Source of the DNA: Phycisphaerae bacterium
GTDB lineage: Bacteria > Planctomycetota > Phycisphaerae > UBA1845 > UTPLA1
NCBI GenBank assembly: GCA_023150615.1
Contig: JAKLKO010000015.1
Location: 1 to 64,000, forward strand
Reading direction: 5' to 3'
DNA: 64,000 bases
The translations under genes were made by a program, and so were the position numbers. Below the pieces are notes generated by a model that saw only the letters and a program-made list of their open reading frames with translations, made no database searches and had not been told where the DNA came from. Position 1 is the first letter of the stretch; every line of letters starts with the position of its first letter. Below, one piece after another: positions 1 through 64,000 of this stretch.

Positions 1-37
1 AGATCGGCCGTACCAGCATACTTCTCAGGGATGATCC

Positions 38-78
38 CGAGGCTGTCGTCTGACCGACGACAGCCTCGTGCTTTTTTT
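38..78 (+). terminator. Rho-independent terminator
   Basis: A perfect 13-bp inverted repeat (arms 38-50 and 56-68, five-base loop) is followed within three bases by a run of seven T. This is the classical intrinsic terminator for plus-strand transcription, so a gene to the left of the window probably ends just outside it. It also insulates the sigma factor gene that starts at 149. Confidence 0.85.
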
Positions 79-148
79 GCGCATTGCCCGATCGGCTCGT
101 CGGGTGTACACCCCATCGTTGGATCGCCGCGACCGCAGGACCGCCCCG

Positions 149-727
149 ATGGACACCACTCGCGTCAGCCTCATCCTCCGCGTGAAGGACCCGGCCGATC
201 AGTCGGCGTGGCGCGAGTTCGATCTCATCTATCGCCCGATGATGATCCGCTTCGCACGGGCCCGCGGTCTTTCGGAGAGCGACGCGGACGAGATCAGCCA
301 GGAGTGCATGGCGGCAGTCCACGAGCATATCCGCCGCTTCGAGTACGACCCGGACCGGGGTCGATTCAAAGGCTGGCTGCGAACGCTCGTCAACAACCGC
401 ATTCGCAACCGGCTTCGCGATCGGCACGAGTTCCAGGCCGATTCGGTCGCGTTCGCGGAGGTACGGGATGACGATCCGGGCCCGGATGCCCTGTTCGACC
501 AGGTCTGGCAGCAGGAGCACCTGCGGCACTGCCTCGCCACGGTTCGCGGCGAGGTCGATACGAAGACGTTCGACGCGTTTGTGGCGCACGTGATCGAGGA
601 TGCGCCGGTCGATGACGTGTGTGCTCGTTTCGGCCTGACGGCGAACCAGGTCTATCTCGCCAAGTCGCGCATGCTGCGGCGCATCCGCGAGCGGATGATG
701 GAGTTGCTCGGCGAGGATTCGGCCTGA
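149..727 (+). CDS. ECF-type RNA polymerase sigma factor (planctomycete group)
   Basis: A 192-residue sigma-70 family factor with region 2 at roughly residues 25-90 (FARARGLSESDADEISQE, then the DPDRGRFKGWLRTLVNN stretch typical of planctomycete ECF factors) and region 4 near the C terminus, with a helix-turn-helix around FGLTANQVYLAKSRMLRRI. It should direct core polymerase to a specific promoter set. The ATG at 149 opens the conserved N terminus; an in-frame upstream codon at 68 would start inside the terminator, so it is rejected. It converges on the kinase gene (stop codons 29 bp apart). In planctomycetes such factors are commonly linked to Ser/Thr kinases, so regulation by that neighbour is plausible but inferred. 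No dedicated anti-sigma gene is adjacent. Confidence 0.9.
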   Translation: MDTTRVSLILRVKDPADQSAWREFDLIYRPMMIRFARARGLSESDADEISQECMAAVHEHIRRFEYDPDRGRFKGWLRTLVNNRIRNRLRDRHEFQADSVAFAEVRDDDPGPDALFDQVWQQEHLRHCLATVRGEVDTKTFDAFVAHVIEDAPVDDVCARFGLTANQVYLAKSRMLRRIRERMMELLGEDSA

Positions 728-756
728 GGCGGCGGTGGGATCGGAGTCCGAGCTCG

Positions 757-3483
<2,727 letters not shown>

Positions 3484-3489
3484 GGCTGC

Positions 3490-3495
3490 ATGATA
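3490..3495 (-). promoter_or_regulatory. -10-like hexamer for a leaderless kinase mRNA
   Basis: On the minus strand TATCAT is followed by exactly six bases and then the ATG of the kinase gene. No Shine-Dalgarno sequence is present. The spacing predicts transcription starting at the A of the start codon. No convincing -35 box was found, so this rests on the recurring pattern elsewhere in the window. Confidence 0.45.
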
Positions 3496-3699
3496 CCGAC
3501 TCGGACGGACGCGGATTCGGCGCTGACGAATCGCGGTCCACGCTGCGGTCGAGTCGGTCTCCGTCTCGTTGTGTTTCCGTAACTCAAATAATATCAATAC
3601 GTTAGCGTCGATCCGGTTCATGCTGACAGATCGATCGCTCGCGCGTGTACCTCCTGTGGCGGCCGATGTCGGCCGGCCCTTGAGACCGGAGGTCGTGCG

Positions 3700-4089
3700 A
3701 TGTTCAGCCTGACGCGATCCAATCGAGCGAGCCCTGAAGACGGAACGAGCCGGAACGTCGAGGTCCGCTGCGTCGTTCGTGACGCGATGCTCTGCATCGA
3801 GTGGACGACGGAGCGCGTCGGCGAGGCGCAGATCGCGGCAGCGCTGGATCTCGCGACTCGGGCGTTCGCCGCCGCCGTGGTCCGCGGCGTGGTGTTCGAT
3901 TTCGCCCGGGTCCGCTGCATTGGTCCCGCGTGGACTGTCGCACTGGCGCGGCTGATCGACTTTCAGCGACGCTGTCGCGTCGCTTGCCGGATCGTCGGGC
4001 TTGCCGGACAACCGGCGGCGGTCGTAGCGCTGTACGGCCGGAACGTCGAGCTGCGGTCGCTTGTTGCGACGGCGCGATCGGCGGCGTAA
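3700..4089 (+). CDS. STAS-domain protein (anti-anti-sigma-like)
   Basis: A 129-residue protein. Residues about 20-120 match the STAS alternating beta/alpha pattern, with the core segment VVFDFARVRCIGPAWTVAL followed by an amphipathic helix and a RIVGLAGQPAAVV strand-helix unit. In partner-switching systems STAS proteins bind anti-sigma kinases when a Ser/Thr at the start of helix 2 is unphosphorylated. That residue is not visible here (IGPAW), so it may be a constitutive or structural version. A good ribosome site (GGAGG, seven bases before ATG) supports the start. It is divergent from the kinase with a 216-bp gap, which otherwise holds no gene. A link to the nearby sigma factor is inference. 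Confidence 0.65.
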   Translation: MFSLTRSNRASPEDGTSRNVEVRCVVRDAMLCIEWTTERVGEAQIAAALDLATRAFAAAVVRGVVFDFARVRCIGPAWTVALARLIDFQRRCRVACRIVGLAGQPAAVVALYGRNVELRSLVATARSAA

Positions 4090-4132
4090 TGAAGGGCAGC
4101 GGCGCGGCGGCCCGTCCGCCGATGGCTGAGTG

Positions 4133-5599
4133 TCATCCGAGCGCGACGACGCAGCCGATCACCCAGAACATCAGCACGACGTCGACAACGATACCCACGC
4201 ACGCCATCCAGCGCAGCGGGATCAGCCCGGTTCCGTAAATCAACGCATTGGGCGGGGTGGAGACCGGCAGCGCGAATCCGAGGCTGGCGCAGAGCGTCGC
4301 GATCCACACGACGTGAGTCGGCTCGAATCCCACGCTCGGCGCAACGCCGATCGCCAGCGGCACGATCAGCGCCGCCGTCGCGGTGTTGCTCGTCAGCTCC
4401 GACAGAAGCACGGTCACCGCGGCGAGACCCACAATCAGCAGGAGCGGGCTCCACTCCGCGCGGACCAGGGCGTCGGCCAAGGCGTCGGCCGAGCCGCTCG
4501 TCTTCAGCATTCGGCCCAGCGTCAGGCCGCCGGCGAACAGAAACAGCGTGTCCCAGTCAATGGCCTGAAAGTCGTGGCGATTGAGCACCGTCTGTCCGTC
4601 CGGGGAGATGCGAATGACGAAGAGCATGCAGGCAACGGCGATCGGGACGAGGGATTCGGGCAGGTTCGACTCGACCCATGTTCGAGTGGAGCTTCCGGCG
4701 CCGGTCAGGTTGATGACGAGCCCGGACGCAAGCCAGAGGGTCGCCGCGGCGGCGATGGCGATCAGGGACCAGCGTCGCCCGCGGGCGACGACGTCGGGCG
4801 GCAGCTTCCACACATCCGAGCGAACCGGCGCGGCGGGTCCGACGTCCGTTGCGGCCGCGAGCAAGATCCATCCCGGCGACGGCGACACGCGCTCGCCGCG
4901 TCGGACCGGCAGCCAGCGGTTCGCCAGGTGCAGCAGCCCGGCCGCCAGCAGCACGCCGCCGATCCAGACCGGAAGCCCGACGCGGAGCCAGCCGATGAAG
5001 GTCATCGCGGAATCGAGCTTCTTGATCTCGCCGTAGCCGAGGAAGTTCGGCGCGGTGCCGATCGGCGTCGCCATGCCGCCGAGCGTTGCGCCGAGCGACA
5101 GGGCCATCATCACGCTCGCGGGGTGCGCCGAGTGCCGCGCGACGCTGGCCACGATCGGTAGCAGCATGGCCGTGACGGCCGTGTTGTTCTGCGCCATGGA
5201 CATGATGCCGGAGACGACGAGCACGGCGACGATCAGGACGATCGGCGGGCCGCTGCGGACGCGGGCCCAGAGCCGCCCGGAGAGCATCCAGTCGAATGCG
5301 CCGAACTTGTCGAGGCTCCGCGCCAACAGAAACGCGCCGAGATTGAGGAAGATGATCGAATCGCCGAGCGGGGCGACGGCCTCGCCCCACGGCATGACTC
5401 CCGCAAGCGTCGCCGCGACGGGGATGGCCAATCCGACGACGCCGAGTGGGGCGATCTCGCTGATCCAGAGCACGAGCGTCGTCGCGGCGATGGCCGCCGC
5501 CTTGCGCACCGATGCGTCCGCATGCCATGGGACATGAGCGACGAGCAGGAAGACCGCGGCCGCCGTGGTCAGAACCAGAAGCACGCCGCGCGCCTTCAT
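4133..5599 (-). CDS. SLC13/DASS-family sodium-coupled anion transporter
   Basis: A 488-residue polytopic membrane protein with about 11-13 hydrophobic segments and the paired substrate-site motifs of the divalent anion:sodium symporter family: SMAQNNTAVTAMLLP in the first half and SELTSNTATAALIVP in the second, each followed by a re-entrant segment (GMATPIGTAPNF and ALPVSTPPNALIYG). The family imports sulfate, dicarboxylates, citrate or related anions with Na+; the substrate cannot be read from sequence. The start at 5599 is chosen because GAGGAG lies ten bases upstream and the first membrane helix begins directly after it; starts at 5671 and 5710 would add a polar tail and crowd the divergent coaD gene. 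Confidence 0.88.
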   Translation of the reverse strand: MKARGVLLVLTTAAAVFLLVAHVPWHADASVRKAAAIAATTLVLWISEIAPLGVVGLAIPVAATLAGVMPWGEAVAPLGDSIIFLNLGAFLLARSLDKFGAFDWMLSGRLWARVRSGPPIVLIVAVLVVSGIMSMAQNNTAVTAMLLPIVASVARHSAHPASVMMALSLGATLGGMATPIGTAPNFLGYGEIKKLDSAMTFIGWLRVGLPVWIGGVLLAAGLLHLANRWLPVRRGERVSPSPGWILLAAATDVGPAAPVRSDVWKLPPDVVARGRRWSLIAIAAAATLWLASGLVINLTGAGSSTRTWVESNLPESLVPIAVACMLFVIRISPDGQTVLNRHDFQAIDWDTLFLFAGGLTLGRMLKTSGSADALADALVRAEWSPLLLIVGLAAVTVLLSELTSNTATAALIVPLAIGVAPSVGFEPTHVVWIATLCASLGFALPVSTPPNALIYGTGLIPLRWMACVGIVVDVVLMFWVIGCVVALG

Positions 5600-5700
5600 C
5601 GACCGTATGCTCCTCGTGGACGCGCACGGCGGCAAGTCGGCGGATGGACCGTGCTCGACGGCCGTCGACATGGATCCCTCAAACGTCCACAATAGGCCTA

Positions 5701-6291
5701 ATGAGGCCAAAGCGCAAGAAGATCGCCGTGTTCGCGGGGACGTTTGACCCGCCGACGAACGGGCATCTCGACATCATACGCCGCGCGCGGCTGCTGTTCG
5801 ACGAGCTGATCGTGGCCGTCGGCCGAAACCCGGAGAAGGCCCCGTGCTTCAGCGAGGCGGAGCGCGTTCAGATGCTCCGCGAGTTGACGGCGAACATGGA
5901 CAACGTCCGCGTGATGTCGTATCCGGGCCTGACGATGGATTTCGTCCGCGAGCACGGGGCCACCGTGATTATCAAGGGCATCCGAGATTCGTCCGATCTC
6001 GGCTCGGAGCTGCAACAGGCGAACGTCAACCAGATCGCGGGGGCGGTCGAGACGGTGTTTCTGCTCAGCAGCGACCAGCACGCCATGACCAGCAGCGCGC
6101 TCATCCGTCAGATCGTCGAATTCGGCGGGGGTAATCCGGAGCGGCTGCGCCGCCTCGTACCGCCGACGGTCGCGCGCCGGCTGCGCCGCCTCGTGCGGCG
6201 CAATCACGGTCGCGGCAACGGGTCTCGCCGGCGGAGGGCGCGGCGATCGCGCGTCAACGGTCGCCGAGCACGTCGAGTTGCCCGGCGATGA
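5701..6291 (+). CDS. coaD: Phosphopantetheine adenylyltransferase
   Basis: CoaD transfers AMP from ATP to 4'-phosphopantetheine, the penultimate step of coenzyme A synthesis, in the cytoplasm. The nucleotidyltransferase hallmarks are present: GTFDPPTNGHLDII (TxGH motif) near residue 14-27, the IIKGIRDSSDLGSE substrate loop, and MTSSALIRQI near residue 140. The core occupies about 160 residues, the usual family length, but this protein has a further tail of about 30 residues made largely of Arg. The tail overlaps the convergent lipoprotein gene by 38 bp, so it could be translated read-through of weakly constrained sequence. The ATG at 5701 directly precedes the conserved KKIAVFAGTFDP strand. 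Confidence 0.95.
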   Translation: MRPKRKKIAVFAGTFDPPTNGHLDIIRRARLLFDELIVAVGRNPEKAPCFSEAERVQMLRELTANMDNVRVMSYPGLTMDFVREHGATVIIKGIRDSSDLGSELQQANVNQIAGAVETVFLLSSDQHAMTSSALIRQIVEFGGGNPERLRRLVPPTVARRLRRLVRRNHGRGNGSRRRRARRSRVNGRRARRVARR

Positions 6292-7270
6292 TCTGCCGTC
6301 GCGCTGCGGCGAGCGCGGACCTCGTCGCGGGCGACAATCGACCTTCGAATCGAGGATTTACGACCGCGTCGACGATGCCGCTTCGCAGGTCGCCCACCAA
6401 CACCTGATCGCGAAACGTCCCGGCGGCGATGGCGTCGAGCACCTGCTCGAACGCCCGCTCCATGTCGATCACGGCGCTGGCGGGCACGAGGTCGGGCAGG
6501 GCGTCCTTCTGATCGCTGTTGGCGCCGAAGACGAAGACGCCGGCCTTCCTCGCCGCTTCGAAGATGCCGTGCGACGCGGCGTCGGCGTTCTGGAACAGGA
6601 CCTTCGTGCCGCGCGTGTCGATGAGCGACGCGGCCGTCTGCTGCGCGCGGGCGACGTCGTCCCAGCTCCCGACGTACTGCGCGAACGTCGGATAGCCGGG
6701 CTTGACCGAGCGTGCTCCACGGGCGAAGGCGTTCATTGTGTGGCGGACCGTGACGATGTCCTGCCCGCCGATCAATCCGGCCGGCCCTTCGGGCACGAGT
6801 CCGGCGGCGATGATCCCGCAGAGGTAGGTGGCTTCCCAGAGCCGGAGGTCGAGGGTCGCGACGCCCTCGCCGGCGTCGGCGCTGCCGGTGACGAGGAAGT
6901 GCGCGCGGGGGAAGTCCCTCGCGACTTCGCGGGCCGCCTTGACGTACTCGCTGCCGTGGCAGACGACGAGTGTGTAGCCCTGCCCGGCGTAGTCGCGCAG
7001 GTCGGACTTGAAGGTCGACCGGTTCGGCGCGAAGGTCGCGCTCGTCTCGACGCCGCGCCGCTCGCGAAGCGTCCGCAGCGCGGTGCAGGCGAGCTGATTC
7101 CAGCCGCCGTCGTTTTCCCGGCCGGGATGCAGCAGTGCGACGCGGACGACCGACCCCGGCGCCGACGTCGTGGGCTGCGTGGCGGCGGGCGGGGAGTCGC
7201 TGCGCGGGCAGCCGACCGCGGCGATCAGGGACGCCGTGCCGGCGATGCACGCGAGTCGTCGCCGCGTCAT
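6254..7270 (-). CDS. BMP/PnrA-type substrate-binding lipoprotein
   Basis: A 338-residue exported lipoprotein: basic start, hydrophobic stretch, and lipobox ending at Cys21 (IAAVGC). The body matches the basic membrane protein family of periplasmic binding proteins: VALLHPGRENDGGWNQ at the start of the domain, the GYTLVVCHGSEY segment, the GLIGGQDIVTVRHTMNAFARG hinge region, and VFVFGANSDQKDALP. Known family members bind purine nucleosides for ABC uptake. No ATPase or permease gene is adjacent, so this is an orphan binding protein. Its ATG overlaps the folE stop by four bases, implying translational coupling. Alternative: a sensor-type binding protein rather than a transporter part. Confidence 0.85.
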   Translation of the reverse strand: MTRRRLACIAGTASLIAAVGCPRSDSPPAATQPTTSAPGSVVRVALLHPGRENDGGWNQLACTALRTLRERRGVETSATFAPNRSTFKSDLRDYAGQGYTLVVCHGSEYVKAAREVARDFPRAHFLVTGSADAGEGVATLDLRLWEATYLCGIIAAGLVPEGPAGLIGGQDIVTVRHTMNAFARGARSVKPGYPTFAQYVGSWDDVARAQQTAASLIDTRGTKVLFQNADAASHGIFEAARKAGVFVFGANSDQKDALPDLVPASAVIDMERAFEQVLDAIAAGTFRDQVLVGDLRSGIVDAVVNPRFEGRLSPATRSALAAARRQIIAGQLDVLGDR

Positions 7271-7863
7271 TTCACTCGCCCGACGTGGAGCAGGCTCATG
7301 ATCTCGGCCCGCGTTGCCGAGTTCGTGCAGCACTCGCCGCGCACGGCCGACGTGACCATCACGCTGCCCGACTTCTTCACGCCGCGGCAGGTCATGCAAC
7401 TGTGTACGGCCTCCATCACCACCGCGACGCCCTTGGCGTGCAGTTCGTTCATCAGCAGGTCCGCGACCTGCGTCGTCAGGCGCTCCTGCACCTGCGGACG
7501 CCGCGCGAAGGCCTCGACGACGCGGGCCAGCTTGGAGACGCCGATGACGCGGCCGTCGGGCAGGTAGGCGATGTGGGCCTTGCCCTCGAAGGGCAGGAGG
7601 TGATGCTCGCACATCGAGACGAAGCTGACATCGCGGAGGACGACCATTTCGTCGTAGTTCTCGGTGAAGAACGTGCGCGTGTACTCGCGCGGGTCGATGC
7701 GCATCCCGGAGAACATCTCGGCGTACATCCGCGCGACGCGGTGCGGCGTGCGCTTCAGGCCCTCGCGGTCCGGATCCTCGCCGATTGCCGCCAGAATCTC
7801 CCGCACGGCCGCGGCGACCCGCGCCTCGTCGACCCCTCGCTCCCGCACCGTCATCTCGTTCAT
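7267..7863 (-). CDS. folE: GTP cyclohydrolase I
   Basis: FolE converts GTP to 7,8-dihydroneopterin triphosphate, the first step of folate synthesis and of the queuosine route. This 198-residue protein has the family's full length and zinc/active-site residues: the SMCEHHLLPF motif, the GRVIGVSKLAR segment, the RPQVQERLT segment, and HSCMTCRGVKKSG near the C terminus. It sits third in a four-gene minus-strand chain with four-base ATGA overlaps on both sides, so its expression is coupled to the zinc-ribbon protein upstream and the nucleoside-type binding lipoprotein downstream. Confidence 0.96.
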   Translation of the reverse strand: MNEMTVRERGVDEARVAAAVREILAAIGEDPDREGLKRTPHRVARMYAEMFSGMRIDPREYTRTFFTENYDEMVVLRDVSFVSMCEHHLLPFEGKAHIAYLPDGRVIGVSKLARVVEAFARRPQVQERLTTQVADLLMNELHAKGVAVVMEAVHSCMTCRGVKKSGSVMVTSAVRGECCTNSATRAEIMSLLHVGRVK

Positions 7864-8315
7864 GGAACGTACTCCCCGTATTTTTCCGACGTCGCCAAGT
7901 CGAATCCGTGATGAGACGCATTATAAGGCGCGTCTTCGAACTCGGCCCGACAGCGGTAGCAGACCGTCACGGTGCCCGTCACGAGGTAAAGCAGCGCGTC
8001 GATCACGACGGCGGCGGCGAGGATCGACCAGGTCAGGATCATTCGCTCGAGCGCGAATGCGATGCACGAGGCGAGCGCGGCGAAGATGACCACGGCGAGT
8101 CCCAACCGCTGCGGGAAGTCCCGCCGGACGAAGAACTCGCGCCCGCCGCACCGAGGGCAGGTCTCGAGCGCGGCGGCCGGCTCGCCGGCACGCCGCGGAA
8201 TCGCGACGGCCGATCCGCACCGGGCACAGGTCACGGATGTCGCGCTGGCCGATCCCATCGCCGCGGTGACGCGACCACCGCAATGCTCCCGGGGACAGCG
8301 CAGCCGGATCTTCAT
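7860..8315 (-). CDS. Zinc-ribbon membrane protein, function unknown
   Basis: A 151-residue protein with an N-terminal cytoplasmic region containing two zinc-ribbon-like Cys sets (CPREHC with CARC, and CPRCGG), followed by two membrane helices (about residues 80-97 and 98-118) and a short C-terminal tail with CYRC and a HHGFDLATSEKYG ending. I do not recognise a named family. The start at 8315 gives the compact MKIRLRCP beginning and lies one base from the stop of the upstream gene; its own stop overlaps folE by four bases. The tight chain suggests a shared role with folE, not identifiable here. Confidence 0.75.
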   Translation of the reverse strand: MKIRLRCPREHCGGRVTAAMGSASATSVTCARCGSAVAIPRRAGEPAAALETCPRCGGREFFVRRDFPQRLGLAVVIFAALASCIAFALERMILTWSILAAAVVIDALLYLVTGTVTVCYRCRAEFEDAPYNASHHGFDLATSEKYGEYVP

Positions 8316-8316
8316 C

Positions 8317-9126
8317 TCAGATCGCCAGCCCGGCCGTGCGGAACAGATACTGTCCGGACAGCTCGCCGAGGAAGACAAAGATCATCGAGAGGTAGAGGAT
8401 GCCCGTGGCCGACTGCGTGCTCCGCCGGCGGACGCAGTCCCAGATCATGAGGGCGAACACGCCGGCCCCGAGGATTCCGACGGCGACGCGGATCGAGAGC
8501 GTCAGCCAGAACCACATCGGGTCCGTTGCGATCGTCGGCGATGTTGAAAAGACCGGCCGCAGCGCGACCGCGACCCATGCACCGCGGACCGCGATGACGA
8601 TGAGCAGGACCTTGGCCAGCCGGCGGAGGGGCGAGATCGTCATGCCGGTCTCGGTCAGGTACCGATGTCCGAGCAGCATCGCCGCCGTCACCGCGCCGAG
8701 CAGCAGTGCGCCGAGCGCCACCGTCCCGAGCAGCGCGATGGACGTCTGCGGCCCGGCCTGGCGCGCCGCGGCGTTTGCGACCAGCGGATCGGCCCGGCCG
8801 GCGAGCTGCGTCGCAGCCAGGATTGCCGCCGCGCCGGCGATCGCGGCCGCGACTCGTTGCGCGGCGCCGGCGGTTGGGGCCTGGGCTGCGTTAATCGCCA
8901 GCCAGATGATCGCCGCGGCGAGCGCGACCATCGACGCCGCCCCGATTCCCATCGTCGGCGGCGTCGCGGCGCGATTGAGCCAGATCAGCCCGACTCCGCC
9001 GATCAGCAGCGCGAGCGAGACGATCGCCATCAGGCGCACGTAGCGCCACGCGATGTCCTGCACGCGGCTCAGCGCGATCATCGCCATGCAGCCGGCGGCC
9101 AGTTGCAGGAGAAAGACGCTGGGCAT
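8317..9126 (-). CDS. Polytopic membrane protein, function unknown
   Basis: A 269-residue very hydrophobic protein with about eight predicted membrane helices and no obvious soluble domain or signal cleavage site. The C-terminal segment GILYLSMIFVFLGELSGQYL faintly recalls the last helix of NrfD/DmsC-type quinone-interacting subunits, but this is not enough for a call and no partner oxidoreductase is nearby. It is the first gene of the coupled minus-strand chain that continues with the zinc-ribbon protein, folE and the binding lipoprotein. The start at 9126 has only a weak ribosome site. Confidence 0.7.
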   Translation of the reverse strand: MPSVFLLQLAAGCMAMIALSRVQDIAWRYVRLMAIVSLALLIGGVGLIWLNRAATPPTMGIGAASMVALAAAIIWLAINAAQAPTAGAAQRVAAAIAGAAAILAATQLAGRADPLVANAAARQAGPQTSIALLGTVALGALLLGAVTAAMLLGHRYLTETGMTISPLRRLAKVLLIVIAVRGAWVAVALRPVFSTSPTIATDPMWFWLTLSIRVAVGILGAGVFALMIWDCVRRRSTQSATGILYLSMIFVFLGELSGQYLFRTAGLAI

Positions 9127-9174
9127 GATCGATCCGCCGGACCCGCGCGGCGCCGCGGAACGCGTCGTCGTCGG

Positions 9175-10683
9175 CTATCCGTGCGAACGAATATACTCGA
9201 TGAGGAGGCGCACACCGAATCCGGTCGCGCCGCGCGGACCGAGCGCGTCGTCGCGGTCGGTCGTCGCCACGCCGGCGATGTCGACATGGGCCCAGGGCAC
9301 GTCGCCCTCGACGAACTCGCGCAGAAACATCGCCGCGGTGATTGCGCCGGCGGGCTGTCCGCCGCTGTTCTTGATGTCCGCGTCGCCGCCCTCGATCTGT
9401 GCGCGGTACTCGTCCCACAGCGGCAGGCGCCAGCAGCGATCGCCCGTCCGCCGTCCGCACGCCAGCAGCGCGTCGGCCAGCGCATCGTCGTTCGAAAACA
9501 ACCCGGCGGCGTGCGCGCCGAGCGCCACGGAGCATGCGGCGGTCAGCGTCGCGATGTCGACCATGACCGCCGGACGGAACGTCCGCTGCGCGTACGTCAT
9601 GGCGTCCGCCAGGATCAGCCGGCCCTCGGCGTCGGTGTTGACGACCTCGATTGTCTTGCCGTTCATCGCGCGGAGGATGTCGCCGTTGCGGTACGCGTGT
9701 CCGGAGATCAGGTTTTCGGCCGTCGGAATCACGCCGACGACGTGCGCGGGCAGCTTCAATCTCGCCGCGGCCACCAGTGCCGCGAGCACCGCCGTCCCGC
9801 CGCACTTGTCGTACTTCATGTCCGGCATGCTCGCGGCAGGCTTGATCGAGTATCCGCCGCTGTCGTGCGTCACGGCCTTGCCGATCAGCACGATCGGACG
9901 CCGGCGCGACCGGCGCCCGCGGTACTCGATGACGATCAATCGCGGCCGATGCACCGATCCCGCGCCGACGGCGAGCAGCGCGTTCATCTTCCGCTCGGCC
10001 AGTTGCCGCTCGCCGAGCACGCGGCAACGCAGGCCGTAGCGTCGCGCCAGTCCCGCCGCGCGGCGCGCAAAACCCTCCGGATGCGCCACGTTGGGCGGAT
10101 CGTGCCCGAGGTCGCGGGCGAGATTGACGGAATCGGCGGCGCAGACCGCGCGCTCAACCGCTGCGCGAAGGCGCACGGATGTGGCGCGGCGCGACGCGAG
10201 CGTCATTCGCTCCGGCGGCCGGGAATTCGGGCGGTTCTTGAACCGGACGTAGCGGTAGCCGCCGAGCGCGGCCCCTTCGATCCAGGCCGCCAGAACGCCG
10301 CCGTCGTGCGATCGGCGCGACAGGGCATCGCACGCGACCAGCGCGTGACGTACCTGGTGCCGGGCGCACCATTGCACCGCCGTGCCCGCGGCGCGGCGGA
10401 CCTGGTCAGGCATCGGACGGGCAGCCGATCCGAGACTGACCAGCGCGATTCGCTTCCAGCGATGCCTCGCGGCGAGCAGATGGCCGTCGATCGCGCCTAC
10501 CTCCGACAGTCCGCGCGATCCATCACAGAGCTCGGCCAGGCGTTCGCCGACGAGCGGTTCGAGTTCGCGCAGCTCGGCGCGATCCGCGCGGCCGTCCTTC
10601 GCGCGGACGGGGATCAGCAGGGCGTCGGCCCGCACGTCGCGCGTGAGCCGTCTCAGCCGTATCTGGAGGCGTCCGTCGGCCAT
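9175..10683 (-). CDS. Leucyl aminopeptidase family (M17) peptidase
   Basis: A 502-residue cytosolic dizinc aminopeptidase with the M17 layout: an N-terminal macro-like domain, then the catalytic domain. Metal and active-site segments are GKAVTHDSGGYSIKP, MKYDKCGGTAV, and NTDAEGRLILADA with the family signature, followed by VDIATLTAACSVALG. The usual GITFD and KxDMxGAA motifs are altered to AVTHD and KYDKCGG, while the metal-binding Asp and Glu residues and the Lys remain, so activity is likely. Family role: release of N-terminal residues during peptide turnover. The start at 10683 (MADGRLQIRL) is preferred over the in-frame codon at 10719, which has no ribosome site. Downstream of top6B with a 90-bp gap. 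Confidence 0.88.
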   Translation of the reverse strand: MADGRLQIRLRRLTRDVRADALLIPVRAKDGRADRAELRELEPLVGERLAELCDGSRGLSEVGAIDGHLLAARHRWKRIALVSLGSAARPMPDQVRRAAGTAVQWCARHQVRHALVACDALSRRSHDGGVLAAWIEGAALGGYRYVRFKNRPNSRPPERMTLASRRATSVRLRAAVERAVCAADSVNLARDLGHDPPNVAHPEGFARRAAGLARRYGLRCRVLGERQLAERKMNALLAVGAGSVHRPRLIVIEYRGRRSRRRPIVLIGKAVTHDSGGYSIKPAASMPDMKYDKCGGTAVLAALVAAARLKLPAHVVGVIPTAENLISGHAYRNGDILRAMNGKTIEVVNTDAEGRLILADAMTYAQRTFRPAVMVDIATLTAACSVALGAHAAGLFSNDDALADALLACGRRTGDRCWRLPLWDEYRAQIEGGDADIKNSGGQPAGAITAAMFLREFVEGDVPWAHVDIAGVATTDRDDALGPRGATGFGVRLLIEYIRSHG

Positions 10684-10773
10684 CCCCTGCCTCGTACCTG
10701 ACCAACTCTCCACGCGCATTCTCGCGCGTTGTCGACGTGGGCGATCTTGCCCGCGCGTCGTCCGGCCGGAGCG

Positions 10774-12699
10774 TTAGCGCCTGGCGAGCAGCAACGGCTG
10801 CGATTCGCCGGTTCCGTCTCCGGGCGATCGCTCCACGACGACGGTATTCTCGCCGAATTCCGAGTCCGTGCCTGCTTTCTTCTTCACGACCTTGCCGCGG
10901 TCGTCGAGTTGCTCATCGGCGCGGGCCGTCACGCGCCGCGCGATTGCGAGCAGGTCTTTCTCCAGCCGTTCCTTGTTGATCCGTCGGATCGTTGCGCAGG
11001 CCTGCACGACCTCGCCGATGTAGCGCTCGAAGATGTTCCGCCGCTCGCCCTCGTACTGCTGGCGCTTGCGGCGGTTCAGGTACGCCTGGAGCTTCCGGCC
11101 GCACTCCTGGATGGCGAGCTTGATCTCCTTGCGGATCTCGTCGTAGTCGGCGATCGCCTCCTTGCTCTCGCTCGTGAACGGGACCCAGACGCTGGCCATG
11201 TGCACCATGATGACGATCGGGCCGAGCGGCACGCCGCCGCTAGGCTGAGACAGGCCGTAGCGCCGCCAGTCGGTGTCGATCACGCTCTTGTGCATGCAGC
11301 ACGCCGATTGCTGGTACAGCAGCGGCACGCGGTTTGCGAAGCGGATGATCCGCGCCGGCTGCGTCGATCGCGCCTCGCCGTCGCCGTTCGACTTCGTCGC
11401 GTCCGGATCGCCGTCGTCCGTGCCGGCCGGCGACGGCCCCAACTCGCCGCCGAACGCGAGGCCGACCTCGATCTGAAACGGATTGCCGCGGTAGACCGCC
11501 GGATCGCGCGTCGCCGCGGTGAAGAACTCCGCCTTGATGCCCTTCAGCAGCCCGGACAGGATCTGCTCCGCGCCGATCGGCGCGAGGCAGTTCGTCGGCG
11601 GGGCCATCAGCTTCGTGGCCTGGATCGCCTTGTAAAGCGTTTCGGCCTCCTGCCGCGCGATGCGGCGCGGATGGGCCCGTGGGCTGAGCTTGGCCTTCGC
11701 GCAGATCTCCTCGGCCGCCTTGGCGCCGACGCGGCAGAACTCGCTCTGGAGGAAGCCGCTGAGCCAGTGCGACCTGGTCTCGTGCAGCATCTTGATCAGC
11801 ACGCCCAACTCGACGCCGTACGGGTGCGGCTTGATCTCCTGCGGATGGTTTGGCAACACCTCGGCGGAGCGCTCGAATTCGATCCGTTCGCCCGTCAGCG
11901 TGATGTACTCGATCCGCGCGTGCGGGTTCGCGATTGCGGTCAGCTCGAGGTATTCGTCGACCGATTGCCGGCCCTTGGCGTAGCTGCCCACCAGCTCGAT
12001 CTCGACGGTCGTGCCGTGATCGAATCCGACGTCGACCGTCTTGTCCTGCACGATCGTCGGCTCGTTCTTCTTCGTGTCGATCTGGATCTCGTAGTAGTGC
12101 GCCTGCTTGCGGCGGCCGGTGCGGCTCGTCACCTTCAGGCTCTTGCCGGTCGTCAGCAGGCCGTACATCCCCGCGGCTGAGATGCCGATGCCCTGCTGGC
12201 CGCGGCTCATGCGAAGCCGGTGGAACTTCGAACCGTACAGCAGCTTGCCGAAGATGCGCGGGATCTGCTCCTTGACGATTCCCGGCCCGTTGTCGTGCAC
12301 CAGGACGCGGAATCGATCCTCGTCCACCGGGTCGATGCGGATCGACAGGTCGGGCAGGATGCCCGCCTCTTCGCACGCGTCGAGGCTGTTGTCGACGGCC
12401 TCCTTGATCGTCGTCAGCAGCGCTTTGCGCTTGTTGTCAAAGCCGAGCAGGTGGCGGTTCTTCGCGAAGAACTCGCTGACCGAGATTTCGCGCTGGGCGC
12501 GCGACAGCGATTCGGCCGTGGCGGGCGCGCGTTCCGCGCGACGGGGGGATCGGGCGGGCTTCGCCGGCCGGCGGGCGGCGCGCGCTGGATGGGCTGTCGG
12601 AATCTGACCTCGATGCGTCGGTCCTGAGGCGAAGGGCAGGTCGAGCTGTTCTCGGCGTTCCTTCGCCGCGGGTTGCTTTCGAGCCGTCCTCGTGGCCAT
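10774..12699 (-). CDS. top6B: DNA topoisomerase VI subunit B
   Basis: A 641-residue type IIB topoisomerase ATPase subunit. It shows the GHKL/Bergerat fold: N-box with Glu100 and Asn104 (KEAVDNSLDACEEAG), G1 box DNGPG at 136-140, and G2 box GQQGIGISAAGMYG at 167-180. The helix-2-turn-helix and transducer domains follow, including the PPTNCLAPIGAEQILSGL segment and ANRVPLLYQQ near residue 460. Residues 1-65 form a basic Arg/Ala-rich extension not needed for the fold. With the A subunit the enzyme passes one duplex through another using ATP. Topo VI is mainly archaeal and plant, with scattered bacteria including planctomycetes. No A subunit gene is adjacent or anywhere in this window. GGGAG lies just before the ATG at 12699. 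Confidence 0.93.
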   Translation of the reverse strand: MATRTARKQPAAKERREQLDLPFASGPTHRGQIPTAHPARAARRPAKPARSPRRAERAPATAESLSRAQREISVSEFFAKNRHLLGFDNKRKALLTTIKEAVDNSLDACEEAGILPDLSIRIDPVDEDRFRVLVHDNGPGIVKEQIPRIFGKLLYGSKFHRLRMSRGQQGIGISAAGMYGLLTTGKSLKVTSRTGRRKQAHYYEIQIDTKKNEPTIVQDKTVDVGFDHGTTVEIELVGSYAKGRQSVDEYLELTAIANPHARIEYITLTGERIEFERSAEVLPNHPQEIKPHPYGVELGVLIKMLHETRSHWLSGFLQSEFCRVGAKAAEEICAKAKLSPRAHPRRIARQEAETLYKAIQATKLMAPPTNCLAPIGAEQILSGLLKGIKAEFFTAATRDPAVYRGNPFQIEVGLAFGGELGPSPAGTDDGDPDATKSNGDGEARSTQPARIIRFANRVPLLYQQSACCMHKSVIDTDWRRYGLSQPSGGVPLGPIVIMVHMASVWVPFTSESKEAIADYDEIRKEIKLAIQECGRKLQAYLNRRKRQQYEGERRNIFERYIGEVVQACATIRRINKERLEKDLLAIARRVTARADEQLDDRGKVVKKKAGTDSEFGENTVVVERSPGDGTGESQPLLLARR

Positions 12700-12933
12700 C
12701 CGAACTCCCGTCGGTCCGATTCCTCGACGCCAGTTGCGGATGCGTCGCATCACCATCTTATCGGAATCCGGAGTCCGCTCAAGCAGCACAAACTGAGCAG
12801 GACACGGGTGTTACGATGCGATTCGGCACACCGGACGCCGCCGGCAGCGCGCGGCAGGTTCAACCACGAATCCCCGACGGGGTTCAAGGCGGTGATGATT
12901 TCACAGGCGCGCCTAATCGGAGTGTCGAGCCCT

Positions 12934-12961
12934 TGACTCGAATCCGTGATGCGTTAAAGTT
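12934..12961 (+). promoter_or_regulatory. Candidate sigma-70 promoter for a small RNA
   Basis: TTGACT (12934-12939), a 16-base spacer, then TAAAGT (12956-12961). It faces a 120-base structured stretch that ends in a terminator-like hairpin and contains no reading frame. The -35 box is near consensus while the -10 box is moderate. Confidence 0.4.
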
Positions 12962-12967
12962 GAGCAA

Positions 12968-13122
12968 CCGCGTTGGGGAAAACTTCTAGAGACGACTTCC
13001 GATAAGACGATCCCCAGCGCCATAACAAAGTCCATCACCCCCCGGGCTTGGCTATCCCCCCCAAGCCAAGCCCACGATGGAACGGGAGCGATAGAGAGTG
13101 TGCCTGTCGCTCCCACTTTTTT
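12968..13122 (+). ncRNA. Candidate structured small RNA
   Basis: The 606-bp gap between top6B and the TPR genes has no plausible gene. Downstream of the promoter at 12934 the sequence can form a stem of about nine pairs around CGTTGGGGA and TCCCCAGCG (near 12971-13018), then a perfect 10-bp hairpin (13044-13053 with 13064-13073), then the terminator hairpin at 13084-13114. The three stems in series with promoter and terminator suggest a stable RNA of about 155 nucleotides. It does not match the conserved cores of SRP RNA, tmRNA or RNase P. A long regulatory leader for the TPR operon is possible, but the terminator argues for a separate transcript. Confidence 0.35.
13084..13122 (+). terminator. 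Rho-independent terminator
   Basis: An 8-bp perfect stem (13084-13091 with 13107-13114) with a 15-base loop is followed after two bases by six T. The orientation ends plus-strand transcription, yet no plus-strand gene lies upstream, which is the main support for a small RNA between 12968 and here. Confidence 0.6.
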
Positions 13123-13305
13123 GCGCTCATTTCGGCTTTGAATCGCGCGAGCCGCTCCGGACGTTTCTGCGCCGCCGCGGCGGCGCTCATAACTGAATCC
13201 CCGCCTCCATGCGGACGATGATCGCAGCGTGCACCGGGATCGGCGTCGCAATCCCCGAATCGGAGTCGGGCGGCGACGACCCCGACCGCTCCGTCGGAGT
13301 CCGAG

Positions 13306-14592
13306 ATGTTCGATTCGTCCGCACGCCGTGCCCTCGAAGCCTCCCAGATCGCGACGCAGTACCAGGCCGGCATGACCGCGTACGAGACCGGTCGCTTCGA
13401 GGACGCCGTTTCGATCCTCTCGCGGATCGCCGACCGGATGGACCTGACCGGCACGATGGCGAAGTTCCACCTCGGCCGCGCGCATCTGCACCTCGGGATG
13501 ACGGCGCTGCGCGAGCGGCGCTTTCGCGAGGCCTCCGACCATCTCCAGCGCGCCGCGGCGCTGAATCCGACCACCGCCGACCTGCCCCGATACCTCGCCG
13601 CAAGCTACGTCGGCCAGAAGCGATTCGACCTCGCCGCCATCGAGTTCGAGAAGCAGTGCGACCGGCGCACCGACGACGACGCGGTGATCCGTCGCGCCCT
13701 TGCGGAGTGGCGCCTCGGACGGCTGACGCACGCGCTGTCGATCCTCTGGAAGGCCGTCCACGACGAGCCGCGCCGCGCCGACCTGCGCTTTCAGCTCGGG
13801 CTGATGCAGTGGGCGGACGAGGATCGCGACGTCGCGCTGAAATCGCTGGCCGAGGCGGTGCGGCTCGCGCCGCTGAACGCCGAGTACCGCCGGCACCTCG
13901 GACTGGCGCTCGGTTGCACGGGGGACCTGGTCGGTGCGGTCGAGCACCTGCGCGCTGCGCAGCAGATCCACCCGAATGACGCCTGCAACGCGCTGCTGCT
14001 GGGCCGCGCGATGCAGGCCGCGGGAAGCGACGTCGTCTCGTGCGACGTTCCGCCCGTACCGCCGGCGGCACCCGCCGCCGCGCCGGAGACGATCGAGCGA
14101 CTGGGTGAGATCATCACCCGCGATCCGGACTTCGTCGAAGCATTCCTGTCGCTGCCGCAGACGGGCGTGGACCGCGAGGTCTTCGCGACGCTCGCGGCCA
14201 CGCTTCGCTGGGCGACGGAGCGCCGGCCGGAGCTTGCCGACCTGCACTACCACTGCTCGCGCGTCCTCGATCGGCTCGGAGATCGCGAGGACGCCATCGC
14301 CGAGGGGCGACGCGCGGTCGAGATCCGGCCCGACTTCGTCGCGGCCATGATCCAGCTCGGCCGCCTCTACGCCGAGACGGATCGCACGCAGGAGGCGATC
14401 GACCGGCTTCGCGCGGCGATCGACGCCGGCGGCGACTACGCCGACGTGCACCTGCTGCTCGGGCAGCTCCATCGCCGCACGGGCGATCCGGCGGCGGCGC
14501 GCCGCGCGTTCCAGCGGGCCATCGAGATCAACTCCGATTTTCAGGCGGCACGGCGCGCGCTGCGCGAGCTGGCGGTCGTCGAGGGGGCGTAG
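13306..14592 (+). CDS. TPR-repeat protein
   Basis: A 428-residue protein built of about nine to ten tetratricopeptide repeats, separated near residues 245-265 by a Pro/Ala-rich linker. Typical units include AYETGRFEDAVSILSRIAD and LGRLYAETDRTQEAIDRLR. There is no signal peptide, membrane helix or catalytic domain, so it is probably a cytoplasmic scaffold; the binding partner cannot be inferred. Its stop is three bases from the start of a second, longer TPR gene, so the two form an operon and may work as one unit. The ATG at 13306 is preceded by a GGAG-like site. Confidence 0.8.
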   Translation: MFDSSARRALEASQIATQYQAGMTAYETGRFEDAVSILSRIADRMDLTGTMAKFHLGRAHLHLGMTALRERRFREASDHLQRAAALNPTTADLPRYLAASYVGQKRFDLAAIEFEKQCDRRTDDDAVIRRALAEWRLGRLTHALSILWKAVHDEPRRADLRFQLGLMQWADEDRDVALKSLAEAVRLAPLNAEYRRHLGLALGCTGDLVGAVEHLRAAQQIHPNDACNALLLGRAMQAAGSDVVSCDVPPVPPAAPAAAPETIERLGEIITRDPDFVEAFLSLPQTGVDREVFATLAATLRWATERRPELADLHYHCSRVLDRLGDREDAIAEGRRAVEIRPDFVAAMIQLGRLYAETDRTQEAIDRLRAAIDAGGDYADVHLLLGQLHRRTGDPAAARRAFQRAIEINSDFQAARRALRELAVVEGA

Positions 14593-14595
14593 GAC

Positions 14596-16290
14596 ATGGC
14601 GTATCTGCTTGAAATGCTCGGCCGCGGATTGCTCAGTCACCTGGCCAGCGCGTTCTCGACCGTGCTCGTGCCGCCCGACGACGAGAGCCTCGAGTCGGTC
14701 GCGGGCCGCGTGCGCGAAGCGCCGGAGGACGCCGAGGCCCGCGTCAGGCTCGGCGCGCTGCAACTTCGCCGCGGCAACTCGGTCGCGGCGCGGCAGACGT
14801 TTCAGGCGCTGCTGTCGACCCGGCCCGGCCTGCCCGCGGCGCTGATCGGCCTGGCCTGCGCCCGGGACGATCTGGGCGACTCCGATGGCGCGCTGGATTG
14901 TCTGCGCGAAGTGCAGAAGCTGGACCCCGGCAATCCGGCGATTCTGTTCTGCCTCGGCCTGTGCCATGAGCGATGCGGTAACGTGCCGGAAGCGCGGGCG
15001 TACTATCGCGATGCGCTGTCCATCTGCCCGACGCTGCGCAATTCGCTCGAACGCCTCGCGGCCATGGCCGTGCGCGAGAACCGCCTCGATGAGGCCATCG
15101 AACACTACCGCCGATTGTGCGATCTGGACCCGCAGCTCACCGACCTGCACCTCACGCTCGCCAATCTCCACCTCCAGGCCGGACGCAGCGGCGACGCGAT
15201 CGAACGCTACGAACACGCCCTGGCGCTTGAGCCGGGCAATTGGGAGGCGCAGAACGATCTGGTCAGCGCCTACGAAAACGCCGGATTGCTGCGCGAGGCG
15301 ATCGAGCAGCTCCACGCGATGCTGGAGCGCGAGCCGGATGCTGCTGACGTTCACGTGCGGCTCGGAGAGCTGTACAGCCGCGTCGGGAACGACGAGTGCA
15401 GCGTGCGACATCTCGAGCGGGCCATCGAGCTCAGTCCGGAATACCTCGAGGCCCGCGTCAAGCTCGGCACGCAGCACCTGCGCGCCGGCCGATACCTTGA
15501 AGCGGCGCAGTCCTTCAATGTCGCCACCGAACTGAACGATCGCCTGATGACGGCGTACGTCGGACTGGGTGTCAGTCAGCATGCGGCCGGCCGCGAGCAG
15601 GAGGCGCTGGAGTCGTTCGCGATGGCGGCGGGGATTGAGCCCAACAGCACGCTGTTGTTCACCGAAATGGCGAGGACGCACCTGCGGGCATCGCTTGCCG
15701 CACAGGCGGACCGCTACTTGCGCGTGGACGCGGACGATCCATCAGGCGAGGCGGGGCCGGTCGGCGATCTGGTCGGCATGCAGATCGAGCGGCTGGAGCA
15801 TGCGCTGCAACTGAATCCGACGCACGCCGACCTGCACTACCGGCTCGGCATCCTGCGCAAGAGCCGCGGGGAAGTTCACGAGGCGATCCGGTGTTTCCGG
15901 CGCGCGACCGAGATCAACCCGTGCTACGTCAAGGCGCTCGTGCGACTCGGGCTGGCGCTCAAGGAGGTCAACCGCGTCGATGAGGCGATCGAGATGCTGC
16001 GCCGCGTGACGGAGCTGCGGCCCGACTGCGTGGACACGCACTACCAGCTCGGCCTGCTGTTCGTGCAGCGGAACGACTTCGAGATCGCGGTGGAGCAATT
16101 CCAGCGCGCCGTACAGTCGGAGCCGCACAACATCGACTTCCAGTCCAATCTTGCGCTGGCGCTGCAGAACGCCGGGCTGATCGATCGCGCCAACGCGACG
16201 TGGCGGCTGATCTGCGAGCTGGACCCGCAGTCGGACGTGGCCGACCAGGCCCGCGCAATCCTCGCCAAGAACCGCAGCACGATGAACTAG
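14596..16290 (+). CDS. TPR-repeat protein
   Basis: A 564-residue protein with about 13 consecutive tetratricopeptide repeats, for example NRLDEAIEHYRRLCDLDPQ, RSGDAIERYEHALALEPG and NRVDEAIEMLRRVTELRPD. The first 35 residues contain a mildly hydrophobic segment (MAYLLEMLGRGLLSHLASAF) that could be a peripheral membrane anchor or just the first helix. A short region around residues 375-395 breaks the repeat register. No enzymatic domain is visible. It follows the first TPR gene by three bases. Such pairs usually act as protein-interaction scaffolds; the process is unknown. Confidence 0.8.
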   Translation: MAYLLEMLGRGLLSHLASAFSTVLVPPDDESLESVAGRVREAPEDAEARVRLGALQLRRGNSVAARQTFQALLSTRPGLPAALIGLACARDDLGDSDGALDCLREVQKLDPGNPAILFCLGLCHERCGNVPEARAYYRDALSICPTLRNSLERLAAMAVRENRLDEAIEHYRRLCDLDPQLTDLHLTLANLHLQAGRSGDAIERYEHALALEPGNWEAQNDLVSAYENAGLLREAIEQLHAMLEREPDAADVHVRLGELYSRVGNDECSVRHLERAIELSPEYLEARVKLGTQHLRAGRYLEAAQSFNVATELNDRLMTAYVGLGVSQHAAGREQEALESFAMAAGIEPNSTLLFTEMARTHLRASLAAQADRYLRVDADDPSGEAGPVGDLVGMQIERLEHALQLNPTHADLHYRLGILRKSRGEVHEAIRCFRRATEINPCYVKALVRLGLALKEVNRVDEAIEMLRRVTELRPDCVDTHYQLGLLFVQRNDFEIAVEQFQRAVQSEPHNIDFQSNLALALQNAGLIDRANATWRLICELDPQSDVADQARAILAKNRSTMN

Positions 16291-16397
16291 TGACGGCGCG
16301 CGGCCGGCGGGGACGGCCAGGGGGCGTGGATGGCTTGCATCGCAGCGCGGCGTGCGTCAGAATCCCCGGCTCGATGCGAGTGAAACTTCGACCATCC

Positions 16398-16565
16398 ATG
16401 CAGCAGTTCGTCATCTGGTACCGCTACAAGAAGCCGGGGGACAAGGCGTTCGGCCCGGTGGTGCAGTACCGGCTGTACGCCCACGACATCGCCGAGGCCT
16501 GGGCCACGGCCCGGCAGTACCTCAACTACGAGGGCGTCGAGATCGTCGACGTCGTCCCGATTTAG
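16398..16565 (+). CDS. Small hypothetical protein
   Basis: A 55-residue soluble protein (MQQFVIWYRYKKPGDKAF at the start) with alternating strand-helix character and a DIAEAWATARQYL helix. The composition and clean start suggest a real gene: codon use is strongly GC3-biased like its neighbours. An in-frame ATG at 16374 would add eight residues; neither start has a strong ribosome site. No family recognised. It lies between the TPR operon and the ArsR regulator promoter. Confidence 0.55.
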   Translation: MQQFVIWYRYKKPGDKAFGPVVQYRLYAHDIAEAWATARQYLNYEGVEIVDVVPI

Positions 16566-16634
16566 CAGATCCGTGGGTTCGGCTGTGGAACGGGTCCGTG
16601 GTCTGGGGGCGGCGGATTTTTTTCCGCGATCGCC

Positions 16635-16662
16635 TTGACATATCATGAAATCATGATATATT
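16635..16662 (+). promoter_or_regulatory. Promoter with operator palindrome in its spacer; leaderless start
   Basis: TTGACA (16635-16640), a 16-base spacer, and TATATT (16657-16662) form a near-consensus promoter. A perfect 8-4-8 inverted repeat, ATATCATG-AAAT-CATGATAT (16640-16659), fills the spacer, so a bound dimer would block polymerase. The -10 box ends six bases before the regulator's ATG, predicting a leaderless mRNA and autoregulation by the ArsR-type protein. Confidence 0.75.
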
Positions 16663-16668
16663 GACAGT

Positions 16669-16977
16669 ATGAAGCCAATTCGACCCCGGCCCGACCCGCT
16701 GCCTTTCCCCGTGCTTCAGCGCGTCGCCGACGCTCTCCGCGTCCTGGCGCACCCGCGCCGCCTCCAGATCGTCGAACGACTCGCCGCGCAGAAGCTCGCC
16801 GTCGGACAGCTCGCAGCCCGACTGGACCTGTCCCATGCCGCGTGCAGCCAGCACCTGTCGCGCATGCGGGCCCAGGGGCTCTTGCGCGCGCGTCGCGAGG
16901 GCAAGACCGTCTACTACGAAGTCTGCGACCCCAATGCCATTAACGTCATTCAGTGCATCCGACGCCACGCGCGCTGA
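16669..16977 (+). CDS. ArsR-family transcriptional repressor (putative persulfide sensor)
   Basis: A 102-residue winged helix-turn-helix protein of the ArsR/SmtB family: ALRVLAHPRRLQIVERL helix, LAARLDLSHAACSQHLSRM recognition helix, and the RREGKTVYYEV beta-wing. It has three cysteines (59, 86, 96) and no ELCVC arsenic box. Repressors of this family with spaced thiols (BigR/SqrR type) sense persulfides through cysteine pairs, but their cysteine positions differ from these. The gene downstream encodes a persulfide-handling fusion enzyme 30 bp away, so sulfur sensing is a reasonable inference. The palindrome in its promoter suggests autorepression. Confidence 0.88.
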   Translation: MKPIRPRPDPLPFPVLQRVADALRVLAHPRRLQIVERLAAQKLAVGQLAARLDLSHAACSQHLSRMRAQGLLRARREGKTVYYEVCDPNAINVIQCIRRHAR

Positions 16978-17007
16978 CCTTGCCGCGGCGTCGAACGGAG
17001 ACCCGAC

Positions 17008-19494
17008 ATGACCCCGCCGCGAAAACTTGTCATCATCGGCGGCGTCGCCGGCGGCGCCACCGCCGCGGCCCGCGCCCGGCGGCTCTGCGAATCGGCCGAG
17101 ATCGTGGTTCTCGAACGCGGACCGTACCCGTCGTTCGCGAACTGCGGCATGCCGTATCACATCGGCGGCGAGATTGCCGACCGCGAGAAGCTGTTCCTGC
17201 AAACGCCCGCGTCGCTGAAGGCCCGGCACAATCTCGACGTCCGCGTCCGCAGCGAGGTCATCGTCATCGACCGCGCGGCGCGGCGGGTGACGGTTCGGCG
17301 GCTTGACGACGGTCGCGAGTACGCCGAGCCGTACGACAAGCTCATCATCTCCACCGGGGCGGCTCCGATCCGGCCGCCGCTGCCGGGCATCGACCATCCC
17401 GCGATCTTCTCGCTCCGGTCGATCCCCGACATGGATCGCATCCGCGCTGCGGCGGAGTCCGCGCGCGACGCGGTCGTCGTCGGAGGCGGGTTCATCGGCC
17501 TGGAAATGGCGGAGAACCTCCGTCGCCGCGGGCTGAACGTGCACGTCGTCGAGATGCTGGACCAGGTCATGCCGCCGCTCGACCGGGAAATGGCCGAGGC
17601 GATCCACGCACAACTGCGCCTTCACGGCGTCGCCCTGCGCTTGTCGAGCGCCGTCGAGTCGTTCGCCGATGCGGGTGGTCGCGTCGTCGCGCGGCTCAAG
17701 GGCGGCGAATCGATCGAAGCCGACCTGGTCGTGCTCGCGATCGGCGTGCGCCCGGAGTCGGCGCTGGCGAAGCAGGCCGGCCTCGACATCACGGAACGCG
17801 GCGCCATCCGCGTCGATGAGCACCTGCGAACAAGCGACCCGAACATCTACGCCGTCGGCGACGTGGTCGTGACGCGCGACGCGGTGACCGGCGGCGAGGC
17901 GTTCATTCCGCTCGCCGGGCCGGCGAATCGGCAGGGTCGAATCGCCGCCGACCACATTTTCGGCCGCGAGAGCCGATATCGCGGTTCGCAGGGTACGAGC
18001 ATTGTGCGGGTCTTCGACCTCGTCGTCGCCATGACCGGCGCGAGCGAGAAGACACTGCGCCGCGCGGGCCTCGCGTACGAAAAGGTCTACGTTCATCCGG
18101 CGCATCACGTCGGCTACTTTCCGGGCGCGACGCCGATGTCGATCAAGCTGCTGTTCGCCAAACCGGACGGCCGCGTGCTTGGCGCGCAGATCACCGGTCG
18201 CGAGGGCGTCGACAAGCGGATTGACGTACTTGCGACGGCGATCCAGGCCCGAATGACGGTCTTCGATCTCGAGGAAATGGAACTGGCCTACGCGCCGCAG
18301 TTCGGCGCGGCGAAGGATCCGATCAACATGGCCGGCTTCGTCGCGGCCAACGTTCTGCGCGGCGACGTGCGAATCGTACACGCGGACGCGCTGGACGGAG
18401 CCGTGCTGATCGATGTCCGCACGCCGGCCGAGCACGATGTGGGGGCGATCCCCGGCTCGACGCTGATCCCGATCGACGAACTGCGGGCGCGCATCGCGCA
18501 GGTGCCGCGCGACGGGCGCGTCGTCGTCTATTGCGCCGTTGGGCAGCGAGGCTACACCGCCGCGCGGATCCTCGCGCAGCTCGGCTACGACGTGGCGAAC
18601 CTGTCCGGGGGGTATCGCACCTACGTCGCCTATCATCCGCCGACGCGCGCAGCCAGCGCGGCGCCGACCCCGGCCGCACCGCCCTCGCCCGCCGCATCGA
18701 ACGCCGCGCCATCGTCGGCCGCGCCCGCGGCGTGCGCGCCGAGGCCGCAGGCGGGCGGATCGCCGTCGGCGACGGCCGAGCTGGACGTCCGCGGCTGTCA
18801 GTGTCCCGGTCCGATCGTGGCGATCCGCGAGCGGATCGACGGGCTGGCCGACGGGGACGTGCTGAGCGTCCGCGCGACCGATCCCGGATTCGCGGCCGAC
18901 GTGCCGGCCTGGTGCCGGCAGACGGGCCACGAGTTGGTCGAACTGCGGCCGGAGAACGGCCACACCCACGCCTGGATCCGCAAGCGTGCGGCGTCGCCGG
19001 ATCGAACGGCGCGGGCGGAGGCTCCGCGTGACAAGACGCTGATCGTCTTTTCGAGTGACCTCGATCGCGTCATGGCGGCGTTCATCATCGCGAACGGGGC
19101 GGCGGCGATGGGGCAGAAGGTGACGATGTTCTTCACGTTCTGGGGGCTGAACGTGCTGCGCCGCGCGGACGCGGTTTCGCGCGGCAAGCCGCTGCTCGAC
19201 CGACTGTTCGGATGGATGATGCCGCGCGGTCCGGCGCGGCTCGCGCTGTCGCGGATGAACATGGCGGGCCTCGGCACGGCGATGATGAAACACGTCATGC
19301 GCCGCAAGCAGGTCGAGCCGCTTGCGGCACTGATGGAGCGCGCGGTGCGGCAGGGCGTGCGGCTCGTGGCGTGCGCGATGTCGATGGATGTGATGGGGAT
19401 CCGGCGGGAGGAGTTGATCGACGGCGTGGAGCTGGGCGGGGTGGGCAGTTATCTGGACGCAACGGCGACGGCGAACGCGAATCTCTTTATCTGA
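17008..19494 (+). CDS. CoA-disulfide reductase fused to rhodanese, TusA and DsrE-like domains
   Basis: An 828-residue cytoplasmic fusion. Residues 1-445: FAD/NAD(P)H pyridine nucleotide-disulfide reductase of the CoA-disulfide reductase type, with GGVAGG for FAD, redox Cys46 in SFANCGMPY, a second Rossmann motif (VVVGGGFIGLEMAENL), and the C-terminal dimer domain. About 460-545: rhodanese with catalytic Cys in VVYCAVGQRG. Then an Ala/Pro linker. About 590-660: TusA-like domain with DVRGCQCPGP. About 670-828: DsrE2-like domain with FSSDLDRVMAAFIIANGAA and ACAMSMDVMGI. Related fusions reduce CoA persulfide or move sulfane sulfur between thiols; here the full relay is in one chain. GGAG lies seven bases before the ATG. 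Expression probably follows the ArsR promoter. Confidence 0.92.
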   Translation: MTPPRKLVIIGGVAGGATAAARARRLCESAEIVVLERGPYPSFANCGMPYHIGGEIADREKLFLQTPASLKARHNLDVRVRSEVIVIDRAARRVTVRRLDDGREYAEPYDKLIISTGAAPIRPPLPGIDHPAIFSLRSIPDMDRIRAAAESARDAVVVGGGFIGLEMAENLRRRGLNVHVVEMLDQVMPPLDREMAEAIHAQLRLHGVALRLSSAVESFADAGGRVVARLKGGESIEADLVVLAIGVRPESALAKQAGLDITERGAIRVDEHLRTSDPNIYAVGDVVVTRDAVTGGEAFIPLAGPANRQGRIAADHIFGRESRYRGSQGTSIVRVFDLVVAMTGASEKTLRRAGLAYEKVYVHPAHHVGYFPGATPMSIKLLFAKPDGRVLGAQITGREGVDKRIDVLATAIQARMTVFDLEEMELAYAPQFGAAKDPINMAGFVAANVLRGDVRIVHADALDGAVLIDVRTPAEHDVGAIPGSTLIPIDELRARIAQVPRDGRVVVYCAVGQRGYTAARILAQLGYDVANLSGGYRTYVAYHPPTRAASAAPTPAAPPSPAASNAAPSSAAPAACAPRPQAGGSPSATAELDVRGCQCPGPIVAIRERIDGLADGDVLSVRATDPGFAADVPAWCRQTGHELVELRPENGHTHAWIRKRAASPDRTARAEAPRDKTLIVFSSDLDRVMAAFIIANGAAAMGQKVTMFFTFWGLNVLRRADAVSRGKPLLDRLFGWMMPRGPARLALSRMNMAGLGTAMMKHVMRRKQVEPLAALMERAVRQGVRLVACAMSMDVMGIRREELIDGVELGGVGSYLDATATANANLFI

Positions 19495-19526
19495 TCGCGG
19501 CGGATGCCGTCGCGCCGGCCGCGGGG

Positions 19527-19532
19527 TATAAT
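19527..19532 (+). promoter_or_regulatory. -10 box of the RNase P RNA gene
   Basis: A perfect TATAAT six bases before the predicted RNA 5' end at about 19538-19540. No clear -35 hexamer is visible at the expected spacing; the box lies 33 bp after the stop of the fusion enzyme. Confidence 0.7.
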
Positions 19533-19537
19533 GACGG

Positions 19538-19963
19538 TGCAGAGCGGGCCAGACGGCCGCTCGACGCGCAGGCGTCGGGAGGAAAGTCCGAACTGGGCAG
19601 GGCACGGCGATGGCTAACGGCCACCGGCAGCGATGCCAGGGACAGTGCCACAGAGAATGAACCGCCGATGGGGTCGGCGTGCGGATCGATACACGTGATC
19701 GATCGGGCGACGACTCACAGGCAAGGGTGAAAAGGTGCGGTAAGAGCGCACCGCGCGGCCGGCGACGGCCGCGGCATGGCAAACCCCGCCGCCAGCAAGC
19801 CCAAATAGGCAGCGAATCCGACTTGAGCGGATGCGACGCGGCCCGCGTCGCGTGAGTTGCGGGTAGGGTGCTCGAGCCGGCGAGCAATCGCCGGCCCAGA
19901 TAGATGGCCGTCCGCGCCGGGCAACCGGCGTCGACAGAATTCGGCTTACCGGCCCGCTCTGCA
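19538..19963 (+). ncRNA. rnpB: RNase P RNA (bacterial type A)
   Basis: The catalytic RNA that matures tRNA 5' ends. Conserved elements occur in order: GAGGAAAGTCCGAACT, GGGCACGGCGATGGCTAACGGCC, GCCACAGAGAA, GTGAAAAGGTGCGGTAAGAG, CATGGCAAACCCC, GCAAGCCCAAATAGG, and the 3' GACAGAATTCGGCTTAC. The terminal helix P1 is a 13-bp perfect pairing of 19538-19550 with 19951-19963. The length of about 426 nucleotides fits a type A RNA with some enlarged peripheral helices. A short T run (19965-19969) follows P1 and may serve as terminator. Confidence 0.97.
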
Positions 19964-19969
19964 TTTTTG

Positions 19970-20532
19970 TTTCTCGCCGCGGGGGTGTTTTGCTGCATTA
20001 CGGGGATCGCCGTACCGTTGTTGTGGCTGGGGACTTGGGGACTCGGGATTCGACGAGATTCGGTGCTACGGCGAGGTGGAGCCGATTGGCGGCGCGCCGG
20101 TCGTGGGAGAGTGGATTGGGTTCGTCGGTCATGACGGCTTCAAAAGAAAGATGCTGAACAAGCTGAAAGAAGCTGAACGTTCCTTTCTGGCGGTGCGCGG
20201 GGCGGGTCCGCGCGGGGCGAATCGACGCGGGGAACGCTCGTGGCCAGAACGTCCGCCCCGATGCGGGCACGCCGATTCGATTCCGACGTGCAAGGTGTGA
20301 CCGGGGCGCACGGTGACGTCAGGCCAGCGCACAATCCCGATCAGCGTTTCGGGTCGAGGGATTGCGGAGTGTCGTTCGGCGATGGAGTCAGCGCGGGGTT
20401 TCGCGCTCGCGACGTCGGCTCGATGGGAGCATCGGCGTTTCGTCATCGGCTCGGCAGGGGCCTCGCCCTCCCAAGCGGGGACGTCGCCGGGCACGCTGTT
20501 GTGAATCCGGCCTTTCTCAACGGATCACGAAT
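19970..20532. other. Gene-free interval
   Basis: About 560 bp between rnpB and the PEP-CTERM gene. Reading frames here have irregular codon use and no recognisable domains. It contains direct GGGGACT repeats near 20035, a patch near 20140-20200 with lower GC in which GCTGAA recurs every 9-11 bases, and a repeat unit at 20448-20473. It may include decayed coding sequence, but nothing can be named. Confidence 0.5.
20448..20473 (+). repeat. REP-like 'GSAGASPS' repeat unit
   Basis: The segment reads GGCTCGGCAGGGGCCTCGCC then CTCCCA. Translated in one frame it gives GSAGASPS and on the other strand WEGEAPAEP. I recall this peptide pair recurring in spurious ORFs of planctomycete and other PVC genomes, where it marks a dispersed, partly palindromic intergenic element. 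Only one copy is seen in this window, so repetition cannot be shown here. Confidence 0.45.
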
Positions 20533-21252
20533 CTATCGACCGCGCCGGCGGCGCCGTGCGCGCCGCGCGACAATCATCCAAGCCAAGACGCCCAGAGCGC
20601 CCGTGGTCGGCTCGGGTGTCCAGAGTTCATAGCTGAACTGACCGGCACCGGTGACGAGGTTCCACGGAATGCCGATCGGGTATTGCACTGCGAATTCGCC
20701 GCCGTTGGATTTCTCCCAGCGAAACGTGCTGAACGGATCGCCGACCTGCGAGACCTCGAGCCAGAAGTCCGTGTTCGCCGCGACGGGGAACCCGGCCGAC
20801 AGCGTCACGTCGTAGCGGTATTCCTTGCGGGTAGGTAGTCCGAAGACTTGGAACCCCGTATACACCCGCGGCGGGTTCAGGAACTCCTCCTCGTAGCGCA
20901 GCTCGCCCGGCAGGCCGCCGGCGTTGACGTAGAATCGCACGCGGATCGTCTCCACCGTTGGCGGCACCGGATCAAGGTCTTCGTCGATATTCCCATAGAA
21001 CGCCCAAAAGACGACGCGGTGTGTCGTATTAGCGGCGCTGAGACGGAAGCGATCGGCGACGATGGATCCGCGCAGGACACCGAAATCATCGTAGAAGGCC
21101 GTATCCCCGGAGATGCCGCCGAGCCGATTCGGCGCCTGGCGATGCAGGAGCACGTCCTGCGCGAAGGCGGGTTGCGCGGCGGCAAGACCGGCAAGCCAGA
21201 CCGCGGCCGTCATCGAGAATGCGAATGCAGATCGGCGCGCAAGAGCAACCAT
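20533..21252 (-). CDS. Exported protein with PEP-CTERM-like sorting signal
   Basis: A 239-residue protein with an N-terminal signal peptide (hydrophobic core AFSMTAAVWLAGLAAAQ, cleavage likely after AFA) and a C-terminal tripartite tail: TPEP motif, a short hydrophobic helix (GALGVLAWMIVA), and an Arg cluster. This is the layout of PEP-CTERM proteins processed by exosortase. The middle is rich in beta strands and resembles carbohydrate-binding or choice-of-anchor domains, with no catalytic motif. GGGAGG lies four bases before the ATG at 21252; a longer frame to 21327 lacks support. No exosortase gene is in the window. The upstream minus-strand neighbour is a rhomboid protease. Confidence 0.75.
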   Translation of the reverse strand: MVALARRSAFAFSMTAAVWLAGLAAAQPAFAQDVLLHRQAPNRLGGISGDTAFYDDFGVLRGSIVADRFRLSAANTTHRVVFWAFYGNIDEDLDPVPPTVETIRVRFYVNAGGLPGELRYEEEFLNPPRVYTGFQVFGLPTRKEYRYDVTLSAGFPVAANTDFWLEVSQVGDPFSTFRWEKSNGGEFAVQYPIGIPWNLVTGAGQFSYELWTPEPTTGALGVLAWMIVARRARRRRRGR

Positions 21253-21594
21253 AGATCCTCCCGTTGGGCCGTCGCGGGGCATCGACCGGCCCAGGTGCCG
21301 CGGGAGGGGCGTGCGTGGACCCCTCATTGTTCAGTATAGCACGGGTTTCCGGACAGCCAGGCGCAATTCGCGTTTTACTCGCATCTCGCCCGGCCGCCGG
21401 ACCTGCGATCGAGTGCGATCCGAGCGTCGCGCTGCGACGCGTTCCGATTCATGATGTGGCGCCGGTGCTTCAGTTACCTACCTCAGCGACGCGTGTGTGT
21501 CACTCTGCCGGATCCGACCGGACGTGATCGACAGTGCGCAACCTCTCGGCCGGCGAAACACTGGCCGCTTCGATGCGCGCGGGCGGCGGTGCGA
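21253..21594. other. Gene-free interval
   Basis: About 340 bp between the PEP-CTERM gene and the rhomboid gene, both on the minus strand. A minus-strand TATACT (21338-21333) could be a -10 box for the PEP-CTERM gene with a leader of about 75 bases, but no -35 partner is evident. No reading frame or strong hairpin otherwise. Confidence 0.4.
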
Positions 21595-22443
21595 TCAGAG
21601 TCGCAGGAATGGGAAGTCGTCGTCCGGCTCGTGGTCGATGGCATCGAGTGGGCGGGCGCGGATCGGCCGGGCGTGCTTCTTCTGCGGCAGGAAGCGGATC
21701 AGGAGCAGGCCGGCGACGAAACCGCCGATGTGTGCCCAGTACGCGACGCCGCCCTGCTGGAATCGCGTCAGGGCGGGCAGGCCGTTGAGCACCTGCAAGA
21801 CGGCGTAGACGCCGAGGAAGATCCAGGCGGGGAGCATGACGGTGGTGAGGTAGAAGCCGATCGGCACGAGCGTCATGATCCGCGCGCGCGGAAAGAGCAG
21901 GATGTAGGCGCCGAGCACTCCGCTGATTGCGCCGCTCGCGCCGATGAGCGGCACGAGTCCGTCGGGGTCGATGAACGTGTGGGCCAGCGTGCCGATGACG
22001 CCGGTCGCGAGATAGAACACCGCGAAGAGCGCCGGGCCGAGCCGGTCCTCGATGTTGTTTCCGAAGATCCAGAGGTAGAGCATGTTTCCGAGCAGGTGCA
22101 TCAGCCCGCCGTGCATGAACATGCAGGTGAAGAGCTTCATCGCCGCAGGCAGGGCGGTCGCGGTCTCGGCCATGGATTTCTGCGGGATGGCGAAGATGCG
22201 GCCGGTGCGGCGGTCGCGGACGAGTTGTGGTCGGGCGTCCATTTCCATCTCGCGGATCGCGTCGCGGACGTCAACGACGTCGTGCGTGAGCGCTGCGGGG
22301 ACGAAGCCGAAGCGCCAGACGAGTTCCTGGTAGCGTTGGCCCTGCAACGCGCAGCCGAGGAAGATGATGACGTTCGCGATGATGAGTCCGATCGTGACGA
22401 CCGGGCGTCCGTGGGTCGGGTTGTCGTCGTGGACGGGGATCAT
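21595..22443 (-). CDS. Rhomboid-family intramembrane serine protease
   Basis: A 282-residue polytopic membrane protein with at least six helices and the rhomboid catalytic dyad: Ser in GASGAISG and His in AYWAHIGGF, plus the MFMHGGLMHLLGNMLYLWIFG segment that supplies the oxyanion site. Family enzymes cleave transmembrane segments of other proteins. An insert of about 50 residues between helices 1 and 2 is a soluble loop. The start at 22443 (MIPVHDDNPTHGRP) overlaps the stop of the MogA/MoaB gene by four bases, so the pair is coupled. Some rhomboids process C-terminal sorting tails; the PEP-CTERM-like gene next door makes that worth noting but is not proof. Confidence 0.9.
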   Translation of the reverse strand: MIPVHDDNPTHGRPVVTIGLIIANVIIFLGCALQGQRYQELVWRFGFVPAALTHDVVDVRDAIREMEMDARPQLVRDRRTGRIFAIPQKSMAETATALPAAMKLFTCMFMHGGLMHLLGNMLYLWIFGNNIEDRLGPALFAVFYLATGVIGTLAHTFIDPDGLVPLIGASGAISGVLGAYILLFPRARIMTLVPIGFYLTTVMLPAWIFLGVYAVLQVLNGLPALTRFQQGGVAYWAHIGGFVAGLLLIRFLPQKKHARPIRARPLDAIDHEPDDDFPFLRL

Positions 22444-22958
22444 TCGGGCGTGGTTCGCGCGGCCGATGGATGGGACGCCGCGGCGCAATCAGCGCCCGGA
22501 CCGAGGTACAACTGCATGATGTGCCGGACGGCCGGGAGGATGAGGTCGAGACACTCGGCGACGGCCCTGGGGCTTCCGGGGAGCCAGACGACGAGCGTGC
22601 GGTCGGCGATGCCCGCGCCGCTGCGGGCGATGATCGAGAGTGGCGTGGCATCGTAGGACTTGCAGCGCATGATCTCGCCGAAGCCCGGAAGCGGCTTGTC
22701 GAGCAGGGGGGCAATGGCCTCGGGCGTGACGTCGCGCGCGGCGATGCCGGTTCCGCCGGTGGTGACGATCAGCGCGGCGCGCGGCAGCCACTCACGGACG
22801 ATGGCGGTGATTCGCGGCAGCTCGTCGGGGACGATCTCGACGCCGGCGATCTCGAAGCCGGCGGACTTCAGGCGTTCGGCGACGGCCGGTCCGCTGCGAT
22901 CGGGATTCGTACCGGCGGCGCGGGAGTCGGAGACGGTGATGACGACGGCGCGTGGCAC
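22440..22958 (-). CDS. Molybdenum cofactor biosynthesis protein, MogA/MoaB family
   Basis: A 172-residue protein matching the MoCF-binding fold that adenylylates molybdopterin before molybdate insertion. Key segments: VITVSDSRAAG at the start, IVTTGGTGIAARDVTPEAI around residues 64-82, and LPGFGEIMR. The last 25 residues are an Ala/Pro-rich tail beyond the usual 150. No other molybdopterin gene is present. Translation begins with GTG at 22958, and a TAACAT hexamer ends six bases upstream, suggesting a leaderless mRNA that also carries the rhomboid gene. Confidence 0.9.
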   Translation of the reverse strand: MPRAVVITVSDSRAAGTNPDRSGPAVAERLKSAGFEIAGVEIVPDELPRITAIVREWLPRAALIVTTGGTGIAARDVTPEAIAPLLDKPLPGFGEIMRCKSYDATPLSIIARSGAGIADRTLVVWLPGSPRAVAECLDLILPAVRHIMQLYLGPGADCAAASHPSAARTTPE

Positions 22959-22964
22959 GGACGG

Positions 22965-22970
22965 ATGTTA
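22965..22970 (-). promoter_or_regulatory. -10-like hexamer for a leaderless mogA/moaB-rhomboid mRNA
   Basis: TAACAT on the minus strand is followed by six bases and then the GTG start codon. The same hexamer and spacing occur before the GTG of the RlmN-type gene at 46847. No ribosome site precedes the start. The box overlaps the 3' end of the upstream membrane protein gene. Confidence 0.45.
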
Positions 22971-24200
22971 GCGGGGGGGCGGTGGGGTCGCAATTCCGGG
23001 ATCGCGCGGCGGTGCAGTCCGCGGCGGTTCGGGTTTCGGAGCCGACGCCAAAGCGGCGCCGAGCGCGAGGACGAGCCAGCCCATCGCGTCGCTTCCTGCG
23101 GCGCGCGCGGCGGGAAGGGCGAAGAGGATCATCGACGCGAGCCAGGCCGCGAGCGCGGCGACGGCGATCCAGCACAATCGCGGAGCGGTGACACCGTCGT
23201 GCGTGCGTCCTCGCCAGACTGTGCCCAGGAGCGTCGCGCCGGGGATGATCGCGGCGGCGTGCCAGTACGAAATCAGTTTTGGGTTTGCGAGCATCATGAC
23301 GCCGACGAGGGCGGCAAAGATGTGTGCGGTCGTTGTGATCGATCGCGTGGCCCGAATGGCTCGATGCGCGATGACGCAAGTCACCGCGCCGGTGATCGCG
23401 AGCCAGATCGCCAGCAGTACGCCGGCCGGAAGCGTGGCGATCTGAACGCGGCCGCCGGCGCGGTCGTACGGGACTGGCCGCAGGAGCCGGACGAGCGATG
23501 AGGCGAGGCCCGATTCACGGTAGGTGTTCATCTGGCCGTCGCGGTCCTGCCAGTCGGTGAAGTAGTTCCACGGGGCGCGCGGACCGGCCGTGTCGGCGCG
23601 GAAGTGTCGCCAGCCGTCGAGTTGGCTCTGCCAGCCGAAGAGGATCGACAGCAGGCCCGGGCCGAGGATGAGCCAGGCCGCAGCGGCGCAGAGCGGCACG
23701 CGTCCTTTTCGCCGCCAGACGAAATAGGGCAGCAGCACGATGGGCAGCGGCTTGACGAGGAGCGTTACGGCGAGGGCGACACCGGCGCGGATCGGCCGGC
23801 CGCGCTCGGCGGACTCGAACGCGGCCGCGCAGCCGAACACGATGAGCGCGGTGAGTTGACCGACGCTGAGGTCGGAGACGATCCCGACGAATCCGACGGC
23901 GAGCACGAGCATCGGCCCGATGAGCCGGGAGCGTCGATCGTCGAACGCGCGTCGTGCGAGCCAGACCGCCGATTGCCAGTAGAGGCCGATCTGAATGAGC
24001 CACCAGACGGCGGCGGCGAGCTTCGGCGGCGGGAGGGCCATGAGCATGAAGAGCGGCCGGGCAGTGGGGGGATAGGCGAGCGGCAGGTGTGGACCGAGGC
24101 GGCCGGACTCGATCGCGAGGGCGCCGTCTCGTCGGAACTGGTTGAAGTCTCCGCTGTCGTGGCCGATGCGGTGGAGGGTCGAGGCGAGGGTGCCGGACAT
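22968..24200 (-). CDS. GT87-type (DUF2029) polytopic membrane glycosyltransferase
   Basis: At least 410 residues with nine or more membrane helices and the early motif GHDSGDFNQFRRDG, LAYPPTARPLFML and ANPKLISYWH loops typical of DUF2029 polyprenol-linked mannosyl/arabinosyltransferases. Such enzymes add sugars outside the membrane using lipid-linked donors. The first ATG is at 24200, but the frame stays open upstream to about 24308 and encodes a hydrophobic stretch (CYALGLALFALLMSG) that would complete the expected first helix. Upstream codons include CTG at 24275 but no ATG, GTG or TTG, so either a rare start is used or the helix is truncated. The acceptor is unknown. Confidence 0.75.
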   Translation of the reverse strand: MSGTLASTLHRIGHDSGDFNQFRRDGALAIESGRLGPHLPLAYPPTARPLFMLMALPPPKLAAAVWWLIQIGLYWQSAVWLARRAFDDRRSRLIGPMLVLAVGFVGIVSDLSVGQLTALIVFGCAAAFESAERGRPIRAGVALAVTLLVKPLPIVLLPYFVWRRKGRVPLCAAAAWLILGPGLLSILFGWQSQLDGWRHFRADTAGPRAPWNYFTDWQDRDGQMNTYRESGLASSLVRLLRPVPYDRAGGRVQIATLPAGVLLAIWLAITGAVTCVIAHRAIRATRSITTTAHIFAALVGVMMLANPKLISYWHAAAIIPGATLLGTVWRGRTHDGVTAPRLCWIAVAALAAWLASMILFALPAARAAGSDAMGWLVLALGAALASAPKPEPPRTAPPRDPGIATPPPPR

Positions 24201-24363
24201 GAGCAGCGCGAAGAGCGCAAGGCCGAGCGCGTAGCACGAAGCGCGATTGCGGCGATCGGCGTCAGGATTGCCCAGGGGCCGGTCCCGCGCGGAACGAGGA
24301 CGACCTCTATCCGCGAGTCGTTTCTTAGCGTTCGACCTGCGCGAGCTGTTGCGCGTAGTCGCG

Positions 24364-25113
24364 CTACATCATGTACATGCCGCCGTTGACGCTAACGGTC
24401 TCGCCGGTGACGTACGCGGCCTTCGGCGAGGCGAGGAACAGCACGGCGTGCGCGACCTCTTCGGCCTTGCCGAGGCGTCCGACGGGCGTGCTCTTCTTGA
24501 CGGCCTCGATCGCCTCGGCCGGGACCGCGGCGGTCATGTCGGTTTCGATGTAGCCCGGGGCGACGGCGTTGACGGTGATGTTCTTGCGTGCGACTTCGCG
24601 CGCGAGGGACTTGGTCAGGGCGATCAGGCCGGCCTTGGCGGCGGCGTAGTTGGACTGGCCGAAGTTGCCCATCTGACCGACGACCGAGGAGATGAAGATG
24701 ATGCGGCCCCAGCCGGCGTTGAGCATTCCGGGCAGGACGGCATGCGTGACGAAGGCCTGGCCGTTGAGGTTGACGTCGATGACCTCCGTCCACTGCTCGA
24801 GGGTGAGCTTGGCGAAAGAGCGGTCGCGCGTGATGCCGGCGTTGTTGACGAGGACGGTCACGGGGCCGAGGTCTTTCGTGACCTGCTCGATCATGCCGTG
24901 GACGTCTTCGGCATTGCCGACGTTGGCCTTGTAGGCCTTGGCTTTGCGGCCCATGGCGGTGATCTGCTTGACGACGTCGTCCGCGGCGGCCACCGCCGAG
25001 GCGTAGTTGACGGCGACGTCGGAGCCGGCCTCCGCGAGGGCGAGGGCGATGGCCCGACCGATGCCGCGCGAGCCGCCGGTGACGAGACTGACCTTTCCGC
25101 TGAGTTCCGACAT
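24364..25113 (-). CDS. 3-oxoacyl-ACP / acetoacetyl-CoA reductase (SDR)
   Basis: A 249-residue short-chain dehydrogenase: TGGSRGIGRAIA for NADP(H), NNAGITRD, catalytic Ser in IFISSVVGQMG, and Tyr/Lys in NYAAAKAG. It reduces a 3-ketoacyl thioester to the 3-hydroxy form. Overall it reads as FabG, but GWGRIIFISS, GQSNYAAAKAG and the NGGMYMM ending also recall PhaB acetoacetyl-CoA reductases of polyhydroxyalkanoate synthesis. No acyl carrier protein, fabD/F or phaC gene is adjacent, so the substrate remains open. An AAAGGAAG ribosome site lies nine bases before the ATG. Confidence 0.9.
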   Translation of the reverse strand: MSELSGKVSLVTGGSRGIGRAIALALAEAGSDVAVNYASAVAAADDVVKQITAMGRKAKAYKANVGNAEDVHGMIEQVTKDLGPVTVLVNNAGITRDRSFAKLTLEQWTEVIDVNLNGQAFVTHAVLPGMLNAGWGRIIFISSVVGQMGNFGQSNYAAAKAGLIALTKSLAREVARKNITVNAVAPGYIETDMTAAVPAEAIEAVKKSTPVGRLGKAEEVAHAVLFLASPKAAYVTGETVSVNGGMYMM

Positions 25114-25427
25114 GGCTGTGCTTCCTTTCTCGGTTCGGTCGTGACGGGGCGCGCCAAGCGGCGCTACTGCTCCGGGCGGAGATCATACCGTCGTCCGGGC
25201 TGGTCGCCAAAGGGCCTGTCGGGCGTTGCGGGGCGGCGGCGCGCGGTCTATCATGTGGCGTGCCATGACGCCGGAGGGGTCCGTCATCTGCCGATGTTGA
25301 CGCGCTGGTCGGGCCGGACGCGATCCATTCCGGAGCGGCGCGTCCGTCCCGTCGATGCCGGTTTTTCGAGTTGAGTAGCAGGTGGAATTTCCCGGATGCG
25401 GGAGCGCGGAAAATGGAGTGGTGAACC

Positions 25428-26372
25428 ATGGCCCGACTGTTCAAGGACATCACGGAGACGATCGGCAATACGCCGCTGGTTCGGATCAACCGGATCATCC
25501 GGTCCGACGCGGAGGTGTATGCGAAGCTGGAGTTTTTCAACCCGTTGAGCAGCGTGAAGGACCGCATCGGGGTGTCGATGATCGACGCCGCGGAGCGGAG
25601 CGGTCGCGTCAACAAGGACACGGTGTTCATCGAGCCGACGAGCGGCAACACGGGCATTGCGCTGGCGTTCGTGTGCGCGGCGCGCGGCTACCGGCTGATC
25701 CTGACGATGCCGGAGTCGATGAGCCTCGAGCGGCGGGCGCTGCTGGCGGCGCTGGGGGCGGACCTGGTTCTGACGCCGGCGTCGGAGGGCATGTCGGGCG
25801 CGATCCGGCGCGCGAAGGAGCTCGTCGCCGAGACGCCGAACGCGCTCATGCCGCAGCAGTTCGACAACCCGGCGAATCCGGAGATCCACCGGAAGACGAC
25901 GGCGGAGGAGATCTGGAACGACACAGACGGTCGGGTGGACGTGCTGGTCTCGGGCATCGGCACCGGCGGCACGATCACCGGGTGCGGCGAGGTGCTCAAG
26001 TCGCGCAAGAAGTCGATCCGCCTCGTGGCGGTCGAGCCGGAGGAATCGCCGGTGCTGACGCAGCATCGCGCGGGTGAGCCGATCAAGCCTGGTCCGCACA
26101 AGATCCAGGGCATTGGCGCGGGCTTCGTTCCGAGCGTGCTGAACACGGATATCTACGATGAGATCATCCGCGTGAACTCGAGCGATGCGATCGCGTGGGG
26201 CCGGCGGTCGGCGCGCGAGGAAGGGATCCTGTGCGGGATTTCGTCGGGCGCGGCGCTGTACGCGGCGGCGCAGGTGGCGGCGCGACCCGAAAGCGCGGGC
26301 AAGCTGATCGTCGTCGTGCTGGCCAGTTGCGGGGAGCGGTACCTGAGTTCGGCGCTGTTCCAGAATTCGTAG
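25428..26372 (+). CDS. cysK: Cysteine synthase A (O-acetylserine sulfhydrylase)
   Basis: A 314-residue PLP enzyme that makes cysteine from O-acetylserine and sulfide in the cytoplasm. The PLP lysine is Lys44 in [11 protein letters not shown]; the [11 protein letters not shown] phosphate/substrate loop, [10 protein letters not shown] phosphate cradle, and GISSGAA segment are all present. Length is standard. GGAG lies nine bases before the ATG. A 55-base region just upstream contains a small stem (CCCG-GATG-CGGG) but no riboswitch I can name. It is followed after 74 bp by the APS kinase gene, giving a sulfur-assimilation pair. Confidence 0.96.
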
Positions 26373-26410
26373 GCCCGCGTTCGACCGGGGCGGCACGGCT
26401 GCGGCGACGC

Positions 26411-26440
26411 TTGCGGATCGGCAGGTCCGCGTCGTAAACT
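26411..26440 (+). promoter_or_regulatory. Candidate promoter of cysC, leaderless
   Basis: TTGCGG (26411-26416), 18-base spacer, TAAACT (26435-26440), then six bases and the ATG of cysC. The gene has no Shine-Dalgarno sequence. This implies that cysC can be transcribed independently of cysK. Confidence 0.45.
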
Positions 26441-26446
26441 GGCCGC

Positions 26447-27067
26447 ATGACAGAAATCCGAGCCACGAACGTCGTCTGGCATCACGGCCACGTCGATCGC
26501 GCGCAGCGCAACGACCTGCTCAAGCAGAAGGGTTGCACGATCTGGCTGACCGGGCTGCCGTCTTCCGGCAAGTCGACCATCGCCTTTTCGCTCGAGCACC
26601 TGCTGGTTCAGCGCGGCCACTTGGCGTACGTGCTCGACGGCGACAACATCCGCCACGGGCTGAACAAGAACCTCGGCTTCTCGGCGTCGGACCGCGCGGA
26701 GAACATCCGGCGGATCGGCGAGGTGGCGAAGCTGTTCGCGGATTGCGGCGTGGTGACGCTGACGAGTTTTGTCAGTCCCTACCGTGCCGATCGCGACCTG
26801 GTGCGGGAGCTGCATCGCGCCGGCGATCTGCCGTTCATCGAGGTCTTCATCGACACGCCCGTCGGCGAATGCGAGAAGCGCGATCCGAAGGGTCTGTACG
26901 CCAAGGCCCGCGCGGGGGAGATCAAGGGCTTCACCGGCGTCGATGATCCGTACGAGCCGCCGCTGTCGCCGGAGGTGACGCTCAAGACGGCCGAGCGTTC
27001 GCTCGAGGAGTGCGTCGCGCAGCTCGCGAACGAGCTGGCGCAGCGCGGCCTGATCAAGGCGCTCTGA
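26447..27067 (+). CDS. cysC: Adenylylsulfate (APS) kinase
   Basis: A 206-residue kinase that phosphorylates adenosine 5'-phosphosulfate at the 3' position to give PAPS. Motifs: P-loop GLPSSGKST at about 36-44, DGDNIRHGLNKNLGFS for APS binding, ENIRRIGEVAKLF, and FVSPYRADRD. The GLYAKARAGEIKGFTGVDDPYE segment completes the lid. Single-domain, normal length. It is the only sulfate-activation gene here; no cysDN or sat is present, so PAPS could serve reduction or sulfation. Confidence 0.96.
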   Translation: MTEIRATNVVWHHGHVDRAQRNDLLKQKGCTIWLTGLPSSGKSTIAFSLEHLLVQRGHLAYVLDGDNIRHGLNKNLGFSASDRAENIRRIGEVAKLFADCGVVTLTSFVSPYRADRDLVRELHRAGDLPFIEVFIDTPVGECEKRDPKGLYAKARAGEIKGFTGVDDPYEPPLSPEVTLKTAERSLEECVAQLANELAQRGLIKAL

Positions 27068-27119
27068 TCGCGCGGCGTCGGGCCGCGGCCGGTCGATGTT
27101 GATCCGCGGCGCCGTCGGG

Positions 27120-28403
27120 CTACAGCCGGTCTTCGAGCGCCTGGATATCCACGCCATTCGTCGTGAGGTCGCAGTTCACGTCCGCGGCGGACCGTTCGGC
27201 CGGCGTTGCGCCGAGGGGGTTGATCAGGGTCTGCGTGAACGGGGGAATGTCGCTCACGCCGACGATGCCGTCGCCGTTGACATCGCCGCTGCACGGCAGG
27301 CGCACCGGCAGCACGGACATCTGTCGGACGTCGCCGACGATCGCGAGGCTGTTGGCGAAGAAGTCCGAGCGCTCGCCGGCGGACATGAACAGGTTGTCGG
27401 CGTCGGCGTCGTGCAGGCGGATCACGCGCTTCGTGCTGTTGTCGGTCACGAGCACGTCACCGTTGGCGAGGCTGACCACGTCGATCGCGGTGAAGTTGGC
27501 CTCCGACGTCTCCCAGACGACGACGGCCTCGCCGGCATCCTGCGCATCGCCGTCGCTGTTTGCGTCGGTCAGGCGGAGGAGCTGATCGATGCCGCCGGTC
27601 AGCAGTTGAAGCGTGTAGATGGCGCGGGGTCGCGCGGCGTCGAGCTCGAGGGCGGTGCCGGCCGTTGGCGTGATGCCGGAGGCGTTGGCGGCGTCCCAGA
27701 AGACGGAGAACTCGCCGGCGTCGTCGGCGCGGCCGTTCATGTTGGCGTCCGCGAAGCGATAGACGCCGTGCAGTCCGGACGATGAGTTGCGGAGGTAGCC
27801 GGCGTCGTCGGCGTCAAAGGCGATCTCCTGCGGGCTGTAGGGGCCGTTGCCAGGGCCGAACGCGCCGGTGGTGACGTAGTCGGTGACTTCGCCCGCGTCC
27901 TGACAGTCGCGGTCGGCGTTCAGGTCGACGAGGCGGTAGATGCCGTCGTTTCCGTTCGCGTTGCCGGCATTGACGACGTAGGCGCGGCCGAGGGAATCGA
28001 CGGCGGCGCCGGTGGGGAAGGCGAAGCTGACGCCGGAGAGATTGGTCACATCCGCGGCGACAATGCTGTCGAGCGCGTCCTGCGCATCACCATCGTAGTT
28101 CCGGTCACCGAGGAAATAGACGTTTCGATTGAGCTGATCGCCCATCAGCGCCAGTCCGCCGGCACCGACGTTCAGGCACGTGGGGTTCATGGGGCCGATC
28201 GTTCCGGCGCTATTGGCGGCGCTGAACCAGAGGAACACCTCGCCCGGCTCGTCGATGACGCCGTTGCCGTCGAGGTCGATGACGCGGTAGATCGCGTCGT
28301 TTGTTCGATCGTTGATGAGGAACTGCACCTGTGCCTGCGTCGCGGCCTGCGACGCGAGGCAAGCGAGCAGGGTCAGGACGGCGGTCGTCCTTGGGATCGA
28401 CAT
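27120..28403 (-). CDS. Secreted Asp-rich repeat protein with C-terminal dockerin-like module
   Basis: A 427-residue exported protein: signal peptide (TTAVLTLLACLASQAATQA), then a beta-propeller-like body carrying six copies of a short Asp/Gly motif about every 40-60 residues, such as DLDGNGVIDEPGE, DLNADRDCQDAGE, DANMNGRADDAGE and DANSDGDAQDAGE. These look like EF-hand/thrombospondin-type calcium loops ending in AGE. The C terminus (CSGDVNGDGIVGVSDIPPF and DVNCDLTTNGVDI) is the paired Ca-binding module common in Phycisphaerae secreted proteins. GGAGG lies eight bases before the ATG at 28403. Probable surface or extracellular role; ligand unknown. Confidence 0.78.
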   Translation of the reverse strand: MSIPRTTAVLTLLACLASQAATQAQVQFLINDRTNDAIYRVIDLDGNGVIDEPGEVFLWFSAANSAGTIGPMNPTCLNVGAGGLALMGDQLNRNVYFLGDRNYDGDAQDALDSIVAADVTNLSGVSFAFPTGAAVDSLGRAYVVNAGNANGNDGIYRLVDLNADRDCQDAGEVTDYVTTGAFGPGNGPYSPQEIAFDADDAGYLRNSSSGLHGVYRFADANMNGRADDAGEFSVFWDAANASGITPTAGTALELDAARPRAIYTLQLLTGGIDQLLRLTDANSDGDAQDAGEAVVVWETSEANFTAIDVVSLANGDVLVTDNSTKRVIRLHDADADNLFMSAGERSDFFANSLAIVGDVRQMSVLPVRLPCSGDVNGDGIVGVSDIPPFTQTLINPLGATPAERSAADVNCDLTTNGVDIQALEDRL

Positions 28404-28523
28404 CTTCCGGCCCTCCGGCATGGCGTGACGACACAAGCGTATCGAGAATGGCACGGCGGAATCAACGGCCGTGGTCGGGGGCGAGTCGGCGGCGCCGATC
28501 CGAAGTCGGCCGCCGCTGCGAGC

Positions 28524-28529
28524 TATAAT
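28524..28529 (+). promoter_or_regulatory. -10 box upstream of the AmrS-like gene
   Basis: A perfect TATAAT lies 26 bases before the ATG at 28556, with GGGAG between as ribosome site. No convincing -35 hexamer at 16-18 bases. Confidence 0.5.
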
Positions 28530-28555
28530 GCGACGGGCCGCCTGGGAGTTGCCTC

Positions 28556-29692
28556 ATGTCCCGGACCATGTCGCTCCGGACGCTTCTGAACGACAACACG
28601 CGATCGGCCGCGCCGGAGCTGATCCGCCGCGAGGCCGATCGGCACGGCGGGGCGGCGGCCATCCGCTGTTTGGCGTGCGGGCATCGGTGCCTGATCCGCG
28701 ATGGTCGGGCCGGGGTGTGCCGCGTGCGATTCAACCGCGGGGGCGAGCTGCGCGTTCCGGGGGGATACGTGGCGGGCGTGCAGGTCGATCCGATCGAGAA
28801 GAAGCCGTTCTACCACGCGTTTCCCGGGCGCGATGCGCTGTCGTTCGGCATGCTGGGGTGCGACTTTCACTGCGGCTATTGCCAGAACTGGGTGACGAGT
28901 CAGGCGCTGCGCGACGACGCGGCGGTGTCGCTGCCGGAGTTCTGTACGCCGGAGCAGATCGTGGAACTGGCGGTCGAGCACGATGCGCCGGTGATGGTGA
29001 GCACGTACAACGAGCCGCTGATCACGTCGGAGTGGGCGGTCGACGTATTCAAGCTGGCGCGCGAGCGCGGGATCGTGTGCGGCTACGTCAGCAACGGGAA
29101 CGGCACGCCGGAGGTGCTGGAGTTCATCCGGCCGTACGTCGATCTGTACAAGGTCGATCTGAAGGGGTTCGATGACAAGCACTATCGCGAGCTGGGGGGC
29201 GTGCTGTCGAACGTGCTCGACACGGTCCGGCGGCTGAAGGCGATGGGCTTCTGGGTCGAGATCGTCACGCTGGTGGTGCCGGGGTTCAACGATTCGGACG
29301 ACGAGCTGCGGCAGATCGCGGACTTCATCGCCTCGGTCTCGCCCGACATCCCGTGGCACATGACGGCGTTCCATCCGGATTACAAGATGCAGGACGTGCG
29401 GCGGACGCCGGCGGAGGCGCTGCTGCGGGCGTACGACATTGGTCGGCAGGCGGGGCTGCGGTTCTGCTATCCGGGGAACCTGCACGGCAGCGTGGGGGAG
29501 CGCGAGAACACGCGCTGCGCATCGTGCGGTGAGACACTGATCCGCCGCCGCGGGTTCTACGTCGAGGAGAACCGCATGGGTCCGCACGGGGCATGCCCGA
29601 AGTGCGGCGCGCGGACGCCGGGCGTCTGGGAGACGACCGCGCCGCGATGCTCGGACGGCGACGGCGTCCCGCGGCCGGTGCGGTTGAGATAG
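28556..29692 (+). CDS. AmmeMemoRadiSam-type radical SAM enzyme (AmrS-like)
   Basis: A 378-residue radical SAM protein. The [4Fe-4S] cluster ligands are Cys102, Cys106 and Cys109 in GCDFHCGYCQNW, the variant found in the AmmeMemoRadiSam system and pyruvate-formate-lyase-activase-like proteins. An N-terminal CLACGHRCLIRDGRAGVC set and a C-terminal CASCGETLI...CPKCG set likely bind further metal. STYNEPLI, GYVSNGNGTPEVLE and KVDLKGFDDKHYRELGG are family signatures. The AMMECR1 and Memo partners normally encoded alongside are absent from the window. Substrate unknown for the family. The ATG at 28556 is used; 28568 is an alternative. Confidence 0.88.
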   Translation: MSRTMSLRTLLNDNTRSAAPELIRREADRHGGAAAIRCLACGHRCLIRDGRAGVCRVRFNRGGELRVPGGYVAGVQVDPIEKKPFYHAFPGRDALSFGMLGCDFHCGYCQNWVTSQALRDDAAVSLPEFCTPEQIVELAVEHDAPVMVSTYNEPLITSEWAVDVFKLARERGIVCGYVSNGNGTPEVLEFIRPYVDLYKVDLKGFDDKHYRELGGVLSNVLDTVRRLKAMGFWVEIVTLVVPGFNDSDDELRQIADFIASVSPDIPWHMTAFHPDYKMQDVRRTPAEALLRAYDIGRQAGLRFCYPGNLHGSVGERENTRCASCGETLIRRRGFYVEENRMGPHGACPKCGARTPGVWETTAPRCSDGDGVPRPVRLR

Positions 29693-29708
29693 ACGGGGCG
29701 GATTCGGC

Positions 29709-30026
29709 CTACCTGGGGGAGATCTTCAGGAGATGGGCGACGCTGCCCAGGTCGCGGATGACGTCGGTAGTGGCGCGAATGGTGCACGAGGCGCCCTTCA
29801 TGGGCATGACGATCCGCGGCGCGTGCGGGCGCACGATCCAGATCCGACCGCCGCGTCGGCGCGGGTCGAAATTCTGCGTGCGGATCTTCTTGCGCTGCCG
29901 CGCGGCCCGTTGAGTCGCGGCGTCCTTCGCGAACAAGCGCGAGAGGGTCTTGGCGGCGCGCTCGCTGCGGGGATTGCGCGTCATCTCGAGCGTGACCATT
30001 GTTCCGGGCTTGATGTCCGGCAGCAT
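29709..30026 (-). CDS. Small basic conserved protein, function unknown
   Basis: A 105-residue Arg/Lys-rich protein with the segments KPGTMVTLEMTRNPRSERA, KTLSRLFAKDAATQRAARQRK and GGRIWIVRPHAPRIV. The middle helix is strongly basic and could contact nucleic acid; the flanks look like short beta strands. No family name recognised. Support for a real gene is strong: GGAGG six bases before the ATG and a good promoter upstream. It converges on the AmrS-like gene with 16 bp between stops. Confidence 0.7.
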   Translation of the reverse strand: MLPDIKPGTMVTLEMTRNPRSERAAKTLSRLFAKDAATQRAARQRKKIRTQNFDPRRRGGRIWIVRPHAPRIVMPMKGASCTIRATTDVIRDLGSVAHLLKISPR

Positions 30027-30055
30027 CGCTGACCTCCGTGGAAATCGAGCCCCGC

Positions 30056-30083
30056 AGTATATCCGACCTGTCCGGCCTGACAA
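30056..30083 (-). promoter_or_regulatory. Sigma-70-type promoter of the small basic protein gene
   Basis: On the minus strand TTGTCA (30083-30078), 16-base spacer, TATACT (30061-30056). Predicted transcription start near 30049, giving a leader of about 23 bases with a GGAGG ribosome site. Confidence 0.65.
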
Positions 30084-30242
30084 GCGACCGTCCTGCTCGC
30101 AAACCGCGGGCCAAACGGACGTTGCCGCGACCTGCATTCGCGGACGCGGCGCGGACGATCGGAACTAACGTGTCGGCGGCCGGCCGGTCTGATTCTGGTG
30201 GCCAGGACATCTGCCAGAATCGGGGGGCGGGAGGCGGCGGCG

Positions 30243-30671
30243 ATGAGCGGTGCGAGGAGGATCGGATTGCGAACACCAAGCCGCGGACCGGCCGTGGCCG
30301 GATGGGCCGTCCTGCTGGGGCTTGTCGGGGCGATGGCTGGTTGCGGCACCGGGATTTACGAGGACTTCGCGGGCTACCTTTACGAGGTGCGTCACGGCTA
30401 TTACCCGGGCCACGGCGATTACGTCGAGGTGGTCGACGATGATTCCTTCTCGTTCGGTTTCTCGTTCTTCGACTGGTTCGGTTCGTCGTTCGTGGGCGAT
30501 CCGTACCTGGACGGGTATTACGGCGGGTACTACGACGACGGATATTACTACGACGATGGGTATTACGATGATTACTACGACGGCTACTACGACGATGGGT
30601 ATTACGACGATTACTACGACGATTGGGAAGACGACGACGCGGATTGGTGGAACGACGATTGGGATGATTGA
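30243..30671 (+). CDS. Tyr/Asp/Gly-rich lipoprotein
   Basis: A 142-residue lipoprotein: signal segment with lipobox ending at Cys34 (LVGAMAGC), then about 50 ordinary residues, then a low-complexity tail of Tyr, Asp and Gly encoded by imperfect tandem repeats of TATTACGACGATGG-type units between about 30510 and 30640, ending in a Trp/Asp-rich stretch. The tail is highly acidic and aromatic, suggesting metal, polysaccharide or protein contacts at the cell envelope; no known domain. GGGAGG five bases before the ATG at 30243 decides the start over 30198. Its last 58 bp overlap the 3' end of the convergent MauE-like gene. Confidence 0.72.
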   Translation: MSGARRIGLRTPSRGPAVAGWAVLLGLVGAMAGCGTGIYEDFAGYLYEVRHGYYPGHGDYVEVVDDDSFSFGFSFFDWFGSSFVGDPYLDGYYGGYYDDGYYYDDGYYDDYYDGYYDDGYYDDYYDDWEDDDADWWNDDWDD

Positions 30672-31165
30672 CGTGCGGAGTACGCGAGCGGTCCCGGCGT
30701 GACCGATTCGTCCGCAAGCGGCGTCGAGTCGAGTCCGGGTCGCGCGCGATACCAGAGCACGGCCGCAGTCGCCAGGAGTAACCCCACGTCGAACAGCAGC
30801 GTCGAGATGCCTGCCTTGCGGTTTCCGCCGAAGCAGCCGCACGAGATGTCCAGTCCACGATAAAGCGCCGAGGCGATCGCCACGAGAAAGGCGAGCAGCA
30901 GCACGAGGACGATTTGCGCGCCGACGCGTCGCCAGGACATCGTCAACATGGCGATACCGGCCGACATTTCCCACCACGGCAGGATGAGCGCGATGGCGTT
31001 GATGTACTCGGTCTTGACGAGCTGGTAGCGCTTGATGTCGGTCGCAAAGGCCGCGGGGTCCGCGATCTTGACCGCTGCGGCGTATATAAAGACGCCGCCG
31101 ACGATCCACGCGAGGACCGTCCGCGGGACGCGCCAGGAATCGACGACCAACGCTTCGCCGTTCAT
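30614..31165 (-). CDS. MauE/DoxX-like membrane protein
   Basis: A 183-residue protein with four to five membrane helices. The motif GLDISCGCFGG after the third helix is the hallmark of MauE-type proteins, which belong to the DoxX/vitamin K epoxide reductase-like group and supply or handle reducing equivalents for periplasmic thiols. The two close cysteines are presumably redox active. The C-terminal Ser/Gln-rich tail (after the last helix) is the antisense of the neighbouring repeat gene and may be non-functional. Its ATG overlaps the stop of the rhodanese gene by four bases, so the two are translationally coupled. Confidence 0.83.
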   Translation of the reverse strand: MNGEALVVDSWRVPRTVLAWIVGGVFIYAAAVKIADPAAFATDIKRYQLVKTEYINAIALILPWWEMSAGIAMLTMSWRRVGAQIVLVLLLAFLVAIASALYRGLDISCGCFGGNRKAGISTLLFDVGLLLATAAVLWYRARPGLDSTPLADESVTPGPLAYSARQSSQSSFHQSASSSSQSS

Positions 31166-31656
31166 TCCATCCCCGTGGCGGTCGGCAGGTCGGGCTGCCG
31201 GCCGAGGACTTCCCAACCCGGTTCGAACAATCGCAAGTTCGCCTTGTCGAAGCCGTTACTGACAAGAAACTCGAACACCTCGTTGCTGGCCTCACAGTGG
31301 CCGCCGCCGCAGTAGATCACGATCAACCCATCGCGCGGGAGCGTCTGGAAGATGGTGTCGAGGTGCATTTCTTTTTCGGTGGATGGGATGTTGATTGCGC
31401 CGGCGAGGTGGCCGGCGGCGTACTCGTCAGACTTGCGGGCGTCGACGAAGGTGGCCGAAGCGCTCTGCACGTGCGTGCGGAGTTCATCGAGGCTCATCAT
31501 GACCGAGGCGCGGAGCTCGAGGTTCTCGCCTGGATTGGCGCTGACGTTCGGATCGCGCAGCCAGGGGAGCCGGTCGGGCCGCACGGCGTTGGCGTAGCCG
31601 GCGGCCGCGGTCGATACAACGAGCAGGACCAGCGCCTTTCGGGCGTTGTTCAGCAT
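31162..31656 (-). CDS. Exported rhodanese-like sulfurtransferase
   Basis: A 164-residue protein with an N-terminal membrane anchor or signal (ALVLLVVSTAAAGYANA) and a single rhodanese domain: FVDARKSDEYAAGHLAGAINIP and active-site loop YCGGGHCEASNEVFEFL with Cys116, plus a second Cys121 five residues on. Family members transfer sulfane sulfur or act as thiol carriers. The CxxxxC arrangement in the loop could allow a disulfide. It is sandwiched between a DUF1573 gene (40 bp upstream) and the coupled MauE-like gene, so a periplasmic thiol or sulfur relay is the likely theme. Confidence 0.88.
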   Translation of the reverse strand: MLNNARKALVLLVVSTAAAGYANAVRPDRLPWLRDPNVSANPGENLELRASVMMSLDELRTHVQSASATFVDARKSDEYAAGHLAGAINIPSTEKEMHLDTIFQTLPRDGLIVIYCGGGHCEASNEVFEFLVSNGFDKANLRLFEPGWEVLGRQPDLPTATGME

Positions 31657-31696
31657 CTCGAGCGATCCTCGATTCGTCGCGGGCGATGCGCGGCGG

Positions 31697-32983
31697 CTAG
31701 CCCTTGCCGTGACCGCCGGTGTCGGTCTTTGGCGGCGTTCCGGGCGTCTGTGCGGGCGTCCCGGAGGCCGGCGGCGGTGCCGTCGTCCGCTGGATTTCGA
31801 TCGGCCGCCGCATCTGGGGGTTGTTGGGCTTGGCCGCGACCGGCGTCGTTCGGATCGAGCCGATGGGGATCGAGAACGACTTGTGGTTCTCGTTGTCGGT
31901 CTCGAAGGAGAGCTTAAGCGCGTCGTTGTCGGGCACGGAGAAGCCGACCGGAAACTTCATGACAATGCGGAAGCGCTTGCCTGGCATGTCCTCGTGCAGG
32001 GTGGTCGCGACCTTTTCGTCGGAGACCTTGACATTGGTGATCTTGAGCGGTTTCTCGGTGTTGTTGGTGACGTAGACGGCGCGGTCGACGGCCTGCTGCA
32101 TCGCCCCTTGCGGGAGGATGAGCTTCTGCGGGTTGGCCTCCACGGCCGCGGGGACGTAGCACATGATGGGGATGGTGAGCTTGGCGAGCTTTGAGCTGTT
32201 GGTGTCGATGCTGATGTTGGCGCGGTTGGAGCCCATATTGAAGGGCGGCAGGGCGCTGACCTTCAACTCGAACTGCTGACCGGGTTTTACGGGCTTGACC
32301 TCGACGCGGAACATCGGGTTGTCGCTCTTGACGTTGGAGAGCTCGAGCGGCTCATCGGTCTTATTATCGATCGAGGCGGTCTGGGTCTTCTCCTTGCCGT
32401 CGGCGATCGAGCCGAAGTTGATGAAGTTCGGCTTGACCTCGATCGGCATCCAGACCTCGCCCTTGAGCCAGAGGGTGACGTTCTCGGAACCCGGCACGTT
32501 GCATGTGACGCTGATGGTCTTCTGGATCGGACCGTTCATGCGCTCGGTCTTGAGCAGGATGGGGATCTTGCCGGTCTTGCCAGGTTCGACCTTCTGGTCC
32601 CACTGGCCGGCCGTCGTGCAGCCGCAGCCGGGTCGCACGGCGGTGATCTCGAGCAGCGAGTTTCCACGGTTGGTGAACCAGAAGTCGTGGCGGATCGGTT
32701 CGCCGGACATGACGCGACCGAATTCGTAGGTCGGCGTGTCGAAGACGATCTGCGGACCTTCCCCCGGCTTGGCCGGCGCCGTGACCGAGCCGGGCGTCGG
32801 CGGCGGGTTCGTCGGCGGCGGGAGCGGCGGGACGGCGGGCTTCTGTGGATCGGCCGGGTTCTGAACGGCCGGTGGTGTCTGCGTCGGCGGCGGGTTTTCG
32901 GCCTGCACGCTGTTCGCGCCGGACAAGAGCAGCGCTACGACCAGGGACGACGTTGCGATACGACGAAGGTAGAACGGACGCAT
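31697..32983 (-). CDS. DUF1573-repeat exported protein
   Basis: A 428-residue protein with a signal peptide (RIATSSLVVALLLSGANSVQA), a Pro-rich linker of about 45 residues, and three Ig-like/ASPM-type beta domains. The first domain carries the DUF1573 signature: FDTPTYEFGRVMSGEPIRHDF, FTNRG, and PGCGCTTAG. A second Pro-rich tail ends the protein. DUF1573 proteins are abundant in Planctomycetota and Bacteroidota with unknown function; the paired cysteines fit a redox or metal role next to rhodanese and MauE. The start at 32983 has GAGGAAA six bases upstream; the frame to 33193 is an unneeded extension. Confidence 0.85.
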   Translation of the reverse strand: MRPFYLRRIATSSLVVALLLSGANSVQAENPPPTQTPPAVQNPADPQKPAVPPLPPPTNPPPTPGSVTAPAKPGEGPQIVFDTPTYEFGRVMSGEPIRHDFWFTNRGNSLLEITAVRPGCGCTTAGQWDQKVEPGKTGKIPILLKTERMNGPIQKTISVTCNVPGSENVTLWLKGEVWMPIEVKPNFINFGSIADGKEKTQTASIDNKTDEPLELSNVKSDNPMFRVEVKPVKPGQQFELKVSALPPFNMGSNRANISIDTNSSKLAKLTIPIMCYVPAAVEANPQKLILPQGAMQQAVDRAVYVTNNTEKPLKITNVKVSDEKVATTLHEDMPGKRFRIVMKFPVGFSVPDNDALKLSFETDNENHKSFSIPIGSIRTTPVAAKPNNPQMRRPIEIQRTTAPPPASGTPAQTPGTPPKTDTGGHGKG

Positions 32984-33158
32984 ACGTTTCCTCACTTGCT
33001 CTGCAACCAGACAATACCGGCTTGATCCGAGGGATCCGGGGCGGCGAATGTGTTTGCGACGGTCGTGAACTGACCTGTCGCGGCTCGCTTCCCGCGGACG
33101 CACTCCACGTAATGGCATAGACGACCGATGGGCCGGAGCGTCACCAGTCAAAGCGCGC

Positions 33159-33164
33159 ATTGTA
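33159..33164 (-). promoter_or_regulatory. Candidate -10 box for the DUF1573-rhodanese-MauE operon
   Basis: TACAAT on the minus strand, predicting a leader of about 170 bases before the DUF1573 start codon. No clear -35 box. The leader region (32984-33152) has no reading frame of its own. Confidence 0.3.
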
Positions 33165-33336
33165 GCAGAAAGGACGGCGATCGGGATGGCCACGGCGCGG
33201 GTGCGGCGCGGGTCCGGGAATGATTGTAACTTGTTGTAGGTGATTGATTTGCGAGTGCTGCCGGGATTCGGCCCGACGCGGCTCGATCGCCAGGGGTCGA
33301 ACCGCGTCGGTGCTCGCTCCGCCCGCTTGCGGAGTC

Positions 33337-33828
33337 TCAGCCCTTCGACGTGACCGCGATTCGTTTTGGTCGGCTGCCCGGGGCCTTCTTCAGGCGCATG
33401 GTCAGGACGCCATCGACGACCTCGGCCGAGACGTTGTCGGCGTCGACCTCGGCCGGCAGTCGGATGCGGCGTTGGAACGAGCCGTAGCGAGTCTCGCTGT
33501 GGACGAACCCGGCGGACTTGCGTTCATGCGTTTCGCGCTTCTCGCCGGTGATCGTCAGCACGTCGTCAGTGATGGAGACGTCGAGGTCCTTCGCTTGGAC
33601 ACCCGGGATCTCGGCGCGGACCGTGATCTCCTCGGGCGTCTCGGTCAGGTCGATGGCCGGTGCCCAGCGGTCGGACACGCCGTTGCGGAAGTCGAACATG
33701 CCGAACGGATCACGGAAGAACCGCTCGACGACGCGCTCCATCTCTTGCCGCAACTGGGTGAACGCCGCCGGGGCGATGTCGGTCATGGATTCGTTACGTC
33801 GCTTGTTTCTCCAAGGGATGATCGACAT
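33337..33828 (-). CDS. Small heat shock protein (Hsp20/alpha-crystallin)
   Basis: A 163-residue ATP-independent holdase. The alpha-crystallin domain spans about residues 60-150: APAIDLTETPEEITVRAEIPG, the conserved GEKRETHERK loop, FVHSETRYGSFQRRIRLP, and VVDGVLTMRLKK. The C terminus lacks a clear IxI oligomerisation motif (PKRIAVTS is closest). Start at 33828 (ATG with GGAGG eight bases upstream) is preferred over an in-frame GTG at 33837. It is the last of three tandem Hsp20 genes and probably shares their sigma-54 promoter. Confidence 0.92.
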   Translation of the reverse strand: MSIIPWRNKRRNESMTDIAPAAFTQLRQEMERVVERFFRDPFGMFDFRNGVSDRWAPAIDLTETPEEITVRAEIPGVQAKDLDVSITDDVLTITGEKRETHERKSAGFVHSETRYGSFQRRIRLPAEVDADNVSAEVVDGVLTMRLKKAPGSRPKRIAVTSKG

Positions 33829-33927
33829 GGTCTTCACCTCCTTTTCTGAAAGTCGAAGTCCACGTTTCGCCGTTTGCGCCGGGGCGCCGCGGATCGGCGC
33901 GGCGCCCCGGGTCCTCTCGTGTCCGCC

Positions 33928-34329
33928 TCAACCGGCGCGGACCGGGATTTTCCGCGGGCGGGCTTCCTCGGACTTCGGCAGGTGCAGCGTGAGGACGCCG
34001 TTGGCGATTTCGGCGGAGATCCGCTGGGCGTCGATCCACTCGCTGACCTCGAAGCTGCGATGGAAGTCGCCGACGCCGTATTCCCGCATCAGGTACGCCG
34101 TTTCATCGTTCTGTCGCGGCTCGATGCGGGCGTGGATGGTGAGCGTGCCGTTCTCGAAGCGGACGTCGATTCCGTCGCGTCGCGCGCCGGGGACATCGGC
34201 AATGACCAGCAGCTCTTCCGGCAACTCAAGGATGTCCACGTTCGGATGATAGACCTGGCCGTTGCGCGTCTGTTCGGCGCGCGTGGCCGGCCGTTCCTTC
34301 GTGCGGCTCAGTTCGGTCGTGGCAGGCAT
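33928..34329 (-). CDS. Small heat shock protein (Hsp20/alpha-crystallin)
   Basis: A 133-residue Hsp20 member with a short N-terminal arm. The alpha-crystallin domain begins with HPNVDILELPEELLVIADVPG and continues through YGVGDFHRSFEVSEWIDAQ and ANGVLTLHLPK to a PRKIPV ending, a plausible IxI/V-like tail. It is the most divergent of the three copies and lacks the usual Arg/Glu-rich GERR loop. GGAG lies nine bases before the ATG. Middle gene of the tandem array. Confidence 0.9.
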   Translation of the reverse strand: MPATTELSRTKERPATRAEQTRNGQVYHPNVDILELPEELLVIADVPGARRDGIDVRFENGTLTIHARIEPRQNDETAYLMREYGVGDFHRSFEVSEWIDAQRISAEIANGVLTLHLPKSEEARPRKIPVRAG

Positions 34330-34376
34330 GGCAATCGTCTCCTTTCTGGGTCGTTGTCGCGGCGCAACGCCGGCGC

Positions 34377-34829
34377 TTACTTTTCCAACATCCTGACTTC
34401 GATCTTCCGCGGTCGAACGGCCTCGGCCTTCGGAACGGTGACGCTCAGGACGCCGTCGCGCAGCTCGGCCGCAACCTTGTCATGCTCGATCGGTACGGCG
34501 AGGTGGATCGTGCGGGCGAACGAACCCATGCCGCGCTCGCGCCGATGGACCGACGCCGACTCGGGCGTGGTGTCTCGCCGCTCACCCTTGATGGTCAGTT
34601 CATCGCCCGAGACCAGGACCTCGATGTCAGACATCTTCAGGCCCGGCAGCTCGGCTTCGACGTAGATGTTCTGGGGATCCTCCCAGACGTTCATCGCGGG
34701 GAAACCGCGCGTCGGCAACATGCCGAACGGGTCCCAGGTCTGGAAGCTCGGCAGGACGTCGCTGAAGAGCTGGTCGATCTCGTCCCGCAACCGATGGATC
34801 GGATTCACCGTGTTTCGAGACAGCATCAT
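34377..34829 (-). CDS. Small heat shock protein (Hsp20/alpha-crystallin)
   Basis: A 150-residue classical Hsp20: N-terminal arm NPIHRLRDEIDQLFSDVLPSF, alpha-crystallin domain with NVWEDPQNIYVEAELPGLK, GERRDTTPESASVHRRERGMGSF, and DGVLSVTVPKAEAVRPRKIEV with an IEV tail motif. It binds unfolding proteins under heat or oxidative stress. GAGGAG eight bases before the ATG. It is first in the minus-strand trio and lies about 157 bases downstream of the predicted sigma-54 transcription start. Confidence 0.93.
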   Translation of the reverse strand: MMLSRNTVNPIHRLRDEIDQLFSDVLPSFQTWDPFGMLPTRGFPAMNVWEDPQNIYVEAELPGLKMSDIEVLVSGDELTIKGERRDTTPESASVHRRERGMGSFARTIHLAVPIEHDKVAAELRDGVLSVTVPKAEAVRPRKIEVRMLEK

Positions 34830-34968
34830 GGTTGGGTCTCCTCTCTTTCGTACTCCGTTTCAACCTCAATCCGGCCGACCTGTGACCGGCCTTCGGTCGC
34901 CTGACGTCGGCGGACCGACAGGTCGGGAGTTCGGCCATGCGCCGCGGCGCTGACGCCGGCCGCGGAAA

Positions 34969-34985
34969 TTGCGTGGCTCACGCAA
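34969..34985. repeat. Inverted repeat at the predicted hsp20 transcription start
   Basis: TTGCGTG-GCT-CACGCAA, a perfect 7-3-7 palindrome. Counting from the -12 element of the sigma-54 promoter, it begins at about +1 of the transcript. It can act as a DNA operator or as a 5'-end stem that protects the mRNA. It is not the CIRCE sequence. Confidence 0.5.
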
Positions 34986-34995
34986 GGACTGTGTT

Positions 34996-35011
34996 TGCAA
35001 ACCCCGTGCCA
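34996..35011 (-). promoter_or_regulatory. Sigma-54 (-24/-12) promoter of the hsp20 operon
   Basis: The minus strand reads TGGCACGGGGTTTGCA, preceded by C. It matches the RpoN consensus YTGGCACG-N4-TTGCW at every fixed position with correct spacing. The start of transcription should be near 34986. RpoN promoters need an enhancer-binding activator; none is encoded here. The 380-bp gap 34830-35211 holds no gene apart from this control region. Confidence 0.85.
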
Positions 35012-35211
35012 GACCGCGTCGGTTTGCGACCACGCCTGGGGCGTCGTCAGCCGAGAAAAGCGGACTGGTCGGCCCGAAATTCGCGTGCCGCGTGTCACAT
35101 TGGCAGACAGCGACCGGGCCGGTCACGGGAGATCACGGGGCGGCGGGGGTGGATCGACGATGCTCTGTAGGGTGGCGTATTATCGCGCCGGCGTTTGGAG
35201 GCCGGCGCGGG

Positions 35212-36537
35212 ATGCGGCGAATCGCGGACTGGATGAGCTGGAATCAGGCGTTCGACGGCGGGCTGTACCTGCCGGACGAGCGGGCACGCACGGCGCGGCT
35301 TCCGATTGAACGGATGGCGGTCGGCGAGACGCTGTGGGTGCCGTTGCAGGTTCGCGGCGATGAGGCCTGCGAGCCGGTTGTGACGGCGTCCGCGAGCGTG
35401 CTCGGGGGCCAGTTGCTAGCGGGCGGTGGATCGGTTGGATCGGCGGCGGTTTACGCGCCGACGAGCGGGCGGCTGGCGCGGTTCGATCGCGTCTGGACGG
35501 CGTGGCATGGATTTGTGCGCTGCGCGGTGTTGGAGCCTGACGGCCGTGATGCGTGGGCCGAGGTTCGGCCGTTCGCGAGCGCGACCGCGGCGGAGGAGGT
35601 GCGCGAAGCGCTTCCGTCGGCCGGGATCATGTGTGACCGATCCGGGCGGAGCCTTCATGCGGTGCTCGTCTCGGCCCGTTCCGCGCGCGCCGACGTCCTA
35701 ATCATCAACGGGCTGGAGACGGAGCCGTACCTGACCGTCGCTCTGCGATTGCTCGTTGAGCGCGGTGTGGAGGCGGTGGGGGCGGCGCGACGTTTGGGCG
35801 AGGTCGGCGGGTTCCGGCGGACCGTGCTGGCGGTGTCGCAGCGTCATCGTCGGCTGGTCCGCCGTTTGCGCGACATCGCGCGGACGAGCGGCGTCGAGGT
35901 CGTTCCGCTGCCCGACAAGTACCCGCAGTGTCACCCGCTGCTCCTGATCCACGTGCTGCTGGATCGCCGCATCGCGGCGGGCGGTTCGGCGATCGACGCC
36001 GGGGTCTGCGTGATCTCAACGGCCACGCTGGCGGCGTTCTCGCAGTGGATGGCGACGGGCCGGCCGCCGGTGACGCGCGTGCTGACGGTCGCGGGCGGCG
36101 CGGTGGCACGGCCGGGGACGTACGAAGTCGCGATCGGCACGCCGATCGCGCGGGTGCTGGAGCGAGCGGAGGCGTCGGACGGTGTGGAATGCGTCGTTTC
36201 GGGCGGGCCGCTTACGGGCGTGGCGGTGGCGCGATCCGACGCGGTGGTGTCGGTGCTCGACACGGCGGTGTTGGCGCTGGAGGCCGCGCCGCGACCGGGT
36301 CCGGTGCCGTGCGTGCGCTGTGGTTGGTGCATCGAGGACTGCCCGGTCGGGATCGATCCGACGTCGCTGGTTCAGCTCGAAGGCCGGTCGGCGTGCAGTG
36401 CGGAGGAGCTGCTGGCGCTTCGGAGCTGCATTGATTGCGGGCTTTGCACGTATGTCTGCCCGGCCGAGCTGCCCCTGGCCGAGTCGATCGCGCGGAGCCG
36501 CGCGCGGTTTTCGTCACGTGCCGAGGTGCCGACATGA
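35212..36537 (+). CDS. rnfC: RnfC-like electron transport complex subunit
   Basis: A 441-residue protein with the RnfC layout: N-terminal barrel-sandwich region (PLQVRGDEACEPVVTASASV), a nucleotide-binding domain (VLIINGLETEPYLTVALRLL), a SLBB-like segment (LTVAGGAVARPGTYEVAIGTP), and two C-terminal ferredoxin clusters, CVRCGWCIEDCP and CIDCGLCTYVCP. RnfC is the peripheral NADH-interacting subunit of the ion-pumping ferredoxin:NAD oxidoreductase. GGAGG precedes the ATG at 35212. It overlaps rnfD by four bases. Subunits A, B, E and G are not in this window. Confidence 0.9.
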   Translation: MRRIADWMSWNQAFDGGLYLPDERARTARLPIERMAVGETLWVPLQVRGDEACEPVVTASASVLGGQLLAGGGSVGSAAVYAPTSGRLARFDRVWTAWHGFVRCAVLEPDGRDAWAEVRPFASATAAEEVREALPSAGIMCDRSGRSLHAVLVSARSARADVLIINGLETEPYLTVALRLLVERGVEAVGAARRLGEVGGFRRTVLAVSQRHRRLVRRLRDIARTSGVEVVPLPDKYPQCHPLLLIHVLLDRRIAAGGSAIDAGVCVISTATLAAFSQWMATGRPPVTRVLTVAGGAVARPGTYEVAIGTPIARVLERAEASDGVECVVSGGPLTGVAVARSDAVVSVLDTAVLALEAAPRPGPVPCVRCGWCIEDCPVGIDPTSLVQLEGRSACSAEELLALRSCIDCGLCTYVCPAELPLAESIARSRARFSSRAEVPT

Positions 36538-37754
36538 CGGGGAACGCCGCGAGCGCGGTCGAGACGCGCAATCCGCGAGGCTGGGGCTGGCGGATGCCGG
36601 GCGCGCCGTTCGTCCGGTCGGGGCAGAGCCACGCGCAGATCCTCGCGGCGTGGACGATGGCGACGATGATCGTCGCGCTGGCCGGCATCGTGCTGTACGG
36701 CCTTTCGGCGGCGCAGGTGATCGCGGTGGCGGCGCTGACGGCGCTGGCGACGGAGGCGTCGCTGTCGGCGCTGGCGATGCGGCAGGTGCCGGGCGGACTG
36801 ATGCACGCGCTGGTGACGGGCGTGCTGCTTGGGTTGACGCTGCCGCCGACGGCGCCATGGTTCGTCGCAGCCGCGGGGGGATTCCTCGCGATCCTGGTTG
36901 CGAAGTGGATGTTCGGCGGTTTCGGGCATCACTTGTGGCACCCGGCCGTGGCGGGTCGGGTGATCGTTCAGTTTCTCTTCGCCCAGCACCTTTCGTTTTC
37001 GCAGGGTCTCGTGCAGACGCCGATCCTCGCGCCGGGCCACTTACTCGTCGGGCAGATCTCCGCCGCCGTCTCGATTCCGGCCGAGTCGTACCAGGGCTGG
37101 TCGAATACGCCGCTGGAGGATTCGCCGCGGGCGGAGGCGTTTTTGCTGGAGCGACCGGTGCAGGTGCTCCGTCGGATGGCGTCGGGATCGCTCGACGTTG
37201 GATTTGCGGAGCCGTGGACGACGCTCCTGCGGGACTACCTGCCGCCGTGGAAGGACACGGTGCTCGGGACGGTGCCGGGCGGAGTCGGCGAATCGTGCAC
37301 CATCGCGCTGGTCGTCGTCGGCATGTACCTCATTTATCGCGGTCATCTTCGATGGCAGGTTCCGGTTTGCGTGCTTGCCTCGGCGGCGCTGACGGCGGCG
37401 ATCCTGCCGGTCGCCGTGCCGCACAGCTCCGGCGCGCTTCGGATGCAATGGCTGCCCGCACTGGTCGTCGAGGACAAGGTGCCGGTCGGCGCGGCGTACG
37501 TGCTGTATCACGTGACGGCCGGACAGCTCATGCTTTGCGCGTTTCTGCTGGCGGGCGACATGCTGGCCGGCCCGCTGACCGTTCGCGGACAGCGGTACTT
37601 CGCCGTCGGAGTGGGCGTGATCGCGATGCTGATGCGCCTGTACGGCGTGCTGGAAGGCGAATGCTACTGGGCGATCCTGATCATGAACACGTTCGTGCCG
37701 GCGATTGACCGTCGCACGCGGCGTCGACCGCTCGCGGTGGAGCCAGCGGCCTAG
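36534..37754 (+). CDS. rnfD: RnfD-like membrane subunit
   Basis: A 406-residue membrane protein of the NqrB/RnfD family with about ten helices: GGLMHALVTGVLLGLTLPP, KWMFGGFGHHLWHPAVAGR, LMLCAFLLAGDMLAGPLTVRGQ and the final LYGVLEGECYWAILIMNTFVP are family landmarks. The site that carries covalently bound FMN in relatives (SGAT-type Thr before PL) appears as SNTPL, keeping the Thr. It starts at 36534 inside the rnfC stop (ATGA), so the two proteins are made together. The DHH phosphoesterase gene follows after 53 bp, so the operon stops here. Confidence 0.9.
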   Translation: MTGNAASAVETRNPRGWGWRMPGAPFVRSGQSHAQILAAWTMATMIVALAGIVLYGLSAAQVIAVAALTALATEASLSALAMRQVPGGLMHALVTGVLLGLTLPPTAPWFVAAAGGFLAILVAKWMFGGFGHHLWHPAVAGRVIVQFLFAQHLSFSQGLVQTPILAPGHLLVGQISAAVSIPAESYQGWSNTPLEDSPRAEAFLLERPVQVLRRMASGSLDVGFAEPWTTLLRDYLPPWKDTVLGTVPGGVGESCTIALVVVGMYLIYRGHLRWQVPVCVLASAALTAAILPVAVPHSSGALRMQWLPALVVEDKVPVGAAYVLYHVTAGQLMLCAFLLAGDMLAGPLTVRGQRYFAVGVGVIAMLMRLYGVLEGECYWAILIMNTFVPAIDRRTRRRPLAVEPAA

Positions 37755-37807
37755 CGGCACGGCCGGCGTCGTGGTCGAGTCGACCGGGAGCGGATACACT
37801 CCCGGGC

Positions 37808-38857
37808 ATGCAGACATCAACACGCGCGGGGGCTCGGGAAGAATCCAGACGTCGCTCCGATCCATCGAAGGGGTTCCTCGACGCGCTCGGACGCGTCCGC
37901 CGCCCGGTGATCGTGGGCCACGTGACGCCGGACGCGGATTGCCTGGGATCGATGTTCGGGCTGGCGCAGGTGCTCCGGACGCGGTCGGTCGGCGCAGTGG
38001 CGGTCCTGCCGCATCGCCGAACGGCGAAAAAGCTGCACTTCATGCTCGATCTATGCGATCGGGACCTGGTCGTCGAGCACGTGCCAGCGGAGGCCGATTC
38101 GGCGATCGTCGTCGACACGGCGTCGGCAAAGCGATCGAACGTTGAGGGCGGCTTCGAAGCGCTGGCGCATCTGCCGAGCTTCGTCATCGACCACCACATG
38201 ACGAACCCGGACTTCGCCACGCACAACTGGGTCGATCCGCACGCGGCCAGCACGAGCGGGATGGTCTATCGCCTTGCTTCGCTGATGCGCTGGACGATCT
38301 CGCCGACGGTCGCGTCGCTGCTGTACGCGGGCGTGCACGGCGACACGGCGGGATTCTCGTTGCCGAACACGACGGCCGAGGAGCTGCGGATCGCGTCGGA
38401 ACTGCTGACGGCGGGCGCGGACGTCTCGCACATCGGCGAACAGCTTTGCCGATCGCAGGGGCGGCACGACTTCGAGCTGCTGCGACGCGTGTACGACCAC
38501 ACGCACGTGACCGACGACGGACGGATCGCCTACAGCTTTCTGTCGTACGCGGACATTACCGAGTCCGGCTGCTCGGCTGACGACATCGACGACCAAGTGT
38601 CCATCCCCCGCGCGCTGAAGGGGATCCGGATCGCGATGCTGTTCACCGAGGGCGAGGCGGGGGTGATCCGCGTGAACCTCCGCGGCGAGGGGCAGACCTC
38701 GGTGCTCGAAATCGCCGAGCATTTCGGCGGCGGGGGCCATGCGCAGTCGGCGGGGATCCGTGTGCGGCACGCCTCGATGGACGACGTGATCCACAGGCTC
38801 CTGGCGGCGGCGCACGCCCACCTCGACGGCCGCGCCCCGAAACCGGGCGGGGCCTGA
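37808..38857 (+). CDS. DHH-family phosphoesterase (NrnA-like)
   Basis: A 349-residue DHH/DHHA1 protein. Metal-binding motifs: GHVTPDADCLGS, IVVDTAS, FVIDHHMTN, and GVHGDTAGF; the C-terminal DHHA1 RNA-binding domain has FGGGGHAQSAGIR. Such enzymes degrade nano-RNA and pAp, the by-product of PAPS use, or c-di-AMP/pGpG dinucleotides. The presence of cysC in the window makes pAp turnover relevant but not proven. There is no ribosome site; a TACACT hexamer ends seven bases before the ATG, so the mRNA may be leaderless. Confidence 0.9.
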   Translation: MQTSTRAGAREESRRRSDPSKGFLDALGRVRRPVIVGHVTPDADCLGSMFGLAQVLRTRSVGAVAVLPHRRTAKKLHFMLDLCDRDLVVEHVPAEADSAIVVDTASAKRSNVEGGFEALAHLPSFVIDHHMTNPDFATHNWVDPHAASTSGMVYRLASLMRWTISPTVASLLYAGVHGDTAGFSLPNTTAEELRIASELLTAGADVSHIGEQLCRSQGRHDFELLRRVYDHTHVTDDGRIAYSFLSYADITESGCSADDIDDQVSIPRALKGIRIAMLFTEGEAGVIRVNLRGEGQTSVLEIAEHFGGGGHAQSAGIRVRHASMDDVIHRLLAAAHAHLDGRAPKPGGA

Positions 38858-39005
38858 TATCGGCCGCGAAGGACGCCTTCGGGGGGGCATGTACGACGTA
38901 GGAATTTCATCCGAACCGGGTTTTTGCGAGCTTCGTAAACAGGGTGTGGGGCCCGAAAGCGGGCCTCTACTTCCTCCTTCTCTGCGATGCCGGAACTCCG
39001 GCAGC

Positions 39006-39045
39006 CACGCGGCGGCGATCATTTTGCGACGATCGCCGCCGCGTG
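39006..39045. repeat. Strong 15-bp inverted repeat
   Basis: Arms 39006-39020 and 39031-39045 (CACGCGGCGGCGATC and its complement) are perfect, with a ten-base loop. No T run of five or more follows on either strand, so a standard intrinsic terminator is uncertain. It follows two smaller hairpins: GGCCCG-AAAG-CGGGCC (38950-38965) and TGCCGGA-AC-TCCGGCA (38988-39003). Confidence 0.6.
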
Positions 39046-39117
39046 CCGTTTTCGGGCCGGGAATTCTCGTCTGCACGTGCGTTTCGTCGGGAGTCGGGAC
39101 GTCCATAACCGCCGGTG

Positions 39118-39146
39118 TTGACAAGCGCTTGCGCGGCGTCTAGAGT
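39118..39146 (+). promoter_or_regulatory. Sigma-70-type promoter of the B12/radical SAM gene
   Basis: TTGACA (39118-39123), 17-base spacer, TAGAGT (39141-39146). Predicted start near 39153, giving a leader of about 168 bases. Confidence 0.65.
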
Positions 39147-39320
39147 TCGCCTTACGATTTCGGGCCGGGCGCGAGGTTTCCGCGGTCGAGCAGCGTTCGA
39201 CCGTCGGGCCTGCCAGCGCTCGAGACGGACGATCAGTTGGCGCGGTGATCGGGACGTCCCCCGCAAGCTCATCCGAACCACGCTCTGTCGCCGCTCGCCG
39301 AATCGAGGACGCACCAGACC

Positions 39321-40865
39321 ATGCGCATCGCTCTCGTGAATCCAATCGCTCGCCGCACGCAGGGTTATCACACGATCGGCAGCAAGATCCCGCAACTCGG
39401 ACTCCAGGTGCTGGCGCAACTGACGCCGCGCGAGCACCACGTTGACATCATCGATGAGATCTTCGGCAATGACTGCACCGATCGCGTTATCCGGCGCGGC
39501 AACTACGACCTCGTCGGACTGACGTCGTACACGAGCGGCGCGACGCGGGCCTACGAGATCGCGGCGCAATGCCGCCGGGAGGGGATTCCGTGCATCCTCG
39601 GCGGGCCGCATGCGTCGGCCGTGCCGGAGGAGTCGGCGCAGCACTTCGACTCGGTGGCGATCGGCGAGTGCGACGAGATCTACGGCCAGATCCTGGCGGA
39701 CGCGGCCGCGGGGCGATTGCAGAAGTTCTATCGCGGCGGCCTGCCCGATCTCGACGTTGCGGGCCGCGGCCGGGCGCGCCAGGAGTTGCAGCCGATCAAC
39801 GGGCAGTACGACGTTTCGGCAATTCAGACGTCGCGCGGCTGTCCGGTGGGGTGCGAGTATTGCAGCGTGACGAGCTTCAACGGCGCGCCGATTCGGCGGC
39901 GTCGGACGGAAGACATCGTGGAGGAGTGGTTCTCGACGACGAAGCCGTTCATCTTCGTGGTGGATGACAACTTCTTCGGTGTGGGGGAACGTCACGCGAT
40001 CTGGGCGAAGCAGCTCCTGCGCGAGATCATCGCCGAAGGTCATCGGCGGAACCGGATCGCGGCGGCGCTGCGTCGCGCGCCGCGCCTGCGGCGTTGGCTC
40101 GGGTTTGCGCCGCGGCTGTGGTTCAGCCAGACGACGATCAACATGGGCGACGATCCGGCGGGCATGTCGCTGGCGGCCGAGGCGGGCTGCGTCGGGATGC
40201 TCGTGGGCTTCGAGACGTTCAACTCGGACAACCTGAAGGAGTTCCACAAGGGGATCAACCGCAAGAACCTGGAGCGCTACCAGACGCTGGTGCGCGGGTT
40301 CCAGCGGCACGGGGTGTCGGTCTTCGGCGGGTTCATCATCGGGGCCGACGCGGATGACGAGAACACGGTCGCCGCGACGGCGCTTCAGGCCGTGCAGCTC
40401 GGGATCGACACGATCCAGATTACCAACCTGACGCCGCTGCCGGGCACGAAGATGTACGACCGCTACATGGCCGAAGGCCGCGTCTTCGCGACCAATTACC
40501 CGCAGGACTGGGAGCGGTACACGTTCGTCGAGACGGTCTATCACCCGAAGAACATGACCGCGGCGAAGCTCGACGAGTGCATCTACGAGCTGCGCAACCT
40601 CGCGGCGCGGGAGAACTGGGTCTGGAAGCGCACGCTCCGCACGCTGTGGCGAACGCGGTCGCTGACGACCGCGATGTTCATTCACGGCATGAACTCGGGG
40701 TGGAAGCGCATGGCCCGCGTGCAGGCGCCGCGCGACGAAGAGCGCTACGGCGTGCGGCTCCACCGCAGCGTCCGCACCGAGACGATCCGCGAGGCCTTCG
40801 GGCTGTTCCAGCGGCGCTGGGTCCCGGCGCGGCTGAGCGTCCAGGGCTCGCCGGTCACGGCCTGA
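39321..40865 (+). CDS. B12-binding-domain radical SAM protein
   Basis: A 514-residue enzyme. Residues about 1-145 resemble a cobalamin-binding domain (RIALVNPIA, LGLQVLAQLTPREHHVDIIDE, YDLVGLTSYTSGA, CILGGPHASAVPEE) but lack the DxHxxG histidine. The radical SAM core carries Cys174, Cys178 and Cys181 in SRGCPVGCEYCSV, followed by FIFVVDDNFFG and GMLVGFETFNSDNL. The C-terminal part is helical. Such proteins perform methylations, ring closures or lipid modifications (the hopanoid and bacteriochlorophyll enzymes are relatives). The substrate cannot be told from context; no biosynthetic neighbours are present. Confidence 0.88.
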   Translation: MRIALVNPIARRTQGYHTIGSKIPQLGLQVLAQLTPREHHVDIIDEIFGNDCTDRVIRRGNYDLVGLTSYTSGATRAYEIAAQCRREGIPCILGGPHASAVPEESAQHFDSVAIGECDEIYGQILADAAAGRLQKFYRGGLPDLDVAGRGRARQELQPINGQYDVSAIQTSRGCPVGCEYCSVTSFNGAPIRRRRTEDIVEEWFSTTKPFIFVVDDNFFGVGERHAIWAKQLLREIIAEGHRRNRIAAALRRAPRLRRWLGFAPRLWFSQTTINMGDDPAGMSLAAEAGCVGMLVGFETFNSDNLKEFHKGINRKNLERYQTLVRGFQRHGVSVFGGFIIGADADDENTVAATALQAVQLGIDTIQITNLTPLPGTKMYDRYMAEGRVFATNYPQDWERYTFVETVYHPKNMTAAKLDECIYELRNLAARENWVWKRTLRTLWRTRSLTTAMFIHGMNSGWKRMARVQAPRDEERYGVRLHRSVRTETIREAFGLFQRRWVPARLSVQGSPVTA

Positions 40866-40908
40866 TCCCGCATCCGATCCGCGATTGTGTCGCCGGCCGA
40901 TCGCCGCG

Positions 40909-41946
40909 CTACCGTGCGTCCGTCGGCGGGCCGACTTGGACCGTCGTCGTCCGGCGGTAGGCCTTGTTGACCTTCAGCGTAACGGTGCACGCGACGTCGT
41001 AGCGCCCGGGCGCGGCGTAGACGTGTGCGGGGTTCTGTTCATTCGAGGTCTCGCCGTCTCCGAATTCCCAGTGCCATTTCCGCGCCTCGGGTTTCGCGTC
41101 GCAGAGGAAGTGCACGAGCATGCGATTGCGACGATCGGTCTTGACGGCCCGCAGGCGGATCCACGGGCGCTCGCGGACGATCTTCTCGAAGAAATCCCAT
41201 GCGAGCTTGACGTCGAGGCGGCGGTGGCTGCCGGCCAGTTCCATGCGCTCGACGAACATGTTTCGCTCGCGGAGCCAGTCGGTGCACGCAATGGCCTCGG
41301 TGCGGAGCGGATCGGTCTGGCCGTAATAGATGAAGATCGGCTGCCAACGGTCGAGTCGATCGGGATCGACGTCGATGTACGATGGCTCGAAGGTGCCCTG
41401 GCGGATCGCGAGGGCGCGGAAGACGTCGGGGTGTCGCAGGCCGGTGTGCAGAATCGCGAACGCGCCGGCCGACCAGCCGGTCATGAAGACCTTTTCCTCG
41501 GCGATGTTCCGCGAGGCCTTGAGTGCGGAGACGAGGTCGAGGATGAACTGTTCGTCGGCGTTCTGCTTTCGGAGTTGCTGGTCGGCGGACGGGCGGAAGT
41601 CGCCGCGCGTGCCCTGAAGGTAGGGCGCCGCAACGATGACGTCATTCCGTTCGGCGAAGAGCGCCCATTCGCGGATTTGTGCCCAGGCGGTGTCCCACGG
41701 GTTGGTGCCGTGGCATGCGATGACGAGCGGGTAGGCGCGGCTGCGGTCGTAGGTGGACGGGACGTAGAGGTAGTAGCGGCCGCCGGCGGGCAGGCGCGCG
41801 TCCTGAATCTCGGATTCGGTCGGAAGCGAGGTGGTGACGGGGCAGCCGGTCGGGCACGTCAGGGCGAGGGCGATCAGCGTCACACGGACGGCGGCGCGGC
41901 GGGCCATACGGATGCGGTTTAACCGGCTTGTTCGATCGGTGGTCAT
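40909..41946 (-). CDS. Lipoprotein alpha/beta hydrolase with C-terminal PKD domain
   Basis: A 345-residue probable lipoprotein: hydrophobic signal ending in LALTCPTGC, then an esterase-type alpha/beta hydrolase (YYLYVPSTYDRSRAYPLVIACHG, nucleophile in GWSAGAF, YYGQTDPLR for the acid, and GSHR for the His), then a PKD-like domain with WEFGDGETSNEQNPAHVY. The family includes feruloyl esterases and polyhydroxybutyrate depolymerases, so a polysaccharide or polyester ester is a plausible substrate. The ATG at 41946 is used; 41907 (MARRAAVRVTL) would give a more compact signal. Neither has a ribosome site; a TAGAGT box lies 11 bases upstream of 41946. Confidence 0.85.
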   Translation of the reverse strand: MTTDRTSRLNRIRMARRAAVRVTLIALALTCPTGCPVTTSLPTESEIQDARLPAGGRYYLYVPSTYDRSRAYPLVIACHGTNPWDTAWAQIREWALFAERNDVIVAAPYLQGTRGDFRPSADQQLRKQNADEQFILDLVSALKASRNIAEEKVFMTGWSAGAFAILHTGLRHPDVFRALAIRQGTFEPSYIDVDPDRLDRWQPIFIYYGQTDPLRTEAIACTDWLRERNMFVERMELAGSHRRLDVKLAWDFFEKIVRERPWIRLRAVKTDRRNRMLVHFLCDAKPEARKWHWEFGDGETSNEQNPAHVYAAPGRYDVACTVTLKVNKAYRRTTTVQVGPPTDAR

Positions 41947-41989
41947 CTTCGGGCCGTACTCTAGGGCCGCGGACGGGTGAATGTCACGC

Positions 41990-42019
41990 TTGCCCCGCGG
42001 GATTCACAGGGGGTATACT
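41990..42019 (+). promoter_or_regulatory. Candidate promoter of the response regulator
   Basis: TTGCCC (41990-41995), 18-base spacer, TATACT (42014-42019). The start would be near 42026, with AGGAGG eight bases before the ATG at 42053. Confidence 0.5.
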
Positions 42020-42052
42020 TGACGTTCTCCCGCGAGCCAGGAGGTTCCCCCC

Positions 42053-42451
42053 ATGACGGCGACGTTGGAAGGCAAATCGGTCCTCGTGGTCGATGACGAC
42101 GAGGAGATCCGCTCGGCGGTGGAGCTTGCGCTGGTGGACTCGGGGGCGACGGTCCGCACCGCAGCGGACGGCAACGCGGCGATCGACCTGGTCCGCGAGG
42201 TGAATCCGGACCTGATCGTGCTGGACATCATGCTGCCGAAGCGGAGCGGCTTTCTGGTGCTGGAGAAGCTCCAGCCGAAGAAGGTGAAGGGCCAGCGGCC
42301 GTTCGTAATCATGATTACGGGCAACGAAGGGAAGCGTCACGAGTCGTACGCGCGGTCGATGGGGGTCGACGACTATCTGAACAAGCCGTTCCGGATGGAT
42401 CGGCTGCTGGACACAGCGGCGCGGCTGCTGTCGGCGCCTGCGGCGTCTTAG
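42053..42451 (+). CDS. Single-domain response regulator
   Basis: A 132-residue receiver domain with no output domain. The phosphoacceptor is Asp58 (LIVLDIMLP); the acidic cluster DDDEE at residues 14-18, Thr in MITGNEG, and Lys in LNKPFRM complete the site. Like CheY or Spo0F it should act by protein contact. The insert [13 protein letters not shown] between alpha3 and beta4 is slightly longer than usual. The cognate kinase is unknown; an orphan histidine kinase lies 3 kb downstream on the same strand. Confidence 0.92.
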
Positions 42452-42496
42452 GCGTCCGGCGCAGGTTCAATTCCGACAGGCACTTGGATTTCGCCC

Positions 42497-42525
42497 TTGC
42501 AACGGGGACGGGGGGTCGCTACCTT
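42497..42525 (+). promoter_or_regulatory. Candidate promoter of rpsO
   Basis: TTGCAA (42497-42502), 17-base spacer, TACCTT (42520-42525). The leader of about 70 bases before rpsO could hold an S15 autoregulatory site, but no specific fold is recognised. Confidence 0.35.
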
Positions 42526-42602
42526 ATTGCATTCGTTTTCTGGCCCGTTCGGGCCAACTGAGGTCCGCGGCGTCGCGGGGAATCTGGAGTAGCGCAGGCG
42601 CG

Positions 42603-42872
42603 ATGGCACTGGCACAGGTACGCAAGACCGAGTTGGTGGGCAGCTATCGGGTTCACGCGAAGGACACGGGCTCGCCCGAGGTCCAGATTGCGCTGTTGAC
42701 GGAACGGATCGCGCAGTTGACGGAGCACCTGAAGACGCACAAGAAGGACCACTCGTCGCGGCGCGGGTTGTTGAAGATGGTTGGAAAGCGCTCGAGGCTG
42801 CTGAAGTACCTGACGGCGCTGGATCGGGACAGGTATCAGAACATCATTGGAAAGCTGGGACTGCGAAAGTAA
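42603..42872 (+). CDS. rpsO: 30S ribosomal protein S15
   Basis: An 89-residue S15 of exact family length, with [22 protein letters not shown], the [12 protein letters not shown] motif and [12 protein letters not shown] at the end. It binds the 16S rRNA central domain early in small-subunit assembly. It is followed by pnp after 220 bp, the conserved rpsO-pnp order of many bacteria. Confidence 0.98.
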
Positions 42873-43091
42873 CGATTGTCGGTGGTCGGTCGATCGGTCC
42901 GAATTCCCCCTTCTTTTCTCTGGCAACAGCGAGTTGATGCGAATGGGAACGATCGGCGCGGCGGGGATCGCCGCGCCCGGGCGGACGCCGCTGCGCGCGG
43001 GGCGCGACCGGCCGCCGAGGAGTTTCGTGTGAAGTGAGTTGTGTTTGTCGGAAACACGGATGGATTGTCGGAAGGACAGGGTGACCGAATC

Positions 43092-45197
43092 ATGATGACG
43101 TATCGAGTCGAAAAAGAGATCGGCGGGAAGCTGCTGTCGATCGAGTCCGGGAAGATGGCTCGCCAGGCGCACGGGGCCGCGACGGTGCGGTACGGCGACA
43201 CGGTGGTTCTGGCGACGGTGGTGACGGGCAAGCCGCGCGAGGGCATCGACTTTTTCCCGTTGCAGGTGGACTACCGGGAGAAGATGTACGCGGCGGGCAA
43301 GTTCCCGGGCGGATTCTTCAAGCGCGAGGGGCGGCCGACAACGAAGGAAATTCTGACGATGCGGTTGATCGACCGGCCGATCCGCCCGCTGTTCCCTGAC
43401 GGGTACATGGACGAGGTGGTGATTCAGTGCATGGTGCTGTCGTCCGACCAGGAGAACGATCCGGACATCCTGGCGATGATCGGGGCGTCGGCGTGCCTGT
43501 GCGTCAGCAAGATTCCATTCGAGGGACCGACGGCGGCGGTCCGCGTCGGGCGCGTGGACGGCGAGTACATCATCAATCCGACGGTGCTTCAGCGGAATGA
43601 ATCGGACCTGGAGATCGTCCTCGCCGGGCACCGCGACGCGGTAAACATGATCGAGGTGGGCGCGCGGGAGTTGCCGGAGGACGTGATCACCGGTGGGATC
43701 GCCGCGGGCTTCGAGGTCATCCGCGAGGTGTGCGACCTGATCAACGAGCTGGCGGAGAAGGTCGGCACGAAGAAGGAATGGACGCCGCCGGAGCCGCTGA
43801 CGGAGCTGCGCGAGAAGGTGGCGTCGATGGCCGAGGCGAAGCTGCGAGCGGCCAAGCGCACGACGGCGAAGCAGGCCCGAAACGAGGCCGTCGAGGCGGT
43901 CTATACCGAAGTGATGGACACGATCTCGCCGAAGGACGCGGTGAAACCGCAGTACACGCGGGGGCAGGTGTACGCCGAGTTGCAGCGGCTGGAGGAGCGA
44001 GTCGTCCGCGAGACGATTCTGAACGACGGCATTCGTCCGGACGGGCGCGGGACCGACGACATCCGGCCGATCAAGTGCGAGGTGGGCGTCCTGCCGCGGA
44101 CGCATGGATCGGCGCTGTTCAGCCGCGGCGAAACGCAGGCGCTGGTCGTGGTGACGCTGGGGACGTCGCGCGACGAGCAACTCGTCGACGACTTGCTTGA
44201 GGAATACAGCAAGAAGTTCATGCTGCACTACAACTTCCCGCCGTTCTCGGTCGGGGAGGTGCGGCGGATCATGGGTCCGAGCCGGCGCGAGATCGGCCAC
44301 GGTGCGCTGGCGGAGCGGGCGCTGGAGGCCGTGCTGCCTTCGCCGGAGAAGTTCCCGTACACGATCCGAGTGGTCAGCGACATCATGGAGTCGAACGGGT
44401 CCAGCTCGATGGCGTCGGTGTGTGGCGGGACGCTGAGCCTGATGGACGCCGGGGTTCCGATCGCGCATCCGGTGGCGGGCATCAGCATCGGCATGGTGTC
44501 GGACGGGAAGCGCGAGGTGCTGCTGACGGACATCCTCGGCGAGGAGGACCATTTCGGCGACATGGACTTCAAGGTCTCCGGCTCGCAGGTGGGCGTGACG
44601 GCGGTGCAACTGGATCTGAAGACGCGCGGGTTGCGGCATGAGCTGATCTGCCAGGCGATGGAGAAGGCGAAGACGGCGCGACGCGCGATCCTGCGCGAGA
44701 TGCTCGGGGCGCTGCGCGAGCCGCGGCCGAACATCAGCGCGTACGCTCCGCGCCTGCTGACCGTGAAGATCAACCCGGAGAAGATCGGAAAGGTCATCGG
44801 ACCGGCGGGCAAGGGCATCAAGGGGCTGGAGGCATCCACCGGCGCGACGATCGACATCAGCGACGACGGCACGGTGTATATCTCGTGCCTCAGCGCCGAA
44901 GGCGCCGAGGCCGCCCGCGCCGCGATCGAGGCCATCGCCGAAGAGGTCAAGATCGGCCGCATCTACACGGGGCGCGTCACGTCGATCAAGGAGTTCGGCG
45001 CGTTCGTCGAAGTCGTTCCGGGCCAGGACGGTCTGTGCCACATCAGCGAGCTGTCGAACGACTACGTGCAGCGCGTGGGCGACGTCTGCAAGGTCGGCGA
45101 CATGATGAAGGTCAAGGTGATCGCGGTCGACGAGCAGGGCCGGATCAAGCTGTCGCGCAAGCAGGCCATGCGGGAAGAGGCGACCGCGTCCGCCTGA
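43092..45197 (+). CDS. pnp: Polyribonucleotide nucleotidyltransferase (PNPase)
   Basis: A 701-residue 3'-5' phosphorolytic exoribonuclease and degradosome component. Two RNase PH-like domains (first: GKMARQAHGAATVRYGDTVV and RPIRPLFPDGY; second: DGRGTDDIRPIKCEVGVLPR, FSRGETQALVVVTLG and SDIMESNGSSSMASVCGG) are joined by the alpha-helical linker. KH (KIGKVIGPAGKGIKGLE) and S1 (TGRVTSIKEFGAFVEV, GLCHISEL) RNA-binding domains follow. The start at 43092 (MMTYRVEKEIGG) is chosen as the usual family start; the in-frame GTG at 43041 would add 17 residues. The region 42873-43091 has no gene. Confidence 0.97.
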   Translation: MMTYRVEKEIGGKLLSIESGKMARQAHGAATVRYGDTVVLATVVTGKPREGIDFFPLQVDYREKMYAAGKFPGGFFKREGRPTTKEILTMRLIDRPIRPLFPDGYMDEVVIQCMVLSSDQENDPDILAMIGASACLCVSKIPFEGPTAAVRVGRVDGEYIINPTVLQRNESDLEIVLAGHRDAVNMIEVGARELPEDVITGGIAAGFEVIREVCDLINELAEKVGTKKEWTPPEPLTELREKVASMAEAKLRAAKRTTAKQARNEAVEAVYTEVMDTISPKDAVKPQYTRGQVYAELQRLEERVVRETILNDGIRPDGRGTDDIRPIKCEVGVLPRTHGSALFSRGETQALVVVTLGTSRDEQLVDDLLEEYSKKFMLHYNFPPFSVGEVRRIMGPSRREIGHGALAERALEAVLPSPEKFPYTIRVVSDIMESNGSSSMASVCGGTLSLMDAGVPIAHPVAGISIGMVSDGKREVLLTDILGEEDHFGDMDFKVSGSQVGVTAVQLDLKTRGLRHELICQAMEKAKTARRAILREMLGALREPRPNISAYAPRLLTVKINPEKIGKVIGPAGKGIKGLEASTGATIDISDDGTVYISCLSAEGAEAARAAIEAIAEEVKIGRIYTGRVTSIKEFGAFVEVVPGQDGLCHISELSNDYVQRVGDVCKVGDMMKVKVIAVDEQGRIKLSRKQAMREEATASA

Positions 45198-45246
45198 TCG
45201 CCGCGGCCGGTCGGTCCCTGACGGTCGATCGCGGGGAGGTCGGACG

Positions 45247-46014
45247 ATGACACCCGACGGGTCCGCCTCCGCGCCGCAAGCGGCGGGCGGCGCCGCGGCG
45301 CAGCTCGTGGAGCTCACGAAGGCGACCGGCGGACTGGCGCACGAGGTCCGCAATCCCCTCTCGACGCTGCGCGTCAATCTCCAGTTGCTCGCCGAGGAAT
45401 GGCGGGCCCTGGCCGATCGCGACGTGTCGCCGTCCGAGTTGGCCGCGGTCTGCCGCCGCAGCACGCAGCGGCTTGGCACCCTGCTGAAGGAAGTCGATCG
45501 CGTCGTCCAGATCCTCGACGGCTATCTCGGGTTCGTGGGTAAGGATCGCCCGGCGCTGGCGGACGTCGACCTGCGCGTCGTGATTCAGGAACTGGCCGAG
45601 TTTTTCGAACCGCAGGCCCGGGCGGCCGGAATGCGGCTTGACGTTCGCCTGTCGGACGATCCGCTGGTCTGTCCGCTCGACGAAGGTCTCGTGCGTCAGG
45701 CGCTGCTGAACCTGTTCATGAACGCGCGGCAGGCAATGCCGGGCGGCGGGACGCTGATCGTGTCGGTCACGGACCAGGGCGCGTGGGCACGGATCGAGCT
45801 GATCGACACGGGCTGCGGCATGGCGCCGGACGTCTGCCGGCGCGTGTTCGAGCCGTATTTCACGACGCGGCCGGGCGGCACGGGACTGGGGCTGGCGACG
45901 ACGCGGCGTATCGTGCTGCTGCACGGCGGCCGGATCGAGGTGGATTCGGAGCCGGGCGTCGGGACACGCTTCAGGCTCGATTTTCCGCGGACGACGGAGC
46001 GTGCGGCGCGCTGA
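45247..46014 (+). CDS. Soluble NtrB-like sensor histidine kinase
   Basis: A 255-residue kinase with no membrane helix and no obvious sensor domain. The H-box is GGLAHEVRNPLSTL with phospho-His32; the ATPase domain has N-box LFMNARQAM, G1 DTGCGMAPD, F-box VFEPYFTTRPGG and G2 GTGLGLATTRRIV. It should phosphorylate a response regulator, possibly the receiver protein at 42053, although they are separated by rpsO-pnp. GGGAGG lies seven bases before the ATG. It follows pnp by 49 bp and could be co-transcribed. Confidence 0.93.
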   Translation: MTPDGSASAPQAAGGAAAQLVELTKATGGLAHEVRNPLSTLRVNLQLLAEEWRALADRDVSPSELAAVCRRSTQRLGTLLKEVDRVVQILDGYLGFVGKDRPALADVDLRVVIQELAEFFEPQARAAGMRLDVRLSDDPLVCPLDEGLVRQALLNLFMNARQAMPGGGTLIVSVTDQGAWARIELIDTGCGMAPDVCRRVFEPYFTTRPGGTGLGLATTRRIVLLHGGRIEVDSEPGVGTRFRLDFPRTTERAAR

Positions 46015-46031
46015 CGACCGCGCGCTGCGGA

Positions 46032-46466
46032 TCAGCCCTCGTACCAGCGTGACCGCACGTCGCACGCGCGGCGACACCACATCTCGTCCTCGACGTCGAA
46101 CTGGCAGCCCACGAGATAGCCGCCGGCCTCGGCGGTGCAATGCCGGACCACGGCCGGCACGCGGTGGGCGTGCGGATCGTGCCAAAAGAGCTTGACGGCG
46201 ACGTAGGATCCGACGGAGTAGGGTTGAGCGGAGTGGAACGCGAGCCCGAGTTCCGAGGCGTTGTGCAGTGCGACGCTGACGTCGCATTGTCCGCGCGGCT
46301 GAAGCGTGGTGACGAGCAGGGGCCAGCTCCGGTGATGCCGTCGGGTGCGCCGCCGGCCGAGGTAGGCGTCGCATGCGGCGCCGCGGCGCGTGACGGCGAC
46401 GAACTTGGCGATTTCGCGCCGCATCGCGGAGACAATGGGGACGATTGCTGCAGCTTCGGCTGCCAT
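46032..46466 (-). CDS. PilZ-like domain protein
   Basis: A 144-residue protein. An N-terminal RRGAACDAYLGRRRTRRHHRSW stretch is followed by a beta-rich domain with ALHNASELGLAFHSAQPYSVGSYVAVKLF and AVVRHCTAEAGGYLVGCQF, which follows the PilZ pattern (DxSxxG replaced by NASELG). The RxxxR c-di-GMP motif is not clear, so ligand binding is uncertain. GGAGG eight bases before the ATG at 46466 fixes the start over 46481. It converges on the histidine kinase with 17 bp between stops. Confidence 0.65.
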   Translation of the reverse strand: MAAEAAAIVPIVSAMRREIAKFVAVTRRGAACDAYLGRRRTRRHHRSWPLLVTTLQPRGQCDVSVALHNASELGLAFHSAQPYSVGSYVAVKLFWHDPHAHRVPAVVRHCTAEAGGYLVGCQFDVEDEMWCRRACDVRSRWYEG

Positions 46467-46615
46467 TCCACGATCCTCCACCTACAGGATGTCACGCCGG
46501 AAGCGCAGCGCGAACGTGTGCGATCGTGTCGGCCCCCGACTGTGAAACCAAATACGATATGCGCGGGGTGCGGACAAACGGCATTGATTATCAGACGGGC
46601 GGAACGGCGATTGGC

Positions 46616-46676
46616 GCGCGGAGAAACCCGGCCCTCCCCCCCAGGGCCGGGAATTCCCTGATCTGGTTTCTCGCGG
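46616..46676. repeat. Two-tier inverted repeat
   Basis: The inner hairpin is a perfect 9-bp stem, CCCGGCCCT (46627-46635) with AGGGCCGGG (46643-46651), around a seven-C loop. The outer stem pairs CGCGGAGAAAC-type sequence (about 46616-46627) with GGTTTCTCGCG (46665-46675), one base bulged. In DNA or RNA this is a stable structure of about 60 bases, 170 bp upstream of the RlmN-type gene. Confidence 0.55.
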
Positions 46677-46834
46677 AATGCCGGCCTCAATGTCGCCGGT
46701 CCCTTCACGTCGGTCGCGTGAGGGCGGGGGTTTACAAAAAGGTCGGCCGATTCTGCTGCGGGCCGGGGGCATGCTCGTTGCGCCGGATCCAACCGCGTCG
46801 TGGATTCCGCGCGGCCGGAACGGGCGTCGGCGTG

Positions 46835-46840
46835 TAACAT
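46835..46840 (+). promoter_or_regulatory. -10-like hexamer for a leaderless RlmN-type mRNA
   Basis: TAACAT, six bases, then the GTG start codon at 46847. Identical in hexamer and spacing to the box before the MogA/MoaB gene. No ribosome site is present. Confidence 0.45.
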
Positions 46841-46846
46841 GTTGGC

Positions 46847-47878
46847 GTGCACCTAAGATTGGAGAGTCCGAATCCGCTGGGAATGACCTTTGGCGAATAC
46901 GCGGCGCATCGCGGTGTCGATGTGCGGCGGCAGCCGGCCGTCCGCGCGGACTACGCCGCCCTGTTCGGCGGCGGTGCGGCGTCGGCGGCGTGGGTTTCGC
47001 CGATGGTTCGGGATCGCCGCGATGGCGAACTGACCAAGTTTGTGCAACGGCTGGGGGACGGACTGGAGTCGGAGTCCGTCATTGTCCCGATGGGGGGCGC
47101 CCATCGGAGTTGGAAGACGCTCTGCGTTTCGTCCCAGGTCGGCTGCGCGATGGGGTGCACGTTCTGCGAGACGGGTCAGCTCGGGCTGCTGCGGAACCTC
47201 ACCTCGGCGGAGATCGTCGGGCAGGCGGTAGCCGCGCGGCGACACTTCGGCGCGACGGTCCGAAACGTCGTGTTCATGGGCATGGGCGAGCCGTTCGATA
47301 ATTTCGACGAGGTCGTGCAGGCGGTGCGGGTGCTGAACGATCCGTTCGGTCTGTCGATCGCCAAGGGCCGGATCACGCTCTCGACCGTGGGTCGCGTCGA
47401 TGGCATCCGGCGGCTGGCGGCGGTGGGCTGGCGTCGTATCAACCTGGCGGTTTCGCTGAACGCCCCGAACGACGCGATCCGATCGCGCATCATGCCGATC
47501 AACCGCTCATCGCCGATGGCGGCGCTGCGCGAGGCGTTGCTGGCGTATCCGATGCGGCGCGGCGCGGCGATCATGATGGAGTACGTGCTGATACCCGGCG
47601 TCAACGACGCTCACGAACACGCGCTGGAGCTGGCCGAGTACTGTCGGCCGATCCGCTGCTGCGTAAACGTCATTCCGTACAACCCGCGGCGCGATTCGCC
47701 CTGGCCCGCGCCGAGCGAGGCGTCGGTCACGCAGTTTCTGGATTGGCTGGAAGCGGCCGGGCAATTCTGCAAGCGCCGCATCACGAAGGGCCGGGATTTC
47801 ATGGCGGCGTGCGGCCAGCTCGGCAACCGGGCGTTATCGCGCCGGCGCGGCGCGGGGTCGCTCCTGTCGGCGACCTGA
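46847..47878 (+). CDS. rlmN: RlmN/Cfr-family radical SAM RNA methyltransferase
   Basis: A 343-residue enzyme that methylates C2 of an adenine in 23S rRNA (and tRNA in RlmN). The cluster cysteines are 100, 104 and 107 in VGCAMGCTFCETG; Cys93 in TLCVSSQVG and the C-terminal Cys in FMAACGQLG are the two catalytic methyl-relay cysteines. FMGMGEPFDNFDEV and STVGRVDGIRRLA bind SAM. The N-terminal domain is somewhat shorter than in E. coli RlmN. RlmN is more likely than Cfr, because Cfr is an acquired resistance gene, but the two cannot be separated by eye. GTG at 46847 is preferred from the upstream hexamer; ATG at 46883 is possible. Confidence 0.9.
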   Translation: MHLRLESPNPLGMTFGEYAAHRGVDVRRQPAVRADYAALFGGGAASAAWVSPMVRDRRDGELTKFVQRLGDGLESESVIVPMGGAHRSWKTLCVSSQVGCAMGCTFCETGQLGLLRNLTSAEIVGQAVAARRHFGATVRNVVFMGMGEPFDNFDEVVQAVRVLNDPFGLSIAKGRITLSTVGRVDGIRRLAAVGWRRINLAVSLNAPNDAIRSRIMPINRSSPMAALREALLAYPMRRGAAIMMEYVLIPGVNDAHEHALELAEYCRPIRCCVNVIPYNPRRDSPWPAPSEASVTQFLDWLEAAGQFCKRRITKGRDFMAACGQLGNRALSRRRGAGSLLSAT

Positions 47879-47908
47879 CCCGTGCGGCGGTGAACAGCCG
47901 TGCGGGGC

Positions 47909-47936
47909 TTGACGTTCGGGGAATTCAACCCAGAAT
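47909..47936 (+). promoter_or_regulatory. Candidate promoter of the hibernation factor gene
   Basis: TTGACG (47909-47914), 16-base spacer, CAGAAT (47931-47936). A start near 47943 would give a leader of about 93 bases. Confidence 0.4.
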
Positions 47937-48035
47937 GCGATCGGAGGATTCCGGACGGATTGATTGGATCGATCCGGCCGGCTGAGCGTAGACATGATCA
48001 GGAGCGGACCCTCGTCCACAAGGGAGGTGGCAGGC

Positions 48036-48416
48036 ATGGAACTCGAGATTTTCGGCCGAAAGGTGCTGCTGGATGATGCCGCGCGCTTGCACGTGGAGCG
48101 GAAGCTGGAGTACGCCCTGAATCGTTTTGAAAAGCGGATCACGCAGGTCACGGTGCGTTTGGCGGATGTCAACGGACCGCGCGGCGGCGTGGACAAGATC
48201 TGCGCGATCGAGGTGACCGTGCGCCCGCGCGGACTCGTCCACGTGGAAGAGAGGGGCGACGACTTGCACGCGGTGATCGCAACCGCGGCGGACAAGGCGG
48301 GTCGCGCGGTTCGTCGGGAGCTCGACCGGCGCAAGGACCGAACGAAGTCGGCTGCGCGACGCGCATCGGTCAAGCGGACCGGTGCGCCGCGGACTCGCTC
48401 GCGCGCCGCGTCGTAG
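48036..48416 (+). CDS. Ribosome hibernation factor (HPF/RaiA family)
   Basis: A 126-residue protein: MELEIFGRKVLLDDAARLHV, ALNRFEKRITQVTVRLADVNG, KICAIEVTVRPRGLVHVEE and the basic helix AADKAGRAVRRELDRRKDR fit the short HPF/RaiA fold that binds the ribosomal A/P sites in stationary phase. The 30-residue Lys/Arg tail is longer than in E. coli HPF, and the C-terminal dimerisation domain of long HPF is absent. GGGAGG eight bases before the ATG at 48036 sets the start. Confidence 0.88.
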   Translation: MELEIFGRKVLLDDAARLHVERKLEYALNRFEKRITQVTVRLADVNGPRGGVDKICAIEVTVRPRGLVHVEERGDDLHAVIATAADKAGRAVRRELDRRKDRTKSAARRASVKRTGAPRTRSRAAS

Positions 48417-48476
48417 CGGTGGACGGGGCCCGAAGCGGCGACGGGGCCGGTCGGTCGACCGTCCGCGACGAGCCTG

Positions 48477-49478
48477 TCAGTATTCGATGATGACGGTCGC
48501 GTTCGTATCACCGGCGCTGCCGCCGGCGATGTAGTCACGCGCCGCGTCTTCCCCGAGCACAAACGCGCGAAAGAACATGGCCGTCCAGCGGCCGATGGTC
48601 TCGGTGGAGACAGACGGCACGAGTTGCGGTTGCGCCAGGTCGATGACGGACCCCGGCGGGTTGTTCACGTCGCAGATTGCAAAGTGGTTCGCGCCGATGA
48701 GCGAGACGAGCGCCCGCGGTCCGTTGATGAGCCGGTCGTACGTCCGTCCGGCGTTCGCGAAGCCGGAGATCGAGTCGCGGTCGCCGCGCAGGATCATGAC
48801 CGGGATGCCATCGATCGAGATGGGGTCGTCGGCGGTGGGATCGAGGGGCAGTTGCAGGTCGGTTCCGTAGGTTGCGACGGCGCGAAGCGCATCGGGGCGG
48901 GTCGCTCTGCCGTCGCAGAGCGGGGCCTCGCAGCGATTCTGTACCGCGGCGAGCGCCGCCGCTCCACCGAGCGAGTGCCCGAGCAGCGCCAGTCTCGACA
49001 CGTTGATCCGTTGAAACAGCGGCGAGTCGGCGTCGTCCGCGATGGCAGACAGCGCATCGAGCAGGTCCGGCACGATGCTCCAGCGCGTCAACAGACCGGG
49101 CGGCACGGCGCTCAGATAGTTCGGCACGGCGACGACGAAGCCGTACGAGGCGACCGTCCGGGCCACGCCGCGGAACCAGAGCTTGTCGACGTTCGCGCCC
49201 TGGAGCAGGATGACCACCGGATGCGGCGCGTCCGGCGGCGATTCGAAGACGGGCCAGTACACGTCCGACAAATGACCCGCAAGGCAGGCCTGCGTGAATG
49301 CGACGACGTCCGTCTGCGGCGTTGCCGGCCCGACGGCGGCCGGACCGGGCACGATCAGCCTCGTCTCGGGCGTCGTCGGCAGCGGAAGGAGCGCGCAGAT
49401 CAGGTCGCACCCGGCCGCGGATGCGGTGAGCAATGCGGTGAGCACGAAGCGGCGATGATGTGATCGAATTAAGCTCAT
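48477..49478 (-). CDS. Lipoprotein alpha/beta hydrolase
   Basis: A 333-residue probable lipoprotein (RRFVLTALLTASAAGC lipobox) with an alpha/beta hydrolase fold of the chlorophyllase/PAF-acetylhydrolase-like type: VVILLQGANVDKLWFRGVA, nucleophile in LALLGHSLGGAAALAA, MILRGDRDSISGF for the acid, and GANHFAICDVNNPP for the His. Substrate unknown; probably a small ester at the cell envelope. The start at 49478 (MSLIRSHHRR) is used because the signal peptide begins there; the frame to 49667 runs antisense across the rsmH start. Confidence 0.83.
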   Translation of the reverse strand: MSLIRSHHRRFVLTALLTASAAGCDLICALLPLPTTPETRLIVPGPAAVGPATPQTDVVAFTQACLAGHLSDVYWPVFESPPDAPHPVVILLQGANVDKLWFRGVARTVASYGFVVAVPNYLSAVPPGLLTRWSIVPDLLDALSAIADDADSPLFQRINVSRLALLGHSLGGAAALAAVQNRCEAPLCDGRATRPDALRAVATYGTDLQLPLDPTADDPISIDGIPVMILRGDRDSISGFANAGRTYDRLINGPRALVSLIGANHFAICDVNNPPGSVIDLAQPQLVPSVSTETIGRWTAMFFRAFVLGEDAARDYIAGGSAGDTNATVIIEY

Positions 49479-49540
49479 CGCGGACCCGGCGGCGTCGACG
49501 AAAGGGGCGGCCCGTACTTCAGCGGATAGGATGGTAACGC

Positions 49541-50608
49541 ATGACGGGCGATCCGGTCGATGGCGCAGGCCCCGGTTCCGATCCGCCGCCGTGGCGACGG
49601 CGGCCGCGCTACAGTGGCACGCATCCGCGCCGCTTCGATGAGAAGTACAAGGAACTCGATCCGGCACGCTTCCCCGAGATGCAGGTGCACGTCCGCGCGC
49701 AGGGGCGTACGCCGGCCGGGACGCACGTCCCGGTGATGGTGGAAACGGTCATGGAGGCGCTGCGACCGGCGCCCGGCGACGTCGTGATCGACTGCACGAT
49801 CGGGTACGGCGGTCACGCGGCGGAGTTTCTGCGGCGGATCGCGCCGGGCGGCCGCCTGGTCGGCCTGGATGTCGATGGTCCCCAACTGGAACGGGTGCGG
49901 GCGCGATTCGCGTGTGCTGGCGCATCGATCTCGCTGCATCGATCAAACTTCGCCGGTTTGCCGAAGGTGCTGGCGGCCGAAGGACTCGCGGCATGCGATG
50001 TCATCTTCACCGATCTCGGCGTCTCGAGCATGCAGATTGACGACTCGGCTCGCGGCTTCAGCTACAAGGTCGACGGCCCGCTCGACATGCGGATGGACTC
50101 GCGGCGGGCGCTGACGGCGGCCGACTGGCTGGGACGACTGTCGCGCGACGAATTGGCCGAGGCGTTCCGCGACCTGGCGGACGAGCCCGATGCGGATGCG
50201 ATCGCGCAGGAGATCGTCGATCGCCGCGCGGCCGCGCCGCTGACGCGGACCGCGGAACTGGCGCGACTGGTGCGGCAAGTCAAGAAGCGTCGCGGTCGGA
50301 TCGCATCGGCCGGCGAGTCGGCGGCGCGGGTCTTCCAGGCGATCCGCATGATCGTCAACGATGAGCGGGGTGCGCTGTCGGAGTTTCTCCGTGTCGCGCC
50401 GGACTGCCTTGCGCCCGGCGGCCGATTGGGCGTGATCAGCTTTCACAGCGGTGAGGACCGGCGGGTCGCGCGGGCGATTCGCGAGGGGTTGGCCCGTGGC
50501 GTATTCGTCGATGCCAGCGTGGAGCCGATCCGCCCGGACGCGCGGGAACGCTACGACAATCCGCGGAGTGCATCGGCGCTGTTTCGGTGGGCGCGGCGCG
50601 GTGCGTAG
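49541..50608 (+). CDS. rsmH: 16S rRNA (cytosine-1402-N4)-methyltransferase
   Basis: A 355-residue SAM-dependent methylase acting on the ribosomal P site. Signature segments: HVPVMVETVMEALRP, DCTIGYGGHAAEFL, GLDVDGPQLERV, FTDLGVSSMQIDDSARGFSY with DMRMD, ARVFQAIRMIVNDE, and VISFHSGEDRRV. About 60 extra N-terminal residues, Pro/Arg-rich, precede the catalytic domain. In most bacteria rsmH follows mraZ and precedes ftsL/ftsI; here neither is present, which fits Planctomycetota that lack the FtsZ divisome. A TAGGAT box eight bases before the ATG suggests a near-leaderless mRNA. Confidence 0.95.
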   Translation: MTGDPVDGAGPGSDPPPWRRRPRYSGTHPRRFDEKYKELDPARFPEMQVHVRAQGRTPAGTHVPVMVETVMEALRPAPGDVVIDCTIGYGGHAAEFLRRIAPGGRLVGLDVDGPQLERVRARFACAGASISLHRSNFAGLPKVLAAEGLAACDVIFTDLGVSSMQIDDSARGFSYKVDGPLDMRMDSRRALTAADWLGRLSRDELAEAFRDLADEPDADAIAQEIVDRRAAAPLTRTAELARLVRQVKKRRGRIASAGESAARVFQAIRMIVNDERGALSEFLRVAPDCLAPGGRLGVISFHSGEDRRVARAIREGLARGVFVDASVEPIRPDARERYDNPRSASALFRWARRGA

Positions 50609-50620
50609 CCGCGCACGAGG

Positions 50621-52861
50621 TCAGTCGCCCGGCGGCGCAAGCACGAGCGCTGCGAGCGGCGGAAGCGTCAGGCGGATGGACTGCGCCCGCCGGTGCATCG
50701 GCACCGGCTCAGTGTCGTGCGTTTCGGGCACCGGGTATCCGCTGCCGCCGAACGAATCGGCGTCGGTGTTGAGCACGACCCGGTACCGACCGGGTCGATT
50801 GACCCCGATGCGGTAGTCCTCGCGCGGCACGGGAGTCATGTTGAAGACGCCGATCAACTGTTGCGCATCGTCGTTCCGCTCGAACGACAGGACGCTGTGG
50901 AGGTGATCGTCGCAGTCAATCCACTGAAAGCCGGCCGGCTCGTGATCGCGGCGCCATAGACAGGGCGAGGCGTGATAAAGTCGTCCGAGCGACTCCAGCA
51001 GGTGGGCGAGGCCGATCCGCGACGGGTCCTGCGCGAGGTGCCAGTCGAGGCTGGCCTGGCAGTTCCACTCGGACCATGGGGCGATCTCGGTGCCCATGAA
51101 GAGCAGCTTCTTGCCCGGCCGCATGTATTGATAGGTCAGGAGCAGTCGCAAGTTCGCGAACTTCTGCCAGGTATCGCCGGGCATCTTGTCGAGCAGCGAG
51201 CGCTTGAGGTGCACGACCTCATCGTGGGACAGCGGCATGATGAAGCGCTCGCTGTATTCGTAGATGGCAGCGAACGTGAGCTGGTTCTGATGATGGCGGC
51301 GGTGGATCGAGTCCTTCTTGAAATACTCGAGCGTGTCGTGCATCCAGCCCATATTCCACTTGAAGTGGAAGCCGAGGCCGCGGTCCTTCGTCGGCGCGGT
51401 GACGCCCGCCCACGCGGTGGACTCTTCGGCGATCATCAGGCAACCGGGATGCTCTGAACGAACGATGTCGTTCAGCTCGCGGATGAAGCGCAGGGCGTCG
51501 AGGTTCTCGCGACCGCCCTGCGGATTCGGCAGCCATTCGCCCGGCTTGCGGCTGTAGTCGAGGTAGAGCATCGACGCGACCGCGTCGACGCGCAGCCCGT
51601 CGACGTGATATTCGCTCAGCCAGAAGAGGGCGTTGGCGATGAGGAAGTTGCGGACTTCGTTCCGGCCGTAGTTGAAGATCAGCGTTCCCCAGTCGGGATG
51701 CTCGCCGAGCCGCGGATCCTCGTACTCGTAGAGCGCGGTGCCGTCGAAGCGGCGGAGGGCGAAGTCGTCGCGCGGGAAGTGCGCCGGCACCCAATCGAGG
51801 ATGACGCCGATGCCGTTCTGGTGACAGAGGTCGACCAGATAGCGGAAGTCGTCCGGCGAGCCGTGTCGCGACGTCGGCGCGAAGTAGCCGGAGACCTGGT
51901 AGCCCCACGATCCGGCAAGCGGATGCTCCATGACGGGCATCAGCTCCAGCCAGTTGAAGCCGAAGCGCTTCATGTGCCCGATCAGGCGCGGCGCGATCTC
52001 GCGATAGGTCATGGGGCGATTCGCCTCTTCGACGACGCGCGCCCACGAGGCCAGGTGCACCTCGTAGATGGCGATGGGTTCGCGGGCCGCGTCGCGCGTG
52101 GAGCGGGCGGCGAGCCACTCGGCGTCACCCCAGGAATAGGTCGAGGCGAAGACGCGCGAGGCCGTTGCGGGCGGCAGTTCCATCGACTGGGCGAGCGGAT
52201 CGGTCTTGAGCCGGAGCATCCCCTCTCGGGTCTTGACCTCGTACTTGTACAGTGCGCCGGGCTGGACCGCGGGGATGAACAGCTCGAACACGCCCGTCGC
52301 GCCGAGTTGCCGCATCGGAAAAACCCGGCCGTCCCAGCGGCAGAAGTCCCCAACGACGCTGACGCGCCGCGCGTTGGGGGCCCAGACGGCGAAGGCCACG
52401 CCGTCCACGCCGTCGATGCGGCGCGGATGTGCGCCGAGCCGGTCCCAAAGTCGCCGATGCGTGCCTTCGCCGATCAGGTGCTCGTCGAGCGGACCGAGCG
52501 TCGGCAGGAAGCGATAGGGGTCGTCGCGGACCCACGTCGCACCGCCGGGGAAGTGAAAGCGCAGCCGGTATTGCAGCGGAAGCGTCGCGCCGGGCAGGAA
52601 AGCCGCGAAGAGGCCCTGATCGCTGACGGGCGCCATGGCGACGGCCTCGCCGCTCGGCAGCAGCACGTCGGCCGTCGATGCGTCCGGATGCAGGGCACGG
52701 ACGACCGCGCCGGATCGGCCGTCCATCTCGGCCGGATGCGCGCCCAGCACGCGATGCGGATCGCAGTGATCGCCGGCGAGCAGGGCGAGCTGTTCGGCGT
52801 CGTCGGCGGCCAGGGGCGCACCGATCCGCGGTCGGGCGGTCGTGACGGGGGTCGGCGTCAT
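50621..52861 (-). CDS. glgB: 1,4-alpha-glucan branching enzyme
   Basis: A 746-residue GH13 enzyme that makes alpha-1,6 branches in glycogen. Tandem N-terminal CBM48-like modules (HCDPHRVLGAHPAEMDG; VWAPNARRVSVVGDFCRWDGR) precede the catalytic barrel: ELMPVMEHPLAGSWGYQVSGYFAPTS, VILDWVPAHFP, nucleophile Asp in DGLRVDAVASMLYLDY, acid Glu in MIAEESTAWAGVT, and LPLSHDEVVH. Length and two-module N terminus are those of the long proteobacterial-type GlgB. It is last in the minus-strand run and overlaps glgX by four bases. Confidence 0.96.
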   Translation of the reverse strand: MTPTPVTTARPRIGAPLAADDAEQLALLAGDHCDPHRVLGAHPAEMDGRSGAVVRALHPDASTADVLLPSGEAVAMAPVSDQGLFAAFLPGATLPLQYRLRFHFPGGATWVRDDPYRFLPTLGPLDEHLIGEGTHRRLWDRLGAHPRRIDGVDGVAFAVWAPNARRVSVVGDFCRWDGRVFPMRQLGATGVFELFIPAVQPGALYKYEVKTREGMLRLKTDPLAQSMELPPATASRVFASTYSWGDAEWLAARSTRDAAREPIAIYEVHLASWARVVEEANRPMTYREIAPRLIGHMKRFGFNWLELMPVMEHPLAGSWGYQVSGYFAPTSRHGSPDDFRYLVDLCHQNGIGVILDWVPAHFPRDDFALRRFDGTALYEYEDPRLGEHPDWGTLIFNYGRNEVRNFLIANALFWLSEYHVDGLRVDAVASMLYLDYSRKPGEWLPNPQGGRENLDALRFIRELNDIVRSEHPGCLMIAEESTAWAGVTAPTKDRGLGFHFKWNMGWMHDTLEYFKKDSIHRRHHQNQLTFAAIYEYSERFIMPLSHDEVVHLKRSLLDKMPGDTWQKFANLRLLLTYQYMRPGKKLLFMGTEIAPWSEWNCQASLDWHLAQDPSRIGLAHLLESLGRLYHASPCLWRRDHEPAGFQWIDCDDHLHSVLSFERNDDAQQLIGVFNMTPVPREDYRIGVNRPGRYRVVLNTDADSFGGSGYPVPETHDTEPVPMHRRAQSIRLTLPPLAALVLAPPGD

Positions 52862-54957
52862 GGGAGCGCTTCGAGTTTCAGCAGGCTAAGTGAATGCGCG
52901 GCGACGTTCAACCCTTCGGTCTTGATGATCCGTGAGCCGCTTCGCGCCGTGCTCAGGACCTCGCGCCAGGCGCCCTGCGCGGCCGTCGGGAGGCGGAAAT
53001 TCACGCCGCGCGCGCCGGCGTTCAGGATCAGCAGCAGCGTGTCGCCGGTGATGCGACGGCCGCGTTCGTCGACTTCGTCGGTCGCCTGTCCGTCGATCAG
53101 CATGCCGACGACGTGACGCTTCGGATCGCGCCAGTCCGCGTCGGACAGCTCGTGGCCGTCCTGGCGGAGCCACGAGAGGTCCTTCGGTCCGGCGGCGTGC
53201 ATGGGCTGGCCGCGGAAAAAGCTGCGGCGGCGCAGCACCGGGTTTTCGCGACGGAGGGCGAAGACGCGGACGGCGAAATCGAGGAGGGCACGACGCGCTT
53301 CATCGAGCGACCAGTCGACCCAGTTCGACTCGTCGTCGTGGCAGTAGGCGTTGTTGTTGCCGTGTTGCGTACGGCCGAGCTCGTCGCCCGCCTGGATCAT
53401 CGGCACACCCTGGGTGAAGGCGACGGTTGCGAGAAACGCGCGTTTGAGTTGCTCGCGGAGCTGGACGATCTCGTGCTGATCGGTCGGACCTTCGACACCC
53501 CAGTTACGGCTCAGGTTGTGGTCGGTGCCGTCGCGGTTGTCATGGCCGTTGCGTTCATTGTGCTTGCGCTCGTAGCTGACCAGGTCGTGCAGCGTGAAGC
53601 CGTCGTGGCACGTCACGTAGTTGATGCTCGCAAACGTGTGGCGGCCGCGCGCGGCGTAGAGGTCGCTGCTGCCGGCCAGCCGGAAGCCGAGTTCGCCGAC
53701 CTGGCCATCGTCGCCGCGCCAAAATGCGCGGACGTTGTCGCGGAACTTTCCGTTCCACTCGGCCCAGCCTTCGGGGAAATTGCCGACCTGGTAGCCGCCC
53801 TCGCCGAGGTCCCACGGTTCGGCAATGAGCTTGACGCGCGACAGGGCCGGGTCCTGCTGGATCATGGCGAAGAACCGGCCGAGGCGGTCGACCTCGTGCA
53901 ATTCGCGGGCCAGCGCCGGGGCGAGGTCGAAGCGGAAGCCGTCGACATGCATCTCGGTGACCCAGTAGCGCAGGCTGTCCATGACGAGCTGCATGACGCG
54001 CGGATGAAGCATGTTGAGCGTGTTCCCGCAGCCGGTGAAGTCGACGTATTCGCGGCGCTTCTTCGGATCGAGTCGGTAGTACGATGCGTTGTCAATGCCG
54101 CGGAGCGAGATCGTCGGGCCGAGGTGATTGCCCTCGCCGGTGTGGTTGTAGACGACGTCGAGGATGACCTCGATACCCGCGCGATGGAGCGTCTTGACCA
54201 TCGACTTGAATTCCGAGACCTGCTGGCCGAGCCAGCCGCTGGCGAATCGGCCGTCCGGCGCGAAGAAACACGCGGAGTTGTAGCCCCAGTAGTTGGTCAG
54301 TCCGCGTTCGACGAGCACCTTCTCGGTGATGACTGCGTGGATCGGCAAGAGTTCGACCGCCGTGACGCCGAGCTTCTGGAGGTGATCGACGATCGGATCG
54401 GACGCGAGGCCGAGATACGATCCGCGAAGCGGCGCGGGCACGTCCGGATGGCGCATGGTCAGGCCGCGGACGTGGCACTCATAAATCAGCGTGCGATTCC
54501 AGGGGATCCGCGGCGGCCGGTCATCGCCCCAGGTGAACGCCGAATCGACGACGACGCACTTGGGCATCGCCGCGGCGCTGTCGACCGGGTCCGGCGCGCC
54601 GTGACCCGGCAGTTCGCCGCGGAACGCGTCGTTCCACGCCAGTGGTCCGCTGATGGCGGACGCGTAGGGATCGAGCAGGAGCTTGGCGGGATTGAAGCGA
54701 TGCCCGCGCTCGGGGGCGTACGGACCGCGGACGCGATAGCCGTAGAGCTGACCCGGGCGGACGTCGGGCAGATAGGCGTGCCAGACGAAGTTGGTGCGCT
54801 CGGTCAACTGGATGCGGTGCGATTCCTTCGCCTCGTCGCCGTGGTCATACAGGCAGAGGTGCACCGACTCGGCGTTTTCGGAGAAGAGCGCGAAGTTCAC
54901 GCCCTCGCCGTCCCACGTCGCGCCCAGCGGTTGCGGTTGGCCCGGCCAGATGCGCAT
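52858..54957 (-). CDS. glgX: Glycogen debranching enzyme (isoamylase type)
   Basis: A 699-residue GH13 enzyme that hydrolyses alpha-1,6 branches. CBM48 start (GQPQPLGATWDGEGVNFALFSENAESV), then the barrel: YECHVRGLTMRHPDVP, DVVYNHTGEGNHLGP, nucleophile in HVDGFRFDLAPALARE, acid in LIAEPWDLGEGGYQVGNFP, and TCHDGFTLHDLVSY. With GlgE and GlgB it forms a glycogen remodelling set. The start at 54957 (MRIWPGQPQPLG) is standard. Gap to glgE is 58 bp; overlap with glgB four bases. Confidence 0.96.
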   Translation of the reverse strand: MRIWPGQPQPLGATWDGEGVNFALFSENAESVHLCLYDHGDEAKESHRIQLTERTNFVWHAYLPDVRPGQLYGYRVRGPYAPERGHRFNPAKLLLDPYASAISGPLAWNDAFRGELPGHGAPDPVDSAAAMPKCVVVDSAFTWGDDRPPRIPWNRTLIYECHVRGLTMRHPDVPAPLRGSYLGLASDPIVDHLQKLGVTAVELLPIHAVITEKVLVERGLTNYWGYNSACFFAPDGRFASGWLGQQVSEFKSMVKTLHRAGIEVILDVVYNHTGEGNHLGPTISLRGIDNASYYRLDPKKRREYVDFTGCGNTLNMLHPRVMQLVMDSLRYWVTEMHVDGFRFDLAPALARELHEVDRLGRFFAMIQQDPALSRVKLIAEPWDLGEGGYQVGNFPEGWAEWNGKFRDNVRAFWRGDDGQVGELGFRLAGSSDLYAARGRHTFASINYVTCHDGFTLHDLVSYERKHNERNGHDNRDGTDHNLSRNWGVEGPTDQHEIVQLREQLKRAFLATVAFTQGVPMIQAGDELGRTQHGNNNAYCHDDESNWVDWSLDEARRALLDFAVRVFALRRENPVLRRRSFFRGQPMHAAGPKDLSWLRQDGHELSDADWRDPKRHVVGMLIDGQATDEVDERGRRITGDTLLLILNAGARGVNFRLPTAAQGAWREVLSTARSGSRIIKTEGLNVAAHSLSLLKLEALP

Positions 54958-55015
54958 CAGGCAGGCTCCGCTCGGGCGCTGCGACGGCCGCGGGGCGTAA
55001 TGCGGCAGCGTTGCG

Positions 55016-57001
55016 TCATCGCGCGCGACTCCCAGGCGGCCGCAGGATGCGGAAGATGTGGGCGACGCGTTCGGCGGGGTCCAGCCGCACGTAGCTCCGC
55101 GGTCCGCGCCAGGTGAATCGTTCGCCAGTCAGGACATCTTCCACGTCGAACGGAAGATCGACGGGAAGCCGCAACTCGTCAAGCGGCACGGGCAAGTGGG
55201 CATCGGCGGCGTCGTGTGGGTTGACATTGATGACGATCAGGAGGTCGTCGGTCGGGTCGGCCTTGAGAAAGTAGAGCAGCGATGCGTGGGCGGGGTCAAG
55301 GAACGTGACGTTGGTCATTCGCTGCAGCGCGCGGAAGCGGCGGCGGATGCGGTTGATCGCCGCCACGTCGTCGTTGATGTTCCCCGGCGCGGAGAAGTCG
55401 CGCGGGCGGATCTGGAAGATGTCCGAGTCGAGCGGTTCCTCGCTGTCGGGCCGCACGGCCTGGCCCTCGCACAGCTCGAAGCCACTGCAGATTCCGTAGA
55501 TCGGCGACAAGGTGGCAGCGGCGATCAGGCGGATGCGGAAGGCAGCGCGGCCGCCGGTCTGAAGGAAGGCGTGGATGTTGTCGGGCGTGTTCGTGAAGAA
55601 ATTGCCGCGGAAGGAGGCGGCGCGCCGCGGCGATGCCAGCTCGGTGACGTACTCGCGGAGTTCGTCGGCGGTGTTGCGCCACATGAAGTAGGTGTACGAC
55701 TGGCAGAAGCCGAGCTTGGCCAGGCCGAGCATGGGCTTGGGCCGCGTGAAGGCCTCGGCGAGGAAGATCACGTCGGGATGGGCGGCCTTGATGTCGGCGA
55801 TCAGCCATTCCCAGAACGCGAAGGGTTTCGTGTGCGGGTTGTCGACGCGGAAGATCCGCACGCCGCGGTCGATCCAGAATCGCAGGATGTCGCGGCAGGC
55901 GCTCCAGAGCGCTGCGCGGTCCTCGCACCAGAAGTTCAGCGGGACGATGTCGTCGTAGGTGTGCGGCGGGTTTTCGGCGCAGCGGATCGAGCCATCTGCG
56001 CGGACGTGGAACCAGTCCGGGTGCTGGCGGATCCACGGATGGTCCGGCGAGCACTGCAGCGCGTAGTCGATCGCGACTTCCAGCCGGAGGTCGGCCGCGG
56101 CGCGGACGAAGCGATCGAAGTCGGCGACCGTTCCGAGCGCGGGTTCGACGGCGGTGTGGCCACCGTGCTCGTTGCCGATGGCCCAGACGCTGCCAGGATC
56201 GCCCGGCGCGGCGACGCGGGCGTTGTTGCGGCCTTTGCGATGCGTGCGGCCGATCGGGTGGATCGGCGGCAGGTATACGACGTCGAAGCCGAGTTCCGCG
56301 ATCCGCGGCAGGGCGCGGATGGCATCGTCGAAGGTGCCGTGCCGGTCGGGCGACGAGGTCTGCGATCGCGGGAAGAACTCGTACCACGCGCCGACGCCGG
56401 CGCGCTCGCGATCCACGACGATGGGCAACACGCGCTCGTACGTCGCACGCAGACGGTCGTCGATCGTGCGCTCCATCGCCGCCGCCAGTTCGGCATCTCC
56501 CGCCGCGCGGATGCGAGCGTCGATCGGGGTCCGCGCATCGCAGAGCACGCGAGCGGCGTCCGGCAGGGTCGATCGGTCCGCGAGCGCCGTGCGGATCATC
56601 CGCGCGCCGTCGAGCAACTCGGATGCGACATCCTGTCCGGCCTCGATGCGGGCGTGCAGGTCGCGGACCCAGGTCCCGAACGCGTCGATCCACGCCTGAA
56701 CGGTGAAGACCCAGCGGCCGATCCGGTCGGGCAAGAAGCGGCCGATCCAGCGGTCGGGGCCGTACTCGTGCACGAGGGGGGAGAAACTCCAATTGGAGTC
56801 TCCCGGTCCGCGATAGTTGACCCTCGCCGAGATGAGACTGAAGCCCGCACCGAAGATGTCGGCCGAGACCTCGATCGGCTCACCGAGCAGCGATTTGGCG
56901 GCGTAGCGCCCGCCGTCGAGTTCGGGCTGCACGCGTTCGATGACGAGTCGCGGCGACTCGACGGCGGCGGTCGGTCGGGGGTCCGGGTCCGTGGCGTCCA
57001 T
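55016..57001 (-). CDS. glgE: Alpha-1,4-glucan:maltose-1-phosphate maltosyltransferase
   Basis: A 661-residue GH13_3 enzyme that extends alpha-glucans with maltosyl units from maltose 1-phosphate. The N-terminal DUF3416 domain (ERVQPELDGGRYAAKSLLGEP, SADIFGAG) and the catalytic segments are diagnostic: GAWYEFFPRSQ, YLPPIHPIGRTHRKGRNN, nucleophile Asp in FRVDNPHTKPFAFWEWLI, acid in FLAEAFTRP, and FFTNTPDNIH. The maltose-1-phosphate suppliers (TreS-Pep2 or GlgM) are not in the window. The start at 57001 lies 4 bp after the E2 stop, so translation is almost certainly linked to the pyruvate dehydrogenase operon. Confidence 0.95.
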   Translation of the reverse strand: MDATDPDPRPTAAVESPRLVIERVQPELDGGRYAAKSLLGEPIEVSADIFGAGFSLISARVNYRGPGDSNWSFSPLVHEYGPDRWIGRFLPDRIGRWVFTVQAWIDAFGTWVRDLHARIEAGQDVASELLDGARMIRTALADRSTLPDAARVLCDARTPIDARIRAAGDAELAAAMERTIDDRLRATYERVLPIVVDRERAGVGAWYEFFPRSQTSSPDRHGTFDDAIRALPRIAELGFDVVYLPPIHPIGRTHRKGRNNARVAAPGDPGSVWAIGNEHGGHTAVEPALGTVADFDRFVRAAADLRLEVAIDYALQCSPDHPWIRQHPDWFHVRADGSIRCAENPPHTYDDIVPLNFWCEDRAALWSACRDILRFWIDRGVRIFRVDNPHTKPFAFWEWLIADIKAAHPDVIFLAEAFTRPKPMLGLAKLGFCQSYTYFMWRNTADELREYVTELASPRRAASFRGNFFTNTPDNIHAFLQTGGRAAFRIRLIAAATLSPIYGICSGFELCEGQAVRPDSEEPLDSDIFQIRPRDFSAPGNINDDVAAINRIRRRFRALQRMTNVTFLDPAHASLLYFLKADPTDDLLIVINVNPHDAADAHLPVPLDELRLPVDLPFDVEDVLTGERFTWRGPRSYVRLDPAERVAHIFRILRPPGSRAR

Positions 57002-57005
57002 CGCG

Positions 57006-58394
57006 CTACGAGACGAGCAGCAGGTTGAGCGGGTTTTCGAGATAGCCGATGACCGTCCGCACGAAGCGCGCCGCGTCGGCGCCATCGACGACGCGGTGAT
57101 CGAACGATAGCGAGAGGGGCAACTGCATCCGCGGGACGATCTGCCCATCGCGGACGGCCGGTTGCAGCGCCGTGCGGCCCAGTCCGAGGATTCCGACCTC
57201 GGGGTAGTTGATCATCGGCGTGACAAACGTGCCGCCGAGCGGACCGACGTTGGTGATCGTAAAGGTCCCGCCGCGCAGCTCGGCGATCTCGAACTTGGCC
57301 GACCGCGCCCGCTCGGCCAGGTCGGCCAGTTCCATCGAGATCTTCACCAGGCTCCTGCTCTCACAGTTGCGCAGCGCGGGCACAACGAGACCGCGCGGCG
57401 TATCGACGGCGACGCCGACGTGGACGTAGTCCTTGTAGATGATCTCGCCCGCCGCCTCGTCGAAGGAGCAATTGAGGATCGGATGCTGTTGCAGCGCGCT
57501 GGCGACTGCCTTGATGACGAAAGCGGTGAGCGTGAGCTTCGCGCCTTTCTGCTGGAACGCGGCCGACTGTTGTTTGCGGAAGTTCTCGAGGTCCGTCACG
57601 TCCGCGACGTCGCAGTGCGTCACGTGCGGGACGATTGTGTAGGAGCGGACCATCTGCCGCGCGATCGTCTTGCGAATCTGCGTGATCGCCTCGCGGCGGA
57701 TCGGGCCCCACTGCGAGAAGTCGGGCAGCGGCTCCGTCGAGGCGGGTCGCCCCGGCTCCAGCGAGGGAGCGACCGTTGCGGGCGCGGTCGGCTCGGCCCG
57801 GCGCGGCGCAACGCCGGTGCCGCTGGGACCGGCGAGCGAATAACGCTCGAGGTCTTCGCGAACGATCCGGCCGCCCGGGCCGGTACCGCGGACCTGCGTC
57901 AGGTCGATGTTCATCTCCCGGGCCAGTCGCCGGATGGCCGGCGCTGCGGGGATCGGCCCGCGCGGCTCGACGGTTTCGGAGCGGCGGGTCGCCTCGGCCG
58001 CGGCGCGAGCGGGCTGGGACGCCGTGATCGCCGGCGCGGGTTCACGTCTCGGCACGGCCGGTGGTGCAGGGGCGCGTGCAGGCGTCGTGGCTGGAGCGGT
58101 GCGGGGTGGCGCCGCGGGCGCTCGGGCCGGCGTCGGCGACGGGGGCGCTTCACCGCCGGCGGTTTCGACGGCCAGGAGCACCTGTCCGACCTTGACGTTG
58201 TCGCCGGACTTGACGTGCAGTCTGGACACGACGCCGGCGAAGGGCACTGGAATCTCGACCGCGGCCTTGTCGGTCTCGACCTCCATGATCATCTGGTCCT
58301 CGCGGACGGTGTCGCCCTCCTTGACGTGGATGTTGATGATCTGGGCCTCGTGAATACCCTCGCCCAGGTCGGGAAGCTTGAACTCCTTCGCCAT
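57006..58394 (-). CDS. Dihydrolipoamide acyltransferase (E2) of a 2-oxoacid dehydrogenase complex
   Basis: A 462-residue E2 with one N-terminal lipoyl domain (Lys43 in VETDKAAVEIP), an Ala/Pro-rich linker, a peripheral subunit-binding domain (AAPAIRRLAREMNIDLTQVRGTGPGGRI), a second linker, and the catalytic domain with GTFTITNVGPLGG and active-site His in LSFDHRVVDGADA. It transfers the acyl group from E1 to CoA. With the E1 pair upstream, pyruvate is the most likely substrate, branched-chain 2-oxoacids the alternative. A 19-bp gap to E1beta would be typical; here it is 43 bp. No E3 gene is in the window. Confidence 0.93.
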   Translation of the reverse strand: MAKEFKLPDLGEGIHEAQIINIHVKEGDTVREDQMIMEVETDKAAVEIPVPFAGVVSRLHVKSGDNVKVGQVLLAVETAGGEAPPSPTPARAPAAPPRTAPATTPARAPAPPAVPRREPAPAITASQPARAAAEATRRSETVEPRGPIPAAPAIRRLAREMNIDLTQVRGTGPGGRIVREDLERYSLAGPSGTGVAPRRAEPTAPATVAPSLEPGRPASTEPLPDFSQWGPIRREAITQIRKTIARQMVRSYTIVPHVTHCDVADVTDLENFRKQQSAAFQQKGAKLTLTAFVIKAVASALQQHPILNCSFDEAAGEIIYKDYVHVGVAVDTPRGLVVPALRNCESRSLVKISMELADLAERARSAKFEIAELRGGTFTITNVGPLGGTFVTPMINYPEVGILGLGRTALQPAVRDGQIVPRMQLPLSLSFDHRVVDGADAARFVRTVIGYLENPLNLLLVS

Positions 58395-58437
58395 CGGTGA
58401 TTACTCCGCGTTTTCGCGCGACCGCCGCCGCACGCGC

Positions 58438-59418
58438 CTAAAACGTGACCACGTCACGCGCCGCCGCCACGATCCGCCGCGAGTCGGGGATGAAGTACCG
58501 CTCGGTCGCGAAGAACGGCATGATGACGTCGTAGCCGGTCACGCGACGGATCGGCGCTTCCAGGTACATCAGGCTGCGCTCGCAGATCCGCGCGACGACC
58601 TCCGCGCCCGGTCCGCAGGTCCGCGGCGCTTCATGGACGACGACGGCCCGGCCGGTCTTCTCGATCGATGCACAGATCGTCTCGGTGTCCATGGGCGAGA
58701 TCGTCTGGAGGTCGATGACCTCGGCGTCGATGTCGTGTTCTTCGGCCAGCTCGTCCGCCGCCTCGAGCGTCGGACGCAGCGAAGCGCCGTACGAGATGAT
58801 CGTGACGTTGGAGCCGGGCCGCGCGACGGCCGCCTTGCCGATCGGGAAGTCCTCCGGATCGTCGGGCACTTCTTCCTTGAACGCGCGGTAAGACGCCTTC
58901 GGTTCGTAGAACACGACCGGATCGGGATCATGCACGGCCGCGCGCAGCAGCGCCCGCGCGTTCCGCGGTCCGGACGGAATGACCATTTTCAGACCGGGCA
59001 GGTGGGCCCAGATTGTCTCGCGGCTCTCGCTGTGGTGCTCGATCGCGCGGATGCCCGCACCATACGGCATGCGGACGACCATCGGGCACGTATAGCGGCC
59101 GCGAGTCCGAGTCCGGAATCGCGAGACGTGATTCTCGATCTGGTGGAACGCGTGGTAGCCGAACCCGGAGAACTGCATCTCGATGACGGGCCGCAGCCCG
59201 CGCAGGCACAGGCCAACCGCGACGCCGGCGATGCAGGATTCGGCCACGGGTGCATCGACGACGCGGTCCTCGCCGAATTCGTCGTAGAGTCCCTCGGTGA
59301 CGCGGAAGACGCCGCCGTCCTTGCCGACATCTTGTCCGAAGATCAGCGTGTCCGGGTCCTCGCGCAGAATCTCGCGGAGGGCGAGATTGAGCGCCTGGAC
59401 CATCGTGAGCTTCGCCAT
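58438..59418 (-). CDS. pdhB: 2-oxoacid (pyruvate) dehydrogenase E1 beta subunit
   Basis: A 326-residue thiamine-diphosphate enzyme subunit: TMVQALNLALREILREDP, FGQDVGKDGGVFRVTEGL, Glu-containing VIEMQFSGFGYHAFHQI, and the C-terminal YFIPDSRRIVAAA. It pairs with E1alpha to decarboxylate the 2-oxoacid and reductively acylate the E2 lipoyl group. It lies 35 bp downstream of E1alpha. The alpha/beta split form is typical of Gram-positive bacteria, mitochondria and many planctomycetes. Confidence 0.92.
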   Translation of the reverse strand: MAKLTMVQALNLALREILREDPDTLIFGQDVGKDGGVFRVTEGLYDEFGEDRVVDAPVAESCIAGVAVGLCLRGLRPVIEMQFSGFGYHAFHQIENHVSRFRTRTRGRYTCPMVVRMPYGAGIRAIEHHSESRETIWAHLPGLKMVIPSGPRNARALLRAAVHDPDPVVFYEPKASYRAFKEEVPDDPEDFPIGKAAVARPGSNVTIISYGASLRPTLEAADELAEEHDIDAEVIDLQTISPMDTETICASIEKTGRAVVVHEAPRTCGPGAEVVARICERSLMYLEAPIRRVTGYDVIMPFFATERYFIPDSRRIVAAARDVVTF

Positions 59419-59453
59419 ACCTGCGTTCCTGCGCGCCCGCGGCGCGTCCGAAC

Positions 59454-60599
59454 CTACGCGTCCGCCAGTTGCCGCGGCTCGGGTTGCTCGGTCCCATCGT
59501 CCGACGACAGCGCCGCCATGGACTCTAGAAACTCCCGCGCGTGCGCCGCGAGGCTCGGCGGCATCTCGGCGAACGTGTGGCGGAAGCTGTCCATCGGATC
59601 GGGCTGGTACTTTTCCGCGCGCTCAACGGCCTGGCGGATCTCCTCGGCGATCTCCGCCTCGATCAGCTCCACCGCCGCGTCATCGAGCAATCCGGTGCGG
59701 ACCATGTATTTGTGAAAGCGAACGAGGGGGTCTTTCGGCTTCCAGCACTCGACCTCTTCATCCGAGCGGTATTTCTTCGGGTCGTCGGCCGTCGTGTGCA
59801 CGCCGAGCCGGTACGTCACCGCTTCGATCAGCGTCGGACCGCCGCCGGTGCGAGCGCGGTCGGCCGCCTCGCGGGCTGCGACGATCATGGCGAAGATGTC
59901 GTTGCCATCGGCCTGAATGCCATCGAAGCCATAGGCGATGCACTTTTGCACGAGGGTGGGCGCTTTTGACTGCTTGTCACGGGGCAGCGAGATGGCCCAG
60001 TGGTTGTTCTGAATGACGCAGATGAACGGGAGCTGGTGCACCCCCGCGAAGTTCATGGCCTCGTGGAAGTCGCCTTCGGACGTGCCGCCGTCGCCGAGAA
60101 AGCAGAATGCCACCGACGGATCGCCCTTGAGCTTGCAGCCCCACGCGATGCCCGCGGCGTGCAGGCACTGCGTCGCCACCGGCACGCAGATCGGCAGGTC
60201 GTTCACGCCCTCCGGAACGGACGCGCCATACTCGTGCCCGCCCCACCACAGGATGATCTTGTCCATCGGCCAGCCGCGCCAGAGCATCGCCGCCGGCTCG
60301 CGGAACGACGGAATGAACCAGTCGTTCGGCTTCATCACGAAGGCCGGCCCGAGCGACGCGGCCTCCTGGCCCATCGCGGGGCCGAACGTGCCGATACGGC
60401 CCTGTCGCTGAAGACGCAGCAGGCGTTCGTCGAGTCGCCGCGACAGGAGCATCGCGCGGTAGAGCTTCTTCAGCTCGGTCGGGCTGAGCTTGGGATCCAG
60501 CGCGGGGTCGGCGTTTCCCTCCGAATCGAGGATCGAGAGCGACTCGATCCGGTGCGGCAGTTGTATCGGACGGCGAGGCAACGTCTCCTCCTTCGGCAC
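59454..60599 (-). CDS. pdhA: 2-oxoacid (pyruvate) dehydrogenase E1 alpha subunit
   Basis: A 381-residue subunit with the thiamine diphosphate motif GDGGTSEGDFHEAMNFAG ending in NNHWAIS, the RRLDERLLRLQRQGRIGTFGPAMGQEA N-terminal region, and the YRLGVHTTADDPKKYRSDEE loop that carries the conserved His and regulatory-type Ser region. The annotated start is GTG at 60599; a TTG 18 bases further in has AGGAGG five bases upstream and may be the true start. It is first in the run E1alpha-E1beta-E2-glgE-glgX-glgB. Confidence 0.92.
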   Translation of the reverse strand: MPKEETLPRRPIQLPHRIESLSILDSEGNADPALDPKLSPTELKKLYRAMLLSRRLDERLLRLQRQGRIGTFGPAMGQEAASLGPAFVMKPNDWFIPSFREPAAMLWRGWPMDKIILWWGGHEYGASVPEGVNDLPICVPVATQCLHAAGIAWGCKLKGDPSVAFCFLGDGGTSEGDFHEAMNFAGVHQLPFICVIQNNHWAISLPRDKQSKAPTLVQKCIAYGFDGIQADGNDIFAMIVAAREAADRARTGGGPTLIEAVTYRLGVHTTADDPKKYRSDEEVECWKPKDPLVRFHKYMVRTGLLDDAAVELIEAEIAEEIRQAVERAEKYQPDPMDSFRHTFAEMPPSLAAHAREFLESMAALSSDDGTEQPEPRQLADA

Positions 60600-60708
60600 C
60601 TTCCGGCGACGTGCGTGCGCGGAATCGCGGCCGTCGCGCGCCGGACCATCGTTCGCCGGGATTCCCGTCGGAATCGTCGACCGCGGCCCGGCCGGCCGGC
60701 GTTCGCGG

Positions 60709-60736
60709 ATTGTAGCGGAAGGCGCATCGGTCGCAA
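60709..60736 (-). promoter_or_regulatory. Promoter of the pyruvate dehydrogenase-glycogen run
   Basis: On the minus strand TTGCGA (60736-60731), 16-base spacer, TACAAT (60714-60709). Predicted start near 60702, with about 100 bases of leader. No other promoter-like sequence was noticed between the genes of the run, but small gaps of 35-58 bp leave room for weak ones. Confidence 0.55.
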
Positions 60737-60808
60737 CGATTCGCGGGCGCGGCGGGATTGTGCGGTTGCACCAAGCGCGGGAGTGAATCGGGGCGCACGG
60801 GTGCGCGA

Positions 60809-61747
60809 TCAGCCGAGGTGTCGCCGGTACCAGTCGATCGAGCGACGCAGCCCTTCGTCGAACGTCACGGACGGTTCGTAGCCGATGACTTCTTTCGCGC
60901 GTCGGATGTCGGCCCAGGAGTGCTTGATGTCGCCGGGCCGCGCGGGCACGTACTTCGGCGCGACGGCGGTGGCGAGCAGCGCGTTGATCCGGGCGATGAC
61001 CTGGTTAACGCTGATTTGCTCGCCGCAGGCGATGTTGACGACCTCGCCGCAGACGCGATCGGCCGAGGCAGCGAGGAGATTGGCCTGCACGACGTTCTCG
61101 ATGTACGTGAAGTCGCGCGTCTGCTCGCCGTCGCCGTAGACCGTCGGCGGCTCGCCGCGGAGGATTTTGGTCACGAACGCGGGGATCGCGGCGGCGTACT
61201 GGCTGGTCGGGTCCTGTCGCGGACCGAAGACGTTGAAGTACCTCAGTGAGATCGTCTGGAGCGCCCAGACGCTCGCAAATGCGCGGCAATACTGCTCGCC
61301 GGTGAGCTTCTGCACGGCATAGGGGCTGAGCGGGTCGGAGCGCATCGACTCGATCTTCGGCAGCGTCGGCGACTCCCCATAGGCCGAGCTGCTGGCGGCA
61401 TAGACGAAGCGGCGGACCTTCGCGTCGCGGGCGGCCATGAGCATGTTCAGGGTGCCGTTGATGTTGCAGCCGTGGCTGGTGACCGGGTCCTGCACGGACT
61501 TGGGGACGGACGGCAGGGCGGCCTGATGCAACACGATCTCGACGCCCTCACAGGCCGCGCGGCAGGTCGCCGCGTCGCGCATGTCGCCTTCGAGCAGCTC
61601 GATGCGGTCGAGGAACGGCGCGAGGTTCTCGCGCTTGCCGGTGATGTAGTTATCGAGGACGCGGACCGGCTCGCCCGCTTTGCACAGCGCTTCAACGAGA
61701 TGCGAACCGATGAAGCCGGCGCCGCCGGTGACGAGATACCTGGGCAC
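60809..61747 (-). CDS. NAD-dependent sugar-nucleotide epimerase (extended SDR)
   Basis: A 312-residue extended SDR: TGGAGFIGSHLVEAL for NAD, HQAALPSVPKSVQDP, catalytic Ser in AASSSAYGES, and YAVQK Tyr/Lys pair. The PSVPKSVQDP loop and FGPRQDPTSQYAAAIP match UDP-N-acetylglucosamine 4-epimerases of the WbpP/TviC type, though UDP-glucose 4-epimerase is possible. It supplies sugars for envelope polysaccharide or lipopolysaccharide. A GGAG site lies 12 bases before the ATG. It is 140 bp downstream of lpxI on the same strand. Confidence 0.9.
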   Translation of the reverse strand: MPRYLVTGGAGFIGSHLVEALCKAGEPVRVLDNYITGKRENLAPFLDRIELLEGDMRDAATCRAACEGVEIVLHQAALPSVPKSVQDPVTSHGCNINGTLNMLMAARDAKVRRFVYAASSSAYGESPTLPKIESMRSDPLSPYAVQKLTGEQYCRAFASVWALQTISLRYFNVFGPRQDPTSQYAAAIPAFVTKILRGEPPTVYGDGEQTRDFTYIENVVQANLLAASADRVCGEVVNIACGEQISVNQVIARINALLATAVAPKYVPARPGDIKHSWADIRRAKEVIGYEPSVTFDEGLRRSIDWYRRHLG

Positions 61748-61887
61748 GGGTCGCTCCTGATCGATGGATGCGCCGCGGCCCTGATACCGGCCGTCGGTAC
61801 GGATGCGGACGCGGCGGCGCGCATCGCACAGATTCTATCGCGGATCGACGCCCCGCGCTTGAACGTCCGGTCGCGCTCGCCGCGGCG

Positions 61888-62742
61888 CTAGTCCGTCCGT
61901 CCGACAATCACGATGCCGGCGCGGTCGGCGGCCTCGATCATCCGGTCGCGGTCGAGCATCAGCGTTTTATCGCCCTCGATCACGAGCACCGCGCCGCCCG
62001 CCGCGGCCATCTGCTCGATCGTCGCCGGTCCGACCGTCGGTACGTCGAAGCGCGGGTCCTGGTTCGGCTTGGCCGTCTTGACCAGCGTCCAGCCGCCGGC
62101 CGGACACAGCTCGCCGCAGCGCGCGATCAGGCGCGCCGTGCCCTCGATCGCCTCGACGGCGATGATGTCCTTGTCCTTGACGGCGACCGATTGGCCGACG
62201 TCCAGGCGGCCCATCTCACGGGCGATGCGCCAGCCGAGGGCGACGTCGTCCCCCTGCGCGGGCGTCGGGCGTCGGCGCGTCAGCACGCCGACCGGCGCGA
62301 GCGCATCGCGGCAGTACTGCGTCGAGTCGATCAAGCGGACGCCCTTCTCGGCCATCGCGTCGGCCACCGCCCGCAGCAGCGTGTCGTTTCGGCGATCGGC
62401 GGCCCTGAAATACCAGATTCGAATGCTAGTCCAATCGGGCAGGTAGGCCAACCACTGCCGCCAGCGCGGCAGACGCAGCATCTGCGCCTTTTCCACCGCG
62501 CCGGCCATGATCGCCTCGCGCGCGCCTTCGCGGCGGAGGATGCGGATCCAGCGGCCGGCCTGGACGATTCCCGCGCGGTAGAAGACGTCGCCGGTCTCGC
62601 GCAGCGATTCATCGGCGCAGCCGCGGAGCGCGATGACGACGACGCGCCGGCCGGCCGCGCGGGCCCCGTCCGCGACGAGATGTGGAAACCGTCCGGATCC
62701 GGCGATGAGGCCGAGTGTTTCGCGAGGAGAGGGGGCCGTCAT
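61888..62742 (-). CDS. lpxI: UDP-2,3-diacylglucosamine pyrophosphatase, LpxI type
   Basis: A 284-residue protein of the LpxI (DUF1009) family, which hydrolyses UDP-2,3-diacylglucosamine to lipid X in lipid A synthesis. Recognisable segments: LGLIAGSGRFPHLVADGAR, GAVEKAQMLRLPR, TRRRPTPAQGDDVALGWRIAREMGRLDVGQSVAVKD, the conserved AVEAIEGTARLI, and KTAKPNQDPRFDVPTVGP. Its presence indicates a lipid A-bearing outer membrane. A TATACT hexamer nine bases before the ATG (62757-62752, minus) suggests an mRNA with almost no leader. Confidence 0.93.
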   Translation of the reverse strand: MTAPSPRETLGLIAGSGRFPHLVADGARAAGRRVVVIALRGCADESLRETGDVFYRAGIVQAGRWIRILRREGAREAIMAGAVEKAQMLRLPRWRQWLAYLPDWTSIRIWYFRAADRRNDTLLRAVADAMAEKGVRLIDSTQYCRDALAPVGVLTRRRPTPAQGDDVALGWRIAREMGRLDVGQSVAVKDKDIIAVEAIEGTARLIARCGELCPAGGWTLVKTAKPNQDPRFDVPTVGPATIEQMAAAGGAVLVIEGDKTLMLDRDRMIEAADRAGIVIVGRTD

Positions 62743-62843
62743 GCGTCGGACAGTATATCCGCGTCGAGCGTCGCGGAGGTGGGCCCGGCGGTTTGGTCGG
62801 GTTGGAATCGACGCGAGGCTCGGCCGGACGATGGGCCGTGGTG

Positions 62844-62849
62844 TAGAAT
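62844..62849 (+). promoter_or_regulatory. -10-like hexamer for a leaderless small-protein mRNA
   Basis: TAGAAT, six bases, then the GTG start codon at 62856. No ribosome site. The divergent lpxI box lies 87 bp away. Confidence 0.45.
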
Positions 62850-62855
62850 GCGGTC

Positions 62856-63212
62856 GTGGGTTTGCTTCGTGCGTTCATCTCGTTGTGGCGCGGCACGGCC
62901 GACCGCGACGCGTTTCTTGCGTATCAGACCGGGCTGCTCGACTGGGCGCGCGACGTGCACGGGCTGACGCGCGACGAGTACGCCGCGCAGTTCGAGCGCC
63001 GCTACGTCTCGGCCGACGACCGCGACCTGTTCTTCGAGTACCTGCTGGCGGCCAGCAAGGAGGCGCCGAGCTACGTCACCGATCATCCGCGGATGCTCGA
63101 CGACCGGCGTCGGCTGTTCGAGCGTTTCGGGCTGCCGGTGCTGACGATGCGCGAGCTGCGCGACCTGGAGAACGACCGCCTGCGTCGGATGAACTCGCCG
63201 CTGCGGTTGTAG
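62856..63212 (+). CDS. Small helical hypothetical protein
   Basis: A 118-residue soluble, charged, mostly helical protein (GTADRDAFLAYQTGLLDWAR and FGLPVLTMRELRDLENDRLR). No domain recognised. Codon use matches neighbours and the start is supported by the hexamer/GTG arrangement upstream. It converges on the ABC permease gene with 55 bp between stops. Confidence 0.6.
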   Translation: MGLLRAFISLWRGTADRDAFLAYQTGLLDWARDVHGLTRDEYAAQFERRYVSADDRDLFFEYLLAASKEAPSYVTDHPRMLDDRRRLFERFGLPVLTMRELRDLENDRLRRMNSPLRL

Positions 63213-63267
63213 CCGGACCGGATTGCGAGAGCGTCGCACGGACGTCTCGTCCGCGGCGGGCGCTCGG

Positions 63268-64000
63268 TCATCCCTTGACTCCCGTCAGCGCGACTCCCTG
63301 GATGAAGTACCGCTGCGCCAGCAGGAAGATCAGGATCACCGGAACGGTCATGACGACTGCACCGGCCATGATCAGCGTGAAGACCATCTCCTTGCCCGCC
63401 ATGAATGAGAACAGCCCGAGCGCCAGCGGATAGAGCCGCTGGTCGTTGACGTAGATGAGCGGGCCCATGAAGTCGTTCCAGACGTACATGAACGTGAAGA
63501 CGCTGATGGCCGCCAGCGTGGGCTTCATCAGCGGCAGGGCGACGTGCCAGTAGATGCGGAAGAAGCCGCAGCCGTCGATCTTGGCCGCGTCCTCGAGATC
63601 GCGCGGGATGCCCTTCATGGCCTGCCGCAGCAGGAAGATCGCGAACGCGTCGATGCCGAGGCACGCGGGCACGAACAGCGGCGCGAGCGTGTTGTACCAG
63701 CCGAGCTGACGGTAGATGACGAACGACGGGATCATCGTGACCTGCACCGGGATCATCAGCGTCGCCAGCACGAGCGCGAAGCAGAGTTGACGACCGGGCC
63801 ATTGCAGCCGCGCGAACGCGTACGCCGCCAGCGAGCAACTGAAGCACGTCCCGGCGATGTTGGCCAGCGCGAGGAACGTGCTCGTGCCCAGGTAGCGCCA
63901 GAAGGGCACTTCGGCCAGCATCTCGCGATAGTTGTCCGTGCCCTTGGCCCAGTATGCCTCGGCGGGCGTGCTGCGCGAGACCTGCACGCGCAGACGCATG
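63268..64000 (-). CDS. Carbohydrate ABC transporter permease (MalG-like), 5' truncated by window edge
   Basis: The visible 243 residues are the C-terminal part of a CUT1-family inner-membrane permease: periplasmic start, membrane helices from LGTSTFLALANIAGTCFSCSLAAYAFARL onward, the EAA loop DLEDAAKIDGCGFFRIYWHVALP that contacts the ATPase, and the final LLAQRYFIQGVALTGVKG typical of MalG-type subunits. The family usually has about 270-300 residues, so 30-60 are missing beyond the window. Partner permease, binding protein and ATPase genes probably lie to the right. Confidence 0.92.
   Translation of the reverse strand, partial: MRLRVQVSRSTPAEAYWAKGTDNYREMLAEVPFWRYLGTSTFLALANIAGTCFSCSLAAYAFARLQWPGRQLCFALVLATLMIPVQVTMIPSFVIYRQLGWYNTLAPLFVPACLGIDAFAIFLLRQAMKGIPRDLEDAAKIDGCGFFRIYWHVALPLMKPTLAAISVFTFMYVWNDFMGPLIYVNDQRLYPLALGLFSFMAGKEMVFTLIMAGAVVMTVPVILIFLLAQRYFIQGVALTGVKG

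Follow-up and report, generated by a model that had tools for sequence, protein, structure and literature searches.

A putative autoregulated ArsR-persulfide reductase operon in a Phycisphaerae bacterium

The repressor gene, its promoter and the enzyme gene

The window, meaning the whole stretch of 64,000 nucleotides that was analysed, carries a short gene for an ArsR-type repressor and, with an ATG at 17008 that lies 30 bp past the repressor stop codon, a gene for an enzyme of 828 residues. The promoter with its putative operator and both genes lie where a preliminary description, made from the sequence alone, had placed them, and everything it had named in the enzyme, i.e., the four domains, Cys46 and the motif CQCPGP, was found. 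The features are as follows.

16635..16640, + strand: -35 box TTGACA (promoter scan)
16640..16659, no strand assigned: predicted operator palindrome ATATCATGA-AA-TCATGATAT in the -35/-10 spacer (kept in relatives)
16657..16662, + strand: -10 box TATATT with extended TG (promoter scan)
16669..16977, + strand: ArsR/SmtB-family repressor, 102 aa, probably leaderless (Pfam HTH_5, HTH_metalloreg, SqrR match, AF2 model)
16843..16845, + strand: Cys59 codon, recognition helix (in 13/45 subfamily members)
16924..16926, + strand: Cys86 codon (in 2/45 subfamily members only)
16954..16956, + strand: Cys96 codon, alpha5 (in 45/45 subfamily members)
16966..16968, + strand: His100 codon, one helical turn past Cys96 (in 36/42 ungapped)
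17008..19494, + strand: CDR-rhodanese-TusA-DsrE2 enzyme, 828 aa (Pfam, homologues)
17008..18336, + strand: FAD/NAD(P)H CoA-disulfide-reductase-like domain, Cys46 codon at 17143-17145 (Pfam, TIGR03385, PDB 3nta)
18400..18624, + strand: rhodanese domain, Cys509 codon at 18532-18534 (Pfam, alignment)
18778..18984, + strand: TusA domain, Cys599 codon at 18802-18804 (Pfam, alignment)
19030..19488, + strand: DsrE2 domain, Cys789 codon at 19372-19374 (Pfam, alignment)

The repressor matches Pfam HTH_5 (E=2e-10, 40.8 bits, cut-off 22) and NCBIfam HTH_metalloreg (81 bits, cut-off 55), and its AF2 model (pLDDT 95) shows the winged-helix fold of the ArsR/SmtB family (fold Z 16). CzrA and SmtB are among its best fold matches and superpose on it free of gaps (Z 15-16). 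By sequence, its nearest solved relative is SqrR (E=8e-17), while its score against the NCBIfam BigR equivalog is 58.1 bits against a cut-off of 155. A search of the accessible papers for the NCBIfam name TsoR found nothing.

A bacterial RNase P class A RNA is encoded on the + strand at 19541-19964, 47 bp past the enzyme stop codon, and the operon therefore most likely consists of two genes. Between TPR genes and the repressor gene lies an open frame of 55 codons (16398-16562, + strand) without a Pfam match. A second rhodanese domain is encoded at 31210-31491 on the - strand within an open frame of 264 codons.

Operator and gene neighbourhood of the repressor subfamily

The -35 and -10 boxes match the consensus at 11 of 12 bases across a spacer of 16 bp, and theirs is the single promoter-like match in 16300-20100, where 0.3 were expected. 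The preliminary description had a perfect palindrome filling this spacer. The two arms, 9 bp each, are indeed perfect; the central AA is not palindromic, and the element overlaps the last base of the -35 box and the first three bases of the -10 box. It occurs once in the window (0 expected in shuffles), and no second copy was found in the 4.1-Mb genome with up to 3 mismatches allowed. The ATG of the repressor gene stands 7 bp past the -10 box, making a leaderless start plausible.

The palindrome was compared with the regions upstream of 44 further ArsR genes of the subfamily, using dinucleotide shuffles as control. At least 13 of 16 palindrome positions were matched by 18 of the 44 regions (0.1 expected) and at least 11 of 16 by 33 (2.6 expected). 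The box TTGACA is common to most of the 45 subfamily promoters, and the arrangement TTGACA-16 bp-TATATT with TATCATGA-NN-TCATGATA in the spacer recurs in most of the 44 other members. In these relatives, the site mostly occupies the spacer between TTGACA-16-TATAAT-like boxes, and the gene starts 5-9 bp past the -10 box. Judged by this comparison, the predicted operator is real, and the recurring layout suggests that repressors putatively binding the leaderless promoter of their own gene are characteristic of the subfamily.

The proposal that repressor, operator and enzyme form one module was likewise supported by 17 genomes of the bacterium's own family: 8 encode both a close ArsR and a full-length fusion, and 9 encode neither. 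Across the subfamily, rhodanese, reductase or four-domain genes lie directly downstream in 29 of 45 members and a Sulf_transp gene in 4 further members; most members thus precede rhodanese, reductase or YeeE-type genes. A neighbourhood of sulfurtransferases or sulfur transporters, found here in 33/45 members, is also typical of known RSS sensors (PMC10509353), for which reason sulfane sulfur is the likeliest cue. Counted against a persulfide reading are members with the same operator in front of efflux genes: in L249 (with L101) and L234, a C96-type ArsR gene precedes genes for RND efflux (HlyD, ACR_tran) or outer-membrane efflux. Since the operator of L249 matches at 15/16 positions, the subfamily may not serve sulfur alone.

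Other arrangements were seen as well. In L244 and L245, an ArsR of the C59 clade and the operator stand before a gene for an AhpD-like carboxymuconolactone decarboxylase (CMD), assigned by Pfam for L088/L244 and by eye for L245. In L070 and L071 (Victivallis), the order is reversed and the ArsR gene directly follows the four-domain gene. Other ArsR proteins are encoded upstream of the four-domain genes of Riflebacteria and Firmicutes (L010, about 3521; L015 and L017, about 3687); their genes lie behind long perfect palindromes with arms of 17-20 bp, unlike the planctomycete operator.

The four-domain enzyme and its published relatives

Pfam matches to Pyr_redox_2 with its dimerisation domain, rhodanese, TusA and DrsE_2 are each far above cut-off. 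The reductase and rhodanese part of the fusion is close to solved structures, among them Shewanella Npsr (3nta, E=1.6e-185) and CoA-persulfide reductase (8a56). Like the Npsr/CoA-persulfide reductases (3nta, 3icr, 8a56), it combines an FAD-dependent reductase with a C-terminal rhodanese, and their catalytic cysteines correspond to C46 and C509 of the fusion; those proteins, however, lack TusA and DsrE2 domains. Among loci taken from genome collections, all 87 full-length proteins have the four domains in this order (one with an extra DsrE match); they come from Planctomycetota, Verrucomicrobia-related phyla, Firmicutes, Chloroflexi, Spirochaetes and others. A frame-shift suspected in the G011 fusion from two partial matches was ruled out, as the gene is one frame of 877 aa.

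The window's enzyme belongs to this four-domain family by its domain order and its four relay cysteines. All 83 aligned homologues have C46, C509 and C599; C789 is found in 82 of them and C636 in 67. Such conservation argues that the four-thiol chain is under selection, which agrees with the relay within one protein that had been proposed for it. In the structural model of the fusion, the linker before TusA (residues 548-585) is predicted to be disordered and the one before DsrE2 (665-670) is loose; the disordered linker would allow TusA to swing, as a moving carrier would need.

The TusA and DsrE2 domains of the fusion are the only matches to either in the nearly complete genome, and no YeeE/YedE transporter was found in it. 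The sole copies being housed in this enzyme would suit an outward flow, in which persulfide sulfur is fed via TusA and DsrE2 to biosynthetic acceptors and the reductase domain acts as an overflow. Yet the fusion to an NAD(P)H reductase and the control by a repressor argue for a role in stress or reduction, and the four-domain enzyme is absent from 9/17 family genomes, so we regard this flow as quite improbable.

The fusion is not a novelty, since its architecture has been published for two proteins. For Pcar_0429 of Pelobacter carbinolicus, an explicit persulfide relay was proposed in 2012; the protein was put forward as an S0 reductase, and no ArsR partner is described in the available part of that paper (PMC3543383). 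BF638R_0572 of Bacteroides fragilis, described in 2018, has the same domain order and nearly equal residue numbers, and its operon likewise has its own repressor, although of the MarR type (BmoR); the phenotype reported is sensitivity to diamide (PMC6158253). No other in vivo study of a four-domain homologue was found, and the concern of this one with diamide rather than persulfide, together with the MarR-type regulator, counts against a persulfide reading. Published persulfide biochemistry for a four-domain enzyme was not found in the literature. For the shorter EfCoAPR, the rhodanese cysteine is persulfidated in cells (PMC9405070), and the enzyme is under CstR control, unlike the ArsR-paired fusion.

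The protection against diamide that the B. fragilis homologue provides (PMC6158253) could also mean that the repressor is a general sensor of thiol oxidants (disulfide or peroxide) and that the operon maintains CoA disulfide redox balance rather than removing persulfide. By NCBIfam, the reductase domain is indeed nearest to CoA-disulfide reductases, scoring 477 bits against TIGR03385 (cut-off 579). Disulfide reduction, however, would have no need of three fused sulfur-transfer domains with invariant thiols, archaeal and Shewanella Npsr are without detectable CoA-disulfide activity (PMC7969121), and relatives of the regulator precede rhodanese and YeeE genes. Together, these points make a thiol-oxidant sensor improbable.

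Cysteine layout of the repressor and comparison with known sensors

The three cysteines of the repressor sit as the preliminary description had located them. In the AF2 model, C59 lies in the recognition helix alpha4 (residues 56-68), C86 just behind the second wing strand (80-85) and C96 in alpha5 (88-101). A sensor built from all three is not supported by the counts over 45 close, distinct subfamily members, as C86 (2/45) and C59 (13/45) are not conserved; the fixed element is C96 (45/45), not the three-cysteine set. C35 is likewise found in 13 of 45 members, and C35 and C59 never occur together (0/45). Elsewhere, the C59 position holds Ala, Val or Thr, and C59 could therefore be a small core residue; in G012, whose repressor is one of eight orthologues within the family that occur alongside the fusion, it is Thr, with operator and enzyme kept. 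In a wider ArsR set, C96 accompanies C22 and C52 (C52 is present in 66 of 73 C22 proteins), and in eleven proteins C96 is the sole cysteine, making the usual intraprotomer dithiol impossible there, a point that counts against a persulfide reading. A tree of 107 ArsR proteins over 90 columns, with the trait columns left out, groups the cysteine patterns into coherent clades with few changes, the clades being only partly resolved with so few columns.

The persulfide sensors SqrR, BigR and HlyU carry a cysteine pair in alpha2 and alpha5 (PMC10509353), and the preliminary description was right that the window's repressor differs from them. In the alignment with SqrR, the alpha2 cysteine of that protein stands opposite E36, and the one in alpha5 comes to lie at about residue 102 (Arg), six positions past C96. 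The alpha3 cysteines of classical As(III) ArsR and RexT are also missing, as alpha3 (45-51) has no Cys. A CmtR-type alpha4 ligand was considered for C59 and rejected because of a register misfit (2jsc match, 22-90 to 14-82): the CmtR ligand positions map to R65 and Q69, away from C59.

The position of Cys96 and His100 near the metal-binding helix of SmtB and CzrA also counts against a persulfide reading. The repressor could thus be a metal sensor, in which Cys96 and His100 of one alpha5, together with Asp87 from the partner subunit, coordinate a soft metal at the dimer interface, whereupon DNA is released. The gap-free superposition on the Zn sensors CzrA and SmtB, the strong conservation of C96-x3-H100 and the efflux genes behind L249 and L234 all fit. 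By that register, D87 and H100 would moreover take the places of two alpha5 zinc ligands out of four (D, H, H, E/H). The other two, however, are absent, as residue 89 is an Asn and the chain, with its last residue at 102, does not reach the fourth, and Cys96 is there instead. Asp stands at position 87 in only 12/45 members, and the neighbouring genes mostly concern sulfur transfer rather than metal export. A metal sensor is therefore unlikely, though the least unlikely of the alternatives weighed here. By the same register, an antiparallel alpha5 pair would place residues ~94-96 close to the two-fold axis, so that by model geometry either a bridge between C96 and C96' or a metal site made of C96 and H100 is plausible.

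On balance, the locus is probably an autoregulated two-gene operon for persulfide homeostasis, in which the ArsR protein senses sulfane sulfur via Cys96 and controls a persulfide reductase. The comparisons bear out its operator, gene pairing, conserved thiols and sulfur gene context. An ArsR dimer would bind the -35/-10 palindrome and obstruct RNA polymerase, so that both its own, putatively leaderless gene and the downstream enzyme gene would be silent. Once sulfane sulfur accumulates as persulfides or polysulfides, the invariant Cys96, perhaps activated by His100 and, in the clade of the window's ArsR, helped by Cys59, would become persulfidated or form a bridge, most probably close to the dimer interface or across it, whereupon the repressor would release DNA. 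The enzyme might then take up sulfane sulfur via the thiols of DsrE2 (C789), TusA (C599) and rhodanese (C509) and pass it to CoA and the flavin-site C46, releasing sulfide at the expense of NAD(P)H. The operon would be a compact and genetically isolated case, with one operator, one enzyme and the genome's only TusA and DsrE2.

More tentatively, and with the odds against it, it could be speculated that members of a distinct ArsR subfamily rely on one invariant thiol per subunit for sensing sulfane sulfur: Cys96, in alpha5 at the dimer interface, would form a Cys96-Cys96' bridge or be bridged to a clade-specific helper (Cys35, Cys59, or Cys22/Cys52). If so, the geometry would differ from the alpha2-alpha5 intraprotomer bridge and would be placed where metals act in SmtB and CzrA. 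Because the partner cysteine changes from clade to clade around a fixed thiol, mutation could directly address what the minimum is for a persulfide switch.

In comparison with known systems, the enzyme is of an already known type. The regulator has its nearest solved relatives among SqrR, BigR and HlyU, shares the ArsR fold and the sulfur gene context with them, and is probably a variant, differing in cysteine layout, of the ArsR repressors that respond to sulfane sulfur. Its subfamily looks like a second ArsR solution for reading sulfane sulfur.
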